Assembly (NCBI GenBank): GCA_005883305.1
Contig: VBAC01000001.1
Location: forward strand, 2,418,001 to 2,482,000
Length of the DNA: 64,000 nucleotides
Source of the DNA: Alphaproteobacteria bacterium
Lineage (GTDB): Bacteria; Pseudomonadota; Alphaproteobacteria; Sphingomonadales; Sphingomonadaceae
Reading direction: 5' to 3'
This document shows positions 1-64,000 of the stretch, piece after piece. Position numbers and translations under genes: made by a program. The notes under the pieces were generated by a model. The model saw only the letters and a program-made list of their open reading frames with translations. It was not told the DNA's origin and did no database searches. The first letter of the stretch is position 1; each line of letters begins with the position of its first letter.

Positions 1-1
1 G

Positions 2-1276
2 CGGCTCGCCTGGGCGCGGCTGTTCCGGCCGGCCATCCGCCTCGCCCGCGACGGCTTCGAGATCAGTCCGCGCCTCTACCGCGCTTTGGCCTCGCCGGGC
101 TCGCTGGCCGGCTTCTCGCCCGGGGGGCGGGCGCTCTTCTACCAGGCCGACGGGACTCCGAAGGCGGCGGGGACGCTGGTGCGCAATCCCGCGCTCGCCG
201 CCTTCCTGACGGCCCTCGCCGCGCGCGGGCCGGAGCATTTCTACACCGGCGCCGCCGCGCGGGCGCTGGTCGATACGCTGCGCAACGCGCCGCGCAATCC
301 TTCGACCATGACCCGCGACGATCTCGCCACCTATCAGGCGCAGGAGCTCGCCTCGCCCTGCGGCACCTATCGCGGCTACCGCATCTGCGGGATGGGGCCG
401 CCCTCCTCGGGCGAGACGACGGTGTTCGCCATCCTCAAGCAGCTCGAGCGCTTCGACCTGCGCGCGCTGGGTCGGGACAATGCGACGTCATGGCACCTGA
501 TCGCCGAATCGATGCGGCTCGCCTACGCCGACCGCGACGCCTATCTGGGCGATGCCGATTTCGTGCGCGTGCCGGTCGCCGGGCTGATGGACCCGGCCTA
601 TCTCGCGGGCCGTTCCCGACTCATCTCGCCCGAGCGCGCGATCGCCCACGTCACCGCGGGCACACCCCCCGGCGCCGACGCCCGCGCTCCGGCGCCGGTG
701 CCTGACGAAGGGGGGACCTCGCATTTCGTCGCCGTCGACAGGGCGGGCAATGTCGCCTCCTATACGTCGACGATCGAGAGCGCGTTCGGCTCGGGGCTGA
801 CGGTCAATGGCCTGTACCTCAACAACGAGCTGACCGACTTCAATTCCGCGCCCGACCTGAACGGCGTTCCGACCGCCAACCGCGTCGAGGGCGGGAAGCG
901 TCCGCGAAGCTCGATGTCGCCGACGATCGTCTATGGCCCCGACGGCCGCGTGCGGATCGCGATCGGCGCCGCCGGCGGCTCGACGATTATCGCCCAGGTC
1001 GCCAAGGCGCTGATCGCGGTGATCGACTGGGACATGAGCGCTGAGGAGGCGATCGCTCTTCCGCAGATCATCGGCATGGGCGACCGGGTGACGATCGAGC
1101 GCGGCACGAGGCTGGAGGCAATGATCCCGGCGCTCCAGGCGCTCGGCCAGAACGCAGTCATCGTCGAGCCCGGCTACAAGGCCAATGCGATCGAGCGCGT
1201 GGACGGCCGTTGGGTCGGTGCGGCGGACCCGCGCAGCGAGGGCGTCTGGGTGGCGCAGGGGCCGGCGGCTCGCTAA
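2..1276 (+). CDS. ggt: Gamma-glutamyltransferase (3' part, start lies outside the window)
   Basis: The reading frame is open from base 2 and enters the window in the middle of the protein (reading LFRPAIRLARDGFEIS), so the 5' end is missing. The product cleaves gamma-glutamyl bonds of glutathione and related compounds, normally in the periplasm after autoprocessing. The small-subunit nucleophile is visible in the GGTSHF motif, with the threonine codon at 716-718. It is followed by the family blocks NELTDF and RPRSSMSPTI. The C-terminus looks complete and ends with TAA. An acyl-CoA ligase follows 39 bp downstream on the same strand. The family call is firm; precise substrate preference (glutathione or another gamma-glutamyl compound) cannot be read from the sequence. 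Confidence 0.93.
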   Translation, partial: RLAWARLFRPAIRLARDGFEISPRLYRALASPGSLAGFSPGGRALFYQADGTPKAAGTLVRNPALAAFLTALAARGPEHFYTGAAARALVDTLRNAPRNPSTMTRDDLATYQAQELASPCGTYRGYRICGMGPPSSGETTVFAILKQLERFDLRALGRDNATSWHLIAESMRLAYADRDAYLGDADFVRVPVAGLMDPAYLAGRSRLISPERAIAHVTAGTPPGADARAPAPVPDEGGTSHFVAVDRAGNVASYTSTIESAFGSGLTVNGLYLNNELTDFNSAPDLNGVPTANRVEGGKRPRSSMSPTIVYGPDGRVRIAIGAAGGSTIIAQVAKALIAVIDWDMSAEEAIALPQIIGMGDRVTIERGTRLEAMIPALQALGQNAVIVEPGYKANAIERVDGRWVGAADPRSEGVWVAQGPAAR

Positions 1277-1315
1277 GACGGACGCTCGACACGGGCAAAC
1301 CGTGCGGGAGGGGCG

Positions 1316-3106
1316 ATGCGTCAGCTGGAGCATTTCGAAAATCTGGTCGCCATGTTTTTCGCCCGGGCGAAGGAGAAAGGCGATTCGCCGTTTCTCTGGG
1401 CCAAGCAGGGAGGCGAATGGCGCTCGACCAGTTGGCGCGAGTCCGCGGAAAAGGTCGCGGGGCTCGCGGCGGCGCTGAAGCGGATCGGGCTCACGGCCGG
1501 CGATCGCGTGATGCTGGTCTCCGAGAACCGCCCGGAATGGCTGATCTCCGACTTGGCGATCATGGCTGCGGGCTGCGTGACCGTGCCGACCTACACCACC
1601 AATACCGAGCGCGACCACCAGCACATTCTCGACGACAGCGGCGCCCGCGCGGTGATCGTCTCGACGGCGAAGCTGGCCAAGACTTTGCTTCCCGCCGCAT
1701 TGCGCTCCAATTCGTGCGAGGCGGCGATCGGAATCGAGCCGCTCAACGTCGGCCAGTCCGGCAACGTCGCCTTCCACGATTGGGCTGCCCTGATCGCCGC
1801 GGAGCAGGCCGACGTCGAGGCCACGGCCCGCGGGGCGGCGTTCAGGCGCTCGGACCTCGCCTGCATCATCTACACCTCCGGCACCGGCGGCGCCCCGCGC
1901 GGCGTGATGCAGCATCACGGGGCGCTGCTTCACAATGTCGAGGGCTGCACGGCGCTGATCGCCGAGGATTTCGGCTGGGACGACGAGATTTTCCTCTCCT
2001 TCCTGCCCGCGAGCCACGCCTACGAGCATACGGGCGGGCAGCTCTTCCCGATCGGCCTCGCCGCGCAGATCTATTATTCGGAAGGGCTGGAGAAGCTCGC
2101 GTCGAACATCGAGGAGGTGAAGCCGACGATCATGGTCGTCGTGCCGCGCCTGTTCGAGGTGCTCCGCCAGCGCATTCTCAAGCAGGTCGAAAAGCAGGGG
2201 AAGCTGACCAACTATCTGATGGACCGGGCGCTTTCGATCGGGGCCAAGGATTATGCGGGCGCGGTGCCCTTGTGGGACAAGCCGATGGATTTCCTGCTCG
2301 GCCGCACTTTGAGGCGGAAGATCGCCGCCCGGTTCGGCGGGCGGATCAAGGCGATGGTCTCGGGGGGAGCGCCGCTCAACCCGGACGTCGGAATTTTCTT
2401 CCACTCGCTCGGCCTCACCCTGCTTCAGGGCTACGGCCAGACCGAATCCGGCCCGGTCATGTCGTGTAACCGGCCCAGCGCCGGGCTTAAGATGGACACG
2501 GTCGGCCCGCCCATGAAGAATACCGAAATCAGGATCGCCGACGACGGCGAGATCCTGGTGCGCGGCGAGCTGGTCATGATGGGCTATTGGCGCAACGAGG
2601 CGCTGACCGAGCGGACGATCGTCGACGGATGGCTTCACACCGGCGACATCGGCCATATCGACGACAAGGGCCGGATCGTCATTACCGACCGGAAGAAAGA
2701 CATCATCATCCTCGACAAGGGCGACAATGTCGCTCCGGCCAAGGTCGAGGGGATGCTGACGCTCCAGCCGGAAATCGTCCAGGCGATGGTCGCCGGCGAC
2801 AAGCGGCCCTATCTGGTCGGGCTGATCGTGCCCGATCCCGAATGGACCGCCGAATGGTGCGCGCGCCAGCACCGCAAATGCGCGTTCCACGAGCTTGCCC
2901 ACGATCCCGATTATGTGAAGGCGCTTTCCGCCGCGGTGGACCGGGTCAATGCGGATTTGAGCGTGATCGAGAAGGTGCGCCGGTTCATCGTCGCCGACGA
3001 GCCGTTCACGGTCGAGAACGCAATGCTCACCCCCTCGATCAAGATCCGCCGCCACGTCATCAAGGAGGCATACGGCGAGCGGCTGGACGGGCTCTACAAA
3101 AGGTAG
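1316..3106 (+). CDS. Long-chain fatty acid--CoA ligase (AMP-forming)
   Basis: 596 residues, typical for long-chain acyl-CoA synthetases of the FadD15/ACSL type. It should activate fatty acids to acyl-CoA through an acyl-adenylate. The AMP-binding P-loop-like motif YTSGTGGAPRGV lies near residue 185. GYGQTESG is near residue 372, and the hinge region GWLHTGDIG...TDRKKD with the following KGDNVAP block is in the C-terminal third. The C-terminal lysine in the SIKIRR segment fits the catalytic lysine. The start ATG is preceded by a purine-rich GGGAGGGG. One deviation from the usual YTSGTTG/PKG signature is G for T and R for K in the P-loop. It lies 39 bp after ggt and may be co-transcribed. Chain-length specificity is unknown. 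Confidence 0.9.
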   Translation: MRQLEHFENLVAMFFARAKEKGDSPFLWAKQGGEWRSTSWRESAEKVAGLAAALKRIGLTAGDRVMLVSENRPEWLISDLAIMAAGCVTVPTYTTNTERDHQHILDDSGARAVIVSTAKLAKTLLPAALRSNSCEAAIGIEPLNVGQSGNVAFHDWAALIAAEQADVEATARGAAFRRSDLACIIYTSGTGGAPRGVMQHHGALLHNVEGCTALIAEDFGWDDEIFLSFLPASHAYEHTGGQLFPIGLAAQIYYSEGLEKLASNIEEVKPTIMVVVPRLFEVLRQRILKQVEKQGKLTNYLMDRALSIGAKDYAGAVPLWDKPMDFLLGRTLRRKIAARFGGRIKAMVSGGAPLNPDVGIFFHSLGLTLLQGYGQTESGPVMSCNRPSAGLKMDTVGPPMKNTEIRIADDGEILVRGELVMMGYWRNEALTERTIVDGWLHTGDIGHIDDKGRIVITDRKKDIIILDKGDNVAPAKVEGMLTLQPEIVQAMVAGDKRPYLVGLIVPDPEWTAEWCARQHRKCAFHELAHDPDYVKALSAAVDRVNADLSVIEKVRRFIVADEPFTVENAMLTPSIKIRRHVIKEAYGERLDGLYKR

Positions 3107-3125
3107 AGCACTGCAACCGCCTTAT

Positions 3126-3245
3126 CCGCTCATCCTGAGGAGCCGTTGAGCTTGTCGAAACGGCGTCTCGAAGGACCCCAGAGGTGCCGAACGGTCCTTC
3201 GAGACGGGCCTTCGCCAGGCTCAGTCCCTCCTCAGGATGAGCGGG
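3126..3245. repeat. R1 palindromic intergenic element, copy 1
   Basis: An imperfect inverted repeat whose ends read CCGCTCATCCTGAGGAG and CTCCTCAGGATGAGCGG. The inner arms are GTCTCGAAGGAC / GTCCTTCGAGAC. The same element occurs at 11729-11845, 23818-23920, 36572-36721 and 51689-51866. It sits just after the acyl-CoA ligase gene and before the convergent small secreted-protein gene, so it may fold in both transcripts. Confidence 0.85.
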
Positions 3246-3268
3246 GAGTAGTGCGTGCGCGCCGCCGC

Positions 3269-3673
3269 TCAGTTCGCCCGATCGTAGGGCGTGAAATCGC
3301 CCAGGCCGCAGCCGCCGAAATTCGTGCCCGAGACGTGATCGACCACGGTGACGATGTCGCCGCGGCAGACCTGCCCGGTCGTCGCCCGCAGGTGCAGGCT
3401 TCGGCCGGGCTCGAGGTCGGGGCAGCCGCCGGCCGGGCGGTTGACGTAGATCCGCCGCATCCCGCCGCCGAAGACGATCGCGTCGCCGACCGTGCGGTTG
3501 CCGCCGAGATTGCGGATGTTGACGCAGGCGACGGCCGGCCGCTCGACCCGTCCGGCGAGGATTCGCGCCAGCTCGGCCTCCGGATCGGCCGGCGGGCCGG
3601 CGCGCGCGGCGACGATCGTGCCGGCGGCGAGCGCCGCGGAGCCGAGCAGGGTGAGCGTCAGAAGCTTGGTCAT
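3269..3673 (-). CDS. Small secreted hypothetical protein
   Basis: 134 residues with an N-terminal Sec-type signal peptide (MTKLLTLTLLGSAALAAG, cleavage near ARAG). The mature part contains three cysteines (VACVN, GGCPD, QVCRG, plus a fourth in FGGCG), which suggests disulfides in the periplasm. The chosen ATG has a GGAGG Shine-Dalgarno five bases upstream; an ATG four codons earlier lacks one. It lies 27 bp downstream of gloB on the same strand, so it may be the last gene of gloA-gloB. I do not recognise a named family. The pattern resembles small sphingomonad proteins of unknown function. Confidence 0.7.
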   Translation of the reverse strand: MTKLLTLTLLGSAALAAGTIVAARAGPPADPEAELARILAGRVERPAVACVNIRNLGGNRTVGDAIVFGGGMRRIYVNRPAGGCPDLEPGRSLHLRATTGQVCRGDIVTVVDHVSGTNFGGCGLGDFTPYDRAN

Positions 3674-3700
3674 CTTCACCTCCATTGCCCCCTTTTGGCT

Positions 3701-4429
3701 TTACCCTTTAAAAACGTCCTTCGCCGCCCGTCGCTCCGCGAATTCTAAAACCGAGCCGGCGCGCATGAACGGATTGGTCGCCCGTTCCAGCCCGATCGTG
3801 GTCGGGACGGTCGGCACGCCCTTCGCGCGCGCCGCCTCGACCTCGCGCATCCGCTCGGCGAGCGCGGCATTGTCGGGCTCCGCAACGAGCGCGTAGCGGC
3901 CGTTGGCGAGCGTATATTCGTGCGCGCAATAGACCATAGTGTCGGCCGGCAGCCGGGCGAGACGCTGGAGATTGGAGTGCATCTGCTCGGCGCTGCCTTC
4001 GAACAGCCGCCCGCAGCCCATGGCGAACAAGGTGTCGCCGACGAAGATCACGCCCTCGGAGCCAAAATGGTAGGCGATGTGGCCGGCGGTGTGGGCGGGC
4101 ACATCCAGCACTTCCGCCTCCAGCTGGCCGAGCGTCACGCGGCCGCCTTCGCCGACGCCGCGGTCCAGCGTCGGGATTCGCGCCGCCTCGGCCGCGGGGG
4201 CGGTGACCCGGCAGCCGGTCGCCGCCTTGATCGCGGCGTTGCCGCCCGTGTGATCCGGGTGCCAATGGGTGTTCCAGATCTGGGTGATCTGCCAGCCGCG
4301 GCGCGCGGCCTCCGCAAGCACCGGCTCCGGCTCGGCGGGATCGATCACCGCCGTCTCGCCGGATTCGGGCTCGTGCGCCAGCCAGATGTAATTGTCGCTG
4401 AGGGCGGGAATGCGGGCGACCTCCAGCAT
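3701..4429 (-). CDS. gloB: Hydroxyacylglutathione hydrolase (glyoxalase II)
   Basis: 242 residues, a metallo-beta-lactamase-fold enzyme that hydrolyses S-D-lactoylglutathione to D-lactate and glutathione. The metal-binding THWHPDHTGG motif is near residue 57. Further ligands are visible in AHTAGH, VGDTLF and YCAHEYT. The N-terminus ARIPALSDNYIWL matches the GloB family. The ATG start overlaps the gloA stop as TGATG, which implies translational coupling and a gloA-gloB methylglyoxal-detoxification operon. In-frame TTG and GTG codons just upstream are possible but less likely starts. Confidence 0.95.
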   Translation of the reverse strand: MLEVARIPALSDNYIWLAHEPESGETAVIDPAEPEPVLAEAARRGWQITQIWNTHWHPDHTGGNAAIKAATGCRVTAPAAEAARIPTLDRGVGEGGRVTLGQLEAEVLDVPAHTAGHIAYHFGSEGVIFVGDTLFAMGCGRLFEGSAEQMHSNLQRLARLPADTMVYCAHEYTLANGRYALVAEPDNAALAERMREVEAARAKGVPTVPTTIGLERATNPFMRAGSVLEFAERRAAKDVFKG

Positions 4430-4845
4430 CACCAATGCCCCACGTTGGGCATCGAGGCCCAGGGCTCGGCGACGGGGAGATTGCCGCCCTTCTGAAGCAG
4501 CTCGATCGAAATGCCGTCGGGCGTTCGGACGAAGGCCATTCGGCCCTCTCGCGGGGGGCGGTTGATGATCACCCCACCGTCCATCAGCCGCTTGCAGGTC
4601 TCGTAGACGTCGTCGACCTCATAGGCGAGGTGGCCGAAATTGCGGCCCTCGCCATAGCCGGCCTCGTCCCAATTGTGCGTCAGCTCGACCTGCGCATCCT
4701 CGTCGCCGGGCGCGGCGAGGAAGATGAGGGTGAACCGACCCGCCTCATTGTCCATCCGCCGGATCTCGCGAAGGCCGAGAAGCTCGAAAAAGCGCAGCGT
4801 TTCCTCAGGGTTGGAGATTCGGATCATCGTGTGCAGATATTTCAT
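4429..4845 (-). CDS. gloA: Lactoylglutathione lyase-like VOC protein (glyoxalase I)
   Basis: 138 residues with the two-half vicinal-oxygen-chelate fold. The N-terminus is KYLHTMIRISN, followed by FFELLGL, VELTHNWD, FGHLAYEV, and the C-terminal DGISIELLQ. The predicted metal ligands are H6, E54, H73 and E121-type positions of the family. The enzyme converts the methylglyoxal-glutathione hemithioacetal to S-lactoylglutathione. It is coupled to gloB by a TGATG overlap. The divergent neighbour is a SIMPL-domain gene. The C-terminal extension ending in NVGHW is a little longer than in E. coli GloA. Confidence 0.93.
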   Translation of the reverse strand: MKYLHTMIRISNPEETLRFFELLGLREIRRMDNEAGRFTLIFLAAPGDEDAQVELTHNWDEAGYGEGRNFGHLAYEVDDVYETCKRLMDGGVIINRPPREGRMAFVRTPDGISIELLQKGGNLPVAEPWASMPNVGHW

Positions 4846-4874
4846 TTGCGGGACCTCAATTCATCGATATAAAT

Positions 4875-4910
4875 GCACGGTTCATCGACGACATGCGAGA
4901 TGAACCGTGC
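4875..4910. promoter_or_regulatory. Perfect 12-bp inverted repeat between gloA and the SIMPL gene
   Basis: GCACGGTTCATC at 4875-4886 is matched exactly by GATGAACCGTGC at 4899-4910, with a 12-base spacer. It lies 30 bp upstream of the gloA start (minus strand) and 42 bp before the SIMPL ATG. That is a position suited to an operator for a dimeric regulator or to an RNA hairpin in either leader. No U-tract follows, so it is not a normal terminator. Confidence 0.5.
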
Positions 4911-4951
4911 CGGCGTCCGCAAGAGGCCGCCGGGGTCAGGGAGACCATAAC

Positions 4952-5686
4952 ATGGCCGAGGGCTCGACGGGTAATCGCAACATCATCCTCATCGCCGCGC
5001 TCGTGCTTGGCGTGGCGATCATCGCCGGCGGCTATCTGCTCGGCGACGGCCTCAGGCGCGCTCGGATGGCCGACCGCGCGGTGACCATGCGCGGCCTTGC
5101 CGAGCGCGACGTCACCGCCAATCTCGCCAGCTGGTCGCTGAACTTCTCCGCCTCGGGCACCGACGCGGCGACCGTCCAGGCCGAGATCGAGCAGGATACG
5201 CGCACCATCAACGAGTTCATCCGCGCCGCCGGCTTTCCCGCCACCGCGATCACCGACGGCGGCGGCTCGATCAACAGCTTCTACGACAACAACCGGCAGG
5301 CCAATGTCGTGACCATCAACCGCCGCCTGCAATTCCGAACCAACGACGTGATGCGGGCGCAGCGCGCCTACAGCCGCCAGTTCGACCTGATTCGCCGCGG
5401 AGTCGAGCTCCAGGAAGGCTCGGACATGGTTTATTCCTACACCCAGCTCAACTCGATCAAGCCGGAGCTGATCGGCGCCTCGATCCAGGACGCGCGGCGC
5501 GGCGCGGAGCGGTTCGCGCAGGATTCGGGCGCCGCGGTCGGCGCGATCCGCTCGGCGACCCAGGGCTATTTCTCGATCGGCGCGCGCGACGGCGATGCCG
5601 ACACCGGCGAAGGCGGGGGCGGCGCAGGCGCCTCGCCGCTGCAGAAGGTGCGGGTGGTGACGACGATCGAATTCTACCTGAACTAG
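4952..5686 (+). CDS. SIMPL domain-containing protein (DUF541), membrane anchored
   Basis: 244 residues. One N-terminal membrane segment (about residues 9-28, IILIAALVLGVAIIAGGYLL) is followed by a periplasmic SIMPL/DUF541 domain starting at VTMRGLAERDVTANLASWSL. The family includes bacterial YggE-type proteins linked to oxidative-stress protection and channel-like BP26; the biochemical role is unclear. The ATG at 4952 was preferred over an upstream GTG because it gives the usual short cytoplasmic leader and has a GGGAGA motif upstream. It stands alone, divergent from gloA. A G/C-rich hairpin element with a T-run follows the stop. Confidence 0.85.
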   Translation: MAEGSTGNRNIILIAALVLGVAIIAGGYLLGDGLRRARMADRAVTMRGLAERDVTANLASWSLNFSASGTDAATVQAEIEQDTRTINEFIRAAGFPATAITDGGGSINSFYDNNRQANVVTINRRLQFRTNDVMRAQRAYSRQFDLIRRGVELQEGSDMVYSYTQLNSIKPELIGASIQDARRGAERFAQDSGAAVGAIRSATQGYFSIGARDGDADTGEGGGGAGASPLQKVRVVTTIEFYLN

Positions 5687-5693
5687 AACTGAG

Positions 5694-5799
5694 CCCTCCC
5701 CCTTGATGGGGGAGGGTTGGGTGGGGGTGGACTTCGACCCGGCAGTGAGCCTGTGGAGACTCCACCCCACCCCAACCCCTCCCCATCAAGGGGAGGGGC
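5694..5799 (+). repeat. R2 palindromic element, copy 1 (also a plausible terminator)
   Basis: Inverted repeat with arms AGCCCTCCCCCTTGATGGGG and CCCCATCAAGGGGAGGGGCT, joined by a GGGTGGGGGTGG / CCACCCCACCCC inner arm. TTTTTC follows the right arm, so it can act as an intrinsic terminator for the SIMPL gene. Related copies occur at 30506-30608, 41427-41530 and 43694-43797. Confidence 0.8.
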
Positions 5800-5805
5800 T
5801 TTTTC

Positions 5806-6672
5806 TTAGTGGGGTGCCTGCGGAGTCGGAGTCGCCGCCGGCGCCTCGACCTCCCGCATCGTGGCGAGGCTCTCCTGCGCCTGCCGCCCCGCATCGCTGT
5901 TGGGAGCCGCAGTGGCCACCTGGCGGTAGAGCCGCTCCGCCTCCGCCATATTGCCCTGCAGGCCGGCGATGGTGCCGGCCAGCAGAAGCACGTCCGGGCT
6001 GTCCGGCGCGAGCTGGCGGGCGTGGGCGATGTCGGCCGCGGCGCGAGGCAGGTCGTTGACCCGGCGGGCGAGAGCGGCGCTGAGATACCAGGCGAAGGGA
6101 TCGTTGGGGACGAGCTGGGCGGCGCGGTCGAGCTCGGTCCGCGCTCCGTCATTGTCGGCCATGGCCACGCGCGCCCGGGCGCGGTCGAGGTGGACCTCGC
6201 CGCGAAGCTCGTCGGTCAGGTTCGGGCTGAGCAAGGCGGCGTCGAGCGCGGCGAGCGCCTTGCGTCCGTCGCCGGCGGCGACCCAGGCATTGCCGGCCTG
6301 GGCCCAGAAATCCGGACGGCGCGGATCGTTCGCGCCCTCCGCCTCGCGCGCCGCCTGCTCGAACGCCGTCGCCGCGGCCTGCCAGCGCTCGAGCGCGGCG
6401 AGGGCGAGGCCCAGGCACTGGCGGGCGGCAATCCCGCCACCCTCCTGACGCCACGTATTGGCGGCGGCGACCGCCGCCTCGGCATTGGCGCGGATCTGGT
6501 CGGTGCACTGGCGGTAGCGCGCGCTCGCCGGATCGTCCGCCTGGGGCGCCGGAGGGGGCGGGGCGGGCGCCGCCGCTTCGGGGCGATTGCGGCGCGGCGG
6601 CATCGGATCGGGGCTGGCCGGGAGCGAGGGGGCGGCCTGAATCGCGAGCAGCGCCAGGGGAAGAAGGATCAC
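5806..6672 (-). CDS. Tetratricopeptide-repeat protein, exported
   Basis: 288 residues. A short hydrophobic N-terminus (ILLPLALLAIQAAP) is probably a signal peptide. A proline/alanine-rich linker to about residue 45 and then several helical TPR-type repeats follow (for example LGLALAALERWQAAATAFEQA, and AERLYRQVATAAP near the C-terminus). Such proteins act as scaffolds; no catalytic motif is present. The GTG start overlaps the preceding hydrolase stop as GTGA, so it is the last gene of the operon that begins at 8919. The partner is unknown. Confidence 0.8.
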   Translation of the reverse strand: MILLPLALLAIQAAPSLPASPDPMPPRRNRPEAAAPAPPPPAPQADDPASARYRQCTDQIRANAEAAVAAANTWRQEGGGIAARQCLGLALAALERWQAAATAFEQAAREAEGANDPRRPDFWAQAGNAWVAAGDGRKALAALDAALLSPNLTDELRGEVHLDRARARVAMADNDGARTELDRAAQLVPNDPFAWYLSAALARRVNDLPRAAADIAHARQLAPDSPDVLLLAGTIAGLQGNMAEAERLYRQVATAAPNSDAGRQAQESLATMREVEAPAATPTPQAPH

Positions 6673-7409
6673 AGCGACTCCAGCAGGATTGAGACGGTGG
6701 CGATGAGCAGGGCGAGGTCGCCCTCGCGCGACAGCCGGTGGTCGCCGTCCTTGACGAGGATCGTCTGCACGTCGGATGAACGAAGGCGCCCGGCGAGGTC
6801 CGGCGCCAGCGCCCAGGGCACGTCCGGATCGGCCTGGCCGTGGAGCAGGCGGACGGGGCAGTCGATCGCGATCGGACCCTCGAGCAGCCGAAGCGCCTGG
6901 CCGTTCTCCCAGAAGGCGCGCGTCGTCACCGTCGGCTGGTCGCCATAGGGATTGGGCTCCTCGAGCCGGCCGTTGGTCGCGAGCGCCGCCTTCTGTTCGT
7001 CGCTATAGCCCCAGTCGGTGAAATCGGGCGCGGCGGCGATTCCGACCAGCGCTTCGACCCGCTCCGGCCGGGCGAGCGCGGCGAGCAGCATCAGCCAGCC
7101 GCCCATCGACGAACCGATCAGGACGAGCGGGCCGGGCGGCGCGACCTGGTCGATCATCGCCAGCGCATCGCCGCGCCACGTTTCCAGCGTCTGATCCTCG
7201 AATTCGCCGTCGCTCGCGCCGCAGCCGCCATAATCGAAGCGCAGCATCGAGCGGCCCTGCGCTTCCGCCCAGGAATCGAGCGCGCTCGCCTTGCCGCCCT
7301 CCATGTCCGAGGCATAGCCGGGCAGGAAGACCAGCGCCGGCCCCCGCCCCTCTCGAAGGCGGTAGGCGAGGCGGCGCCCGTCATGTTGCAGATAGGAGAG
7401 GCCGGTCAT
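6669..7409 (-). CDS. Alpha/beta hydrolase, cytoplasmic
   Basis: 246 residues without a signal peptide. The nucleophile elbow GSSMGG is near residue 99. The catalytic acid is probably in HGQADPDVPW near residue 190 and the histidine in DGDHRL near residue 224. The oxyanion region LPGYASDM is similar to the ABHD10-like/palmitoyl-thioesterase branch of the superfamily, so a thioesterase or carboxylesterase role is plausible but not proven. It starts 12 bp after the stop of the secreted hydrolase gene and overlaps the TPR gene. Confidence 0.85.
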   Translation of the reverse strand: MTGLSYLQHDGRRLAYRLREGRGPALVFLPGYASDMEGGKASALDSWAEAQGRSMLRFDYGGCGASDGEFEDQTLETWRGDALAMIDQVAPPGPLVLIGSSMGGWLMLLAALARPERVEALVGIAAAPDFTDWGYSDEQKAALATNGRLEEPNPYGDQPTVTTRAFWENGQALRLLEGPIAIDCPVRLLHGQADPDVPWALAPDLAGRLRSSDVQTILVKDGDHRLSREGDLALLIATVSILLESL

Positions 7410-7421
7410 GCCGGCCCCTTA

Positions 7422-8306
7422 TCAGCGGCCGAGGAATTCCGCGAGGATCGCCGCGAAACGCTGCGGCTGATCGAGCATGATGAAATGGGCGCTGCTCTCG
7501 ACCGGCACGAGCCGGGCGTCGGGATCGGCGGCATAGGCCTGACGGTAGAGAGTGTGGATCATCTCCGCGGAAGCCGCGCTGGGCACCGCATAAGCGACGG
7601 TGATTGGCCGATCGCCGATCGCCGCGACGTCGCCGCGCAAATCCGTGCCGAGATCCTCGTAGAGCGCCTCGGCGGCCACGTTCCGGTCGGACGCGCGCAG
7701 CCATTCGAGGACCTGACGGTTGCCGGCCTCGCTGTTGGACATGTTCGGCGGCGCCGCGGCCGCCGGCGGGCCGTTGCGGATCGAATCGCGCAGGCTTGCG
7801 GCGGTCGCGCTCACCGTCTCGACGGTCGCGTTCGGCCCCATGATCACTCCGAAGAAGGGCAGGGCGTCGACGATCAGCAGCTTGCCGACCGCGTCGGGAT
7901 GGTCGCGGGCGAGCATCATGCCCATCAGCCCGCCCATCGAATGGCCGACCACCGCCGGATGCCCGATGCGGTTGGCGGCGAGCCAGCCGGCGAGGTCGGC
8001 GACGGCTCCGGCAAGGATTCCGGGCTCGGCGTTCGCTCCGGCCGGGTCGCCGCCGAAGCCGTTGACCTGGACCAAGATCACTCGGTGGTTGCGCGCAAGA
8101 TCGGGCACCACGCCGTCCCATACCGCGCGCGGCGTGGCGAGGCCGGGGATGAGGACCACCGGATCGCCGCGCCCGATCTCGCGGATCGAGATGTGCGGCA
8201 GGCGGACTTCGGTGGCTGCTGCAGGAGTGGCGGCGGGCTCCGACCGGGCGACCTGCGGAACGAGGCAGGCGAAGGCGGCGAAAGCGAGCAGGCGAACGGG
8301 CTTCAT
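7422..8306 (-). CDS. Alpha/beta hydrolase with signal peptide
   Basis: 294 residues. A signal peptide (KPVRLLAFAAFACLVPQVARS) directs it to the periplasm. The fold markers are the oxyanion strand PVVLIPGLATP, the nucleophile elbow GHSMGG near residue 124, and a C-terminal ESSAHFIMLD segment that supplies the histidine. The ATG at 8306 overlaps the stop of the XRE regulator gene as TGATG; a GTG one codon earlier is possible. The substrate is unknown. Being coupled to a regulator and a membrane protein, it probably belongs to an envelope-related response rather than central metabolism. Confidence 0.85.
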   Translation of the reverse strand: MKPVRLLAFAAFACLVPQVARSEPAATPAAATEVRLPHISIREIGRGDPVVLIPGLATPRAVWDGVVPDLARNHRVILVQVNGFGGDPAGANAEPGILAGAVADLAGWLAANRIGHPAVVGHSMGGLMGMMLARDHPDAVGKLLIVDALPFFGVIMGPNATVETVSATAASLRDSIRNGPPAAAAPPNMSNSEAGNRQVLEWLRASDRNVAAEALYEDLGTDLRGDVAAIGDRPITVAYAVPSAASAEMIHTLYRQAYAADPDARLVPVESSAHFIMLDQPQRFAAILAEFLGR

Positions 8307-8512
8307 CACAATGTCTCCTTGGCGGGATTTTCGAAAATGTCCTCGATGGCGAGGCCGAACAGGGTGGCGATCCTGAACGCCAGCGGAAGGCTCGGATCGT
8401 ATTTGCCGGTCTCGATCGCGTTGACGCTCTGGCGCGACACGTCGAGCCGCCCGGCAAGGTCAGCCTGGCTCCAGTCGCGCTCGGCGCGGAGCACCTTGAG
8501 GCGGTTCTTCAT
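8306..8512 (-). CDS. Small XRE-family transcriptional regulator
   Basis: 68 residues, made almost entirely of a Cro/C1 helix-turn-helix ([20 protein letters not shown], then [18 protein letters not shown]) with a short tail ending FENPAKETL. This is the YozG/PsrT-like class that commonly sits beside a small membrane protein and represses its own operon. It overlaps both neighbours by one base as TGATG, so the three are translated in a chain. A TAAAG...CTTTA palindrome upstream of the operon is a good candidate for its operator. Confidence 0.9.
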
Positions 8513-8919
8513 CAGCAGCCCCCATCGCCGAGCGTCAGCTTGTTGATGACGCCGCCGACGCCCAGGCCGAAGAACCAGACGATGACGACATAATAGCCGT
8601 CGACCCGGCCGATCAGCTCGAAGCTTTCGAGGAACCCCCAGATCGTCGCCGCGCTGAGGGCGAAGCCGCTTGCCCAAAGCGTCTGGCGGACCATCAGCAT
8701 GCGGACATATTCGTCCTGCTCCTCGGCGAGATAGAGGCCGATGGCGCCGATGATGCCGATCACCGGCAGCGCGGGCAGGATGGCGATGGCGTAGGTCATG
8801 ACGCCGGAGACGAGGTGATATTTGAGCGCAAGCACCGCACCGATCAGCAGGGTCGCATAAGCGAGGCTCAGCCAGACGACGCGCCAATTGTAGCGCTTCC
8901 AGGCGGGCGTCTTGATCAT
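8512..8919 (-). CDS. Four-helix inner-membrane protein of unknown function
   Basis: 135 residues with about four hydrophobic segments (around 13-33, 41-63, 82-98, 109-126) and a loop [10 protein letters not shown] between the second and third. Membrane proteins of this layout are often encoded immediately before a small XRE regulator, as here. It is the first gene of the operon 8919-5806 and carries the probable operator just upstream. No catalytic residues are apparent. The ATG at 8919 is preceded by an AAGGACC-like motif. Confidence 0.75.
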
Positions 8920-8940
8920 GTCAAGGGTCCTTCTCTCTTG

Positions 8941-8956
8941 GTAAAGGACGCTTTAC
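8941..8956. promoter_or_regulatory. Candidate operator of the XRE regulator
   Basis: GTAAAG and CTTTAC form a perfect 6-4-6 inverted repeat 22 bp upstream of the first gene of the minus-strand operon. This fits autorepression by the small XRE protein encoded at 8306-8512. The site is also about 115 bp upstream of thrS on the other strand, so an effect on thrS is possible. Confidence 0.5.
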
Positions 8957-9069
8957 AGGTCGGTTCGCGCCGAGTCAAGGGACCTTTGCAGGGGCGTACC
9001 CCCCTTTCCTTGAACCGCCCGGCACGCCCATCTATGGCGCAAGGCCAATCTTCAGGAGCCCGACCGCCA

Positions 9070-11073
9070 ATGTCCGAAATGTTCTCGATCAAGCTGCCCG
9101 ATGGATCGGTCCGCGAGGTCGTGCGCGGGACGACGCCGGCGGACGTCGCCGCGGCGATCGGGCCGGGGCTGGCCAAGGCGGCGCTCGCGGCGCGGGTCAA
9201 CGGCGAGGTGCGCGACCTTGCCCGGCCGTTCGAGGAGGACAGCGAGCTCGCTTTGATCACGGCGCGCGACGAGGCCGACGCGCTCGAGCTGGTCCGGCAC
9301 GATTACGCGCACATCCTTGCGGAGGCGGTGCAGAACCTCTTTCCCGGCACCCAGATCACCTTCGGCCCGGCGACCGACGACGGCTTCTATTACGATTTCG
9401 CGCCGACTGCCGAGCGCGGGCCGTTCACCGAGGAGGACCTCCCCGCGATCGAGGAGGAGATGCGGCGGATCATCCGCGCCGACGAGAAGCTGGTCCGCGA
9501 GGTCTGGGCCCGCGACGAGGTGCGCAAATTCTTCGAGGAGCAGGGCGAGCGGTTCAAGGCCGAATGGGTGATGGAGCTTCCCGCCGACGAGACGATCACC
9601 ATGTACCGCACCGGCAAGTGGCTCGACCTTTGCCGCGGCCCGCATCTCGCCTCGACCGGCAAGGTCGATCCCGACGCGTTCAAGCTGACGCGCGTGTCGG
9701 GCGCCTATTGGCGCGGCGACCAGAAGAACGCGATGCTGAGCCGGATCTACGGCACGGGCTGGCTGAACAGGAAGCAGCTCGAGACTCACCTCGTGCGCCT
9801 CGAGGAGGCGGCCAAGCGCGACCACCGCAAGATCGGCCAGGAGATGGACCTGTTCCATCTTCAGGCCGAGGCGCACGGCTCGGTCTTCTGGCATGCCAAG
9901 GGCTACCGCATCTGGCGCAGCCTCGAAGCCTATCTGCGCCGCCGGCTCGACGCCGCCGACTATCGCGAAGTGAAGACGCCGCAGCTGATGGACGCCCGGC
10001 AATGGGAGCAGTCCGGCCACTGGGGCAAGTATCGCGAAAATATGTTCGTCGTCCCCGACGAGGCGCCCGGCACTGAGGACGACGCGCCGATCCTGTCGGG
10101 TGACGCCGATCTCATGGCGCTGAAGCCGATGAACTGCCCCGGGCACATCCTCATTTTCCGCCAGGGCATCAAATCCTATCGCGACCTGCCGATCCGCCTC
10201 GCCGAATATGGCTGCTGCCACAGGAACGAGCCGCACGGCGCTCTCCACGGCATCCTGCGCGTGCGCCAATTCACCCAGGACGACGGCCACATCTTCTGCC
10301 GCGAGGACCAGATCGTCGAAGAGGTGCGGCTGTTCTGCGACCTGCTCGACCGGGTCTACAAGGATATCGGCTTCCCCGATTACGCGATCAAGCTCGCGCT
10401 GCGCCCGGAGAAGCGCTTCGGCAGCGACGAGATGTGGGACCGCGCGGAGGGCGACCTGCGCGAGGCGGTCCGCGCCGCCGGCCGCGCCACCGAGCAGTAC
10501 AAATGGGAGGAATTGCCCGGCGAGGGCGCCTTCTATTCGCCCAAGCTCGAATTCCACCTGACCGACGCGATCGGCCGCACCTGGCAGATGGGCACGATCC
10601 AGCTCGATTACGTCATGCCCGAGCGGCTCGGCGCCTTCTACATCGGCGACGACGGCGAGAAGCACGTGCCGGTCATGCTCCACCGCGCGATCTTCGGCTC
10701 GCTCGAGCGGATCATCGGCGTGCTGATCGAGCATCATGCCGGCCGCTTCCCGCTGTGGCTGGCCCCGGTGCAGGCTGCGGTGGCGACGATCGTATCCGAC
10801 GCCGATGATTATGCCCGCGAGGTCGCCGTGGCGCTTCAGGCCGCGGGCCTGCGGGTCGAGACCGACCTCAGGAACGAGAAGATCAACTACAAGGTGCGCG
10901 AGCACAGCCTTGCCCACACCCCCTATCTGCTCGTCGTCGGCAAGCGCGAGGCCGAGGAGCGCACCGTCGCGCTTCGCCCGCTCGGCGCCGACGCGCGGCA
11001 GGAGGTGATCGGTCTCGACGCGCTGGTGGAACGGCTTCGCGGAGAGGCCCTGGCGCCCGACCTTCGCGGCTGA
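9070..11073 (+). CDS. thrS: Threonine--tRNA ligase
   Basis: 667 residues with the full ThrRS layout. There is an N-terminal TGS domain ([13 protein letters not shown]), then the editing domain with the [10 protein letters not shown] (HxxxH-type) and DLCRGPH motifs. The class II catalytic core carries MNCPGH (motif-1-adjacent zinc cysteine), [20 protein letters not shown] (motif 2) and GSLERIIGV (motif 3), followed by the anticodon-binding domain. It charges tRNA-Thr and hydrolyses mischarged Ser-tRNA. The ATG at 9070 was chosen because it starts the TGS domain and has CAGGAG upstream; the open frame runs further 5'. infC follows, the classic thrS-infC order. Confidence 0.97.
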
Positions 11074-11180
11074 ATATCGGCGATGGAGCGGAAATCCGTC
11101 CGTTCGGGCGGGCGCATCTTTCAATCGCGCGCCTCATCGACTAGGTGGGGCGCTTCCGAACGGCATCAGGAGAAGCCAAC

Positions 11181-11723
11181 ATACGTCCCCCCATCACCCG
11201 GCGCCCCACCGCGCCGCCGCTCCACGGCCCCCGCTTCAACGAGTTCATCTCCGTGCCCAGGGTGCGCGTGATCGATGAAAATGGCGAAAATATCGGCGTT
11301 CTGCTGACCGCCGAGGCGATCGAGCAGGCCGCCGAAGTCGGCCTCGACCTCGTCGAGGTCTCGCCCAATGCCGATCCGCCCGTCTGCAAGTTCCTCGACG
11401 TCGGCAAATACAAATACGAGGCGCAGAAGAAGGCCAATCTTGCCCGCAAATCGCAAAAGACGCAGGAGATCAAGGAGATCAAGATGCGTCCGAACATCGA
11501 CGACCACGATTACGACGTGAAGATGAAGAAGGTCGTCGCGTTCATCGGCGAGGGGGACAAGGTCAAGATCACCCTGCGCTTCCGCGGCCGCGAGCTGGCC
11601 CATGGCGAGCTCGGCATGCGGCTGCTGCAGCGGGTCCAGGCGGACGTCGCGGAGACGGCCAAGGTCGAGCAGCACCCGCGCATGGAAGGCCGCCAGATGC
11701 TGATGGTGCTGGCGCCCAAGTGA
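11181..11723 (+). CDS. infC: Translation initiation factor IF-3 (probable ATA start)
   Basis: 180 residues if translation starts at the ATA at 11181, the same length as E. coli IF-3. The signature N-terminal [17 protein letters not shown] and the C-terminal [17 protein letters not shown] and HPRMEGR blocks are all present. An AGGAGA ribosome-binding site ends seven bases before the ATA, while an in-frame GTG at 11145 has none. Non-canonical infC starts (AUU in E. coli) allow IF-3 to repress its own translation. It follows thrS by 107 bp. The expected rpmI-rplT genes do not follow; an R1 repeat and wecB do. Confidence 0.95.
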
Positions 11724-11728
11724 GATTG

Positions 11729-11845
11729 TCCTTCGATACGACATTTCGACTTCGCTCAATGCCTACTCAGGATGAGCGGTGACGATTGTTCTGTCCGCTC
11801 ATCCCGAGTAGCGGCTGAGCCTGTCGAAGCCGCGTATCGAAGGAC
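11729..11845. repeat. R1 palindromic element, copy 2 (arms inverted)
   Basis: The two halves of the R1 element are present in the opposite relative order to copy 1. A TCCTTCGATACG...ACTCAGGATGAGCGG half comes first and a CCGCTCATCCCGAGTAG...CGTATCGAAGGAC half second. It fills most of the infC-wecB gap. Confidence 0.8.
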
Positions 11846-11901
11846 GTTGAGGCCCTTTTAACTCCGCTTCGGCATAAGCGCGCTCCATCGAGGAGCCGCA
11901 A

Positions 11902-13029
11902 TTGCCGCCGCAGACCGTCCACCTGATCGCCGCCGCACGCCCCAATTTCATGAAGGTGGCGCCGCTGTGGCACGCGCTCGATTCGGCGCCGGAATTCCGC
12001 CCCGTGCTGGTCCATACCGGCCAGCATTACGACGCCAACATGTCGGGCGAGATATTGAAGGATCTCGGCCTGCCGGATCCGGACGTCCACCTCGGCATCG
12101 GCTCGGGCAGCCATGCCGAGCAGACCGGCCGGGTGATGATCGAATATGGCAGGATCGCGGAAAGCATGCGGCCCGACTGGCTGGTCGTCGTCGGCGACGT
12201 CAATTCCACGCTCGCCGCGGCGCTGGTGGGGACCAAGCTCGGCATTCGCACCGTTCATCTCGAGGCCGGGCTTCGCTCGCGCGACCGCTCGATGCCGGAA
12301 GAGATCAACCGCATGGCGACCGACGCGGTCGGCGACGTGCTTTGGACCCCGTCGCCCGACGCCGACCGCAATCTGACCGCCGAGGGCGTTCCGGCGGAGC
12401 GGATCACGCGCGTCGGCAACATCATGCTCGACAGCTTCGAGCGGTGCCGGCCGGCGATCGCCGCGGCGGCGGTGCCGGAGGCGCTCGGCCTTCGCGGTGC
12501 ATCCTATTGCGTGGCGACGCTCCACCGGCCCTCCAACGTCGACAGCCGCGCCGCGTTGCAGAGCCTCGTTGACTGCCTTGCCGCGATCCAGCGCCGGCTT
12601 CAGGTCGTGTTCCCCGTTCATCCGCGAACCGCGGCGCGGCTCGCCGAGCACGGCCTCGACCAGGCTCTCGCGCGCTCCGGCATTCTGCTCGTCTCCCCGC
12701 TTCCATACATACGCTTCATGAGCCTCGTCTCCAGTGCGGCCGCCGTGGTCACGGATTCGGGCGGGCTGCAGGAGGAGACCACATATCTCGGCATTCCGTG
12801 CCTGACGCTGAGAGACAGCACGGAGCGGCCGATCACGATCGAGCAGGGCACGAATCGCCTCGCAACGCCCGAGAACGCCGCCGCGATGCTCGATGCGGCT
12901 CTCGCCTCGGGCCGAGGGACGCCACGCCGGCCCGAATATTGGGACGGAAACACCGCTTCGCGCTGCCTGGAGGACCTGAAACGCCGCTCCGGACTCGTCC
13001 TCGGCGCGAACCGGCGCGCCGCCGCCTAG
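11902..13029 (+). CDS. wecB: UDP-N-acetylglucosamine 2-epimerase (non-hydrolysing)
   Basis: 375 residues of the WecB/MnaA type, interconverting UDP-GlcNAc and UDP-ManNAc for surface polysaccharide synthesis. Visible family motifs are ARPNFMKVAPL, VHTGQHYD, VVGDVNSTLA, HLEAGLRS, PEEINR, and TDSGGLQEE with LRDSTERP near the C-terminus. The start is TTG at 11902 with GAGGAG nine bases upstream; no ATG lies near the family N-terminus. It stands alone between an R1 repeat and the TonB receptor, without other glycan genes nearby, so the polymer it serves cannot be named. Confidence 0.93.
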   Translation: MPPQTVHLIAAARPNFMKVAPLWHALDSAPEFRPVLVHTGQHYDANMSGEILKDLGLPDPDVHLGIGSGSHAEQTGRVMIEYGRIAESMRPDWLVVVGDVNSTLAAALVGTKLGIRTVHLEAGLRSRDRSMPEEINRMATDAVGDVLWTPSPDADRNLTAEGVPAERITRVGNIMLDSFERCRPAIAAAAVPEALGLRGASYCVATLHRPSNVDSRAALQSLVDCLAAIQRRLQVVFPVHPRTAARLAEHGLDQALARSGILLVSPLPYIRFMSLVSSAAAVVTDSGGLQEETTYLGIPCLTLRDSTERPITIEQGTNRLATPENAAAMLDAALASGRGTPRRPEYWDGNTASRCLEDLKRRSGLVLGANRRAAA

Positions 13030-13217
13030 AGGCGGAAACTGCGCTTTCCGTAACGGCAGGGACCAGCGACCCGTTTCAGACTGCAACCATTCTGTTGCGC
13101 CTTTGCAATGAACTTGTCCAAACCAACGGGAAACTGCGGTTTTTCGGCTGGCGAAAGAGCCACATTCAGGTTAGCTCTTCAGCAAAATATAAAACGTCCT
13201 TTGGGGAGGGAAATCAT

Positions 13218-16064
<2,847 letters not shown>

Positions 16065-16084
16065 TCGGCCCGAGATCGAGGAAA

Positions 16085-16117
16085 GGGCCCTCGCCGGTGA
16101 CGGCGGGGGCCTTTTTT
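16085..16117 (+). terminator. Rho-independent terminator of the TonB receptor gene
   Basis: A GGGCCCTCGCCG / CGGCGGGGGCC stem with a GTGA loop is followed by six T residues. It begins 21 bp after the receptor stop. An AAA run on the left side means it could also help terminate the convergent glnD transcript. Confidence 0.85.
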
Positions 16118-16121
16118 CGTC

Positions 16122-18851
16122 TCAGGCCGCGCGGCGCCCTTCGGCGGGCCCGCCGCCCGCCGCCGCGAGCAGCCGCTGCTGAAGCGCCTTGAGCCGCTCG
16201 GGCCGGTCGATCTTCGAGCCGTCGAGCTCCGTCAGATAGAAGACGTCGACCGCCCGCTCGCCATAAGTGGCGATGTGCGCGCTGTGGATCGTCGCTCCGA
16301 AATCGGAGATCGCCCGGGCGAGCTCGAACAGCAGAGCCGCCCGGTCGCGGGCATTGACCTCGATCACCGTGTAGCGGTTCGAGGCATGGGCGTCGGCGAA
16401 CACCGCGGGCGCGATCGGAAAGGCCTCGGCGCGGCGAAGCGGCAAGGCGCGCGCGGCGAGGCGGTCGGCCGAGGGCTCCTGTCCCTCAAGCGCCTCGAGC
16501 ACCGCCTTTTCGAGCCGCGCGAGCTGGTGGGAATCGGCGAACGGGCCGCCGCGCGAATCCTGAACGAGGAAATTGTCGAGCGCCATGCCGTCGGTCGTGG
16601 TGTGGATTCGCGCGTCGATGATGTTGCCGCCGGCCAGGCTGATCGCTCCGGCGAGGCGATAGAACAGGCCGGGCCGGTCCGAGCCGTATATCGAAACCAA
16701 AGTCGCCGAGCGTTCGGTTCGGACGGTCGTCGCGACGGGCCTGGCGCCGGGTTCGCGCTCGAGCCGGTCGATCAGCCGCGCATTGGCCTCGAGCGCCTCG
16801 GGCGGCTCCGCCAGCCAGTAGCTGTCAGGCAGGTTGAAGATATAGCGGGCGAAGCGGCTCGCGCTCCAGCCGAGCGTCTCGAACAACGAGTCCTGGACCG
16901 CGGCGATGCGCTCCTTGCGGCCCTTCTGCTTGTGGCCGAGCCGGAGCAATTCCTCGGCGGCGTCGAACAGGGTGCGCAGCAGCTGGCGCTTCCACCCGTT
17001 CCACGTGCCCGGCCCGACCGCTCGGATGTCGACCACCGTCAGCAGGAAGAGCAGCCGAAGCCGCTCGAGGCTCGCCACGGCGCCGACGAAATCCTCGATC
17101 GTCTTGGGGTCCGAAAGGTCGCGCTTGAACGCCGTTGCCGACATCAGCAGGTGCCGGCGCACCAGCCAGGCGACGGTCTCGGTCTCCGCGGCGCTGAGGC
17201 CGAGGCGCGGGCAGAGCGCCAGCGCGACCTCCGCGCCGAGCAGGCTGTGGTCGCCGCCCCGCCCCTTGGCGATGTCGTGAAGCAGAACCGCGACATAGAG
17301 CGTGCGGCGCGAGGCGATCTGCCGGGTCAGGGTCGTCGCCAGCGGATGATCCTCCCTGAGCAGCCCGCGCTCGATCTTCGAAACGAGGCCGATCGCCCGG
17401 ATCGAATGCTCGTCGACCGTATAATGGTGGTACATGTCGAACTGCATCTGGGCGACGACGCGGCCGAAGTCGGGAACGAAGCGGCCGAACACCCCGGCCT
17501 CGTTCATCCAGCGCAGCACCGTTTCGGGATCGCGTGGGCTGGTCAGGACGTCGAGGAACAGCGAATTGGCCTCCGGGTCCTCGCGCACCTTGGCGTCGAT
17601 CAGCTTGGCGCAGCGCCCGGCGGCGCGCATCGCCAGCGGGTGGATTTCGAGCTCGTAGCGGTCGGCGAGCGCGAACATCCGGATCAGCCGCACGGGATCC
17701 TGGCTGAGGAAGTCGTCGTCGGGAATGGCCAGCCGCCCGCGGTCGAGCATGAAGCCTTCGAGCTTGCCGGGCCTGCGGCGGAAGGCGGGGAAGCCGAAGC
17801 GGCGGCCGCGCCCGGCGAAGCGTTCGTCGAGATGGGCGAGGAAGATGCCGGTGAGGTCCCCGACCGTCTTCACGTGCAGGAAATAGTGCCGCATGAAGCG
17901 TTCGACCGGCGATTTGCCGGGCCGGTCGGCATAGTTCATCCGCGCCGCGATCTCGCGCTGATAGTCGAAGGTCAGCCGCTCCTCGGCGCGCCCGGCGATC
18001 AGGTGCAGGTGGCAGCGCACCGCCCACAAGAAGCGCTCGGCGCGGCGGAACTGGCGAAGCTCCTCGGCCGAGAACAGGCCGGCCTCGACGAGGTCGCCGG
18101 CGCCGTGCAGGCGATAGGCATATTTGCCGATCCAGAAGAGCGCGTGGAGATCGCGCAGGCCGCCCTTGCCCTCCTTGACGTTTGGCTCGACGACGTAGCG
18201 GCTGTCGCCCATCCTCTTGTGGCGCTCGTCGCGCTCGTCGAGCTTCTCCTTGACGTAGGGCGCGACCGTTCCGGCGACGACTTCCTTCCAGAAGCGCGCC
18301 ACGACCTCGTCGAACAGGGCCTCGTCGCCCCACACGTAGCGGGCCTCGAGAGTCGCGGTGCGGATCGTCTGGTCGGCGGCCGAAGCGCGGATCACCTCGT
18401 CGACGCCGCGCGTGGAATGGCCGATCTTGAGGCCGAGGTCCCACAGCAGATAGAGGATCGCCTCGATCGCCGTCTCGGTCCACTGGGTCGGCTTCCACGG
18501 CGTGACGAAGGCGAGGTCGACGTCGGAATGGAGCGCCATCTCGCCGCGCCCGTAGCCGCCGACGGCCATCATCAGCAGCCGCTCCGAGGTCGTCGCATTG
18601 CCGAGCGGATGGAGCCGGAGCGTAACGTGATCGAAGGCGAGGCGAAGGACCTGGTCGGTCAGGAAGGCGTAGGCGGCGGCGGCCTCCGTCCCCGCGTAGG
18701 GCTTGTCCGCAAGCCGCCGAGCGATTTCCTCGCGGCCGGCGACAAGCGCTTCCTTCAGGATCTCGGCCGCGGCCTTGCGGTCGGTGCCGTCGAGCCGCTC
18801 GGCGATCGCCCGCCGGTCGATGATCTCGCGGCGGCTGGCGACCGGAGTCAT
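16122..18851 (-). CDS. glnD: [Protein-PII] uridylyltransferase / uridylyl-removing enzyme
   Basis: 909 residues with the four-part GlnD layout. The nucleotidyltransferase core GGYGRGEMALHSDVDLAFV is near residue 100. A GlnE-like linker helix region comes next. An HD domain with LLHDIAKGRGGDHS is near residue 524, and two ACT domains occupy the last 200 residues. It uridylylates PII under nitrogen limitation and deuridylylates it when glutamine is high. The ATG overlaps the mutS stop as ATGA, so translation is coupled to mutS. The open frame continues upstream but that part lies inside mutS in another frame. Confidence 0.95.
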   Translation of the reverse strand: MTPVASRREIIDRRAIAERLDGTDRKAAAEILKEALVAGREEIARRLADKPYAGTEAAAAYAFLTDQVLRLAFDHVTLRLHPLGNATTSERLLMMAVGGYGRGEMALHSDVDLAFVTPWKPTQWTETAIEAILYLLWDLGLKIGHSTRGVDEVIRASAADQTIRTATLEARYVWGDEALFDEVVARFWKEVVAGTVAPYVKEKLDERDERHKRMGDSRYVVEPNVKEGKGGLRDLHALFWIGKYAYRLHGAGDLVEAGLFSAEELRQFRRAERFLWAVRCHLHLIAGRAEERLTFDYQREIAARMNYADRPGKSPVERFMRHYFLHVKTVGDLTGIFLAHLDERFAGRGRRFGFPAFRRRPGKLEGFMLDRGRLAIPDDDFLSQDPVRLIRMFALADRYELEIHPLAMRAAGRCAKLIDAKVREDPEANSLFLDVLTSPRDPETVLRWMNEAGVFGRFVPDFGRVVAQMQFDMYHHYTVDEHSIRAIGLVSKIERGLLREDHPLATTLTRQIASRRTLYVAVLLHDIAKGRGGDHSLLGAEVALALCPRLGLSAAETETVAWLVRRHLLMSATAFKRDLSDPKTIEDFVGAVASLERLRLLFLLTVVDIRAVGPGTWNGWKRQLLRTLFDAAEELLRLGHKQKGRKERIAAVQDSLFETLGWSASRFARYIFNLPDSYWLAEPPEALEANARLIDRLEREPGARPVATTVRTERSATLVSIYGSDRPGLFYRLAGAISLAGGNIIDARIHTTTDGMALDNFLVQDSRGGPFADSHQLARLEKAVLEALEGQEPSADRLAARALPLRRAEAFPIAPAVFADAHASNRYTVIEVNARDRAALLFELARAISDFGATIHSAHIATYGERAVDVFYLTELDGSKIDRPERLKALQQRLLAAAGGGPAEGRRAA

Positions 18852-21451
18852 CCGCCGTCCGCGGAGAGCAGGCGCTTGAGCCGGTAGACCAGCTCGAGCG
18901 CCTCGCGCGGGGCGAGGCTGTCGGGGTCGGCCTGCGCAAGCGCCTCGCGCACCGGGTCGGCCGCGGGCGGCTCGGCCTCTGCGGCGGCGAACAGCGGCAG
19001 GTCGTCGAGGCCGGCGGCGATCCCGCCGGTGGCGGCGCGGCCCTGCTCCAGCTTGGCGAGCACAGATTTGGCGCGGGCGAGGACCGGCGGCGGAAGGCCG
19101 GCGAGCTTGGCCACCGCGATTCCGTAGCTGCGATCCGCCGGTCCCTCGGCGACCTCGTGGAGGAGGACGAGATCGCCCTTCCACTCGCGCGCCCGCACAT
19201 GGTGGAGCGACAGCGCGTCGAGCCGCTCGGCGAGGCGCGTCAGCTCGTGATAATGGGTGGCGAACAGGCAGCGGCATTTGGCGCGGTCGTGGATCGCCTC
19301 GACCACCGCCCAGGCGATGGCGAGGCCGTCATAGGTCGATGTGCCGCGGCCGACCTCGTCGAGGATGACGAAGCTGTTCGGCCCGGCCTGGGCGAGGATC
19401 GCCGCCGTCTCGACCATCTCGACCATGAAGGTCGAACGGCCGCGGGCCAAATTGTCCGAAGCGCCGACGCGGCTGAACAGCCGGTCGACGAGGCCCAGCT
19501 TCGCCCGCGCCGCCGGCACGTAGGAGCCGGCCTGGGCGAGCAGGATAATCAAGGCGTTCTGGCGCAGGAAGGTCGATTTGCCGCCCATGTTCGGGCCGGT
19601 GACGAGCCACAGGCGCGAGTCTTCGGAAAGCTTGCAATCGTTGGCGACGAAGCGCGCCCCGCCGGCCTTCAGGGCGTCCTCAACGACCGGGTGGCGGCCC
19701 CCCTCGACCTCGAAGCAGGCGTGGTCCTCGAAGCGCGGGCGGCACCAGCCGCGCTCGGCGGCCCGCTCGGCGAGTGCTGCGGCGACGTCGAGCCGGGCGA
19801 GCGCGTCGGCCGCCGCGGCGACCGGCTCGGCCCGGGCGAGCGCCGCTTCGCACAATTCCTCGAAATGCGCGGCCTCGGCGGCGAGCGCACGGGCCCCCGC
19901 CTGGTTCACCCGCTGCGCCTCGTCGTGCAGATCGGGGGCGTTGAAGCGGACGACTCCGGCGAGCGTCTGGCGGTGGGTGAAGCCCGAATCCGCGGCCATC
20001 AGCCTGTCGGCGTTGCGCGCCGGAACCTCGATGTGGAAGCCGAGCACGTTGTTGTGCCGGATCTTGAGAGTCGCGATGCCGGTCTGGCTCTTGTAGCGCG
20101 CCTCGAGCGCCGCGATCGCCCGGCGCCCCTCGCCGCCTGTCGCGCGCAGGGTATCGAGCGCGGCGTCATAGCCCTCGGCGATATAGCCGCCCTGAGCGGT
20201 GTCGATCGGCGGCGAGGGCACCAAAGCGCGCGACAGATGATCGACCAGGGCGCCGTGGCCGGTGAGCGCGGGAAGCAACCGGGCAAGAAGGGCGGGCGGC
20301 TCCGGCAGCATGGCGAGGCGGTCGTGCAGGTGCCGGGCCTCGCCGAGCCCGTCGCGCAACTGCCCGAGATCGCGCGGGCTCCCGCGGCCGGAGACCAGCC
20401 GGCCCAAGGCGCGGCCGATGTCGGGAAGAGCGCGAAGCTGCCGCCTGAGCCACTCGCGCGCGCCCGAATCGCCCTCGAACAAGGCGACGAGGTCGAGCCG
20501 CGCCTCGATCTTCGCCCTATCGAGCAGGGGGGCGCCAAGATCGGCGGCGAGCAGCCGCGCGCCGGCGCCGGTGACGGTGGCGTCGAGCGCCGCGAGCAGG
20601 CTCCCCGCGCGCGTGCCCGAGGCGGACCGGGTCAGCTCGAGGCTCTCGCGGGTCGCCGCGTCGATCATCATGTGATCGCCCGAGGAGAGCGCGACCGGCG
20701 GGCGAAGGAAGGGCAACGATTCGCGCGCGACCTCGTCGAGATAGGCGAGCAGCCCGCCGGCGGCGCACAGAGCCGCGCGGTCGAACTGGCCGAAGCCGTC
20801 CAGCGTCGCCACCTCGAACCGTTCCTTCAGCCGCCGCTCGGCCTGGATCGAATCGAACCCGCGCACCCATAGCTCGGCGCCGTCCAGCGCCTCGTTGGCG
20901 ATGATCTCCGCCGCGCCCAGTCTGGCCAGCTCGGCGTCGAGCGCGCCCGGGGCGACCGAGGCCAGCTCGAACCGGCCGGTCGAAACGTCGGCGGCTGCGA
21001 TGCCGTAGCGCTCGCCCACTTTGGCCACCGCGGCCAGCCAGTTGGCGGCGCGCGCGTCGAGCAGGGCCTCCTCGGTCAGCGTGCCCGCGGTGACGACTCG
21101 CACGATGGCGCGGTTGACGACCGATTTGCCGCCGCGCTTCTTCGCCTCCGCGGGGCTTTCGGTCTGCTCGGCGATGGCGACCCGGTGGCCGGCCCGGATC
21201 AGCCGGGCAAGGTAGGCCTCGGCGGCGTGGATGGGGACTCCGCACATCGGGATCGGCGCGCCCTCATGCTCGCCCCGCGCGGTCAGAGCGATGTCGAGGC
21301 ATTGGGCCGCCACGCGTGCGTCGTCGAAGAACAATTCGAAGAAATCGCCCATCCGGTAGAACAGCAGAGAGCCCTCGGCCTCCGCCTTGAGCGCGAGATA
21401 TTGCGCCATCATCGGCGTGGGTGCGTTCTCGGATTTCACCTTGGTGGCCAC
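18848..21451 (-). CDS. mutS: DNA mismatch repair protein MutS
   Basis: 867 residues. The mismatch-binding N-terminus includes MGDFFELFFDDA with the Phe-x-Glu wedge. The connector, lever and clamp domains follow, and the ATPase has Walker A TGPNMGGKST near residue 616, Walker B FVILDEVGRGTSTYDG and FATHYHELT. It recognises mispairs and recruits MutL. The GTG start at 21451 gives the usual N-terminal length (KVKSENAPTPMMAQYLALK). An upstream ATG is absent. It is divergent from maeB with 77 bp between starts and is coupled to glnD downstream, a pairing seen in several Alphaproteobacteria. Confidence 0.97.
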   Translation of the reverse strand: MATKVKSENAPTPMMAQYLALKAEAEGSLLFYRMGDFFELFFDDARVAAQCLDIALTARGEHEGAPIPMCGVPIHAAEAYLARLIRAGHRVAIAEQTESPAEAKKRGGKSVVNRAIVRVVTAGTLTEEALLDARAANWLAAVAKVGERYGIAAADVSTGRFELASVAPGALDAELARLGAAEIIANEALDGAELWVRGFDSIQAERRLKERFEVATLDGFGQFDRAALCAAGGLLAYLDEVARESLPFLRPPVALSSGDHMMIDAATRESLELTRSASGTRAGSLLAALDATVTGAGARLLAADLGAPLLDRAKIEARLDLVALFEGDSGAREWLRRQLRALPDIGRALGRLVSGRGSPRDLGQLRDGLGEARHLHDRLAMLPEPPALLARLLPALTGHGALVDHLSRALVPSPPIDTAQGGYIAEGYDAALDTLRATGGEGRRAIAALEARYKSQTGIATLKIRHNNVLGFHIEVPARNADRLMAADSGFTHRQTLAGVVRFNAPDLHDEAQRVNQAGARALAAEAAHFEELCEAALARAEPVAAAADALARLDVAAALAERAAERGWCRPRFEDHACFEVEGGRHPVVEDALKAGGARFVANDCKLSEDSRLWLVTGPNMGGKSTFLRQNALIILLAQAGSYVPAARAKLGLVDRLFSRVGASDNLARGRSTFMVEMVETAAILAQAGPNSFVILDEVGRGTSTYDGLAIAWAVVEAIHDRAKCRCLFATHYHELTRLAERLDALSLHHVRAREWKGDLVLLHEVAEGPADRSYGIAVAKLAGLPPPVLARAKSVLAKLEQGRAATGGIAAGLDDLPLFAAAEAEPPAADPVREALAQADPDSLAPREALELVYRLKRLLSADGG

Positions 21452-21528
21452 GCCCTACCGTTAAGGCTTTGCCTTGCTTCCGTCACGGCTTGAGTCCTAA
21501 GCGGGGCCACGAAACTGGGGAGAGACCT

Positions 21529-23790
21529 GTGAGCGAAGGCAGCAACGTCAAATTCTCGGAGGCCGAGGCGCTCGAATTCCATTCGATGGGCCGCCCGGGC
21601 AAGATCGAGATCGTCGCCTCCAAGCCGATGGCGACGCAGCGCGACCTCAGCCTCGCTTACTCGCCCGGAGTCGCCGTTCCGGTGCGCGCGATCGCCGCCA
21701 ATCCGGGGCTCGCCTACGATTACACCGCCAAGGGCAATCTCGTCGCGGTCATCTCCAACGGCACCGCCATTCTCGGCCTCGGCAATCTCGGAGCGCTCGC
21801 GGCGAAGCCGGTGATGGAAGGCAAGGCGGTCCTGTTCAAGCGCTTCGCCGACGTCGATTCGATCGACATCGAGCTCGACACCGAGGATCCCGACAAGTTC
21901 ATCGAGGCGGTGGCGCTGATGGAGCCGAGCTTCGGCGGGATCAACCTCGAGGACATCGCCGCGCCGGAATGCTTCATCATCGAGCAGGCGCTTCGCGAGC
22001 GGATGAACATCCCGGTGATGCACGACGACCAGCACGGCACGGCGATCATCAGCGCCGCCGGCCTTATCAACGCCTGCCACCTGACGGGGCGAAAGCTCAA
22101 GGACATCAGGCTGGTGGTGAACGGCGCCGGCGCCGCGGCGATCGCCTGCACCGAGCTCATCAAGGCGATGGGCGTGCCGCACGACCATGTCATCATGTGC
22201 GACCGCAAGGGCGTCATCTACCAGGGCCGCGAGGGGCTGGACCAGTGGAAGTCGGCGCACGCGGTGAAGACCGACCGGCGAACGCTCGAGGAGGCCTTGA
22301 AGGGCGCCGACGCCTTTTTCGGCCTGTCCGCGGCCGGTGCGCTCAAGCCGGAGATGGTCAAGGACATGGCCAAGAAGCCGATCATCTTCGCCATGGCCAA
22401 TCCCGATCCCGAAATCTCGCCGCCCGACGCCAAGGCCGCCCGGCCCGACGCGATCATCGCCACCGGCCGCTCGGACTATCCGAACCAGGTCAACAACGTG
22501 CTGGGCTTCCCGTTCATCTTCCGCGGCGCGCTCGACGTCCGGGCGACGACGATCAACGACGCGATGAAGATCGCCGCCGCCAACGCGCTCGCCGAGCTTG
22601 CGCGCGAGGCCGTGCCCGAGGAGGTCGCCGAGGCCTATGGCAAGGCGCAGAGCTTCGGCCCGGATTACATCATCCCCGCGCCGTTCGATCCCAGGCTGAT
22701 GGAGATCGTGCCGGCCGCGGTCGCCCAGGCGGCGATGGATTCGGGAGTCGCGCGAAAGCCGATCGAAGACATGGCCGCCTATCGCACCGCGCTCCGCTCG
22801 AGGCTCAACCCGACGACCTCGGTCCTCACCCTCGCCTACGAGGCCGCACGCGCCAATCCGCGCCGCGTGCTGTTCGCGGAAGGGGAGGAGGACGTGGTGC
22901 TTCGCGCCGCGATCGCCTTCCGCGACGGCGGCTACGGAATCCCGCTGCTGGTCGGCCGCGACGACGTCTACGATCGGCTCCGCTCGCTCGGGGTCGAGGA
23001 CCCGCAGAGCTTCACCGTGTTCAACAGCCGCAACTATCCGCGCGTCCGCGAGATGTCCGACTTTCTCTACCAGCGTCTTCAGCGGCGCGGCTACATGCAC
23101 CGCGAGCTCGAGCGGATCGTCAACCAGGACCGCAACATCTTCGCCTCGCTGCTGCTGCAGATGGGCGAGGCGGACGCGATGATCACCGGAGTCACCCGGC
23201 CCTACGCGCAGAGCTATCGCCAGATCCGCCGCGTGCTCGATCCGCAGGAGGGGGTGACCCCGTTCGGAATCCACCTGATGGTCGGCCAGTCGCACACCGT
23301 CTTCATCGCCGACACGACGGTGACCGAGCGGCCGACCGGCGAACAGCTCGCCGAAATCGCCGTGCAGACCGCGCAGATCGCGCGGCGAATGGGCCACGAG
23401 CCGCGAGTCGCCTTCCTGTCCTATTCCAATTTCGGCAATCCGGAGGGCAGCTTCCTCGAGCGCATCCGCGACGCGGTGAAGATCATGGACGGGCGAAGCG
23501 ACGTCGACTTCGAATATGAAGGCGAGATGTCGCCCGACACCGCGCTCGATCCGGAGCTTCAGAAGCTCTACCCGTTCATGCGCCTGACCGGGCCGGCCAA
23601 CGTGCTCGTCATGCCCGGCCTTCAGACGGCCAACATATCGGCCAAGCTGATGCGCGAGCTCGGCGGCGACGCCGTGATCGGGCCGATGCTTGTCGGAATG
23701 GAGAAGCAGGTCCAGATCGCCCCGATGTCGGCGACCGCCTCGGACCTGGTGACCCTGGCGGTCCTCGCGGGCGGACGGGTGGTGCGCTAG
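21529..23790 (+). CDS. maeB: NADP-dependent malic enzyme with phosphotransacetylase-like domain
   Basis: 753 residues. The N-terminal malic enzyme half (SLAYSPGVAVP, HDDQHGTAI, VNGAGAAAIA, FAMANPDPE) decarboxylates malate to pyruvate with NADP. The C-terminal ~320 residues (from about RVLFAEGEEDVVL) are the PTA-like domain that in MaeB acts in allosteric control by acetyl-CoA rather than catalysis. The start is GTG at 21529 with GGGGAGAG upstream, giving the family N-terminus SEGSNVKFSEAEALEFH. It is monocistronic, divergent from mutS, and followed by an R1 repeat. Confidence 0.96.
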   Translation: MSEGSNVKFSEAEALEFHSMGRPGKIEIVASKPMATQRDLSLAYSPGVAVPVRAIAANPGLAYDYTAKGNLVAVISNGTAILGLGNLGALAAKPVMEGKAVLFKRFADVDSIDIELDTEDPDKFIEAVALMEPSFGGINLEDIAAPECFIIEQALRERMNIPVMHDDQHGTAIISAAGLINACHLTGRKLKDIRLVVNGAGAAAIACTELIKAMGVPHDHVIMCDRKGVIYQGREGLDQWKSAHAVKTDRRTLEEALKGADAFFGLSAAGALKPEMVKDMAKKPIIFAMANPDPEISPPDAKAARPDAIIATGRSDYPNQVNNVLGFPFIFRGALDVRATTINDAMKIAAANALAELAREAVPEEVAEAYGKAQSFGPDYIIPAPFDPRLMEIVPAAVAQAAMDSGVARKPIEDMAAYRTALRSRLNPTTSVLTLAYEAARANPRRVLFAEGEEDVVLRAAIAFRDGGYGIPLLVGRDDVYDRLRSLGVEDPQSFTVFNSRNYPRVREMSDFLYQRLQRRGYMHRELERIVNQDRNIFASLLLQMGEADAMITGVTRPYAQSYRQIRRVLDPQEGVTPFGIHLMVGQSHTVFIADTTVTERPTGEQLAEIAVQTAQIARRMGHEPRVAFLSYSNFGNPEGSFLERIRDAVKIMDGRSDVDFEYEGEMSPDTALDPELQKLYPFMRLTGPANVLVMPGLQTANISAKLMRELGGDAVIGPMLVGMEKQVQIAPMSATASDLVTLAVLAGGRVVR

Positions 23791-23817
23791 AGGAAGATCG
23801 CCGTTAACTGCCTCTCC

Positions 23818-23920
23818 CCGCTCATCCTGAGGAGCCGTTGAGCCTGTCGAAACGGCGTCTCGAAGGACGGTCCTTCGAGACGGGCCCTCGACAAGCTCGG
23901 TCCCTCCTCAGGATGAGCGG
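23818..23920. repeat. R1 palindromic element, copy 3
   Basis: The most compact and symmetric R1 copy. The left arm CCGCTCATCCTGAGGAG...GTCTCGAAGGAC is met by GTCCTTCGAGAC...CTCCTCAGGATGAGCGG with almost no loop. It lies between the convergent maeB and bamE genes, where it could end both transcripts. Confidence 0.85.
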
Positions 23921-23950
23921 TTCAGCATAGGCCGATCATGCTTTAGCGCC

Positions 23951-24433
23951 TTACCGCCCGTTGGGATTGTCGGACGTCGGCGCGCTTCGGCCGGCCTGGC
24001 CGACCGCGCCGATATTGCCGAACAGCTCCTGGAGCAGGTTGCTGTGGCTTCCGAGCGTCGGGGTCTTCTCGTTGCTCGGATCGATGTTGGAGACCAGCTC
24101 CAGGCCGCTTCGGGTGACGCTCTCGACATTGCCGCTGGCGTCGAAATGGACTCGAAGCACGGTCTGCTCGTGGGGGCGCGGCATGTTGAAGGCGAGCTGG
24201 CGGGTGGTGCGCGACACGTAATACCAGTCGCTCTGGTCGAACTGGCCGACGAAGGTCGGCCGGCCGAGCGTGCCCTGGACCGATTCGCGATTGTCGACTC
24301 CGGGCTGGATCGCGGCGACCAAAGGCTCGTCGACCAGATAGCCCTGATGGTCGACGACGCGCGTGCAGCCGCCGAGCAGGGCCGCGGCGAAGGCGACCGC
24401 GACGAGAGCGCGCGAGCCACGAGGGAAGGTCAT
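23951..24433 (-). CDS. bamE: Outer-membrane protein assembly factor BamE (lipoprotein)
   Basis: 160 residues with a lipoprotein signal peptide (MTFPRGSRALVAVAFAAALLGGC, lipid-modified Cys23). The SmpA/OmlA domain follows: GVDNRESVQGTLGRPTFVGQ, then DWYYVSRTTRQLAF and VLRVHFDASGNVESV. BamE stabilises the BAM complex that inserts outer-membrane barrels. The ATG at 24433 is preferred over an ATG four codons upstream because AGGAGATGG then sits at a usable distance and the signal peptide is of normal length. It is divergent from the bc1 chaperone gene with about 120 bp between them. Confidence 0.92.
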   Translation of the reverse strand: MTFPRGSRALVAVAFAAALLGGCTRVVDHQGYLVDEPLVAAIQPGVDNRESVQGTLGRPTFVGQFDQSDWYYVSRTTRQLAFNMPRPHEQTVLRVHFDASGNVESVTRSGLELVSNIDPSNEKTPTLGSHSNLLQELFGNIGAVGQAGRSAPTSDNPNGR

Positions 24434-24552
24434 GTTGAATTCCATCTCCTGATCGCCCGCCGCCGCTCGAACGAGGGCTGCGGGCTTGACTAGCCATTCC
24501 AATATGAACATCGCCCAACCGGCGCAAGCCGCGCGGTAAGACAGAGGCGCGA

Positions 24553-25065
24553 TTGTCCTTTCTGAAGCACATCTTCGGCGAGAAGAAAGAGCGCGCCGCG
24601 CTGGCGCCGCTCTACCGCGCGGCCGTCGCCCGGGGCCGCGATCCCTTCTGGTATCGCGAAGGCGGCGTTCCGGACACGCTCGACGGCCGGTTCGACATGG
24701 TCGCGGCGGTGACGGCGCTCGTCCTGCTGCGCTTCGAATCGCTCGGCGAAGCGGGGAAAAGGCCCGCCGTCGTCCTCACCGAGATCTTCATCGACGACAT
24801 GGACGCGACTTTGCGCCAGATCGGCATCGGCGACTATGTGGTGGGCAAGCATGTCGGGCGGATGATGAGCGCGCTCGGCGGCCGCCTCGCCGCCTTCCGC
24901 GCCGCCGGCGGCCGCGATTTCAAAGAGGCGGTGCGGCGCAACGTCTTCCATGAGGCGGCGCCTTCGGAAGAGGCGGTGGCGCTGGTGGCAGGGCGCCTGC
25001 GAACCTTCGCCGAATCTCTCGACCGGACCGGGCTTGAGGCATTGCTCGCGGGAGAGCTGCCGTGA
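24553..25065 (+). CDS. Ubiquinol-cytochrome c chaperone family protein (CBP3-like)
   Basis: 170 residues matching the CBP3/UQCC family that assists cytochrome bc1 assembly. Family features are an N-terminal LAPLYRAAVARGRDPFWY, FDMVAAVTALVLLRFE, the acidic TEIFIDDMDATLRQIGIGDYVVGKHV block, and MSALGGRLAAF. The start is TTG at 24553. The stop overlaps the GTG of the following DUF177 gene, the standard alphaproteobacterial order bamE / chaperone / DUF177, so the two are coupled. Confidence 0.9.
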   Translation: MSFLKHIFGEKKERAALAPLYRAAVARGRDPFWYREGGVPDTLDGRFDMVAAVTALVLLRFESLGEAGKRPAVVLTEIFIDDMDATLRQIGIGDYVVGKHVGRMMSALGGRLAAFRAAGGRDFKEAVRRNVFHEAAPSEEAVALVAGRLRTFAESLDRTGLEALLAGELP

Positions 25066-25592
25066 GCGAGCCCGAATTCAGCCGCCTCGTCCGGCTCGAT
25101 ACGCTCGGCGAAGGCGAGCGTCGCATGCGGATCGAGGCGGAAGAGGGCGAACGGGCCGCGCTCGCCCGCCGCTTCGGCCTGGTGGCGATCGACCGGCTCG
25201 CGGCCGATTTCACGCTCAGGCGCCGCGGCGAGGAGGTGGCGATGGCCGGCGCGCTCTCGGCGGCCGTGGTCCAGTCGTGCGTCGCCACCGGCGTCCCGCT
25301 GGAGGCCGCGCTCGACGAGCCGTTCGAAATCCTCTTCCGCCCCCAGCCCGAGGCTGCGAGCGGCGAGGAGGAGGTCGAGCTCGACGATTCCGAGCTGGAC
25401 GTCGTCTTCTACGACGCCGCGGCCGTCGACGCCGGCGAGGCCGTGGCGGAAACCCTGCTGCTGAACCTCGATCCCTATCCGCGCGCGCCCGGCGCCGAGG
25501 AGGCGCTCAGGGCCGCCGGCGTGAAGAGCGAGGAGGAGGCCGGCCCCTTCGCCGCGCTGGCCGGGCTCAAGGACAAGCTCAGGAAGGACTGA
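25062..25592 (+). CDS. DUF177 (YceD-like) protein
   Basis: 176 residues. The YceD/DUF177 family is linked to 23S rRNA accumulation and usually precedes rpmF-plsX in other bacteria. Seen here are an N-terminal EFSRLVRLDTLGEGERRMRIEA, AVVQSCVATGVPLEAALDEPF with the family cysteine, and an acidic middle (EEEVELDDSELDVVFYD) ending NLDPYPRAPGAEEAL. The GTG start overlaps the chaperone gene. No rpmF is found downstream; an R3 repeat and convergent ssb follow instead. Confidence 0.88.
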   Translation: MSEPEFSRLVRLDTLGEGERRMRIEAEEGERAALARRFGLVAIDRLAADFTLRRRGEEVAMAGALSAAVVQSCVATGVPLEAALDEPFEILFRPQPEAASGEEEVELDDSELDVVFYDAAAVDAGEAVAETLLLNLDPYPRAPGAEEALRAAGVKSEEEAGPFAALAGLKDKLRKD

Positions 25593-25600
25593 CGCAAACC

Positions 25601-25688
25601 CCCGTCATTGCGAGGAGCGGAGCGACGCGGCAATCCAGCTGGCCTCCGAGGCAGAACTGGATTGCTTCGCTTCGCTCGCAATGACGGG
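25601..25688. repeat. R3 palindromic element (CCCGTCATTGCGAG type)
   Basis: Inverted repeat with ends CCCGTCATTGCGAG and CTCGCAATGACGGG and inner arms CAATCCAG / CTGGATTG. It occupies the gap between convergent DUF177 and ssb genes. Only one copy is present in the window, but the sequence is of the short dispersed palindrome class common in Alphaproteobacteria. Confidence 0.8.
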
Positions 25689-25694
25689 CAGGCC

Positions 25695-26180
25695 CTAAAA
25701 CGGAACGTCGTCGTCGAGGTCGCTGTCGAAGGCGGGCTGGGGGCGGGATTGCGGGCGGGCGCCGCCGCCGAAATCGTTGCCGCCGGTGTCGGCGAAGTCG
25801 CCGCCGCCGCCGCCATAGCCGCCGCCACCGCCGCCCCGGCTGTCGAGCAGGACCAGTTCGCCGCGGAAGCGCTGGAGCACGATCTCGGTCGAATATTTGT
25901 CCTGGCCGCTATTGTCGGTCCACTTGCGGGTCTGGATCTGGCCCTCCAGGTAAACCTTCGAGCCCTTCTTGAGGTAGGACTTGGCGACCTTGCCGAGATT
26001 CTCGTTGAAGATGACGACCCGGTGCCATTCGGTCCGCTCCTGGCGGTTGCCGTCCCGGTCCTTCCAGCTCTCCGACGTGGCGACTCGCAGGTTCACCACC
26101 TCGCCGCCATTGTTGAGGCTTCGCGCCTCGGGGTCGTCGCCGAGATTGCCGACCAGGATCACCTTGTTCACGCCCGCCAT
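25695..26180 (-). CDS. ssb: Single-stranded DNA-binding protein
   Basis: 161 residues. The OB fold spans residues 1-110 ([55 protein letters not shown]). A glycine-rich, disordered linker follows and the conserved acidic tip DLDDDVPF recruits replication and repair enzymes. The protein coats ssDNA as a tetramer. The ATG has GGAGGATAGA upstream. It is monocistronic. Confidence 0.97.
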
Positions 26181-26241
26181 TCTATCCTCCGGAAGCTATA
26201 TGCGCCCGGCATAGGCCAAGCCGCCCCGCGTCTCAATGGAC

Positions 26242-28170
26242 TCAGGCGGCGGCCGGCCGGCGGTGAATGTAGAGGAAGCCGATCGCCAGAAGCGCCGCCA
26301 TCGCCCCCTGCGCGAGCATCGATTCGAGCGTAGGGAAGAGGCCGAGCATCGGGCTTCGCGGCCAGCCGGCGAGCGGCGTCACTCCGATCATCCCGGCTTC
26401 CTGGAGCGCGGCGACGCCCTTGCCGGCGAGCACCACCGCAAGCACCGCGATCAAAGCCGCCGAATAAGCGAAGAATTGGGCGATCGGCAGCCGGGCGCTG
26501 AGGCGGAGCATCGCCCAGGCGATCAGGCCGAGCAGCACCGCGCCGACGGCGACTCCGGCCGCGAGCGGCGCTCCGTTGCCCTCGCCGCCCATCGCGGCGA
26601 AGAAGATGATCGTCTCGAACACCTCGCGGTAGACGGCGACGAAGGCCAGCAGGAACAGGAACCAGGCCGATCCGCGGGAGAGCGCCTTGTCGAGCTTGTC
26701 GCGGACATAGGCCTGCCACGCGCCGGCCTGCGCCTTGCCGTGCATCCACACGCCGACGAAGAGCAGGATCGCGGCGGCGAGCAGGGAGCCGAAGCCTTCG
26801 GTCAGCTCGCGGCCGGCGCCGCTGATGGTGATCAGGTTGCTCGCGATCCACCAGGTGGCGATTCCGGCGGCGAGCGCGACGATCCACCCGCCATGGACCC
26901 AGCGCAGCATGTCGCGCCGGTCGGCCTTCCTCAAAAAGCCGATCATCGCCACCACGATCAGCAACGCTTCCAGCCCCTCGCGCAGCAGGATGGCGAGCGC
27001 GCCGAGGAAGGTCGAGGCGGCGCTTCCCGCTTCGGGCGCGAGCGCGGTCTCGGCGCGGGAGAACAGGGCTTGCAGCCGCTCGACCCGGGCTGCCACGTCG
27101 GCAGCCGGCGCGCCGCGGCCGATCGCGGCGCGAAGGCCGCCCATCTCGGTCTCGACCTCGGCGACCAGCCCGCCTTCGCGCGCATTGAGCACCGCCTCGA
27201 CCGGCTCGAATCCGTCGAGATAGGCGGCCAGCGCCAGCTCAGCCGCGCGGTCGCGATTGCCGCTCTGGTAGGCGGCGAGGCTCTGGCGCAGCAATTCGTG
27301 GGCGATACCCAGCGTTTGGCCGCCCTCGCGCCGGGCGACGGCGCCCGGATCGGAGCGGAGATAGGCGATCACCGCGCTCGCTTTCTCCTCGCCGACCTCG
27401 CGGGAGAGCGCGGCGGGGGTGATCGAGACGAGCGCCTCCAGATTGGGAATTCGGGCGCGCAGCGCCGGATCGGCCTCCCAATAGCGGCGGCCGGCGGCGG
27501 CCAGCGCTTCGGGATAGGCGAAGCGGCCGGTCTGGAAGGCGAGCGCCCAGCGGTCCTGCTCGGGAAGCTCGGCGAAGCTCTGCATGGCCGTGCCTTCGAG
27601 TCCCTGGCCGATCACCTGGAAAAGCGCGAAGCTGCTCCGCTCGCGCGCCCGGGCGCGATCGGCGAAGGCGACCGGCGCCGGATCGAGCTGGCGGGCCATG
27701 GGCGTGTCGGCCGCGCCGGTGGCGCCGTGACAGGAGGCGCAACGCTGTGCGTAGAGCCGGGCGCCGGCGGCGAGATCGGGCGCCGCGGAGGGCGCGCGGG
27801 GCACGGGATAGGCGGCAAGCAGGTGGGTTCCGAGCGCCTGGGCGAGCCTTTGCACTTCGGCCGGCGGCGCCTTGCGCGCGACCGCCGCCTCGACTCCGCG
27901 CGCCTCGGCGGTCAGCGCCGCTTGCCCGGGCCGCGCGGGCAAGGCGGCGATCCGCTGTGTCACGCTGGATGAGAATTCGCGCATCTCGGCATATTCGGAT
28001 GCGCTAAGCACCCGCCCGTCCGGCCCGACCGCGCCGGCATAGTCGACCGCCATGTAATCGAGCAGCCGCCACGCCACCTGCGCGCCCTGGCCCTGGGCGA
28101 AAAGCGGCGCTGGCAGAAACAGGAGGAGCAGTGGCAGGAGCCCTCGCAGGCTCGAAAGACTAAAGCGCAT
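26242..28170 (-). CDS. Cytochrome c-FTR1 fusion iron permease
   Basis: 642 residues. A signal peptide (RFSLSSLRGLLPLLLLFLPAPLFAQ) is followed by a long periplasmic region with one c-type haem site CASCH (C144, C147, H148). The C-terminal part is the FTR1 permease, with REGLE near residue 396 and REVFE near residue 514 as the two REXXE iron-binding motifs, in about seven membrane helices. The fusion suggests that ferrous iron is oxidised by the haem domain during import, as in other FTR1 systems that pair with oxidases or cytochromes. The ATG at 28170 was chosen because the signal peptide begins there. A Fur-box match lies 46 bp upstream. Confidence 0.88.
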   Translation of the reverse strand: MRFSLSSLRGLLPLLLLFLPAPLFAQGQGAQVAWRLLDYMAVDYAGAVGPDGRVLSASEYAEMREFSSSVTQRIAALPARPGQAALTAEARGVEAAVARKAPPAEVQRLAQALGTHLLAAYPVPRAPSAAPDLAAGARLYAQRCASCHGATGAADTPMARQLDPAPVAFADRARARERSSFALFQVIGQGLEGTAMQSFAELPEQDRWALAFQTGRFAYPEALAAAGRRYWEADPALRARIPNLEALVSITPAALSREVGEEKASAVIAYLRSDPGAVARREGGQTLGIAHELLRQSLAAYQSGNRDRAAELALAAYLDGFEPVEAVLNAREGGLVAEVETEMGGLRAAIGRGAPAADVAARVERLQALFSRAETALAPEAGSAASTFLGALAILLREGLEALLIVVAMIGFLRKADRRDMLRWVHGGWIVALAAGIATWWIASNLITISGAGRELTEGFGSLLAAAILLFVGVWMHGKAQAGAWQAYVRDKLDKALSRGSAWFLFLLAFVAVYREVFETIIFFAAMGGEGNGAPLAAGVAVGAVLLGLIAWAMLRLSARLPIAQFFAYSAALIAVLAVVLAGKGVAALQEAGMIGVTPLAGWPRSPMLGLFPTLESMLAQGAMAALLAIGFLYIHRRPAAA

Positions 28171-28215
28171 GAATCCCCGCACGAAGGATGAGACGCACCA
28201 ACGATTAGAGAAACT

Positions 28216-28234
28216 GCAACTGATTATCAATAGC
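28216..28234 (-). promoter_or_regulatory. Candidate Fur box upstream of the FTR1 gene
   Basis: On the minus strand the site reads GCTATTGATAATCAGTTGC. It matches the 19-bp Fur consensus GATAATGATAATCATTATC at 14 positions, with the central TGATAATCA intact. It lies 46 bp upstream of the FTR1 start, which fits iron-dependent repression. Confidence 0.55.
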
Positions 28235-28460
28235 GACGGCCCAGGGCCGCGGCTACCGGATGGGAGTCGCTGAGGCGCGGCCGGCCGGCGAACCGCAGCA
28301 AAGCGAAGCAGGTTCAAGATCACCGAAATGGCATTTGCCACGGAGCCAAAAAAGACAGCTAATAAACTGGATTCGGCCAACTTTAGCGATACTGTGGACC
28401 ATCTCTGTCTTTATTGGCACAATTCGGCTATAGCCGAGTCGATTTGCGGCGGAGGAAGAA

Positions 28461-29735
28461 ATGTCAGCATCGCACAAGGACAAGACGGAGAAGCCGGCCG
28501 ACTCGACAATCGACGTGACGCGCCTGGCGGAATCGATGGCCGGGCTGGCGGTGAGCCGTCCCACTTGCGAGCGTCTTCATGCCGCGGTGGGCGAGGTTTT
28601 GCGGCGGCGCTGCGGGGAGAAGCTCAACGCGTTGCCCCATCTCGACAAGCCGCACAGCGGCTGCAAATGCACCGGCAAGGCGGACGACGTGCCCTTCATG
28701 GCCGATCTGATCGTCCTGATCGACACCAGCGGATCGATGTCCGACGAAGCGGGGGCCGTCAGCGCAGCGGCCGCGGCGGCGGTCGAAGGCGCGAAGGCGC
28801 GCTGCAAGGTCGATCTCAGGATTCATTATATGGGCATTGAGGGGACCTGGCCCGGGACAGTCTTCACCACCGACTATCTTGCCTATCTCAAGGGGATATT
28901 GAATCCCGATCCCGCCTTCGAAACCGACAATCCGACCGACGGCTATACCGGCGAGGAGGGGGCCAACGGGATCGAGGATCTTGCCAAATATTTCGATTGG
29001 CGGCCGGATGCCTGCCGGGCGATCTTCTACATCAGCGATGAGGAGCTCGACAGCATCAGCCCCCTCGGCGACGCCGCCAACGAGGCGCTGCAGGTCAGCA
29101 AGGCCATTGCCGCCTGCAAGGCGAACGAGGTCGCGGTCTTCGCCCACCATATCACCAATCAGCACCGCGGCCCCGCCGTCGTCCAGAACTACAACGATCT
29201 GTGCAACCAGACCGGCGGGCGCGCCTATTTCAGCGATACCGCGTCGCGCGCCGAATATGAGGACATGCTCGCCGAGGCCATTTGCGCGTCCTGCGGCCTG
29301 CCGCGATGCGAAGAGATCGAGACACCCAGGCTCGAACCATGCCTTTCGGTCAGTTGGGGGGACAGCCGCTGCGATTGCTTCGAGACCGACGATACTGAAA
29401 TCGTCTGCATCACGGCCTGCAATTGCTACTCCAACGTCGCCTTCAGCAACCTGACCATCGAGGCGGTTCTCGTCACCGGTCCCGGCGCCTCCTCCGTGCC
29501 GACACTGCCGGATGGCACGCCTTCGGTGCAGATCGCTCCGTTGGGGCCGATCTGCTTCGGCACCGTGCCTCCCTGCCGCGACGATGTCGCCGGCTGCGTC
29601 TCCCGCGAGTTCGTCATTCGCACCCGGGGCGCCCGTCCGGGGGATTATGAGGTGCACCTGCTCGGCGTCTGCTACGATGTCGTTTTCCATTACGACATGC
29701 GCGACAGCTTCAAATTGGTGCTGTGCAAGGATTGA
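28461..29735 (+). CDS. Cysteine-rich VWA-domain protein without signal peptide
   Basis: 424 residues. A von Willebrand A domain starts near residue 80 (ADLIVLIDTSGSMS, with MIDAS residues D88, S90, S92) and runs to about residue 285 with a DEELDSISPLGD segment. The remaining ~140 residues form an unrecognised cysteine-rich beta domain (SRCDCFE, ITACNCYS, PPCRDD). There are 22 cysteines in all, and no signal peptide or membrane segment. The start has a strong GGAGGAAG site. The upstream 130 bp are AT-richer than the surroundings. It is divergent from the iron permease. VWA-MIDAS domains bind metal and protein partners; the actual role is unknown. Confidence 0.75.
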   Translation: MSASHKDKTEKPADSTIDVTRLAESMAGLAVSRPTCERLHAAVGEVLRRRCGEKLNALPHLDKPHSGCKCTGKADDVPFMADLIVLIDTSGSMSDEAGAVSAAAAAAVEGAKARCKVDLRIHYMGIEGTWPGTVFTTDYLAYLKGILNPDPAFETDNPTDGYTGEEGANGIEDLAKYFDWRPDACRAIFYISDEELDSISPLGDAANEALQVSKAIAACKANEVAVFAHHITNQHRGPAVVQNYNDLCNQTGGRAYFSDTASRAEYEDMLAEAICASCGLPRCEEIETPRLEPCLSVSWGDSRCDCFETDDTEIVCITACNCYSNVAFSNLTIEAVLVTGPGASSVPTLPDGTPSVQIAPLGPICFGTVPPCRDDVAGCVSREFVIRTRGARPGDYEVHLLGVCYDVVFHYDMRDSFKLVLCKD

Positions 29736-29769
29736 CGATCCGCGCTCTCCGGACGGAACCAGGCGGACG

Positions 29770-30429
29770 CTAGACCGCCGGGTAGCGGAGCCTTCCGAGG
29801 AAGCGGCTTAGGCTCGGCAGCCGCTGCTTCGTTCCGCGCCAGCGCGCCTTGGCTTTTTCGAAGCGCATCACCTCGTCGATCCGGCGATCGAGGAAGAGGC
29901 GGGTCTGGGCGTAGTCGGCGCTGTCGTCGTCGAGGAAGACGAGGCTGGTCGCTCCATAGACTCCGAGCAGGATCGCGCGCTTGGAATAATGGTTGAAGTC
30001 GGTCGCCATGTCGCCGGCCACGCGCCAGATGCGGTCCGCCCCGCGCCAGGCGAGCCTTGCGCCGGCGATCGCATTCTGGGGCATTGCGAGGATCGAGAGC
30101 GCGCGCCTCAGCGCCTCGCGGTGCGGCGCCGTCGCCTCGAGCCTGAACAGGATCAGTTCGCGAATCCTCTCGCGGATCTTCATCGCCGCGATCCGCTCCG
30201 GCGGAAAGGCGAGCAGCATCGCCTTGTCGATCCAGTCGAACCAGGCGTCGATCATCTCGACCGCGCCGCCCGGAAAGGCAAGCCGCGCGCGGTCCGCCGG
30301 CACGCCGATCTCGCCCGCGGCCATGGCGATCGCCGCATCGCTCCATCCGTCGAACGCGGCATGGGCCGGCAGGCGCGGCGCGAGCTCGGCGCGAAGCTCG
30401 TCCAGATTCATGTCGGCGGGCGCGATCAT
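29770..30429 (-). CDS. COQ9 family protein
   Basis: 219 residues from the ATG at 30429; a TTG at 30456 or ATG at 30411 are also possible starts. The COQ9 family is recognised by HAAFDGWSDAAI, a TetR-like helical body with IDKAMLLAFPPERIAAMKIRERIRELILFRLE cut into helices, and the C-terminal ADRIWRVAGDMATDFNHYSKRAILLGVY block. COQ9 proteins bind lipids and assist COQ7 in ubiquinone biosynthesis. No other ubiquinone gene is adjacent. It is convergent with the VWA gene. Confidence 0.85.
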   Translation of the reverse strand: MIAPADMNLDELRAELAPRLPAHAAFDGWSDAAIAMAAGEIGVPADRARLAFPGGAVEMIDAWFDWIDKAMLLAFPPERIAAMKIRERIRELILFRLEATAPHREALRRALSILAMPQNAIAGARLAWRGADRIWRVAGDMATDFNHYSKRAILLGVYGATSLVFLDDDSADYAQTRLFLDRRIDEVMRFEKAKARWRGTKQRLPSLSRFLGRLRYPAV

Positions 30430-30505
30430 GAAGGCCAAATGATCGTCGCCGCCCAAGGATGCAAGAAAATGATCGTGGAGTGTATTGACGTTCAGCTTTG
30501 CTGAT

Positions 30506-30608
30506 CCCTCCCCCTGAGGGGGAGGGTAGGGTGGGGGTTTACGGAGTTCGTGGTTTTCCGCCGACGCCGGAACCCCTCACCCCAACCCTCTCCCCATGGG
30601 AGAGGGAG
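30506..30608. repeat. R2 palindromic element, copy 2
   Basis: Arms CCCTCCCCCTGAGGGGGAGGGTAGGG and CCCCAACCCTCTCCCCATGGGAGAGGG, each a hairpin by itself, flank a short core. It lies downstream of the S41 protease gene (minus strand) and upstream of the COQ9 gene. Confidence 0.8.
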
Positions 30609-30635
30609 CAGCATCGCGCCGAACGCCGATCCGTC

Positions 30636-32075
30636 CTAGTCACCGCGCCGCAATGCTCTCGCCCGCGCAACCGCCCGCCCGAGCGCCGCCGTCACCATCG
30701 CGCCCTTCATCCGGTTGCCGTCGTTCGCCCGCATTCCCACCAGCTCGTCCGGGATGATTCCGCGCACCTCGTTCGATCCGTCGGCGCGTAGCCTGACGCA
30801 ATCGGGAAGCTCCAGGGTCGCGCCGCTGTTGCTCAGGACCGTGGGCGTGCCGCCATTGGTATGGCCGCAGCCCGCGCCGCCCGTGCGCGCGCCGAGGATG
30901 ATCGCCGCGCGATTGTCCTGAAGCACCGCCGCGAACTCCTCCGCGGCCGACCATGTCTCCTGGTCGACGAGAACGATCAGCGGCCCCTGCCAGACATGAT
31001 CGCGGTAGGGATGCTGGGCCGGGCTGAAGATATAGGGCGCCCATGGGCGGCCGGCGAAGGCTCCGGCGGGCGCCGCGCCGACGAGCCCGGTCGCATAGCC
31101 CGCCTCGACCAGCCGGGGGCAATCGGCGCCTTGCGAGCAGGGTCCCGCTCGGCGCTCCGCCGCCTCCGCTTCCGCCGCCCAGGCGAGCAGCCGCGCGCGA
31201 TCCGCGGCGCCGGCGGAAGCGGCCTGTTCGCGCAACAGTGCGGCGAGCTCGCGCCACTGTCGCGCCCAATGCGCGCCGCGGACGAAGGCCCGCCGCTCCG
31301 AGGTCAGCGGCACCGGGCTCACGCTTCGCGCCGCCGCCTCCGCCCACTCCGATCCCCCGCCATTGCCGCTGATGTCGACCATCAGCACCGTCGCGCCGGC
31401 CGCGCGCAGCCGCTCGATTCGCGCCTCGAATTCGGCCATCATCCGCCGATAGGCCCAGGTGAGAATATGATCGGTGCATTCGTCGTCGCACGGCCGGTCC
31501 GGATCGATGGCGAGCGCCGCGATCGCGCCTTCGCACCAGCCGGGGCCGCCCTGCGGCTGGAAGATGCCGATGCGGATGATTCCGATCCGCTCGCCCCCCG
31601 CGGCGACCATACCGGTGGCGAACATCTCGCCGCCCTCGACCGGCCGATAGCCGGCCAGCGCCGGCGCGACTCCGGGCGAGCTCTGCCCCGAATCATAGCC
31701 GAGCCGACGGCATAGCGCCGCCGGGCCAGTGGCAGGAGGCACGGCTGGCGCCACGGCCGCCGAGGGCGCCGCCGGCCAGCGGATCGCGACATGGCCGTCG
31801 CCGATCCTCTGAACGAGGCGGTCGAATGCCGCCCGCGCCCCGCCGTCGTCGCGCGCCGCTCGGATGCGGGAAGCGGCGCGATCGAACAAAGCGTCGAGAT
31901 CGACCTCGCGCTCCTTCGTCAGCCAGTCGAGATTGGCATATTTCTCGTCGAGCGCCGAGCGCATCTGGGCGAGGTCGGCGAGCCAGGGGTCGGGAGACCA
32001 GGCCGGGTTTTGCGCCGCGGCCGCCGCCGCAAGCCAGGTCGCCACGACAAGGCCGAACAAGGTCCGTTTTCGCAT
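30636..32075 (-). CDS. S41 family serine peptidase, exported
   Basis: 479 residues with a signal peptide (RKRTLFGLVVATWLAAAAAAQ). The S41 (tail-specific protease) core includes VLMVDISGNGGGSEW and the catalytic stretch LIVLVDQETWSAAEEFAAVLQ, where the serine follows TW, with a lysine-substitute region ILGARTGGAGCGHTNGG. It probably degrades or trims periplasmic proteins. There is no clear PDZ domain. The gene is followed by an R2 repeat and lies behind the EamA gene with about 50 bp between, so co-transcription is possible. Substrates are unknown. Confidence 0.82.
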   Translation of the reverse strand: MRKRTLFGLVVATWLAAAAAAQNPAWSPDPWLADLAQMRSALDEKYANLDWLTKEREVDLDALFDRAASRIRAARDDGGARAAFDRLVQRIGDGHVAIRWPAAPSAAVAPAVPPATGPAALCRRLGYDSGQSSPGVAPALAGYRPVEGGEMFATGMVAAGGERIGIIRIGIFQPQGGPGWCEGAIAALAIDPDRPCDDECTDHILTWAYRRMMAEFEARIERLRAAGATVLMVDISGNGGGSEWAEAAARSVSPVPLTSERRAFVRGAHWARQWRELAALLREQAASAGAADRARLLAWAAEAEAAERRAGPCSQGADCPRLVEAGYATGLVGAAPAGAFAGRPWAPYIFSPAQHPYRDHVWQGPLIVLVDQETWSAAEEFAAVLQDNRAAIILGARTGGAGCGHTNGGTPTVLSNSGATLELPDCVRLRADGSNEVRGIIPDELVGMRANDGNRMKGAMVTAALGRAVARARALRRGD

Positions 32076-32126
32076 TCCATTCCCCCCTCGGGCCGAGCGG
32101 AGATCATGGCCAAGCCCGCGCGAGCG

Positions 32127-33026
32127 TCAATATCGGACCGCCGCCTCGCCCCCATTCTTGCGCTCGGGAACGCGGATCAGAACCAGGGCCGCGCAGATCA
32201 GCAGCGCGCCGATCCAGTCCTGGCTCGACAGCCGCTCCTGGAAGGCGATCCAGCCGATCGCGGCCGAGGCGATCGGCTGGGTGAGGAAGCACAGGCCGGT
32301 GACGACCGGCGAGAGATGGCCCATGGCGTAGACCAGCAGCCCCTGGCCGATGAGCTGGCTGCTCACCGACAAGGCGATTACCGGCGCCCAATCCTGCGGC
32401 ATGACCGGCTCGCCGATCGCCAGCGCGAAGATCAGGATCGGAAGCGCGCCGCCGGCGGTGGCGATGGCCAGCACCGGCCAGGGCTTCATCGTCTGCCGCG
32501 CCCTGTCCACCGCGACGAGGTAGAAAGCGTAGAACAGGCCGGCGAGAAGCGCGAGCAGGTCGCCGGCGAAATGCGCGCGCGACATTTCGTAGCTGTTGCC
32601 GATGAGCAGGACCGTGCCGACCGCGGCCAGCGCGAGCGCCGCTAGCTGGACCGCCCGCGGCGCCCGGCGAAGCAGGATGAAGCCGTAGATGGTGAAGATG
32701 AAGCTTGCGAAATTGCCGAACAGGGTCGCGTTGGCGAGCTTGGTGCGAAGGATCCCGGCATGCCAGGCGGCGAGATCGGCGGCGAAGAAGATCCCGCCGA
32801 TCGCCACCGCCGCGACCAGGGTCCAGGCCGGGAAAGGCTGCCCGCGCTGCTGGCGGACGGCGATGAAGGCGAGAAAGGGAAGCGCCAGCGCCAGCCGCCA
32901 GAATCCGGCCGCCACCGGCCCGATCGCCGCCTCCTGCTGGCACAGCCGCACCAGCCACGGCCCCGCCGCCAGCACGAGATTGGCGACGATCAAAGCGGGG
33001 AAAGCGAGCCGGGGCGGGTTGTGCAT
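32127..33026 (-). CDS. EamA/DMT-family transporter
   Basis: 299 residues with about ten membrane helices in two EamA repeats (first starting FPALIVANLVLAAGPWLV, second near WPVLAIATAGGALPILIF). Drug/metabolite transporters of this family export amino acids or other small metabolites; the substrate is not predictable. The ATG at 33026 is preferred to a TTG four codons upstream. It is divergent from the Old Yellow Enzyme gene, with start codons only 56 bp apart. Confidence 0.85.
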   Translation of the reverse strand: MHNPPRLAFPALIVANLVLAAGPWLVRLCQQEAAIGPVAAGFWRLALALPFLAFIAVRQQRGQPFPAWTLVAAVAIGGIFFAADLAAWHAGILRTKLANATLFGNFASFIFTIYGFILLRRAPRAVQLAALALAAVGTVLLIGNSYEMSRAHFAGDLLALLAGLFYAFYLVAVDRARQTMKPWPVLAIATAGGALPILIFALAIGEPVMPQDWAPVIALSVSSQLIGQGLLVYAMGHLSPVVTGLCFLTQPIASAAIGWIAFQERLSSQDWIGALLICAALVLIRVPERKNGGEAAVRY

Positions 33027-33048
33027 TGCATTTTGCAACCCTTATATC
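33019..33048 (+). promoter_or_regulatory. Possible promoter of the Old Yellow Enzyme gene
   Basis: TTGTGC (33019-33024) and TATATC (33043-33048) are spaced by 18 bp, 34 bp before the ATG at 33083. The region is short and AT-rich relative to its surroundings. It overlaps the 5' end of the divergent EamA gene, so the two promoters may interfere. Confidence 0.4.
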
Positions 33049-33082
33049 CTTCCGCACCGCAGCATTTTTTCGAAAGGCCGCC

Positions 33083-34156
33083 ATGCCCTCGCTGTTCGAT
33101 CCGATCAAGCTCGGCGCCGTAGAGGCGCCCAACCGGGTGCTGATGGCGCCGCTGACCCGCGGCCGCGCCACCCGCGAGCATGTCCCGACCGAATTGATGC
33201 GGACCTATTACGCCCAGCGCGCCGCCGCCGGCCTGATCATCTCCGAAGCCACCGGCATCAGCCGCCAGGGCCTCGGCTGGCCCTACGCGCCGGGCCTGTG
33301 GACCGACGAGCAGGTCGAGGGCTGGAAGCCGGTGGTCGAGGGCGTGCATGAGGCCGGCGGCCGGATCTTCGCCCAGCTCTGGCACATGGGCCGGGTCGTC
33401 CATTCCAGCATGGGCGGTGCCCAGCCGGTCTCCTCGTCCGCGACAACCGCTCCGCACAAGGCCCACACCTATGACGGCCGCCAGCCCTACGAGGAGGCCC
33501 GCGCGCTGCGGCTCGACGAGATCCCCGATCTGCTCGGCGACTATGAAAAGGCCGCCGCCAACGCGCTGCGGGCGGGCTTCGACGGGGTCCAGATCCACGC
33601 CGCCAATGGCTATCTGATCGACCAGTTCCTGCGCGACGGCGCCAATCGTCGCGGCGACGATTATGGCGGAAGCATCGAGAACCGGATCCGCCTTCTGCGC
33701 CAGGTGACCGCGGCGGTCGCCGACGTGGCCGGCGCCTCCCGAACCGCCGTCCGCCTCTCGCCCAATGGGGATTCGCAGGGCGTCAACGACAGCGACCCCT
33801 ACGCGCTCTTCCCGGCCGCGGCGGCCGCTCTGTCGGAGATCGGCATCGCCTTCCTCGAGCTTCGCGAGCCGGCCCGCGACGGCACGTTCGGCAAGGCCGA
33901 GGTCGATCCGGTCCACCCGCACATCCGCAAGGCCTTCGCCGGCCCGCTGGTGCTCAATTCGGATTACCGGCTCGAGCGCGCCCAGGCAGCGCTCGATTCG
34001 GGCGAGGCGGATGCGATCGCCTTCGGCCGCACCTTCCTCGCCAATCCCGATCTGGTCGAACGGCTGCGCGCCGGCGCCCCGCTCAACGACGACGTCATGG
34101 CTACCTGGTACAGCCAGGGCCCCGAAGGCTATGTCGATTATCCGGCTCTCGGTTAA
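33083..34156 (+). CDS. NADH:flavin oxidoreductase / alkene reductase (Old Yellow Enzyme family)
   Basis: 357 residues of an FMN-dependent TIM barrel. Typical blocks are the N-terminal LFDPIKLGAVEAPNRVLMAPLTRGRA, the QLWHMGRV segment, the FDGVQIHAANGYLIDQFLRDGANRR motif with the substrate-binding His-Asn pair and catalytic tyrosine region, and IAFGRTFLANPDL. It reduces activated C=C bonds with NAD(P)H; the family includes NemA and xenobiotic reductases. An FMN enzyme directly upstream of the riboflavin operon is a suggestive but unproven link. The ATG at 33083 has GAAAGG upstream. Confidence 0.92.
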   Translation: MPSLFDPIKLGAVEAPNRVLMAPLTRGRATREHVPTELMRTYYAQRAAAGLIISEATGISRQGLGWPYAPGLWTDEQVEGWKPVVEGVHEAGGRIFAQLWHMGRVVHSSMGGAQPVSSSATTAPHKAHTYDGRQPYEEARALRLDEIPDLLGDYEKAAANALRAGFDGVQIHAANGYLIDQFLRDGANRRGDDYGGSIENRIRLLRQVTAAVADVAGASRTAVRLSPNGDSQGVNDSDPYALFPAAAAALSEIGIAFLELREPARDGTFGKAEVDPVHPHIRKAFAGPLVLNSDYRLERAQAALDSGEADAIAFGRTFLANPDLVERLRAGAPLNDDVMATWYSQGPEGYVDYPALG

Positions 34157-34187
34157 TCCTCGCCTCCCCGCGCTTTCGCGAGAGGAG

Positions 34188-34604
34188 CTAGGCTGAGAAT
34201 CGCTCCTTGAGCGCGAGCATCGCCAGCGCCGCTTTCGCCGCCTCCCCGCCTTTGTCCTTGTCGGCGCGGTGCGCCCGGGCCAGCGCCTGGGCCTCGTTCT
34301 CGACGGTCAGGATTCCGTTACCGATGGCGAGGCCGTCGAGAGTCAGCGCCATCAAAGCCCGCGCGCTTTCCCCGGCGACGATCTCGAAATGATAGGTCTC
34401 GCCGCGGATCACGGCGCCCAAAGCGACATAGGCGTCATAGTCCGATCCCTCGGCGGCCAGAGCGATCGCTCCGGGCACCTCGAGCGCTCCGGGGACGGTG
34501 ACCACGTCGACTTGGTGGCCCGCGAGCGCCGCCTTCGCGCCATCGAGCAACAGGTCGTTCAGATGGGCGTAGAAGCGCGCCTCGACGATCAGGATACGGG
34601 CCAT
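34188..34604 (-). CDS. ribH: 6,7-dimethyl-8-ribityllumazine synthase
   Basis: 138 residues. The enzyme condenses 5-amino-6-ribitylaminouracil with 3,4-dihydroxy-2-butanone 4-phosphate. Family motifs are [51 protein letters not shown], and GNGILTVEN. It starts 3 bp after the ribBX stop and is the last gene of the riboflavin operon. Confidence 0.95.
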
Positions 34605-34607
34605 GGT

Positions 34608-35894
34608 CTAGCGCTCCATCGCGATCGGCCGCTCGCCGACGATGGCGAGGCCGTAGCCGCCCAGCGCCACCGGCGTATGGTGGCTGTTGGTCAACAGGAT
34701 CATGTCGTGCACGCCGAGCTCGGCGAGGATCTGCGCGCCGACGCCATAGTCGCGAAGCTCGGCATATTCGGCCGGGCCGGCGGCCCCCGCGCGCACTCTC
34801 AGCGCGTCGGTCATCGCGCCTGGCATCGGCCGGTTGATGACCACGATCACTCCGGCGCCTTCCTCGGCGATCGCCTTCATCGCCCCTTCGAGCAGTCCGC
34901 CGCGCGCGCCCTCCTCGGCGAAGGCGTCGGACAGGATCGACAGCGCGTGCATCCGAACGAGGGTCGGCTTGCCCGGATCGACATGCCCCTTCACCAGCGC
35001 GATCTGCTCGACCCCCGAAGCCTTGTTGAGGAAGGTCCGCGCGGTCCACGTCCCGCCCCAGCGGCTTTCGAAGCGCGCCTCGGCGGTCTGCTCGACGATC
35101 CGGTCCTTGCGCAGGCGGTAGGCGATCAGGTCGCGAATCGTTCCGATCCTCAGGCCATGGAGCCGGGCGAAGGCGAAGAGGCCGTCCATCCGCTCCATCG
35201 ATCCGTCGTCGGACATGATCTCGCAGATCACGCCCGACGGATTGAGCCCCGCCAGCCGCGCCACGTCCACCGCCGCCTCGGTATGGCCGGCGCGCACAAG
35301 CACGCCGCCGTCGCGCGCGACCAGGGGAAAGACATGGCCCGGCGAGACGATATGCTCGGGGCCCTTCGCCGCGTCGACCGCGACCGAAATGGTCCGCGCC
35401 CGGTCGGCGGCGGAGATCCCGGTGGTGACTCCTTCGCGCGCCTCGATCGAGGTGGTGAAGGCGGTGCCGAGCCTCGTCCCGTTGGTCCGGCTCATCGGCT
35501 CCAGCGCCAGCTGCCCGGCGCGCTCGCGGGTCAGCGCGAGGCAGATCAGGCCGCGGCCGTGCTTGGCCATGAAGTTGATCGCGTCCGGAGTCGCCATCTG
35601 CGCGGGGACGACCAGGTCGCCCTCATTCTCGCGGTCCTCGTCGTCGACCAGGATGAACATCCGCCCGTTGCGCGCCTCGTCGATGATCTGTTCGGCGCTG
35701 GCCATCACCCCGCTCGATCCGCTGGCGAGGAATTTCTCGAGCTTCAGCAGGGTGTCGGCGGTCGGATTCCAGTCCTCGTCGCCGAGCTTGCGAAGGGAGT
35801 TGGGATGAAGCCCGGCGGCGCGCGCCAGCCCGGCCCTGCTCATCTCGCCCTCGGCGACGAGCTCGCACAGGCGATCGATCAACAGGGTGCTCAT
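34608..35894 (-). CDS. ribB: 3,4-dihydroxy-2-butanone-4-phosphate synthase with N-terminal HTH and degenerate RibA-like domain (HTH-RibBX)
   Basis: 428 residues in three parts. Residues 5-55 form an XRE-like helix-turn-helix (SRAGLARAAGLHPNSLRKLG, then NPTADTLLKLEKFLAS). Residues ~63-265 are RibB (FILVDDEDRENEGDLVVPA, NGTRLGTAFTTSIEAREGVTTG, GHTEAAVDVARLAG), which makes the four-carbon precursor of riboflavin. The remaining ~160 residues resemble GTP cyclohydrolase II but lack its zinc cysteines: the CLTG...RCDCG region reads HALSILSDAFAEEGARGG. This is the RibBX type known in Proteobacteria, so RibA activity must come from elsewhere. An HTH fused in front is unusual. A palindrome lies 11-29 bp upstream of the ATG. 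It sits between ribE and ribH. Confidence 0.93.
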   Translation of the reverse strand: MSTLLIDRLCELVAEGEMSRAGLARAAGLHPNSLRKLGDEDWNPTADTLLKLEKFLASGSSGVMASAEQIIDEARNGRMFILVDDEDRENEGDLVVPAQMATPDAINFMAKHGRGLICLALTRERAGQLALEPMSRTNGTRLGTAFTTSIEAREGVTTGISAADRARTISVAVDAAKGPEHIVSPGHVFPLVARDGGVLVRAGHTEAAVDVARLAGLNPSGVICEIMSDDGSMERMDGLFAFARLHGLRIGTIRDLIAYRLRKDRIVEQTAEARFESRWGGTWTARTFLNKASGVEQIALVKGHVDPGKPTLVRMHALSILSDAFAEEGARGGLLEGAMKAIAEEGAGVIVVINRPMPGAMTDALRVRAGAAGPAEYAELRDYGVGAQILAELGVHDMILLTNSHHTPVALGGYGLAIVGERPIAMER

Positions 35895-35905
35895 GCCATT
35901 CGCCT

Positions 35906-35923
35906 ATCACACTGCAATGTGAT
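35906..35923. promoter_or_regulatory. Palindrome between ribE and ribBX, candidate HTH-RibBX operator
   Basis: ATCACA (35906-35911) and TGTGAT (35918-35923) form a perfect inverted repeat with a 6-base spacer, and a third ATCACA half-site lies at 35937-35942. The 48-bp gap between ribE and ribBX holds nothing else, and is far too short for an FMN riboswitch. Confidence 0.5.
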
Positions 35924-35942
35924 CAGCCAATATGAAATCACA

Positions 35943-36551
35943 TTATGCGTTGCGCGCTTCCATCATCCTGCCGAGATAGCGGGCGAGAATGTCGATCTCG
36001 ATATTGATCTGCCGGCCCACGCCGACGCTGCCGAAGCTGGTCTGCTGCGCCGTGTGCGGGATGATGTTCACGCCGAACGCGACGCTGCCGTCGCGCCGCG
36101 TGCTGACCTCGTTGACCGTCAGCGACACCCCGTCGAGCGCGATCGACCCCTTGGCCGCGATGTAGGGGGCGAGCGATGCGGGGGCGGCGATCGCGATCTG
36201 CAGCGAATCGCCCGATGGATCGGCCGATGTCACCTCGCCGACGGCGTCGACATGGCCGGTGACGATATGGCCGCCAAGCTCGTCGCCGACCTTCAGCGCG
36301 CGCTCGAGGTTGAGCCTTGTGCCCTCGGCCCACATGCCGGAGGCGGTGCGGCTCCGGGTCTCGGCCGAAACGTCGACCGCGAACCAGCCCTCTCCCTTGC
36401 CGACCACCGTCAGGCAGACGCCCGAGCAGGCGATCGACGCGCCGAGATCGATGGCGCTCGTGTCGTAGCCGCAGGCGATCCTGACGCTCAGGTCCCCGCG
36501 CGCCTCGACCGCCTCGATCCGGCCGACGTCGGTGACGATCCCGGTGAACAT
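35943..36551 (-). CDS. ribE: Riboflavin synthase, alpha chain
   Basis: 202 residues with two lumazine-binding barrels. The first starts MFTGIVTDVGRIEAVE and has ACSGVCLTV; the second has GHIVTGHVDAVG and ALDGVSLTVNEV. It dismutates two lumazine molecules to riboflavin. The C-terminus NIEIDILARYLGRMME is typical. It lies between ribD (separated by an R1 repeat) and ribBX. Confidence 0.95.
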   Translation of the reverse strand: MFTGIVTDVGRIEAVEARGDLSVRIACGYDTSAIDLGASIACSGVCLTVVGKGEGWFAVDVSAETRSRTASGMWAEGTRLNLERALKVGDELGGHIVTGHVDAVGEVTSADPSGDSLQIAIAAPASLAPYIAAKGSIALDGVSLTVNEVSTRRDGSVAFGVNIIPHTAQQTSFGSVGVGRQINIEIDILARYLGRMMEARNA

Positions 36552-36571
36552 TCGTCGCGTCTGCTCCCTTT

Positions 36572-36721
36572 CCGCTCATCCTGAGGAGCCGTTGAGCTTG
36601 TCGAAACGGCGTCTCGAAGGACGCACAGTGATGGTCCTTCGATACGGGCCTTCGCGGGCCCCATGAAAGTAATACTTTCATGGGAACCCTCCCAGGCTCA
36701 GTCCCTACTCAGGATGAGCGG
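36572..36721. repeat. R1 palindromic element, copy 4, with nested palindrome
   Basis: R1 ends CCGCTCATCCTGAGGAG / CTACTCAGGATGAGCGG enclose an extra near-central palindrome CCCATGAAAGTA-A-TACTTTCATGGG (12-1-12, perfect). The same nested palindrome occurs in copy 5 at 51689-51866. The right end overlaps the last codons and stop of ribD. Confidence 0.85.
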
Positions 36722-37700
36722 GCTTGGCATGCTTTTCCCTGAGCCGCTCGTAGACTTCGAGCCGGTCGCTGCCAAGCTGGCGCGAATCGGTCATCCGCCA
36801 GCGCTCGTGAGCGTCGGCGATCGCCTCCAGGCCGAGATAGCCGACCGACGATTTGCCCTCGCCGATCAGGATCGGCGCGCGGTAGACCAGCAGGCGGTCG
36901 ACCAGATCGGCGGCGAGGAAGGCGGTCGCGGTCGCCGATCCGCCCTCGACCAGCAGGTCGTTGACGTCGCTCAGGCCGTAAATCTCCTCCGGCGCGCCGA
37001 TCCGGCTCCAGCCCTCCACGGCGTCGCCGCGCGTGAGCAGGGCGCGGCGCGGCGAGCGATCCTCCAGCCCCGGCAGCCGAACGTCGAGCTTCGGCGCGTC
37101 CGCCTCGTAGGTGCCGCGCCCGACCAGGATCATGTCGCTGCGCGCCCGTTCGAGGTGGACGTGCGCCCGAGCGTCCTCGCCGGTGATCCACTTGCTCTCG
37201 CCCGAGGGCAGAGCGATCCTGCCGTCGATCGACATGGCGAGCTTCAGGGTCACGTAGGGGCGGCCGAGGCGCAGTCGCGTCAGGAAGCCGGCCATCGATC
37301 GCCCGGCCTCCTCCGCGCCCGGGCCGGTCTCGACCGCGATGCCCGCCTCCCGAAGCCGGGCGATCCCGGCACCGTTCGTTCGGGGATCGGGGTCGCCCAG
37401 CGCGATCACCACCCGCGCCGGCGCGGCCGCGGCCAGCAGCTCCGAGCATGCCGGCCCGCGTTCGCTGCGGTGGGCGCAGGGCTCGAGCGTGATATAGACG
37501 GTTGCGCCTTCGGCCGAGTCCCCCGCCTGTTCCAGCGCCATCGCCTCGGCGTGGGGGCGGCCGCCGGGCTGGGTCCAGCCGCGCCCGATCACCACCTCGT
37601 CCTTGACGATCACGCAGCCGACATTGGGATTGGGCGCCGTCCGTCCGCGCCCGCGGTCGCCTAGCGCGACCGCCGCTTCCATCCAGCGCTCGTCGCTCAA
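36705..37700 (-). CDS. ribD: Bifunctional diaminohydroxyphosphoribosylaminopyrimidine deaminase / 5-amino-6-(5-phosphoribosylamino)uracil reductase
   Basis: 331 residues. The N-terminal deaminase has the zinc motifs PGGRPHAEAMAL and PCAHRSERGPAC. The C-terminal reductase has RPYVTLKLAMSIDGRIA and LLVEGGSATATAFL. It carries out the second and third steps of the riboflavin pathway. The start is TTG at 37700, overlapping the stop of the small membrane protein gene as TTGA. The last six codons and the TAG stop (KPAHPE*) are read from the end of an R1 repeat, so the element has replaced the native C-terminus. It is first of the rib genes in the operon ribD-ribE-ribBX-ribH. Confidence 0.95.
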   Translation of the reverse strand: MSDERWMEAAVALGDRGRGRTAPNPNVGCVIVKDEVVIGRGWTQPGGRPHAEAMALEQAGDSAEGATVYITLEPCAHRSERGPACSELLAAAAPARVVIALGDPDPRTNGAGIARLREAGIAVETGPGAEEAGRSMAGFLTRLRLGRPYVTLKLAMSIDGRIALPSGESKWITGEDARAHVHLERARSDMILVGRGTYEADAPKLDVRLPGLEDRSPRRALLTRGDAVEGWSRIGAPEEIYGLSDVNDLLVEGGSATATAFLAADLVDRLLVYRAPILIGEGKSSVGYLGLEAIADAHERWRMTDSRQLGSDRLEVYERLREKHAKPAHPE

Positions 37701-38023
37701 ATGCCCAACCGGTTGAGATTCTCGTCGAGCCGCTGGAGCTGGCGGCGATGCTCCTCGATCGCCGCGTCGCGCTCCGCCTTGTCGGCCTTCTGCTTGGCCA
37801 CGATTTCGGCGTCGGTGCGGTTGGCGGGCCAGGAATCGATGAACATCACCTGCTCGCGAGTCTCCCCCAGGGTCTTCGAATCGAGATAGAAGACGAGCAC
37901 GATCCCGCTCGCAATCCCGACCGCCAGCGCCGCCGCGATCCAGCTGTGGCGCGGCTTGTCGGTGAAGAAATTCCGGAGGTCGGACCAGAGCGCGCGGGGG
38001 GATGCGGGGCGGGGAAGCGGCAT
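37697..38023 (-). CDS. Small single-pass membrane protein of unknown function
   Basis: 108 residues. One membrane helix at about 29-49 (SWIAAALAVGIASGIVLVFYL) is followed by a charged segment and a helical, lysine/glutamate-rich tail (KQKADKAERDAAIEEHRRQL) that could form a coiled coil. The stop overlaps the TTG start of ribD, so it is translationally coupled and heads the riboflavin operon. No known family is recognised. The ATG at 38023 gives a short cytoplasmic N-terminus; codons further upstream are possible. Confidence 0.65.
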   Translation of the reverse strand: MPLPRPASPRALWSDLRNFFTDKPRHSWIAAALAVGIASGIVLVFYLDSKTLGETREQVMFIDSWPANRTDAEIVAKQKADKAERDAAIEEHRRQLQRLDENLNRLGI

Positions 38024-38098
38024 CGCGCGAAGATAGTGGACAGGCCCCCGGTGCGCCAGTGCTTGACCCTTAACCATTTCGGCGCATCATCCCGCCTC

Positions 38099-38809
38099 AT
38101 GAAAAGGATAGCCCTCGCCCTCCTCCTCGCTGTCGGCGCCGCGTCGCCGGCCCTCGCCGACGAGCGGCATTACCCGCTGACCGATTTCGACCGGGTGATC
38201 GTCGAGGGCCCCTATGTCGTCCACATCGTCGTCGGCCGGGCGACCGCGGCGACCGCGACCGGTAGCCGCCAGGCGCTCGATCTGCTCGCGCTCGACCAGC
38301 AGGGCCAGATGCTGCGCATCCGCCGCAACCGCACCGCCGCGGCCGGAACCCCGGTCGCCGCCGGCGGAGTCGTCCATATCGAGCTCGCCGCGCGAAGCCT
38401 TCGCTCGGCGCGGATCATCGGCCCGACCCAGCTTGCGCTCGAAGGCGCGCGGGGAATGAACCTCGAGCTCAGCGTCGAAGGCAGCGGCTCGCTCCGCGCC
38501 GCCGGGCTCGACGTCGAGAATCTCTCGCTCGCTTTGCTCGGTTCGGGCGGCCTCGACATTTCCGGGGCGACCCGGGCCCTGACCGGCAACTTCCAGGGAA
38601 CCGGCGAGATCGCCGCCGGCGCCCTGCGCGCCTCGCGCGCCTCGGTCGTCTCCACCAATAGCGGGGCGATCACGCTCACCGTCAACGGCCCGGCGGCGGT
38701 GACCTCGAACGGCCTCGGCGAGATCCACGTGCTCGGCCGTCCGGATTGCACGATCCGCGGCATGACCCCCGACGTCGTCGCCTGCGGCGGCGAGGGCCTG
38801 CACCGATAG
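38099..38809 (+). CDS. GIN-domain (DUF2807) secreted protein
   Basis: 236 residues with a signal peptide (KRIALALLLAVGAASPALA). The mature part is a beta-helix-like GIN/DUF2807 head domain: DFDRVIVEGPYVVHIVVGRA at the start, then repeated short strands with GSGSLRAAGLDVENLSLALLGSGGLDI pattern cut into turns. It ends with a disulfide-capable DCTIRG...VVACGG. The domain is found in putative autotransporter adhesin heads and secreted sphingomonad proteins of unknown function. It is divergent from the riboflavin operon head, with 75 bp between starts. Confidence 0.85.
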   Translation: MKRIALALLLAVGAASPALADERHYPLTDFDRVIVEGPYVVHIVVGRATAATATGSRQALDLLALDQQGQMLRIRRNRTAAAGTPVAAGGVVHIELAARSLRSARIIGPTQLALEGARGMNLELSVEGSGSLRAAGLDVENLSLALLGSGGLDISGATRALTGNFQGTGEIAAGALRASRASVVSTNSGAITLTVNGPAAVTSNGLGEIHVLGRPDCTIRGMTPDVVACGGEGLHR

Positions 38810-38837
38810 CTGGGCAATGGCCGTGATCGTCAAATGG

Positions 38838-38953
38838 AGTCATCCCGGCGGAAGCCGGGACCCATGCACACCGACGAGTGAGAAGTGTCGCAAAGTCCGG
38901 AGCTTCTGGGGGCAATGCCGAGCTCATGGGTCCCGGCTTCCGCCGGGATGACT
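38838..38953. repeat. R4 palindromic element (AGTCATCCCGG type)
   Basis: A long inverted repeat with ends AGTCATCCCGGCGGAAGCCG and CGGCTTCCGCCGGGATGACT, extended inward by GGACCCATG / CATGGGTCC. It occupies the space between the GIN-domain gene and the convergent DUF1489 gene. One copy is present in the window. Confidence 0.8.
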
Positions 38954-38995
38954 CTGTAACTAAACGAAACCGCCCGGGCTCATTGAGTACCGCCC

Positions 38996-39400
38996 CTAGA
39001 CCAGCGCCAGCCCCGTCAGCTTGCCGAGCAGGCGCGGCGGCAGCGCGTCGATCCCGTCCGGCTCGCCCTCCAGATCCGCCGGCACGTCGGCCGCTTCGAG
39101 ATAGCGCCAGCCCTGGTGCGCGCGCTTCGAGGCCGCGCGGACCCGGACCAGGTCCGCGTCGAGCCGGATGATCGCCCGCCCGTCCGAGGCGGTGCCGAAG
39201 CCGAGGATCGCCTGGCGCCCGATCAGGCGGTGCCTCACGATCCAGTAGAGCGATCCACCGGTCAGCTCGTCCGCCCGCTTGGGCATGAAGCGGGTCACGA
39301 TCGCCACCGTTCCGCCGGTCGCGCGCGAGCGCATGCGTTTGTCGAGCGCGTCGAAGCCGGTGCAGCGGACCGCGACCTTGGACAAATTGAGGCTGGGCAT
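38996..39400 (-). CDS. DUF1489 family protein
   Basis: 134 residues, conserved in Alphaproteobacteria, of unknown function. Features used are the N-terminal PSLNLSKVAVRC, VAIVTRFMPKRADELTGGSLYWIVRHRLIGRQAILGF in pieces, and a C-terminal RAHQGWRYLEAADVPADL followed by LPPRLLGKLTGLALV. The ATG at 39400 is preferred because the family N-terminus begins there; the frame stays open for twelve further codons. It is 25 bp upstream of nothing on its own strand, while mgtE lies behind it in the same direction. Confidence 0.8.
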   Translation of the reverse strand: MPSLNLSKVAVRCTGFDALDKRMRSRATGGTVAIVTRFMPKRADELTGGSLYWIVRHRLIGRQAILGFGTASDGRAIIRLDADLVRVRAASKRAHQGWRYLEAADVPADLEGEPDGIDALPPRLLGKLTGLALV

Positions 39401-39425
39401 GTGTCGGCCCTTAATGTTCAGGCAC

Positions 39426-40844
39426 TTAGCCCGCAAGGCCGGTGGCGACGGCGAGGCCCAGGAAGACGAGGAAGCCCATCGAATCCGTGGTCATAGTCAC
39501 GAACACCGACGAGGCGACGGCGGGGTCGGCGCCGGCCCGTTCGAGGGTCAGCGGAACGAGCACGCCGGCCAGCCCCGCGATGACGATGTTGGTCATCATC
39601 GCCGCCGCGATCACCCCGCCGAGCGCCGGATTGGCGAAGACGAGCGAGACGCCCACGCCGATCACCACGGCGATGGTCGCGCCGTTGAGCAGAGCGACCC
39701 GAAGCTCGCGCCACACTGCGCGCCAGCGGTTGGATTGCGTCAGCTGGTTGGTCGCCAGCGCCCGGACGGTGACGGCGAGCGTCTGGGTCCCGGCATTGCC
39801 GCCGACGCCCGCGACGATCGGCATCAGCGTCGCCAGCGCCACCATCCGGGCGATCGCCCCCTCGAACATGCTGATGATGATCGAGGCCACCAAAGCGGTG
39901 CCGAGATTGGCGATCAGCCAGCGCACCCGCGCCTTGTAGCTGTCGGCCACCGGCTCGTTGATGTCGCCCTCGACGCCGGCGCCGGACAGCAGCAGCGCGT
40001 CCTCGCTCGCTTCCTCCTGGACGATGTGGACGACGTCGTCGGCGGTGATCATGCCCACCAGCCGACCGCCCGAATCGACCACCGCCGCCGAGATCAGGGC
40101 GTATTTCTGGAAGCGCAGAGCGACCTCCTCCTGGTCCATGTCGACCGGGATCAGCGTCTGCTCGCGCTTCATCACGTCGGCGACCGCGATCCGCCGCGGA
40201 GTCCTCAGGATCCAGGAAAGCAGGCAGGTGCCGACCGGCCGGTGCGCCGGATCGACGACGAACACCTCCCAGAAGTCGGTCGCCATCTCGTCGCCCGCGC
40301 GAAGGAAATCGATCACCTGGCCGACCGTCCAATGCTCGGGCACGGCGACGGTGTCGCGCCGCATCAGGCGGCCCGCGGTTTCCTCCGGGTAGGACAGCGC
40401 TTCCTCGATCGCCGCCCGGTCGTCGGGGTCGAGCGCGCGAAGAACGGCGCGCTGCTCCTCCTCCTCCATGTCCTCGATGATCGCGACCGCGTCGTCGGTC
40501 TCGAGCTCGCCGGCGATCTCGGCGACCTGGTGAGGCTCCAGCGCGTCGAGCAGTTCCTCGCGCACCCAGTCGTTCATCTCGGCGAGCACGTCGCCGTCGA
40601 GCTCGTCGGCGATCGAGGCGGCGAGCGCGCGCCGGTCGCCGCTGTCGACCAGCTCGAACAGGTCGGCGACGTCGGCCGGGTGGAGCGCCGCGACCAGCTC
40701 GCGGGCGCGTTCGGAATCGCCCGCCTCGACCCGCTCCATCACCTCGCGGACGAATTCGGGCCGCAGCCGGTCGTCCGCGTCGTGGCGGCTTTCGGGTGGG
40801 GCGGCCGTCTCCGGGGCGGAGGTATCGAGGTCGCTGTCGCTCAT
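39426..40844 (-). CDS. mgtE: Magnesium transporter MgtE
   Basis: 472 residues. An acidic cytoplasmic N domain (ALHPADVADLFELV, then LEPHQVAEIAGELE) and two CBS domains (YPEETAGRLM, then GTCLLSWILRTPRRIAVADVM) sense Mg2+. The five-helix pore domain contains ANLGTALVASIIISMFEG, GGNAGTQTLAVTVRAL and VFVTMTTDSMGFLVFLGLA. It is a gated Mg2+ channel of the inner membrane. The ATG start is clear. It stands just upstream of DUF1489 in the same direction and divergent from the cyclophilin gene. Confidence 0.95.
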   Translation of the reverse strand: MSDSDLDTSAPETAAPPESRHDADDRLRPEFVREVMERVEAGDSERARELVAALHPADVADLFELVDSGDRRALAASIADELDGDVLAEMNDWVREELLDALEPHQVAEIAGELETDDAVAIIEDMEEEEQRAVLRALDPDDRAAIEEALSYPEETAGRLMRRDTVAVPEHWTVGQVIDFLRAGDEMATDFWEVFVVDPAHRPVGTCLLSWILRTPRRIAVADVMKREQTLIPVDMDQEEVALRFQKYALISAAVVDSGGRLVGMITADDVVHIVQEEASEDALLLSGAGVEGDINEPVADSYKARVRWLIANLGTALVASIIISMFEGAIARMVALATLMPIVAGVGGNAGTQTLAVTVRALATNQLTQSNRWRAVWRELRVALLNGATIAVVIGVGVSLVFANPALGGVIAAAMMTNIVIAGLAGVLVPLTLERAGADPAVASSVFVTMTTDSMGFLVFLGLAVATGLAG

Positions 40845-40943
40845 CTCGCCCTCCTTCGCTTGGCTTGATCCCGCCGCTTCCTAGGCTGGCGCGCTTGCCC
40901 TGTCGATACGTGGAGCCTAAGCGGCGGCGCGAAGGAGTTCCCT

Positions 40944-41405
<462 letters not shown>

Positions 41406-41426
41406 GTCCGGGAGCCACCCCTTTTT

Positions 41427-41530
41427 CCCTCCCCCTCAGGGAGGGCGTAGGGTGAGGGTGTTCGGCGCAAGCGGTTATTCGTTGACTCTGTAACCCCTCA
41501 CCCCAACCCTCTGCCCATCGGAGAGGGAGC
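41427..41530. repeat. R2 palindromic element, copy 3, providing the SDR ribosome-binding site
   Basis: Arms CCCTCCCCCTCAGGGAGGGCGTAGGG and CCCCAACCCTCTGCCCATCGGAGAGGGAGC. The last bases GGAGAGGGAGC abut the ATG of the SDR gene at 41531, so the element supplies that gene's Shine-Dalgarno sequence. Confidence 0.8.
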
Positions 41531-42310
41531 ATGGAAATGTCGACCAAGGCAATGAGCCGCCTCGTCACGCTCGTCACCGGCGCTTCGGCCGGTCTCGGCG
41601 CGGAATTCGCCCGCCAGCTTGCCGCCAAAGGCGAGCCGCTCGCTCTCGCCGCCCGCCGCCGCGACCGGATGGAGGCGCTGGCCAGGGAGATCGGCGGCGA
41701 GGTCCACATCTTCGAGGCGGATCTCGCCCGCGAAGGCGCCGCCGCCGGCCTGCTCGCCGAAATGGCCGCGGAAGGCCTCACCGTCTCCACCCTGATCAAC
41801 AATGCCGGCTTCGGCCTCGCCGGCAAGGTCGCCGCTTTGCCGCCCGGGCGCCAGAGCGAGATGATCGATCTCAACGTCCGCGCTCTGACCGAGCTCTGCC
41901 GGCTCGTCCTCCCGGCCATGCTGGAGCGGGGGAGCGGCGCGATCCTCAACGTCGCCTCGACCGCGGCCTTCCAGCCCGGGCCCAACATGGCCGTCTATTA
42001 CGCCAGCAAGGCCTATGTCCTGTCCTTCACGGAAGCGCTCCACCACGAGCTCGAGGACACGCCGGTCCGGGTCACCTGCCTCTGCCCGGGCCCGACCGAG
42101 AGCGAGTTTTCCGAGGTCGCCAACTCGCGCAGCCCGACGCTCGAGCGGATGAAGGTCCCCGCCGCCCCGGTCGTCCGCGCCGGCCTCGCCGGCCTCGCCA
42201 AAGGCAAGGCGATCGTCGTTCCCGGCCTGCCCAACAAGATCACCAGCCAGATGAGCCGCCTGCTCCCCCGCGCGATGATGCGGCGGATCGTCGGGCGGAT
42301 TAAGGTCTAG
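41531..42310 (+). CDS. Short-chain dehydrogenase/reductase (SDR)
   Basis: 259 residues. The classical SDR fold has the cofactor motif TGASAGLGAEFA near residue 17, LINNAGFG near residue 88, the active site YYASKAYVLSF (Tyr-x-x-x-Lys) with an upstream serine in NVASTAA, and PGPTESEF. It is an NAD(P)-dependent oxidoreductase of the DltE/YqjQ-like branch; the substrate is unknown. The stop overlaps the convergent terminase gene by four bases. An ATG two codons in (41537) is an alternative start. Confidence 0.9.
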   Translation: MEMSTKAMSRLVTLVTGASAGLGAEFARQLAAKGEPLALAARRRDRMEALAREIGGEVHIFEADLAREGAAAGLLAEMAAEGLTVSTLINNAGFGLAGKVAALPPGRQSEMIDLNVRALTELCRLVLPAMLERGSGAILNVASTAAFQPGPNMAVYYASKAYVLSFTEALHHELEDTPVRVTCLCPGPTESEFSEVANSRSPTLERMKVPAAPVVRAGLAGLAKGKAIVVPGLPNKITSQMSRLLPRAMMRRIVGRIKV

Positions 42311-43659
42311 AGAAACCTTATGCTCGGTTCGCGGACGCGCCGCAGCATCAATTCGGTCATCGCCCAGACCATCGCGTCGGCCCTGTCGGGAGACCGCCCC
42401 GGCCCGGCATAGCCGCCGCCGATCAAGAGACCGCACAATTGGTCCTCCAGCGCCGGAAAGGCTCCGGCGAACTTCGCCTTGCCGGCTTCGAACAGGGCCG
42501 CGACCGGCTCGGCGCGCGCCGTCTTGCCCTCGGCGGCGTGAACCAGCCGCAGCGGCAGCCCGGTATCCGCTGCCCTCAGCACGCTTTCGATCATCTTTCC
42601 GCCATTGTTCGCCTCGGCCACCACCCGATCGGCGCCCCAGGCCTTCGCCGCGCCGGCCACCGCCTTCGCCCAGCCGTCCGGCGAAAGCCCCCCGGCGCTG
42701 CAATCGGCCAGCACATAGCCTGTCCCGAGCGAAGCCGAGGGGCCTGTCCCGTCGCGGCCAAGCCCGCACACCACGATCCCGCATACGCCTTCCGCCGAAG
42801 CGGGCGGATCGACCCCGATCACGATTCGGGGACAGTTGCCGGCAACTGTCCCCATTTGCACCCGTCCCCTCTCGATCATCGCCCGGGTCCACAGCGCCCC
42901 TTCGAAATCCTCGATCAGCTCGCCGTCCAGCTCCTGCCGCCCGAGCCTGGTCCCGCCGTACATCTCTACCATCGCCTGCCGATAGTCTGCGGCCGAATGC
43001 ACATTGTCGCAGGTCCGGCCAAAGGTCGTCTCGGCCCGCTCCATGGCGGCGATCCGCTTGACCAGGGGAATCGCCCGCGGCGTCGTCGTCACCACCGTGC
43101 GCGGGCGCTCGCCCAGCCGAAGCCCGAGCATCAGATTGTCCCAGGTCTCGTCCGCCTTGGTCCATTTCGCCAGCTCGTCGCACCAGGCGAAATGGTGCTG
43201 CGGCCCGCGCAGCGAGTCGGGCGAGCAGGCGGAATAGGCGAAGGCCCGGGCGCCCGAGGGAAACAGCAGCATCCGCTGGCTCGCCACCCAGCGCAATTCC
43301 TCGTCGGCCCGGGCCGAGGCGATCAGCCCGCTGTCGCCGCGGACCATCACCTTCACCGCTTCGTCCATCGTCGCGGCGACGAGCGCGATCCGCGCGTCGG
43401 GATGCTCGCGCGCCCGCGCCAGCACCCATTCGGCCCCGGCCCGGGTCTTGCCGAAGCTGCGACCGGCCCGGATCGTCCACACCCGCCACTCGCCCGCCGG
43501 CTCGCGCTGCCCGCCATGCGCCCAAAGGCCCCAATCCTCGTTCATCGTCATCCGCTCGCCCGGGCTGAGGCTGCGGATCACCCGCTCCAGCGCCGCCTCG
43601 TCGAGCTGCCGCCCCGCCGCCGCCAGCCAGCGGCGAAGCGCGCGTCCATCCTGTTTCAT
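42307..43659 (-). CDS. Phage/GTA-type terminase large subunit
   Basis: 450 residues, a DNA-packaging motor of the gene-transfer-agent/phage type. The ATPase has Walker A RAGRSFGKTRAG (G66 to T72), Walker B FAWCDELAKW, and the coupling motif VVTTTP. The nuclease domain carries the acidic residues in VIGVDPPAS, VVAEANNGG and DRADAMVWAM, so both activities look intact. It is the typical length for RcGTA-like large terminases. The next gene upstream is a probable small subunit. No portal, protease or capsid gene follows; a host SDR gene converges instead. Codon use and GC match the chromosome, as in GTA genes. Confidence 0.9.
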   Translation of the reverse strand: MKQDGRALRRWLAAAGRQLDEAALERVIRSLSPGERMTMNEDWGLWAHGGQREPAGEWRVWTIRAGRSFGKTRAGAEWVLARAREHPDARIALVAATMDEAVKVMVRGDSGLIASARADEELRWVASQRMLLFPSGARAFAYSACSPDSLRGPQHHFAWCDELAKWTKADETWDNLMLGLRLGERPRTVVTTTPRAIPLVKRIAAMERAETTFGRTCDNVHSAADYRQAMVEMYGGTRLGRQELDGELIEDFEGALWTRAMIERGRVQMGTVAGNCPRIVIGVDPPASAEGVCGIVVCGLGRDGTGPSASLGTGYVLADCSAGGLSPDGWAKAVAGAAKAWGADRVVAEANNGGKMIESVLRAADTGLPLRLVHAAEGKTARAEPVAALFEAGKAKFAGAFPALEDQLCGLLIGGGYAGPGRSPDRADAMVWAMTELMLRRVREPSIRFL

Positions 43660-43693
43660 CTTTCAACCTCGATATGGTCAATGCGCTGCCTGG

Positions 43694-43797
43694 CTCCCTC
43701 TCCCGTGGGGAGAGGGTTGGGGTGAGGGGGTTCCGAGTCGGAGACTTCCGCAAACGCCCGAACCCCCCACCCTACCCTCTCCCCAAAGGAGAGGGTT
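43694..43797. repeat. R2 palindromic element, copy 4
   Basis: Arms CTCCCTCTCCCGTGGGGAGAGGG and CCCTCTCCCCAAAGGAGAGGG flank a TTGGGGTGAGGGGG / CCCCCCACCCTA core. It lies in the 157-bp gap between the terminase small- and large-subunit genes. Confidence 0.8.
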
Positions 43798-43816
43798 TTC
43801 AGGCCCGGACCGGGAC

Positions 43817-44332
43817 CTAGGCCTCGTCCCCCTCCACCCGCACTCCGATCGCCTTCAGCTTGCGGATCAGCTTCGCCGTCACCTCCTCGATCTCCACCCG
43901 CTTCGGCACATTCCGCTTGGGCACGTTGAACCCCGCCAGGCCGCGCTGGTGGTGGCGCAGCAGCTCCATCCCCTTTTCCCAGTCGATCTCGCCGGGGGCG
44001 TCCGCCCCCTCCACGATCGCGTCGCCGCTGATCTCGATCCGCTCCGCCCCGCGCGCCGCCCGCTCGATCAGAGCCGCCTCCAGCCGCGCATAGCCCTGCT
44101 CCAGCGCCGCGTCCCAATCGGCGCGAAAGCCGGCGTCGCGCATCCGGTTGGCGTAGACGGTGCTCACCGCCACACGCGCCGCCTTGGTCGATTCCTGCAC
44201 GTTGCAGGTCGCCGCCAGATGCTCGAGAAACACCGTCCGCGCCCGCACTCCGAATATCTGGTGCCGTTTGCGCCGCTTCTGCAGCTTGCGGTTGCAATTG
44301 GGCACGATCTCTTCACCTTCATCCTCATTCAT
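43817..44332 (-). CDS. Probable terminase small subunit (DNA-binding)
   Basis: 171 residues. A basic N-terminal stretch (NRKLQKRRKRHQIF) is followed by a helix-turn-helix region (FLEHLAATCNVQESTKAARV, STVYANRMRDAGFRADWD), the pattern seen in GTA g1 and phage small terminases, and then an alpha-helical C-terminus. It would recognise DNA and load the large subunit encoded just downstream. The ATG at 44332 has AAGGAGAGCGGG directly upstream. A terminator-like hairpin ends 20 bases before that ATG, so expression may depend on read-through. Confidence is limited by weak sequence conservation of small terminases. Confidence 0.7.
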   Translation of the reverse strand: MNEDEGEEIVPNCNRKLQKRRKRHQIFGVRARTVFLEHLAATCNVQESTKAARVAVSTVYANRMRDAGFRADWDAALEQGYARLEAALIERAARGAERIEISGDAIVEGADAPGEIDWEKGMELLRHHQRGLAGFNVPKRNVPKRVEIEEVTAKLIRKLKAIGVRVEGDEA

Positions 44333-44352
44333 CCCGCTCTCCTTCGGACAAC

Positions 44353-44383
44353 AAAAAGGCCGCCGGCAAACCTGCCTGCGGCC
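44353..44383 (-). terminator. Terminator hairpin in the leader of the terminase small-subunit gene
   Basis: Reading the minus strand, GGCCGC-a-GGCA-ggtt-TGCC-g-GCGGCC (44383 down to 44358) is followed by TTTTTG (44357-44353). The hairpin ends about 20 bases before the gene's ATG and just before its ribosome-binding site. That makes it either the end of an upstream transcript or an attenuator. Confidence 0.6.
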
Positions 44384-44385
44384 CA

Positions 44386-44501
44386 ATCCCTCATCGCGCT
44401 CCGGCGAAGGCCGGAGCCGTGGACAACCCCGTCGGGGGGTGGATCCCTCATCGCGCTCCGGCGAAGGCCGGAGCCGTGGACGACTCCCGTCGGGGGTCGA
44501 T
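44386..44501. repeat. Tandem duplication of a 57-bp palindrome-bearing unit
   Basis: Two nearly identical direct copies begin at 44386 and 44443, each starting ATCCCTCATCGCGCTCCGGC and containing the hairpin CTCCGGC-gaa-GCCGGAG. They differ in a few bases around ACAACCCC / ACGACTCCC. Only two units exist, so it is not a CRISPR. Confidence 0.75.
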
Positions 44502-44794
44502 CCGTCTTTCCTGTCGGCTTAGCTCGGGAGAATCGCCGCCCCCGGGCGCGACTCGCACGTCTCCACGATGACTGAATCATGCCACGGCAGAGTCACTCTG
44601 TCAACCACAAAAGTCAATGAAATCAACGTCCTACAAAATATCGGAATCCGCCAGTGCCCTCAATCGCTTGCCCGCAAATTTGTTGGATTTGAAATCCGAC
44701 AGAAACCCGATTTTTCTCCGCGCAAAAATATTTTCGGCCCCGCCTCGGCGCCCAATCCGCCTAATTCAGAAGCTCCTCGCCGGCCGCTTTGAAT
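44502..44794. other. AT-rich intergenic stretch upstream of the terminase pair
   Basis: About 290 bp of clearly lower GC than its surroundings, with runs such as GATTTTTCTCCGCGCAAAAATATTTTCGG cut by C/G blocks. I see no convincing gene. It may hold the promoter for the terminase transcript on the minus strand, or be a scar of inserted DNA. Confidence 0.4.
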
Positions 44795-44928
44795 CTCACG
44801 CAAAGCCGCGAAGCCGCAAAGAAGAAAATTAAAGGCCTAAGGCCGTATGGCCACCTACGGAGACGGACAGCAATGGCCTTCGGCCGGAGCTTGCTCAGCC
44901 TCTTTGCGCCTTCGCGTCTTTGCGTGAG
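44795..44928. repeat. R6 inverted-repeat element, copy A
   Basis: 134 bp with long terminal inverted repeats: CTCACGCAAAGCCGCGAAG at the left and CTTCGCGTCTTTGCGTGAG at the right, the outer 11 bases perfect. A conserved tail CCCGAACCGCTCAAGCGCCGG follows. Three more copies lie at 46248-46401, 46468-46600 and 47111-47244. Confidence 0.85.
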
Positions 44929-44980
44929 ACAATCCACGCCCGAACCGCTCAAGCGCCGGGGAAGAATGCACGAGGAAGGC

Positions 44981-45847
44981 CTACCCCAATTCCCCAACCA
45001 GCCAATCGTGGAACACCCGCACTGGCCGCCGCCCCAGCGCCGCCTTCCTACAGGCGAACCAGTAGGAATAGGGGCTCTCCACCGCGGCGTCGAACAGGCG
45101 GTGGAGGCGCGGGTCGTGGGCACCCTCCAGGTGCATCTCGAACATGAAGGCGATTCCGAGCCCCTGGGCGGCGGCGTCGAGGATCAGCTGGCCGGAATCG
45201 AAATGGTCGATCGCCGCCGGCGCGAGGTCCGGCAGCCCCATCGCCTCGCGCCAGTAATCGAACGCGTCGGGCAAATCGCGGTGGAGCAGGATCGTCGCTC
45301 CGGCGATCTCGGCGGGGTGCCTGAGGTGCGCAAGCGCCTCGCCGGCGATCGCCACCACCCGGTTGGCGCCGAGCTTCATGCTGTAGAGCGGCGGCTCGAC
45401 CGCGCGGGCGAGGACGATCGCCGCGTCGAGCCCTTCGTCGAGCCGGGCCAGAGCGTGGCCGCGCGTGTCGATGTCGATGTGCAGCTCGGGATGGAGCGCC
45501 CTCAGCGCGCCCAGCCGCGGCATCAGCCGGTAGGAGGCGAACAGCGGAAGCACGGCGAGCTTCAGGCGCATGATCTCGGCGTGGCCGGCGGCGCGCTCCA
45601 CCGCCTTGCCGAGCGCGTCGATCGCCGGCCCGATCTCGGCCAGCAATTGCGCGCCGTCGTCGTTGAGCGCGACCGCCTGGTGGCGCCGCTCGAACAGCGG
45701 CCGGCCGACGTGCCGCTCGAGCGACTGGATTCGCCGGGACAGCGCCGGCGAGGACAGCGCCAGCGCCTCCGCCGCGGCCTTGACCGACCCCAGCCGCGCC
45801 GTCTCGACGAACGCCTCGACCGCCGTCAGCGCCGGCAGCCGCTTCAT
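44981..45847 (-). CDS. LysR-family transcriptional regulator
   Basis: 288 residues. The N-terminal winged helix-turn-helix (LPALTAVEAFVETARLGSVK, LSSPALSRRIQSLERHVGRP, LFERRHQAV) is of the GcvA-like subgroup. The effector-binding domain follows, with DEGLDAAIVLARA and GLGIAFMFEMHLE. The ATG at 45847 begins the family N-terminus; the frame is open further upstream. The target is not clear, since no divergent gene starts on the plus strand. Three perfect palindromes lie 19-90 bp upstream and are candidate binding sites. The 3' end abuts R6 copy A. Confidence 0.9.
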   Translation of the reverse strand: MKRLPALTAVEAFVETARLGSVKAAAEALALSSPALSRRIQSLERHVGRPLFERRHQAVALNDDGAQLLAEIGPAIDALGKAVERAAGHAEIMRLKLAVLPLFASYRLMPRLGALRALHPELHIDIDTRGHALARLDEGLDAAIVLARAVEPPLYSMKLGANRVVAIAGEALAHLRHPAEIAGATILLHRDLPDAFDYWREAMGLPDLAPAAIDHFDSGQLILDAAAQGLGIAFMFEMHLEGAHDPRLHRLFDAAVESPYSYWFACRKAALGRRPVRVFHDWLVGELG

Positions 45848-45865
45848 GACGCTTGGCCTGCTATT

Positions 45866-45937
45866 TGTGCGCCGCACATTTCGGCGACCTCTCATTTGTG
45901 ACGCAAATGCGTCACTCGCTGCGTGCAGTTTCTGCAC
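45866..45937. promoter_or_regulatory. Cluster of three perfect palindromes upstream of the LysR gene
   Basis: TGTGCG-c-CGCACA (45866-45878), GTGACGCA-aa-TGCGTCAC (45898-45915) and GTGCAG-ttt-CTGCAC (45923-45937). Each begins GTG and ends CAC at its core. They are well placed as operator sites for autoregulation of the LysR gene. Confidence 0.5.
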
Positions 45938-45987
45938 CTGTAGAGGCCGTCTTCGCACTTGCACAAAACCTGCGCAAGCGCAAAAAA

Positions 45988-46055
45988 GACCCTGCCTTTC
46001 AGGCATCCTCTCCTAAAAACTTTCCAGGGTCGGCCACCGCGCCGGCCCTTTTTTT
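45988..46055 (+). ncRNA. Candidate small RNA or structured 3' end (plus strand)
   Basis: GACCC (45988) pairs with GGGTC (46027-46031) around an inner perfect hairpin TGCCT-ttc-AGGCA (45993-46005) and a single-stranded TCCTCTCC (46006-46013). A terminator with a T7 tail follows at 46027-46055. The CU-rich loop resembles anti-Shine-Dalgarno loops of alphaproteobacterial small RNAs. No protein gene on this strand explains the terminator. No promoter was identified. Confidence 0.35.
46027..46055 (+). terminator. Rho-independent terminator without an associated protein gene
   Basis: Stem GGGTCGGC / GCCGGCCC (one G-U pair), loop CACCGC, then seven T residues. The left arm GGGTC can instead pair with GACCC at 45988, so two mutually exclusive folds exist. 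Confidence 0.7.
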
Positions 46056-46247
46056 AGCCGAGGTCCGCCGAGCCTAAAGCGCCGCCGCGCAGCGGCGCCG
46101 CCCTTGGGCGAAGAGCCGGACCCGGCCGGCCAGCCTGCGCCCACGGGCGACAGGACTGACGTCACGGCACAATGGTGCCGTGACGGCCCTTCGGTGACCA
46201 GCCGGCTGTCGCGCCTACGCCTTCCCTCGGGCCGGCGGCCGCAAGGT
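46056..46247. other. Intergenic region with a perfect 10-bp hairpin
   Basis: No gene is apparent. GTCACGGCAC-aatg-GTGCCGTGAC (46161-46184) is a perfect hairpin, nested in a wider pairing GCGACAG (46147-46153) / CTGTCGC (46206-46212). It may be part of a structured RNA or the relic of a mobile palindrome. Confidence 0.45.
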
Positions 46248-46401
46248 CTCACGCAAAGCCTGTCCTGAGCGACGTCGAAGGGCCGCAAAGCCGCGAAGAA
46301 GAGAAAACGGGCGGAAGGCCGGAAGGCTTAGGGCGGCTGGCAGCAGTCGCTGCCGATAGAGACCCGCTCGGCCCCTTTGCGCCTTCGCGTCTTTGCGTGA
46401 G
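46248..46401. repeat. R6 inverted-repeat element, copy B (with internal insertion)
   Basis: Terminal repeats CTCACGCAAAG / CTTTGCGTGAG as in copy A. The left arm is interrupted by about 20 bp (CCTGTCCTGAGCGACGTCGA) that resembles part of an R1-like repeat. It is followed by the tail CCCGAGCCGCTCAGGCGCCG and GGAATATGCTCC. Confidence 0.8.
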
Positions 46402-46467
46402 ACATCCCGCGCCCGAGCCGCTCAGGCGCCGGGAATATGCTCCTCGCCGTCACGGCCGCCGCAAAGG

Positions 46468-46600
46468 CTCACGCAAAGCCGCAAAGCCGCAAAGAAGGGA
46501 AAGGGGCCGAAGGCCCGAAATGCTTTATACGCAGACCGGCAGCAGTGGCCGCCGATCGAGACCCGCTCAGCCCCTTTGCGCCTTTGCGTCTTTGCGTGAG
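46468..46600. repeat. R6 inverted-repeat element, copy C
   Basis: 133 bp, ends CTCACGCAAAGCCGCAAAG / CTTTGCGTCTTTGCGTGAG. It is followed by the same tail as copy B. In this copy the tail contains the stop codon and last codons of the GxxExxY gene. Confidence 0.85.
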
Positions 46601-46622
46601 ATAAAATCCGAGCCCGAGCCGC

Positions 46623-47048
46623 TCAGGCGCCGGGAATATGCTCCGCACGAAGGCGCGGCGCCTCAGGCGCATCGTGATTGTTCGCTACGCGCCTGACCCC
46701 CTCGCGGAAAGTCGCTGCCCCGAAGTTCATCAGCAAGCCCAGCGGCAGGTCCATCAATCGCAAATAGGTCAGCACCTGCTTGGCATGCACCGGGGCCGTG
46801 CGCTCGACCGACTTGAGCTCGATCAGCAGCGCCCCCTCGACCAGAAGGTCGGCACGAAATCCTTCGTCGAGAATGATGCCGTCCAGCCGGATCGGAACCG
46901 GCTTCTGGCGCTCGACGACAAGCCCGCGCTGGATCAGGTTATGCGCGAGCACGGCCTCGTAAACGGATTCGAGCAGACCCGGCCCCAGCCGCTCGTGAAC
47001 CTTGAACCCGCAATCGACGGCAATCGTCGCCAGCCTCTCGACATCCAT
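46623..47048 (-). CDS. GxxExxY family protein (PD-(D/E)XK nuclease-like)
   Basis: 141 residues. The name-giving motif G24-LLE27-SVY30 is present. The PD-(D/E)XK-type signature is seen as FRADLLVEGALLIELKSVE, with D and E-x-K in the family positions. Proteins of this family are small, widespread, and of unproven function, possibly nucleases. The gene lies between R6 copies C and D, and its last codons (EHIPGA*) are encoded in the conserved tail that also follows R6 copies A and B. The ATG at 47048 has GAAAGGGGAA upstream. Confidence 0.88.
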   Translation of the reverse strand: MDVERLATIAVDCGFKVHERLGPGLLESVYEAVLAHNLIQRGLVVERQKPVPIRLDGIILDEGFRADLLVEGALLIELKSVERTAPVHAKQVLTYLRLMDLPLGLLMNFGAATFREGVRRVANNHDAPEAPRLRAEHIPGA

Positions 47049-47110
47049 CCATTTCCCCTTTCAGTTGAATGAACCTGCCGCTTCCGTGCCTCCTTCGAAG
47101 TCTGAATTAT

Positions 47111-47244
47111 CTCACGCAAAGACGCAAAGCCGCAAAGAAGAAAATTGGGGCCGAAGGCCCCAGCGGCTCGGCGCCGATGCTGGATAGTAATGGCGGATGT
47201 CCCCATCCGCTCGGTCTCTTTGCGCCTTTGCGTCTTTGCGTGAG
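47111..47244. repeat. R6 inverted-repeat element, copy D
   Basis: 134 bp, ends CTCACGCAAAGACGCAAAGC and GCGCCTTTGCGTCTTTGCGT. It lies upstream of the GxxExxY gene and of the CDC48-type ATPase gene. Its downstream tail differs from that of copies B and C. Confidence 0.85.
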
Positions 47245-47381
47245 TCAAATCGGCGCCTGCACACCGCCGCCGCCGGGAATCGGCTCCCGCTCCTTCCGCC
47301 CCCCAACTTTTTTGAACCTTGCGTTGGCCGATCCGTTGGCCGGTCCTATGTGGGGCGCTTCGTTCCTGGAGATGTGAGCCG
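47245..47381. other. Leader region of the CDC48-type ATPase gene
   Basis: The 137 bp between R6 copy D and the ATG at 47382 hold no gene. A direct repeat CGTTGGCCGATC-CGTTGGCCGGTC occurs at about 47324-47347. CTGGAGATGTGAGCC supplies a ribosome-binding site. No confident promoter was seen. Confidence 0.4.
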
Positions 47382-49685
47382 ATGGCCGACGACGAACGCA
47401 GGGTGCGGCGCCTTCAGGTGGCGACGATGCGGCCCGAGGATTCGGGGCGCGGCATCGCCCGGCTGCCGCGCTCGCTGATGGCCGAGATGGGCCTCGCCGA
47501 GGGCGACGTGATCGAGCTGGTCGGCAAGCGCTCCACTCCGGCGCGCGCGGTCGGCCCCTATCCCGAGGACGAAGGGCTGGAGATCATCCGCCTCGACGGC
47601 CTCCAGCGCGCCAATGCGGAGCTCGGCGCCGGCGATTTCGTCGAGATCCGCAAGGCCGAATCCAAGCCCGCCACCCGGGTCGTCTTCGCCCCCGCGCAGA
47701 AGAATCTGCGGCTTCACGGCTCGGCCCACGCGCTGAAGCGAAGCTTCGGGATGAAGCCGGTCACCGCCGGCGACGTCGTCGCCACCCACGGCCAGCAGCA
47801 GATGCCGCGCGGCGACATCCCGCCCGAGCTTCGCCAGATGCTCTCCGCCCCGGCCTTCGCGCTCCAGGAGATCCGCCTCGTCGTCGTCTCGACCGTGCCC
47901 AAGGGCATCGTCCATATCGACGCCAATACCGAGATCGAGCTCCGGCCCGAATATACCGAGGCCAAGGAGAAGCGCCGAGCCGACGTCACCTATGACGATC
48001 TCGGCGGCATCGGAACGACGATCGACCAGCTTCGCGAGATGGTCGAGCTCCCGTTGCGCTACCCGGAGATATTCGAGCGGCTCGGGGTCGATCCGCCCAA
48101 GGGCGTGCTTCTCCACGGCCCCCCGGGCACCGGCAAGACGCGGCTCGCCCGCGCCGTCGCCAACGAGAGCGACGCCAACTTCTTCCACATCGCCGGCCCT
48201 GAGATCATGGGCTCGGCTTATGGCGAGAGCGAGAAGCGCCTTCGCGAATTGTTCGAGGAGGCGGCCGGCGCCGCGCCCTCGATCATCTTCATCGACGAGA
48301 TCGATTCGATCGCGCCCAAGCGCGGCCAGGTCCAGGGCGAGACCGAAAAGCGCCTCGTCGCCCAGCTCCTGACCCTGCTCGACGGCCTCGAGCCGCGGCA
48401 GAACCTGGTCGTCATCGCCGCGACCAACCGGCCCGAGGCGATCGACGAGGCGCTTCGCCGTCCCGGCCGCTTCGACCGCGAGATCGTGATCGGCGTTCCC
48501 GACGAGAACGGGCGGCGCGAGATCCTCGGAATCCACACCCGCGGAATGCCGCTCGCCGAGGGGGTCGACGTCGCCGGCCTCGCCAAGCAGACCTACGGCT
48601 TCGTCGGCGCCGATCTCGCCGCTCTGGTGCGCGAGGCGGCGATCGAGGCGGTGCGGCGGATCATGCCGATGCTCGATCTTTCCGACGGCGCCGGGACGAT
48701 CCCGCCCGAGGTGCTCGACACGCTCTCGGTCACGCGCAAGGATTTCGAGGAGGCGCTGAAGCGGGTCCAGCCTTCGGCGATGCGCGAGGTGATGGTCCAG
48801 GCGCCGAACATCGGCTGGGAGGATATCGGCGGGGTCGACGACGCCCGCGAGCGGCTTCGCGAGGGCGTCGAGCTTCCGCTTCGCCACCCGGACGCCTTCC
48901 GCCGGCTCGGAATCCGCCCGGCCAAGGGCTTTCTGCTCTACGGCCCGCCCGGCACCGGCAAGACCCTGCTGGCCAAGGCGACGGCGCGCGAGGCGGAGGC
49001 CAATTTCATCGCCACCAAGTCGTCCGATCTGCTCTCCAAATGGTATGGCGAGAGCGAGCAGCAGATCGCACGCCTCTTCGCCCGCGCCCGCCAGGTCGCT
49101 CCGACGGTGATCTTCATCGACGAGCTGGATTCGCTGGTCCCGGCGCGCGGCGGCGGCCTCGGCGAGCCCCACGTCACCGAGCGCGTCGTCAACACCATCC
49201 TCGCCGAGATGGACGGCCTGGAAGAACTCCAATCCGTAGTAGTCATCGGCGCCACAAACAGGCCGAACCTGATCGATCCGGCCTTGCTCCGCCCGGGCCG
49301 GTTCGACGAGCTGATCTACGTTCCGGTGCCCGATGCCGAGGGCCGGCGGCACATCCTGTCCATCCACACCAAGGGGATGCCGCTCGCCAAGGATGTCGAC
49401 CTCGACGAGATGGCCGAGCGCAGCGAGCGGTTCACCGGCGCGGACCTCGAGGATCTCGTGCGCCGCGCCGGCCTGTTCGCGCTTCGCGGCTCGATCGAGG
49501 CGAGCGAGGTGACGATGGCCGCGTTCGAGCGCGCGCTCGGCGAGACCCGGGCCTCGGTGACTCCGGAGATGGAGCGCGAGTATGAGCAGATCCAGGCCAG
49601 CCTGAAGCAGGACGCGCGCGGCGCCTCGAGCGGAATCGGCTTCGTCCAGCCGGGAATGCTCACGCCGCGGGGTTCGAAGTCCTGA
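47382..49685 (+). CDS. CDC48/p97/VAT-type AAA ATPase
   Basis: 767 residues. The N-terminal substrate/cofactor domain is a double-psi barrel (RLQVATMRPEDSGRGIARLP, MGLAEGDVIELVG). AAA domain D1 has Walker A GPPGTGKTR near residue 245 and Walker B IIFIDEIDSI; D2 has GPPGTGKTL near residue 521 and VIFIDELDSL. Second regions of homology (AATNRPEAID, GATNRPNLID) and arginine fingers are intact. In archaea and eukaryotes this hexamer unfolds ubiquitinated or other proteins; bacterial homologues are uncommon. It is monocistronic and overlaps the convergent MFS gene by 26 bp. Confidence 0.94.
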   Translation: MADDERRVRRLQVATMRPEDSGRGIARLPRSLMAEMGLAEGDVIELVGKRSTPARAVGPYPEDEGLEIIRLDGLQRANAELGAGDFVEIRKAESKPATRVVFAPAQKNLRLHGSAHALKRSFGMKPVTAGDVVATHGQQQMPRGDIPPELRQMLSAPAFALQEIRLVVVSTVPKGIVHIDANTEIELRPEYTEAKEKRRADVTYDDLGGIGTTIDQLREMVELPLRYPEIFERLGVDPPKGVLLHGPPGTGKTRLARAVANESDANFFHIAGPEIMGSAYGESEKRLRELFEEAAGAAPSIIFIDEIDSIAPKRGQVQGETEKRLVAQLLTLLDGLEPRQNLVVIAATNRPEAIDEALRRPGRFDREIVIGVPDENGRREILGIHTRGMPLAEGVDVAGLAKQTYGFVGADLAALVREAAIEAVRRIMPMLDLSDGAGTIPPEVLDTLSVTRKDFEEALKRVQPSAMREVMVQAPNIGWEDIGGVDDARERLREGVELPLRHPDAFRRLGIRPAKGFLLYGPPGTGKTLLAKATAREAEANFIATKSSDLLSKWYGESEQQIARLFARARQVAPTVIFIDELDSLVPARGGGLGEPHVTERVVNTILAEMDGLEELQSVVVIGATNRPNLIDPALLRPGRFDELIYVPVPDAEGRRHILSIHTKGMPLAKDVDLDEMAERSERFTGADLEDLVRRAGLFALRGSIEASEVTMAAFERALGETRASVTPEMEREYEQIQASLKQDARGASSGIGFVQPGMLTPRGSKS

Positions 49686-50931
49686 GCTTCGCGGCCGACC
49701 AGGCGGCAAGCCCCAGCATCAGCGCGGCGACGGCGGCGAAGGGCGCCACCGCGGCCCCCTGGTAGAGCGCGACCGCAAGCGGCGCACCGGCAATGTAAGC
49801 GAGGCCGTTGACCGAGGTGACCATTCCGGCGACCGCGTTCTGCTCGTGCCTCTCCACCGCCAGCGAGGCGCCGCTGGTGAAGCCGGGCCGGAACAGCCCG
49901 AAGCCGAGCGAAGCGAGCGCGAAGCCGATCGTGATCCCGTAGACCGAGCCGGCGAGGCCGGTCACCGCCGCGCCCAGCGCCGCAAGCGCCGAGCCCCACA
50001 GGACGAGCTGGCCCGGCTCGAGCCGGAGGCGCGGGATCAGCCCCCATTGCGCGAGCAAAGAGGCGACCGCCCCCGACATCAGCACGACGGCGATCGATTC
50101 CTGGGCATGGGCGAGCGGAACGTCGAGCCGGTCGATGACGAGGAAACCGATCACGCCGAGGAGGGCCGCCTGCCCGTGCCCGCCGACGATTCCGACGATG
50201 TGCCAGCGCATCACGCGCGGATCGCGCCAGCGCAGTGGCGCCCGCTCGGCATCCTCGCTCTGCGCGCCGTCGCCGCCGCCCCCGATCGACGGATAGCCGA
50301 CGATCGGCCCGCGCGCGGCGCTTCGCGGCGTGTCGTCGGGCAGCCTCAGGGCGAGCATCAGCAGGACCAAGGCAGCGATTCCGGCGAAGACGAACAGCGG
50401 CCCCGAGAGGCCCGCGGGGGCGAAGACAAACAGCGGCGCGATGGCCGGACCGATGATCGTTCCGAGGCCGAAGGAGGAGGCGAGGCTGGCCAGCGCGCTG
50501 GTCCGCGCCACGCCCTCGGTCCGGGCGGCGACATAGGCCTGGACCGCGGGCGGAGAGGCCGATCCGAACGCGCCGTAGAGCCCGCGCCCGGCCATGAAGA
50601 CCGCGAAGACGAGGGTCGGCGCGGCCAATCCGGCGAGGCCGAAGGCGAGCGCTCCGCCGCAGATCAGGTTGGAGGCGATGAAGCCGATCAGGCCGAGCCG
50701 CATCAGCGCGCGCCGTCCGCGGCGGTCCGCGCGGTGCGCCCAGACCGGCGCCATCACCACCCAGAGCACCGCGGACAGGCTGAAGGCGAGCGCCACCCAC
50801 AGGTCGGCGACGCCCAATTCGCGCCCGATCGCCGGGAGCAGCGATTGCATCGCCGTGTTGCCCGCCGCGGCGACCAGCATCACCGAAAAGAGCAGGGCGA
50901 ATCGTTCCCGCGAGAGGCCGTAGCCGTTCAT
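49660..50931 (-). CDS. MFS transporter
   Basis: 423 residues with about twelve membrane helices. The major-facilitator motif A-like loop is seen as APVWAHRADRRGRRALMRLG between helices 2 and 3, and a long cytoplasmic loop (IGGGGDGAQSEDAERAPLRW) lies between helices 6 and 7. It belongs to the drug/metabolite efflux-type MFS; the substrate is unknown. The ATG at 50931 starts immediately before the first helix. It is divergent from the methyltransferase gene, and its 3' end overlaps the CDC48 gene. Confidence 0.88.
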   Translation of the reverse strand: MNGYGLSRERFALLFSVMLVAAAGNTAMQSLLPAIGRELGVADLWVALAFSLSAVLWVVMAPVWAHRADRRGRRALMRLGLIGFIASNLICGGALAFGLAGLAAPTLVFAVFMAGRGLYGAFGSASPPAVQAYVAARTEGVARTSALASLASSFGLGTIIGPAIAPLFVFAPAGLSGPLFVFAGIAALVLLMLALRLPDDTPRSAARGPIVGYPSIGGGGDGAQSEDAERAPLRWRDPRVMRWHIVGIVGGHGQAALLGVIGFLVIDRLDVPLAHAQESIAVVLMSGAVASLLAQWGLIPRLRLEPGQLVLWGSALAALGAAVTGLAGSVYGITIGFALASLGFGLFRPGFTSGASLAVERHEQNAVAGMVTSVNGLAYIAGAPLAVALYQGAAVAPFAAVAALMLGLAAWSAAKLRTSNPAA

Positions 50932-51048
50932 TTCAGCGCGGCTCGCGCCCGGATCGGGATTTCCGCAGAGGGGGACGGCCCCTTGCGCCTTGCCAAGCGC
51001 GTCCCGATTTGCCAACGCATGGCCTTACCCCAAAAAGTTGGAATCAGC

Positions 51049-51666
51049 ATGTCGGCATCCTGGAACGAAGCACGTAGTGACGGCGCCTTTGCGCGCGGAG
51101 GCGGTGGCGGCCCGCTGTGGCATTTCCTCAAGGGCTTCATCAAGCATCCCGTCATGGTCGGCTCGATCATCCCTTCGTCCAGGGCCACCATCGACAAGAT
51201 GCTGGAGCCGGTCGATTGGACGAATTGCAAATTGTTCGTCGAATATGGCCCCGGCGTTGGCACGTTCACCGAGCATGTCCTTCGGCGCATGGCGCCCGAT
51301 GCGACCTTGCTGGCGATCGACACCAATCCGGATTTCATCGACTATCTGTCCCGCAAGTTCCGCGACAACCGGCTCCTGCCCGTCCATGGCTCGGCCGCCG
51401 ACGTCCAGCAGATCATCGCCGATTGCGGCTTCGACCATGCGGATTACATCTGCTCGGGCCTGCCCTTCTCGACCCTGCCCGCCGGCCTCGGCCCCAAAAT
51501 CGCCAAGGAAACCTACGAGGCGCTGCGCCCGGGCGGCGCGTTCCTCGTCTATCAGTTCAAGGCCCGGGTGCGCGACTTCATGGCTCCCCATTTCGACCGG
51601 ATCGACAAGGGCTTCGAATGGGTCAACATCCCGCCCTGCCACCTGTTCTGGGGCTGGAAGGCCTAG
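51049..51666 (+). CDS. SAM-dependent methyltransferase, phospholipid N-methyltransferase-like
   Basis: 205 residues. The Rossmann-type methyltransferase core has FVEYGPGVGTFTEHVL (SAM-binding motif I) near residue 66, LLAIDTNPDFIDYLSRKF, and ICSGLPFSTLP. The GIIPSS-like HPVMVGSIIPSSRATIDKML segment is seen in PmtA-type enzymes that methylate phosphatidylethanolamine. A role in lipid head-group methylation is plausible. The ATG at 51049 is chosen over one 10 codons upstream, which lacks a ribosome-binding site. It is followed by an R1 repeat and a phospholipase D-type gene. Confidence 0.85.
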   Translation: MSASWNEARSDGAFARGGGGGPLWHFLKGFIKHPVMVGSIIPSSRATIDKMLEPVDWTNCKLFVEYGPGVGTFTEHVLRRMAPDATLLAIDTNPDFIDYLSRKFRDNRLLPVHGSAADVQQIIADCGFDHADYICSGLPFSTLPAGLGPKIAKETYEALRPGGAFLVYQFKARVRDFMAPHFDRIDKGFEWVNIPPCHLFWGWKA

Positions 51667-51688
51667 GCGGCCGAGCCGGTCAACACTA

Positions 51689-51866
51689 CCGCTCATCCTG
51701 AGTAGGGACTGAGCTTGGGAGGGTTCCCATGAAAGTAATACTTTCATGGGGCCCGCGAAGGCCCGTATCGAAGGACCGTCCTTCGATACGCCGTTTCGAC
51801 AGGCTCGCAAGTTTACCCTGAGCGCCTGCCTTGGCAGGCAGTCGAAGGGGCTACTCGGGATGAGCG
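51689..51866. repeat. R1 palindromic element, copy 5, with nested palindromes
   Basis: The longest R1 copy. It contains the 12-1-12 palindrome CCCATGAAAGTA-A-TACTTTCATGGG also found in copy 4, and a second insert with GCCTGCC-tt-GGCAGGC near its right end. Both inserts sit inside otherwise recognisable R1 arms. Confidence 0.85.
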
Positions 51867-51889
51867 AGGTGGGTTGATTTCCCCGAGCC

Positions 51890-53059
51890 CTAATCCAGCG
51901 GCTTCTCGCCGGCGAAGTTCAGCCGTTGCGAGATCCGATAATCGGCGATGGCGACGACGAAATAAGCGATCGCCCAGCGCAGCCGGTTGAGCAACGTGCG
52001 CTGCTTGCGATGCTCCTCCAGGGTGATCTCGGTCGAATTGGCGACCTCGCCGTCGACGTAGCGGCGCATCGCCGCGGCGAAGGCGGCGTCCTCCACGCGA
52101 AGCATCATCTCCAGATTCAGGAACAGGCTTCGCATGTCGAAATTGGCCGAGCCGATGTGCACCACGTCGTCGAGCACGAACAATTTCGTGTGAAGCTTGG
52201 TCGCCGCATATTCGAAGATCCGCGCTCCGCGCTTCAGCAGCGCCCAATAAGTGTGGCGGGCGGCGCCGACGCTCGCCTGGTGATCCGTCTTGGCCGGGGT
52301 GATGACCCGCACGTCGCCGTGCCGGGCGACGTCGCCCGTGCGGCGCATCAGCACCGGGCCGGGCGAGAAATAGCCGGCGATGATGTCGAGCTTGCTCGCC
52401 CGCTTCATGTCCACCCGGACGGCCCGTGCCCAGGGGCTCAGCCGCCGGGTCGGGCCGCCGAACAGCCAGTGCATCGCGCCTTCCGTGACGCTGTTTTGCT
52501 TCAGCAGCCGGCGAAGCTCGCGCATGCGCGCCTCGGGGCGAAGCGCCCAGGCGAACAAAGCCTCGAAATAGCCGACCAGGCAATCGACGCTGTCGCCCTC
52601 GACGAGCAGGCCGAGGTCGCGCCAGGCGCCGTCCTCGATCAGGCCGAAATAATCGTCCGAGATGTTGAAGCCGCCGATGATCACCCGCCGGCTGTCGGCC
52701 AGGGCCAGCTTCTGGTGGTTGCGCAGCAGATAGCGCCGTCCGTAGCGCGGCACGAAGCGGCAGAAGCGCGCGCCCTCGTCGGCGAGCGGCGCGAAGAAGC
52801 CCTCCTTGGCTCCCGCGGCGCCGAAGCCGTCGACCAGCAGCGCGACATCGACCCCGCGCTGCGCCGCGCGAACCAGCGCATCGCGCACCCGCGTCCCCGC
52901 CTCGTCCGCGCACCAGATGTAGTAGAGCAGGCGAAGCGACGTCTGGGCCTCGTCGATCAGGGCGATCAGCGCCTCGAGACGCTCCGGGCCTTCCGCGAGC
53001 AGGGTTAGCCGGTTGCCGGCCACTTCGTGCGCAGTGATTTTCGGGTCCGCCTCGCTCAT
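51890..53059 (-). CDS. Phospholipase D-like / cardiolipin synthase family protein
   Basis: 389 residues with two HKD motifs: H115-QK-LALAD and H290-TK-LFVLD, each followed by a glycine-rich IGGFN or IGSANFD segment. This is the ClsB-like group, which transfers phosphatidyl groups in cardiolipin synthesis or hydrolyses phospholipids. No transmembrane anchor is obvious, but a hydrophobic C-terminal stretch WAIAYFVVAIADYRI is present. It is convergent with the lipid-methyltransferase-like gene across an R1 repeat. The ATG at 53059 is 47 bp from the divergent recF start. Confidence 0.88.
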   Translation of the reverse strand: MSEADPKITAHEVAGNRLTLLAEGPERLEALIALIDEAQTSLRLLYYIWCADEAGTRVRDALVRAAQRGVDVALLVDGFGAAGAKEGFFAPLADEGARFCRFVPRYGRRYLLRNHQKLALADSRRVIIGGFNISDDYFGLIEDGAWRDLGLLVEGDSVDCLVGYFEALFAWALRPEARMRELRRLLKQNSVTEGAMHWLFGGPTRRLSPWARAVRVDMKRASKLDIIAGYFSPGPVLMRRTGDVARHGDVRVITPAKTDHQASVGAARHTYWALLKRGARIFEYAATKLHTKLFVLDDVVHIGSANFDMRSLFLNLEMMLRVEDAAFAAAMRRYVDGEVANSTEITLEEHRKQRTLLNRLRWAIAYFVVAIADYRISQRLNFAGEKPLD

Positions 53060-53106
53060 GCTGCGCTGCCTAGACGCATGACGCCAAGCTGGGAAGGCGG
53101 CGAAGC

Positions 53107-54189
53107 TTGTTCTACGAACGGCGCGTGCCCGTCGAACGCCTCACGCTCAGCGACTTCCGCTCCTATCCCGACGCCCTCGTCGCCCCGGGGCCGGGCTTCG
53201 TCATCCTCACCGGCGAAAATGGCGCGGGCAAGACCAACTTGCTGGAGGCGGTCTCGCTGCTGTCGCCGGGACGCGGCCTGAGGGGCGCGGCCCTGGCCGA
53301 GATGGCGCGGCGTGGCGGGGCGGGCGGCTTCGCCGTCGCGGCGCGGGTCGAAGGGGTGGATTTGGGCACCGGCACGACCGCCGAGGCGCCCGACCGGCGC
53401 CAGGTGCGCATCAACGGCGCTCCGGCCTCGGCCAATTCGATGTCCGAACGGCTCTCGGTCCTGTGGCTGACCCCGGCGATGGACCGCCTGTTCGCCGAGG
53501 CCGCGGGGGGCCGTCGGCGCTTCCTCGACCGTCTCGTCCTTGCCCTGCGTCCCGATCACGCCGCCAACGCCGCGCGCTACGAAGCGGCGATGCGCGCGCG
53601 CAACAAGCTGCTCGCCGAGGAGCGGCCCGACGCTTCCTGGCTGACGGCGCTGGAGGCGCGGATGGATGAGCACGGCACGGCCCTCGCCGAAGCGCGCGCC
53701 GCGACGGTCGGCGCGCTGGCCGAGAGGCTGGCCGCCGCGCCGGAAGGCCCGTTCGCGCGGGCGGACCTTTCGCTCGAGGGCGTAGAGAGCGGCGACCTGG
53801 CGGGTGCCCTCGCCGCCGGGCGAAGCCGCGATGCGGTCGCCGGGCGTGCCTTGGTGGGCCCGCACCGCACCGATCTGCTCGTCACCCATCTCGGCAAGAA
53901 CCAGCCGGCCGCGCTCTGCTCGACCGGCGAGCAAAAGGCGCTCCTGATCGGCCTCATTCTCGCCCATGCCGATCTCGTCGCCGCGCGGACGGGGCGGCGG
54001 CCGATCCTCCTCCTCGACGAGATCGCCGCCCATCTCGATCCGAGCCGCCGCGCGGCTTTGTTCGAACGGCTGGCGGCGGCCGGAGGGCAGGTGTGGATGA
54101 CGGGAACCGAGATTGCGCTCTTTCGGGGGCTGAACGACACGGGCTGCTGGATTACAATTGAGGAAGGGATCGCGCGCCGGACGGACTAG
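53107..54189 (+). CDS. recF: DNA replication and repair protein RecF
   Basis: 360 residues. The SMC-like ATPase has Walker [10 protein letters not shown] near residue 36, the signature region [17 protein letters not shown], and Walker [15 protein letters not shown]. RecF helps load RecA at single-strand gaps. The start is TTG at 53107 with GGAAGGCGG upstream; a GTG six codons in (53125) is possible. gyrB, its usual neighbour, is 2.7 kb away, separated by other genes. Confidence 0.95.
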
Positions 54190-54190
54190 G

Positions 54191-54547
54191 TCAGCCCCTC
54201 TCTCTTTCCTCCGTGTCGCACTCTTCCGACGTCTCAATCGGGTGTACGAAACGCTCAAACCCGTGCTGGGCGATATCCTGCTCATATTTCTTGAGCATGT
54301 CTTTTGCATAAGTGTCGTAACTGCCGGGAGGCATCTCGTCGCCTTCGCTAAATTCCCGGAGCGCTTCGAAAAAGCGCTTCACCACGTTTATTGCCGTATT
54401 GTATCGGACGCCCTGTTCGGACTTCAACTTCGTCCACGTTGGTTCAGTTATGCGCAGCACCGCAGCCAGAACCTTGACCGTCTTAAAGACGATTCGGATG
54501 TCTCGGCGTAGGGACTGGTCGATCCCCCACCTTCCAAATCTATCCAT
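54191..54547 (-). CDS. Hypothetical protein, lower GC than neighbours
   Basis: 118 residues, highly charged and probably all-helical: RRDIRIVFKTVKVLAAVLRI, then NTAINVVKRFFEALREFSEG, and an acidic tail ending TEERERG. No recognised family. The third-position GC and overall composition are below the surrounding genes, as in recently acquired DNA. It converges with recF with a one-base gap and has no operon partner. The ATG at 54547 lacks a strong ribosome-binding site. Confidence 0.6.
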   Translation of the reverse strand: MDRFGRWGIDQSLRRDIRIVFKTVKVLAAVLRITEPTWTKLKSEQGVRYNTAINVVKRFFEALREFSEGDEMPPGSYDTYAKDMLKKYEQDIAQHGFERFVHPIETSEECDTEERERG

Positions 54548-54675
54548 GGGCCCCCGACGTAATTTTTAGAAATTTTTCACTGAATAGGATTGATCGTAAT
54601 TGTTTTAAGCAAGCCCTGCGGGTTTAGGTGCACGTAGTTTCATGTCAACCGCCTTAGGCCTGAGAGGGCGTAATC
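54548..54675. other. AT-rich intergenic stretch
   Basis: No gene or known site. It includes TTTTTAGAAATTTTTCACTG near 54565 and AATTGTTTTAAGC near 54600. Promoters for the flanking divergent genes are likely here but cannot be fixed. Confidence 0.35.
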
Positions 54676-54876
54676 ATGCCTGCCAAGGCGAGTACAGGCG
54701 ATAGTTCCAAAACCCGCTGGTTAGGACGCGAAGGTTGTCAAAAACAAAAGCTCGATGCCATGCTTTCCCACAAATCGACCCAAGCGTATATGATTGATTT
54801 CACTACAAAATTTCTCAATGCGCACTTGACCCGAAACGATCTTCCGTGCGAAGAGGGGCCACACCGGGAGGCGTGA
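54676..54876 (+). CDS. Possible small protein (weak)
   Basis: 66 codons starting ATG after GAGAGGGCG, product basic and low-complexity with no family signal (PAKASTGDSSKTRW start, EEGPHREA end). It lies in lower-GC DNA upstream of the structured leader. Its last 8 codons overlap the first hairpin there. It may be a chance frame or a leader peptide. Confidence 0.25.
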   Translation: MPAKASTGDSSKTRWLGREGCQKQKLDAMLSHKSTQAYMIDFTTKFLNAHLTRNDLPCEEGPHREA

Positions 54877-55021
54877 CCCCTCTCCACCAAGACAGCCGGC
54901 CAAAGCCGGCGCTTCGAGTCTCGGCTGACAAGCGACTCATAGCGCCGCCGCCTCCCGGCGAAAAGCCCTTGAAGGGTCCAAGGGCGCCGGCCGTCGATCA
55001 CGATCCACCAGGATCGGAGGG
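54853..55021 (+). promoter_or_regulatory. Structured 5' leader of the 2-oxoglutarate dioxygenase gene
   Basis: Six successive inverted repeats occupy this leader: GAGGGGCCAC/GTGACCCCTC (54853-54882, one mismatch), GCCGGC-caaa-GCCGGC (54895-54910), GAGTC/GACTC (54916-54938), CGCCG/CGGCG (54943-54960), GCCCTTG/CAAGGGC (54965-54985), and CGATCC-acca-GGATCG (55001-55016). The last one abuts the GAGGGAAGGA Shine-Dalgarno. Dense, mostly perfect pairing of this kind suggests a regulatory RNA. Confidence 0.5.
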
Positions 55022-55030
55022 AAGGACGGT

Positions 55031-55954
55031 ATGAAACACTTGCACCAATTTGGGCGGGAGGCCTTGGCTCCGAGCAATGATCTCGCAGCGAGACTCAATG
55101 GGAATTACGGGCGACTCGAAGACCGTCTTCGGGTCTCTGGCTGGGCCCGGTATTCTCTGGCGGACTTGCCATACCCTCCTTGGCTGCTGGACGAGTTCGA
55201 GCGTTTTGCGAAGCTCGCATTGCTCGACCTGCCGGCGGACCGCGATGATCCGACGCGCCAACGCAGGCGCCGCTATGGCCGGTTTCTCTGGATACCCTCT
55301 CTCGGCGTCCTGCTTCCGGTCGCTCGAGAGGTCGACGTGGCTGGCGCGATCGTTACCCATTTCGTTCAGGGGGCCGATTTTCAGCCCGAACTGGGTGGAA
55401 AGGTACGCGAGTTCGGGGCCTTAACCGAACCTATCTTTCGCTCGCCGGTTCTGCGGGCCCTCATCGAAGCGGACTGGCGAGTCGCTCGCCGCGCCGATGT
55501 GCTGCCCGAGAGCACCGTGTATCTGGTCGGAGCGCATATCCAGAAGCTTCAGCCCCGCAGGCAAAAAAAGTCCAATATCACGCCCAATACCACCCACCGT
55601 GATGGCGAGCTCGCAACCTTTGTTCACATGCTGGACGTTCGTAACGTCATCGGGGGGTGGAACGCCGTGACCATGCTCGACGGAGTGGGCCACCATCCTT
55701 CTGAGCTGGCCCCGTCGCGCGTGCTCGCACGTTTCACGCTCAAGGACGTGGGTGCCGGTTTCGTTGTGGACGACCGGAAAGTTGGGCACTTTCTCGAGGG
55801 CGTGAGGCTGGAGGATCCGGCCCAACCCGGACATCGCGCAACCCTGCTGATTGATTTCTGCCCGGCCAGATGGCTGCTTTCAAACGAGTCGCCGCCGACC
55901 GCAGAGGCCGGCGCCGTCACGCGCCTGACGGTCGGCGGCGGTCGGATAGCTTAG
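55031..55954 (+). CDS. 2OG-Fe dioxygenase family protein (PF10014 type)
   Basis: 307 residues. The metal-binding HRD motif is H189-R-D191 in TTHRDGELATFVHMLDVRNVIGG, and a distal histidine H253 lies in DDRKVGHFLEGV. The 2-oxoglutarate-binding arginine is probably in HRATLLIDF. This family includes bacterial free-amino-acid hydroxylases such as L-isoleucine 4-hydroxylase. The N-terminal 180 residues are less conserved. The ATG follows a strong GGAGGGAAGGA and a heavily structured leader. Composition is nearer the chromosome than the orphan gene upstream. It converges with a lipoprotein hydrolase gene, with a four-base overlap. Confidence 0.8.
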   Translation: MKHLHQFGREALAPSNDLAARLNGNYGRLEDRLRVSGWARYSLADLPYPPWLLDEFERFAKLALLDLPADRDDPTRQRRRRYGRFLWIPSLGVLLPVAREVDVAGAIVTHFVQGADFQPELGGKVREFGALTEPIFRSPVLRALIEADWRVARRADVLPESTVYLVGAHIQKLQPRRQKKSNITPNTTHRDGELATFVHMLDVRNVIGGWNAVTMLDGVGHHPSELAPSRVLARFTLKDVGAGFVVDDRKVGHFLEGVRLEDPAQPGHRATLLIDFCPARWLLSNESPPTAEAGAVTRLTVGGGRIA

Positions 55955-56802
55955 CGGCGCGAATGCGCCGCGACGAATTCGCGGAGCGCCGCGCGCGCCT
56001 CGGCCTCGCGAAGCGCCGTGCCGTGCGTGCCCGCGACCGTCACCATGTTCACGCCGACGCCACGCGCCCGTAACTGCTCGGCGAAGGCCTGCATGTTGCG
56101 CGGGCGGACCACCTCGTCGCCGCGCGAGGAGAGCAGCAGGATCGGAGCGCCGGCCGATACGGCGTAGCTCAGGAAGTCGAAGCGCTGGAGCTCCGGATCG
56201 ACGTGCAGCCGGACGAACGGCTTGGCGATGCCGGGCACGAAATTGCGGCCCACCGCGGCGATGTCGGCCGCGGTGCCTTCCAGGATCAGCCCGTCAAACC
56301 CGCCCGCGCGCGCCATCGCCGCTGCCTGGCTGCCGCCGAACGAGAGACCGTAGGCGAACAGTGCCCCGCCGCCGATCCACCCGCGCCTGCGCAATTCGCT
56401 GACCAGCGCGGGCCCGGTCGCGATCGACGCATCGATCGTAGCGGGCACGTTCGTGCCGCCGCGCCCGGGATAATCGTAGAAGATGAGATCGGCCCCGGTG
56501 GCCGCTGCAAGCGCGGCGGCGAGGTGGCTCGAAGCGGAGACGAAGCTGGCATTGCCTCCGCTGTAGACGATCACCGTCTGGCTGGCCGGGTTGTCGAGCC
56601 GGACAGCATGGATGGTACCGAGGTCCGGCAGATCGAGCATTGCCTCCGTGATCGCGTAGCCGGCCGGCGCTACCAGCGCGACGCCGGGCGGCGGCGCTTC
56701 AACTTGCGGGAAGAAGCTGGTCTGGTCGATCACCGCGGTACAGCCGCCGAGTGCCGCGGCCAGCGCGCCTGCAAGGCAAATCCTCAAGTTTCGCAAAGCC
56801 AT
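55951..56802 (-). CDS. Alpha/beta hydrolase lipoprotein
   Basis: 283 residues. A lipoprotein signal peptide (ALRNLRICLAGALAAALGGC, Cys21) anchors it to a membrane face. The hydrolase core has FYDYPGRGGTN, the nucleophile elbow YGLSFGGS near residue 154, and LLSSRGDEVVRP with the acid, then VAGTHGTALREAE with the histidine. It resembles BAAT/ABHD-type esterases of unknown substrate. It is divergent from gyrB with a 130-bp gap. Confidence 0.85.
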   Translation of the reverse strand: MALRNLRICLAGALAAALGGCTAVIDQTSFFPQVEAPPPGVALVAPAGYAITEAMLDLPDLGTIHAVRLDNPASQTVIVYSGGNASFVSASSHLAAALAAATGADLIFYDYPGRGGTNVPATIDASIATGPALVSELRRRGWIGGGALFAYGLSFGGSQAAAMARAGGFDGLILEGTAADIAAVGRNFVPGIAKPFVRLHVDPELQRFDFLSYAVSAGAPILLLSSRGDEVVRPRNMQAFAEQLRARGVGVNMVTVAGTHGTALREAEARAALREFVAAHSRR

Positions 56803-56857
56803 CGCCCCCTGCCAAGCCTTTGGTGAAGCTCGCCGGAGGGCGCTGAACGCCGGGTGA

Positions 56858-60170
<3,313 letters not shown>

Positions 60171-60213
60171 GCGGGCGTAGGGCTGGCGCCGCCCTTAATC
60201 GTGACGCCGCGAT

Positions 60214-60963
60214 TCAGCAGCTTCCGTCGAACAGGCACTGCGCCCGTGCGGCGAGTGCGCGGTGGGCGGCGATCTGCTCGGCGCGGATTTCGGCGTAGCG
60301 GACGCGGTCGCGATAGATACGGCCGAGCAGCGAAACCGCCTCCCGGTCCGCCGCCAGGGCGTCGAGAGCTATGTGGCACGAGAAGTTGCCGCTCACCGTA
60401 TCGACCCGCCAGATGGTGTGCGGATCGATATGCTCGCCGAATCGCTGGAACGTGTCGCGGAAATAGTCGAGCTGAAGGTTCGCGAACCGGTCGGTGGCCG
60501 CCGCGGCATGGAGGAGCTGCCGGAGCTGCGCGTCGGGCAAGAGTTCGAGCGCGCCGGCATCGCCCGCCTCCTCGAGCGCCGCGGTCTGCAGCCGCGCGCC
60601 CGGAAGACGAAGCGCGCCGCAGGCGTAATTGGGTCGTGCCGCGATCCGGGTCCGCTGCGCCGGATCGGCGATCGCGCGCGCCAGTCCCAGAACCTGCGCC
60701 GTGTCCTCGATGAACTCCCCCTGCCGCTCCTCCAGCGCCGTGGCGTTGCCGCGCGATTCCTCGGCCAGCCGCTCGAAATAGAGCTGCCGCTCCTGATTCC
60801 GCCGCCAATGCTCGGCCCAGCGGTCGAGCTGGAAGGCGATCAGGATGCCGAGGACGACGATCAGAAGTTCGCCGGCAACCGCGGCCCAGTCCGTCTTGCG
60901 GGCGCGGGCCGCGGTGCGCGACCAGATTCCCGCCGCGGCCATCCTGAAACGCGTCAATGCCAT
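60214..60963 (-). CDS. DUF6090-like single-pass membrane protein
   Basis: 249 residues. One membrane helix near residues 32-48 (GELLIVVLGILIAFQLDRW, the family signature) is followed by a periplasmic or cytoplasmic helical domain with four cysteines (NYACGA, SCHIA, AQCLFDGSC). Members are conserved in Proteobacteria and Bacteroidetes, of unknown function. The ATG at 60963 has GGGAAAGGGGCAGG upstream. It lies 59 bp downstream of the YfbK-type gene on the same strand. Confidence 0.7.
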   Translation of the reverse strand: MALTRFRMAAAGIWSRTAARARKTDWAAVAGELLIVVLGILIAFQLDRWAEHWRRNQERQLYFERLAEESRGNATALEERQGEFIEDTAQVLGLARAIADPAQRTRIAARPNYACGALRLPGARLQTAALEEAGDAGALELLPDAQLRQLLHAAAATDRFANLQLDYFRDTFQRFGEHIDPHTIWRVDTVSGNFSCHIALDALAADREAVSLLGRIYRDRVRYAEIRAEQIAAHRALAARAQCLFDGSC

Positions 60964-61022
60964 TCGCCTGCCCCTTTCCCGGCATGATCGTTCTGCCATG
61001 CCGGGACGGGAGAGGCGAGGGG

Positions 61023-62846
61023 CTACTTGCCGCCGTCGGCGGCGGCGAAGCGCTGCCGCTCGGCAAGCTCGGTCAGGCGCAGGAACTCGCGCCGCCAGTA
61101 ATTGTCGCCGGCGCCCGCCTCGGCGAGTCGCCGCGCGTCGGCGAAGGTGAAACGCCCAAGATTGGCGTCGCCCCTCAGCAACTGGCCGTAGCCGGCCACC
61201 GCTGCTGCGAAGGCGCTGTCGCCGCGCGGCGCGCGCGCCGAGGCGACCAGCGCGGCGCTCACCGGCTGCTCGATCAGCCGCGATTGCTGTTCGCCGGGCA
61301 GCTTGTAGCGAAGGCGAAGGAAGGCGAGCTCCCCATTGTCCGGCCCTGCGCCGGCCGGGCGCTGGTTGGTCTCGTAGCGGCGTCCAGGCAGCCAGCCGCG
61401 CCTTCCGGCGGGGACGATCTCATAGAGCGCGGTCACCTGGTGGCCGGCGCCGATCTCGCCCGCGTCGATCGCGTCATTGTCGAAATCTTCCTCGCGCAGC
61501 GCCCGGTTCTCGTAGCCGATCAGCCGGTACTCGCTGACATAGGCCGGGTTGAACTCGACCTGGATTTTCACGTCATGGGCGATGGTGAAGAGCGTCGAAG
61601 CGAGCTCGTCCTCGAGCACCTTCGAGGCCTCGCGCGGGGAATCGATATAGGCGTAATTGCCGTTCCCGTGGTCGGCGATCTGCTCCATCATCGCCTCGTT
61701 GTAATTGCCTGTGCCGAAGCCGAGCGTGGTCAGCGTGATCCCGTCCGCGCGCTGCCGCTCGACGAGGTTGATCAGCGCCTGGTTGTCGGTGACGCCGACG
61801 TTGAAGTCGCCGTCGGTGGCGAGGATCACCCGGTTGATCCCGTTCTCGGCGAAGTTGCGCCGCGCCACGTCATAGGCGAGTTGGATGCCCTGAGCGCCCG
61901 CGGTCGATCCGCCGGCCTGAAGGTTCTTCAGCGCCTCCACGACGGCGTCGCGGCTCGACGTCGGCTGAAGCACGACCCCCGCGGCGCCGGCATAGACGAC
62001 GATCGCCACCCGGTCGCGCGGGGAGAGCCGGTCGGCGAGCAAGGCCAAAGAGCATTGCACCAGCGGCAGCTTGTCGGCGCTGTTCATCGAGCCTGAGACG
62101 TCGACCAGGAAGACGAGGTTGGCCGCCGGCCGCTCGCGCCGCTGAAGGTCGTAGCCGCGCAGCCCGACGCGAAGCAGCCGCGTCTCCGCGTTCCACGGAG
62201 TCGTCGTCATGTCGGCGTTGACGCTGAACGGCCGCGAACGGTCGGTCGGCGGCGGATAATCGTAGCGGAAATAGTTGAGCATCTCCTCGGTCCGCACCGC
62301 GCCTTCGGGCGGCGTCTCGCCGGCGGTCAGCATGCGCCGGACATTGGCGTAGGAACCGGTATCGACGTCGATCGAGAAGGTGGAAACCGGAGTCTCGGCA
62401 ACCGACTGGACGGCGGCGACCTCGCGCCCCGCATAGCGTTCACGATTTTCGGCGCCGCCGACGAAGCCGGTCGGCGCATTGCCCCCCAAATTCGGCTGGC
62501 GGACGCGCGATCCGGTCACCGCGATCTGGTCTTGGGCCGAGACCGAGGGGGGCGGCGGAGCCATTGGGGGAGGTGGCGGCGGCGGCGGGGGAGGCGGAGG
62601 GGCATAGCTGGGCATCGGGACCGGGGCGCCGGCGACGCCCTGCGCTCGGCCCCGCCCGCGGCCATAGGAATAGCCGTCGCGGTCTTCGTTGAATGCTCGA
62701 AGGAAGGGCGCGCAACGGGCGTCGGGATCTTCGCCGCGCACGGTTCGCTCGCCGCGCTGGAACGCCGCGGGTGCGGGGGAGATCGGGGCAGGGGGAAGAC
62801 CGGTGAGTATGAGGGCGGCCAATGAAATCGTGCCGAGCGTGCGCAT
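61023..62846 (-). CDS. YfbK-type von Willebrand factor A protein, exported
   Basis: 607 residues. A signal peptide (RTLGTISLAALILTGLPPAP) and a polyproline linker (twelve consecutive prolines in PPPPPPPPPPPP near residue 90) come first. Next are the VWF N-terminal domain (STFSIDVDTGSYANVRRML), a VWA domain with MIDAS DVSGSMNS near residue 246 and ATDGDFNVG, and the DUF3520-type C-terminus. Just before the VWF domain stands AVTGSRVRQPN, a segment like that near the plug of TonB receptors. It is probably a periplasmic or outer-membrane metal-dependent adhesion/scaffold protein. The ATG at 62846 is chosen because GGAGG sits six bases upstream; two closer ATGs lie inside the Shine-Dalgarno. Confidence 0.85.
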   Translation of the reverse strand: MRTLGTISLAALILTGLPPAPISPAPAAFQRGERTVRGEDPDARCAPFLRAFNEDRDGYSYGRGRGRAQGVAGAPVPMPSYAPPPPPPPPPPPPMAPPPPSVSAQDQIAVTGSRVRQPNLGGNAPTGFVGGAENRERYAGREVAAVQSVAETPVSTFSIDVDTGSYANVRRMLTAGETPPEGAVRTEEMLNYFRYDYPPPTDRSRPFSVNADMTTTPWNAETRLLRVGLRGYDLQRRERPAANLVFLVDVSGSMNSADKLPLVQCSLALLADRLSPRDRVAIVVYAGAAGVVLQPTSSRDAVVEALKNLQAGGSTAGAQGIQLAYDVARRNFAENGINRVILATDGDFNVGVTDNQALINLVERQRADGITLTTLGFGTGNYNEAMMEQIADHGNGNYAYIDSPREASKVLEDELASTLFTIAHDVKIQVEFNPAYVSEYRLIGYENRALREEDFDNDAIDAGEIGAGHQVTALYEIVPAGRRGWLPGRRYETNQRPAGAGPDNGELAFLRLRYKLPGEQQSRLIEQPVSAALVASARAPRGDSAFAAAVAGYGQLLRGDANLGRFTFADARRLAEAGAGDNYWRREFLRLTELAERQRFAAADGGK

Positions 62847-62972
62847 GTTCATCCTCCTCCGCAAGAGAGATGTGACAATATCACATCGGCGCGGCTGAAT
62901 GGATGATGAACCTCGCTAGGACGGATCGACATCGGCGTAATTCGCTTGTTTCGCTTCGGATATTCCGTTGCC

Positions 62973-63058
62973 CGTCACCCCCGCGAAAGCGGGGGTCCAG
63001 CTTGTTTTCTTGTCTAGGAGATTGAAGAAGCTGGATTCCCGCTTTCGCGGGAATGACG
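62973..63058. repeat. R5 palindromic element (CGTCACCCCCGCGAAAGCGGGGG type)
   Basis: Left hairpin CCCCCGCGAAAGCGGGGGTC and right hairpin TTCCCGCTTTCGCGGGAATG flank CCAGCTTGTTT and AGAAGCTGG, with outer ends CGTCA / TGACG. One copy in the window, between the YfbK-type gene and crtY. Confidence 0.8.
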
Positions 63059-63081
63059 ATGAAAACGAACGTCGACCCGTC

Positions 63082-64000
63082 CTAGGTCCCGCGCAGCGCC
63101 CGCTGCAAACGTCCTCGGTCGAGCAGGCCCGGCCGGTCGGCGAACAGCCGGTCGAGCAGCGCGCCGTCGAGGCCGTAGAGCCGTTTCGCGAGGGCAGGCC
63201 GCGCCTCGGCCGGTGCATCGCCGATCGCCCTGACGATCGAGCGCGCCGGCTCGCGCTTTTTCCAAAGCTGCTTCGCCTCCACCTCGAACGCGTCTTGGAG
63301 CGCGGGGCCGGCGAAGCTCTGGTGGCGGGCGAGGAGCAAGGCGGTGCGCGCGGCATCGCCGACGGCGCGGCCCGTGACCGGATGAATGAAGCCGCCGCGA
63401 AGGCCGATCTTCGCGACGCGCGCCCCGCCGAGCCGCCAGAAGGCGGAGAAATCGCCGCCGAACGGCAGCGGCCTCGCCGCGGCCCGCTCGGCGAGCGTCT
63501 CCGGCCTGCTCCAGGGGCGCGCCTTCACATAGGCGTCGATCCGAGCGCCGGCTTGCTCGTCGCCCTGGGAACGCTCCGAGATGCAGATGTCCGCGATCGC
63601 CATCCGGTCCTCCGACAGCGGCACGCACTCGAAATATCTGAGGCCCGCGCCCTGATCGACGGTGGCGTCGATCAGCACCGGCCGGTCGACGCCGTGCGGC
63701 GCTCCGAAGCGATAGTCGCGCTCCAGCCGCGCTTCGTAGAGCAATTCCAGCGCCGACAAATTGGCCGCGCCCCGCGCGTCGATCGCCCCTTCTGCCTTCA
63801 CCGTCTCGCCGCCGTCGAGGACCAAAGCGTCGTCGCGCACCGCCACTACCTTGGTGCCCAGCCGGTATTGGCCGTGAGCGAGGGTCGCGACCATCGCCCG
63901 GTGAAGGCTCTGCGCGTCAAGGTCGCCCCACGCGCCCTTCATCTTGCGCGCGAGGTCCGGAAAGGCGAGGTAGAAGCCCGGCCAGAGCGCGGGCGCGATC
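63082..64000 (-). CDS. crtY: Lycopene beta-cyclase, partial (5' end outside the window)
   Basis: About 306 residues are visible, read into the window from beyond base 64000. The open frame there (APALWPGFYLAFPDLARK) matches the CrtY/CrtL family. Further family features are GAIDARGAANLS, TVDQGAGLRYFECVPLSEDRM, the FSAFWRLGGARVAKIGLRGGFIHPVTG region with cofactor-binding GRG-like glycines, and LLDRLFADRPG at the C-terminus. It forms beta-rings on lycopene in carotenoid synthesis. No other carotenoid gene lies inside the window. The stop is at 63082, and an R5 repeat follows. Confidence 0.88.
   Translation of the reverse strand, partial: IAPALWPGFYLAFPDLARKMKGAWGDLDAQSLHRAMVATLAHGQYRLGTKVVAVRDDALVLDGGETVKAEGAIDARGAANLSALELLYEARLERDYRFGAPHGVDRPVLIDATVDQGAGLRYFECVPLSEDRMAIADICISERSQGDEQAGARIDAYVKARPWSRPETLAERAAARPLPFGGDFSAFWRLGGARVAKIGLRGGFIHPVTGRAVGDAARTALLLARHQSFAGPALQDAFEVEAKQLWKKREPARSIVRAIGDAPAEARPALAKRLYGLDGALLDRLFADRPGLLDRGRLQRALRGT

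Follow-up and report, generated by a model that had tools for sequence, protein, structure and literature searches.

A phage-repressor-type helix-turn-helix fused to RibBX and its conserved predicted operator in the ribBX promoter of Sphingomonadaceae

In Sphingomonadaceae, the riboflavin biosynthesis protein RibBX probably represses its own gene (we give this reading a probability of roughly 80%), through a phage-repressor-type helix-turn-helix (HTH) domain that would be bound at a palindrome, O1, in a predicted leaderless promoter. O1 is conserved with the HTH-RibBX fusion, is absent from the HTH-less loci compared, seldom occurs away from this gene, is situated in the likely promoter and recurs beside a prophage relative of the HTH, which together argue that HTH-RibBX acts at O1. 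A sequence-only reading of this DNA had proposed a biosynthetic enzyme that binds its own promoter and senses flavin or pathway intermediates; the action at the palindrome is strongly supported by the comparison of relatives, and any sensing is hypothetical (see below).

The rib locus and the domains of HTH-RibBX

The window, that is, the whole 64-kb stretch of DNA that was analyzed, comes from a genome of 3.03 Mb in 3 contigs, which has a second, weak RibA-like match elsewhere. The rib genes are placed on the minus strand in the order ribD (37700-36705), ribE, HTH-ribBX and ribH (Table 1), the last two being probably co-transcribed, and 48 bp separate the ribE stop codon from the ribBX ATG. 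In the 428-aa product, Pfam identified DHBP_synthase at residues 68-259 (E 7.7e-81) and GTP_cyclohydro2 at residues 269-422 (E 1.7e-31). The protein includes a full RibB domain with the DHBP synthase active-site motif and a C-terminal RibA-like domain (the X domain) from which the zinc cysteines of RibA are gone; in an alignment with the RibBA of genome G164, used as reference, HSECLTGDALGSLRCDCG of the true RibBA is found opposite HALSILSDAFAE-EGARGG. The RibBX type assigned in the sequence-only reading is therefore borne out by Pfam and by this alignment. The sole Rfam match in the window is to the suhB/mmgR small RNA family, at 45987-46063 of the plus strand (42.1 bits, barely over gathering).

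Table 1. Features of the ribBX region, in positions of the window
Feature	Position	Strand	Remarks
ribE, riboflavin synthase, upstream neighbour	35943..36551	-	
O2, half-site TGTGAT	35937..35942	.	31 bp, or roughly three turns of the helix, upstream of the TGTGAT arm in O1
-35 element TTGGCT (predicted)	35925..35930	-	inference
O1, palindromic predicted operator ATCACA-N6-TGTGAT	35906..35923	.	29 bp before the ATG
-10 element GATAGG (predicted)	35903..35908	-	overlaps O1
HTH-RibBX gene	34608..35894	-	428 aa; ORF and Pfam matches
N-terminal Cro/CI-like HTH, residues 1-61	35712..35894	-	conserved GLH.N.LR and WNPT
RibB domain (DHBP synthase), residues 66-260	35115..35699	-	motif DDEDRENEGDL intact
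X domain, resembling GTP cyclohydrolase II but lacking the three zinc cysteines	34623..35093	-	Pfam and alignment
ribH, lumazine synthase, downstream neighbour	34188..34604	-	

The domain ahead of RibB, previously read as an XRE-like HTH, resembles HTH domains of the Cro/CI type. When the first 61 residues were searched alone, Pfam gave HTH_26 (E 9.4e-4) and HTH_3 (E 4.8e-3), both below their gathering cut-offs, and HTH_26 had an E-value of 0.025 when the whole protein was searched; each of these profiles was found at E <= 0.01 in 6 of 14 members, and one phage relative passed the gathering cut-off of HTH_3 (25.5 vs 23). An AlphaFold2 model of the HTH alone reached a pLDDT of 87, with the recognition helix left uncalled by DSSP. 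Its 20 nearest Foldseek chains were mostly lambda-repressor-like (C-proteins, HipB, P22 c2), with probabilities of 0.84-0.99 and weak E-values of 0.18-0.69, none of them <= 0.001; LacI-type chains appeared in the lower rows and the N-terminal domain of MuB in row 15. The full-length AlphaFold2 model was poor (mean pLDDT 65.9) and was set aside. A sequence search of the PDB turned up chains of RibB and of RibBA, with 6mnz as the best match; no significant relative of the HTH was found there.

The HTH profile matched 199 of the 249 genomes of the family, which we take as Sphingomonadaceae in a broad sense; two of these genomes (G017 and G010) carry matches that are not fusions, and the HTH-RibBX fusion is present in about 197. 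The open frames among the HTH-profile matches listed are of at least 336 aa. Among the matches listed in 337 genomes of the class, the whole HTH was covered only within the family, and those outside it start at or close to the RibB part; the partial matches L068, L070 and G342 (L312), considered as candidate fusions, are without the HTH (L313, from G318, was left out of this check). Nearly all of the best 80 of 558 relatives in named genomes are labelled Sphingomonadales and belong to Sphingorhabdus, Qipengyuania, Erythrobacter, Novosphingobium, Sphingopyxis, Sphingobium and other genera, one 'Pseudomonadota bacterium' and one 'Alphaproteobacteria bacterium' being also among them. A plasmid of Novosphingobium sp. 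ES2-1 (L197, 5001-6275) carries an HTH-RibBX gene among redox and catabolic genes, with an 11/12 site at -59 and TGTGA at -17; no O1-like site was found at the plasmid matches of Azospirillum (L198) and Ketogulonicigenium (L199). On a tree of the RibBX core, from which L070 and L092 were dropped, the presence of the HTH needs 9 changes, at least 5 of them forced on supported branches; this tree is poorly resolved and has long branches, so that a gain followed by losses is not separable on it from transfers.

Conservation and placement of O1

The perfect 6-6-6 palindrome and the third half-site that had been noticed before the start codon were confirmed, and the 48-bp gap reads TGTGAT-N13-ATCACA-N6-TGTGAT. 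O1 is the sole match at <=2 mismatches in the 64 kb, and shuffled windows gave a mean of 0.44 matches, with at least one match in 38 of 100 shuffles; within the window alone O1 is only mildly unusual. A chance palindrome is a reading against which the window is weak evidence, and it was decided by the relatives: O1 stands above chance because it is conserved in them.

Upstream regions were compared in 102 fusion loci of the family, made up of the 30 best, three more, 60 that were fetched (59 of them chosen because the genome lacks an exact site) and nine others chosen for having one. O1 was found at >=9/12 within 130 bp upstream in all 99 loci that were parsed (56 picked from genomes without an exact site and nine for having one), being exact in 28, one off in 37, two off in 24 and three off in 10; the remaining three loci have it at 11, 10 and 11 of 12. 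Shuffled upstream sequences reached >=9 in 5%, >=10 in 0.4% and >=11 in 0.04% of cases, so the ten loci with just 9/12 are at a level met by 5% of shuffles. The 80 named loci, picked independently of the site, all have O1 at >=10/12 (exactly in 38, with one difference in 35 and with two in 7), and this set overlaps with the former since some genomes are shared (e.g. L206/G137, L219/G125, L267/G237). Other RibB proteins with an N-terminal HTH, whose existence the sequence-only reading had left to be searched for, thus conserve the palindrome at >=9/12 in 102/102 family loci and 80/80 named loci. The four relatives of the same genus that have the HTH also keep it, with an exact copy in three and a single change in the fourth, as that reading had required of close relatives. 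HTH-RibBX has the conserved palindromic predicted operator in its own promoter that is expected of an autorepressor.

In contrast, the best match at HTH-less RibB loci was 6-8/12, even in a wider window of 200 bp; this comparison included 28 family loci from 27 of the 43 family genomes read as HTH-less, and one locus from outside the family. A 10/12 match about 300 bp upstream in the HTH-less locus L178 lies inside the ribE coding sequence, and was taken as chance rather than as a real site. In the set of 114 loci used for the tree, O1 at >=10/12 is present in 58 of 60 loci with the HTH and in 1 of 54 without it (L178). A tree-corrected pair test had 5 supported pairs only, and was not significant (median p 0.125); on average the motif changed in the same direction as the HTH in 4.4 pairs and in the opposite direction in 0.0. 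The same contrast is observed within genera: G161 (HTH, 11/12) vs the HTH-less G005 and G099, G155 (HTH, exact site) vs G091, and G008 and G102 (HTH, exact site) vs G164.

The exact O1 pattern occurs in 91 of the 249 family genomes, usually as one copy, and is missing from 158, leaving roughly half of the fusion genomes with no more than a degenerate copy; the reversed pattern occurs in 1. Of the 75 exact sites listed, 60 are within 130 bp upstream of the HTH-RibBX gene of their own genome, 8 are elsewhere and 7 are unplaced, and among the 43 genomes read as HTH-less an exact site was found only in G017. A wider regulon was considered for the source genome and set aside. This genome has one exact O1 and a single further copy, at 1054536, that differs by one mismatch; around this copy only reading frames were checked, and no gene was tied to it.

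The distance from O1 to the start codon is also conserved. In 179 loci (the 99 family and 80 named loci, which are overlapping sets) O1 starts 28-32 bp before the ATG in 114, and exactly 29 bp before it in 73. In 123 of the 179, the TGTGAT arm of O1 is preceded at 30-34 bp by a further TGTGAT half-site (>=5/6), as compared with 2% in shuffles; in the other 56 this half-site is missing at that spacing. TTG precedes O1 by about six bases in 95 of the 114 loci, a count made without a shuffle control, and O1 likely fills the spacer of the ribBX promoter. Where O1 lies at -24 to -33, a Shine-Dalgarno-like sequence precedes 8 of 122 starts; the figure is 17 of 33 for O1 at -34 to -55, 14 of 24 for the remaining positions of O1, most of them more distant, and 16 of 29 for starts of HTH-less genes. 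The ribBX transcript would be leaderless, with its predicted start at the ATG, and the fixed distance between O1 and the ATG would be kept because the transcript begins there. In a crude pattern search the C-terminus of ribE was found within 290 bp upstream in just 34 of 165 loci, which makes it unlikely that O1 is left over from the boundary with ribE.

The FMN riboswitch (RF00050) gave no match in the 64-kb window, in agreement with the earlier remark that none could fit before the ribBX start codon, and in a search with stricter filters it was found in 1 of the 249 family genomes, G164. In this genome the operon has the order riboswitch-ribD-ribE-RibBA-ribH, the RibBA having its zinc cysteines and no HTH, and its congeners G008 and G102 have the HTH-RibBX fusion with an exact O1; it appears that one control took the place of the other. 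The rib operon of G164 (L190) is foreign-looking.

Phage relatives of the HTH and their palindromes

In G017, where RibB has no HTH, a prophage-like stretch encodes a stand-alone HTH protein of 68 aa, 51% identical to the HTH of RibBX over query residues 10-66, which is also found in the viral contig L192. Its gene adjoins a divergent one that matches HTH and S24 peptidase, and its start is preceded by two O1-type palindromes 31 bp apart with one mismatch each; two more palindromes, one exact, are 2.8 kb off. With one mismatch allowed, the O1 pattern has 5 sites in G017 and the reversed control 2. The second pair (L189, 872-920), also 31 bp apart and 2.8 kb from the Cro-like gene of the prophage, is perhaps a far operator of the lysogeny switch.

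Other phage relatives have different recognition helices and half-sites. In the Pseudanabaena phage Pan3 (L196), the helix RIHRNTLNGC goes with AGCATA/TATGCT at -30, and the HTH gene adjoins a divergent repressor gene (PHROG match, E 3e-17); L309 (same as L295) has GIHHNTLLGC and the half-site AGCATA, L296 has GLHRNTLYGC and GGCATA/TATGCT at -33, L306 has INITTLRNF and AATGCA, and L305 and L307 have xDT[TV]LR with half-sites holding CGCA on at least one arm. A 6-6-6 palindrome with >=5/6 pairs was found at -28 to -32 in 5 of seven phage members (three perfect; the other two, 4/6), as compared with null frequencies of 3.4% for >=5 pairs and 0.14% for 6, the seven having been selected after inspection of their upstream sequences. 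Two members that were found subsequently, L317 and L319, have fewer than 5 pairs in this interval, L319 with a perfect palindrome at -76, and no clear site was found upstream in L193/L311. Several phage relatives have a second palindrome or half-site about 31 bp upstream. The operator geometry is common to most of these relatives, with the half-site apparently following the recognition helix, and the covariation of helix residues with half-site letters (L306, L305, L309, L310, L196, L296) may represent a recognition code for the HTH family. The Cro-like protein of Pan3 is 67% identical to that of L295/L309; Pan3 is named for a cyanobacterial host yet its HTH resembles those of sphingomonad prophages, so that its stated host deserves a check.

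Proposed mechanism, alternatives and known systems

We propose that the N-terminal HTH binds ATCACATTNNAATGTGAT (O1), in the spacer enclosed by the predicted -35 and -10 elements of what would be a leaderless promoter, and would in this way exclude RNA polymerase from ribBX(-ribH); the second site about 31 bp upstream would probably strengthen binding. RibB enzymes are homodimers, and the RibB dimer may present two HTHs to one palindrome. The X domain would be the best candidate sensor for any modulating ligand. Binding, repression rather than activation, the dimer geometry, the promoter elements and the leaderless start are what we infer from the sequences compared.

The half-site of O1 resembles that of CRP, and O1 could serve a separate regulator, e.g. 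a CRP/FNR-like protein, without being bound by the HTH of RibBX. The CRP/FNR half-sites TGTGA/TCACA are similar to those of O1 in the opposite orientation, and many regulators bind palindromes near -30. We consider this very unlikely, given that the site tracks the HTH and not RibB (102/102 HTH loci vs <=8/12 in 29 HTH-less loci), that it is mostly private to one gene, unlike the site of a global regulator, and that it turns up again in a prophage, at the gene of a stand-alone relative of the HTH. A role of O1 as RNA, as riboswitch or attenuator, draws on the ability of palindromes to form hairpins, but it is hardly credible: there is no Rfam match at the promoter, the segment 35880-35960 has no better predicted folding than shuffled sequences (z +0.69), and the predicted transcript begins after the palindrome.

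If the fusion does bind O1, it might activate the promoter in the manner of MerR, or do both according to ligand state. MerR-type activators bind the promoter spacer, where O1 likely lies; nevertheless, the relatives of the HTH are Cro/CI-like phage regulators, two of which adjoin a gene with a repressor profile, and repressor sites are typically palindromes that cover the core of the promoter, so that activation appears improbable. A narrower question within autorepression by HTH-RibBX is whether any metabolite is sensed. Negative autoregulation needs no ligand, and a pure product feedback, in which the protein represses according to its own concentration, comes just short of an even chance. 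Against it, the X domain is retained despite its missing cyclohydrolase cysteines, and the family has hardly any FMN riboswitches, leaving its flavin control unassigned. In addition, the X domain of Shewanella RibBX regulates RibB activity, according to the accessible part of PMC10012899, and so may bind something.

Autorepression at O1 could have arisen if, in an ancestor of the sphingomonads, a captured Cro-like gene of a phage came to lie before ribBX along with its own promoter and operators, giving a vitamin B2 homeostat in which the X domain senses flavin or a pathway metabolite and which replaced the FMN riboswitch. This scenario is tentative, and we would rate it rather below even odds; if true, a lysogeny switch was turned into a device of one protein and one operator. 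Sphingomonads are almost without the FMN riboswitch, and an enzyme as its own repressor would be a concrete, testable answer to how their vitamin B2 is controlled. It would also be a likely instance in which a core metabolic gene has recruited a regulator domain of phage type and, it appears, the operator layout that belongs to it; the natural variation of helix and half-site might allow a recognition code to be read, and the little-understood X domain of RibBX may gain a role.

The FMN riboswitch (RF00050), the usual device for riboflavin genes, acts as RNA, whereas RibBX is a protein. The Cro/CI-like phage regulators (Pan3, IMG/VR contigs, sphingomonad prophages) have an HTH homologous to that of RibBX (about 30-55% identity) and share with it the palindrome near -30 (5/7) and, in several, the second site; in contrast to RibBX, they are stand-alone proteins of about 60-140 aa in which no enzyme domain was seen, mostly with other half-sites. 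In Shewanella, Aeromonas and Bradyrhizobium, RibBX consists of RibB and an X domain without zinc cysteines, in the order ribD-ribE-ribBX-ribH, as here. It is a known variant, whose X domain is without cyclohydrolase activity and regulates RibB by an unknown mechanism (PMC10012899, accessible part); an N-terminal HTH is unmentioned there, whereas the protein described here has a Cro/CI-like HTH of about 60 residues and a predicted operator in its promoter. A literature search reaching few subscription papers found no description of an HTH-RibB fusion, nor is there one in the accessible parts of PMC4418817, PMC12542839 and PMC5882156; the RibX of PMC4418817 is a transporter. Enzymes joined to an HTH are represented by two further systems. 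RbkR is a riboflavin kinase fused to an HTH, and BirA, the group II biotin protein ligase, has an HTH of a different type from that of RibBX. RbkR, which the accessible part of PMC10746257 presents as a bifunctional archaeal riboflavin regulator, differs from HTH-RibBX in its enzyme and in its domain of life. BirA and other trigger enzymes (PMC5882156, accessible part) also differ in the enzyme, and in HTH-RibBX the only clear target is its own gene.
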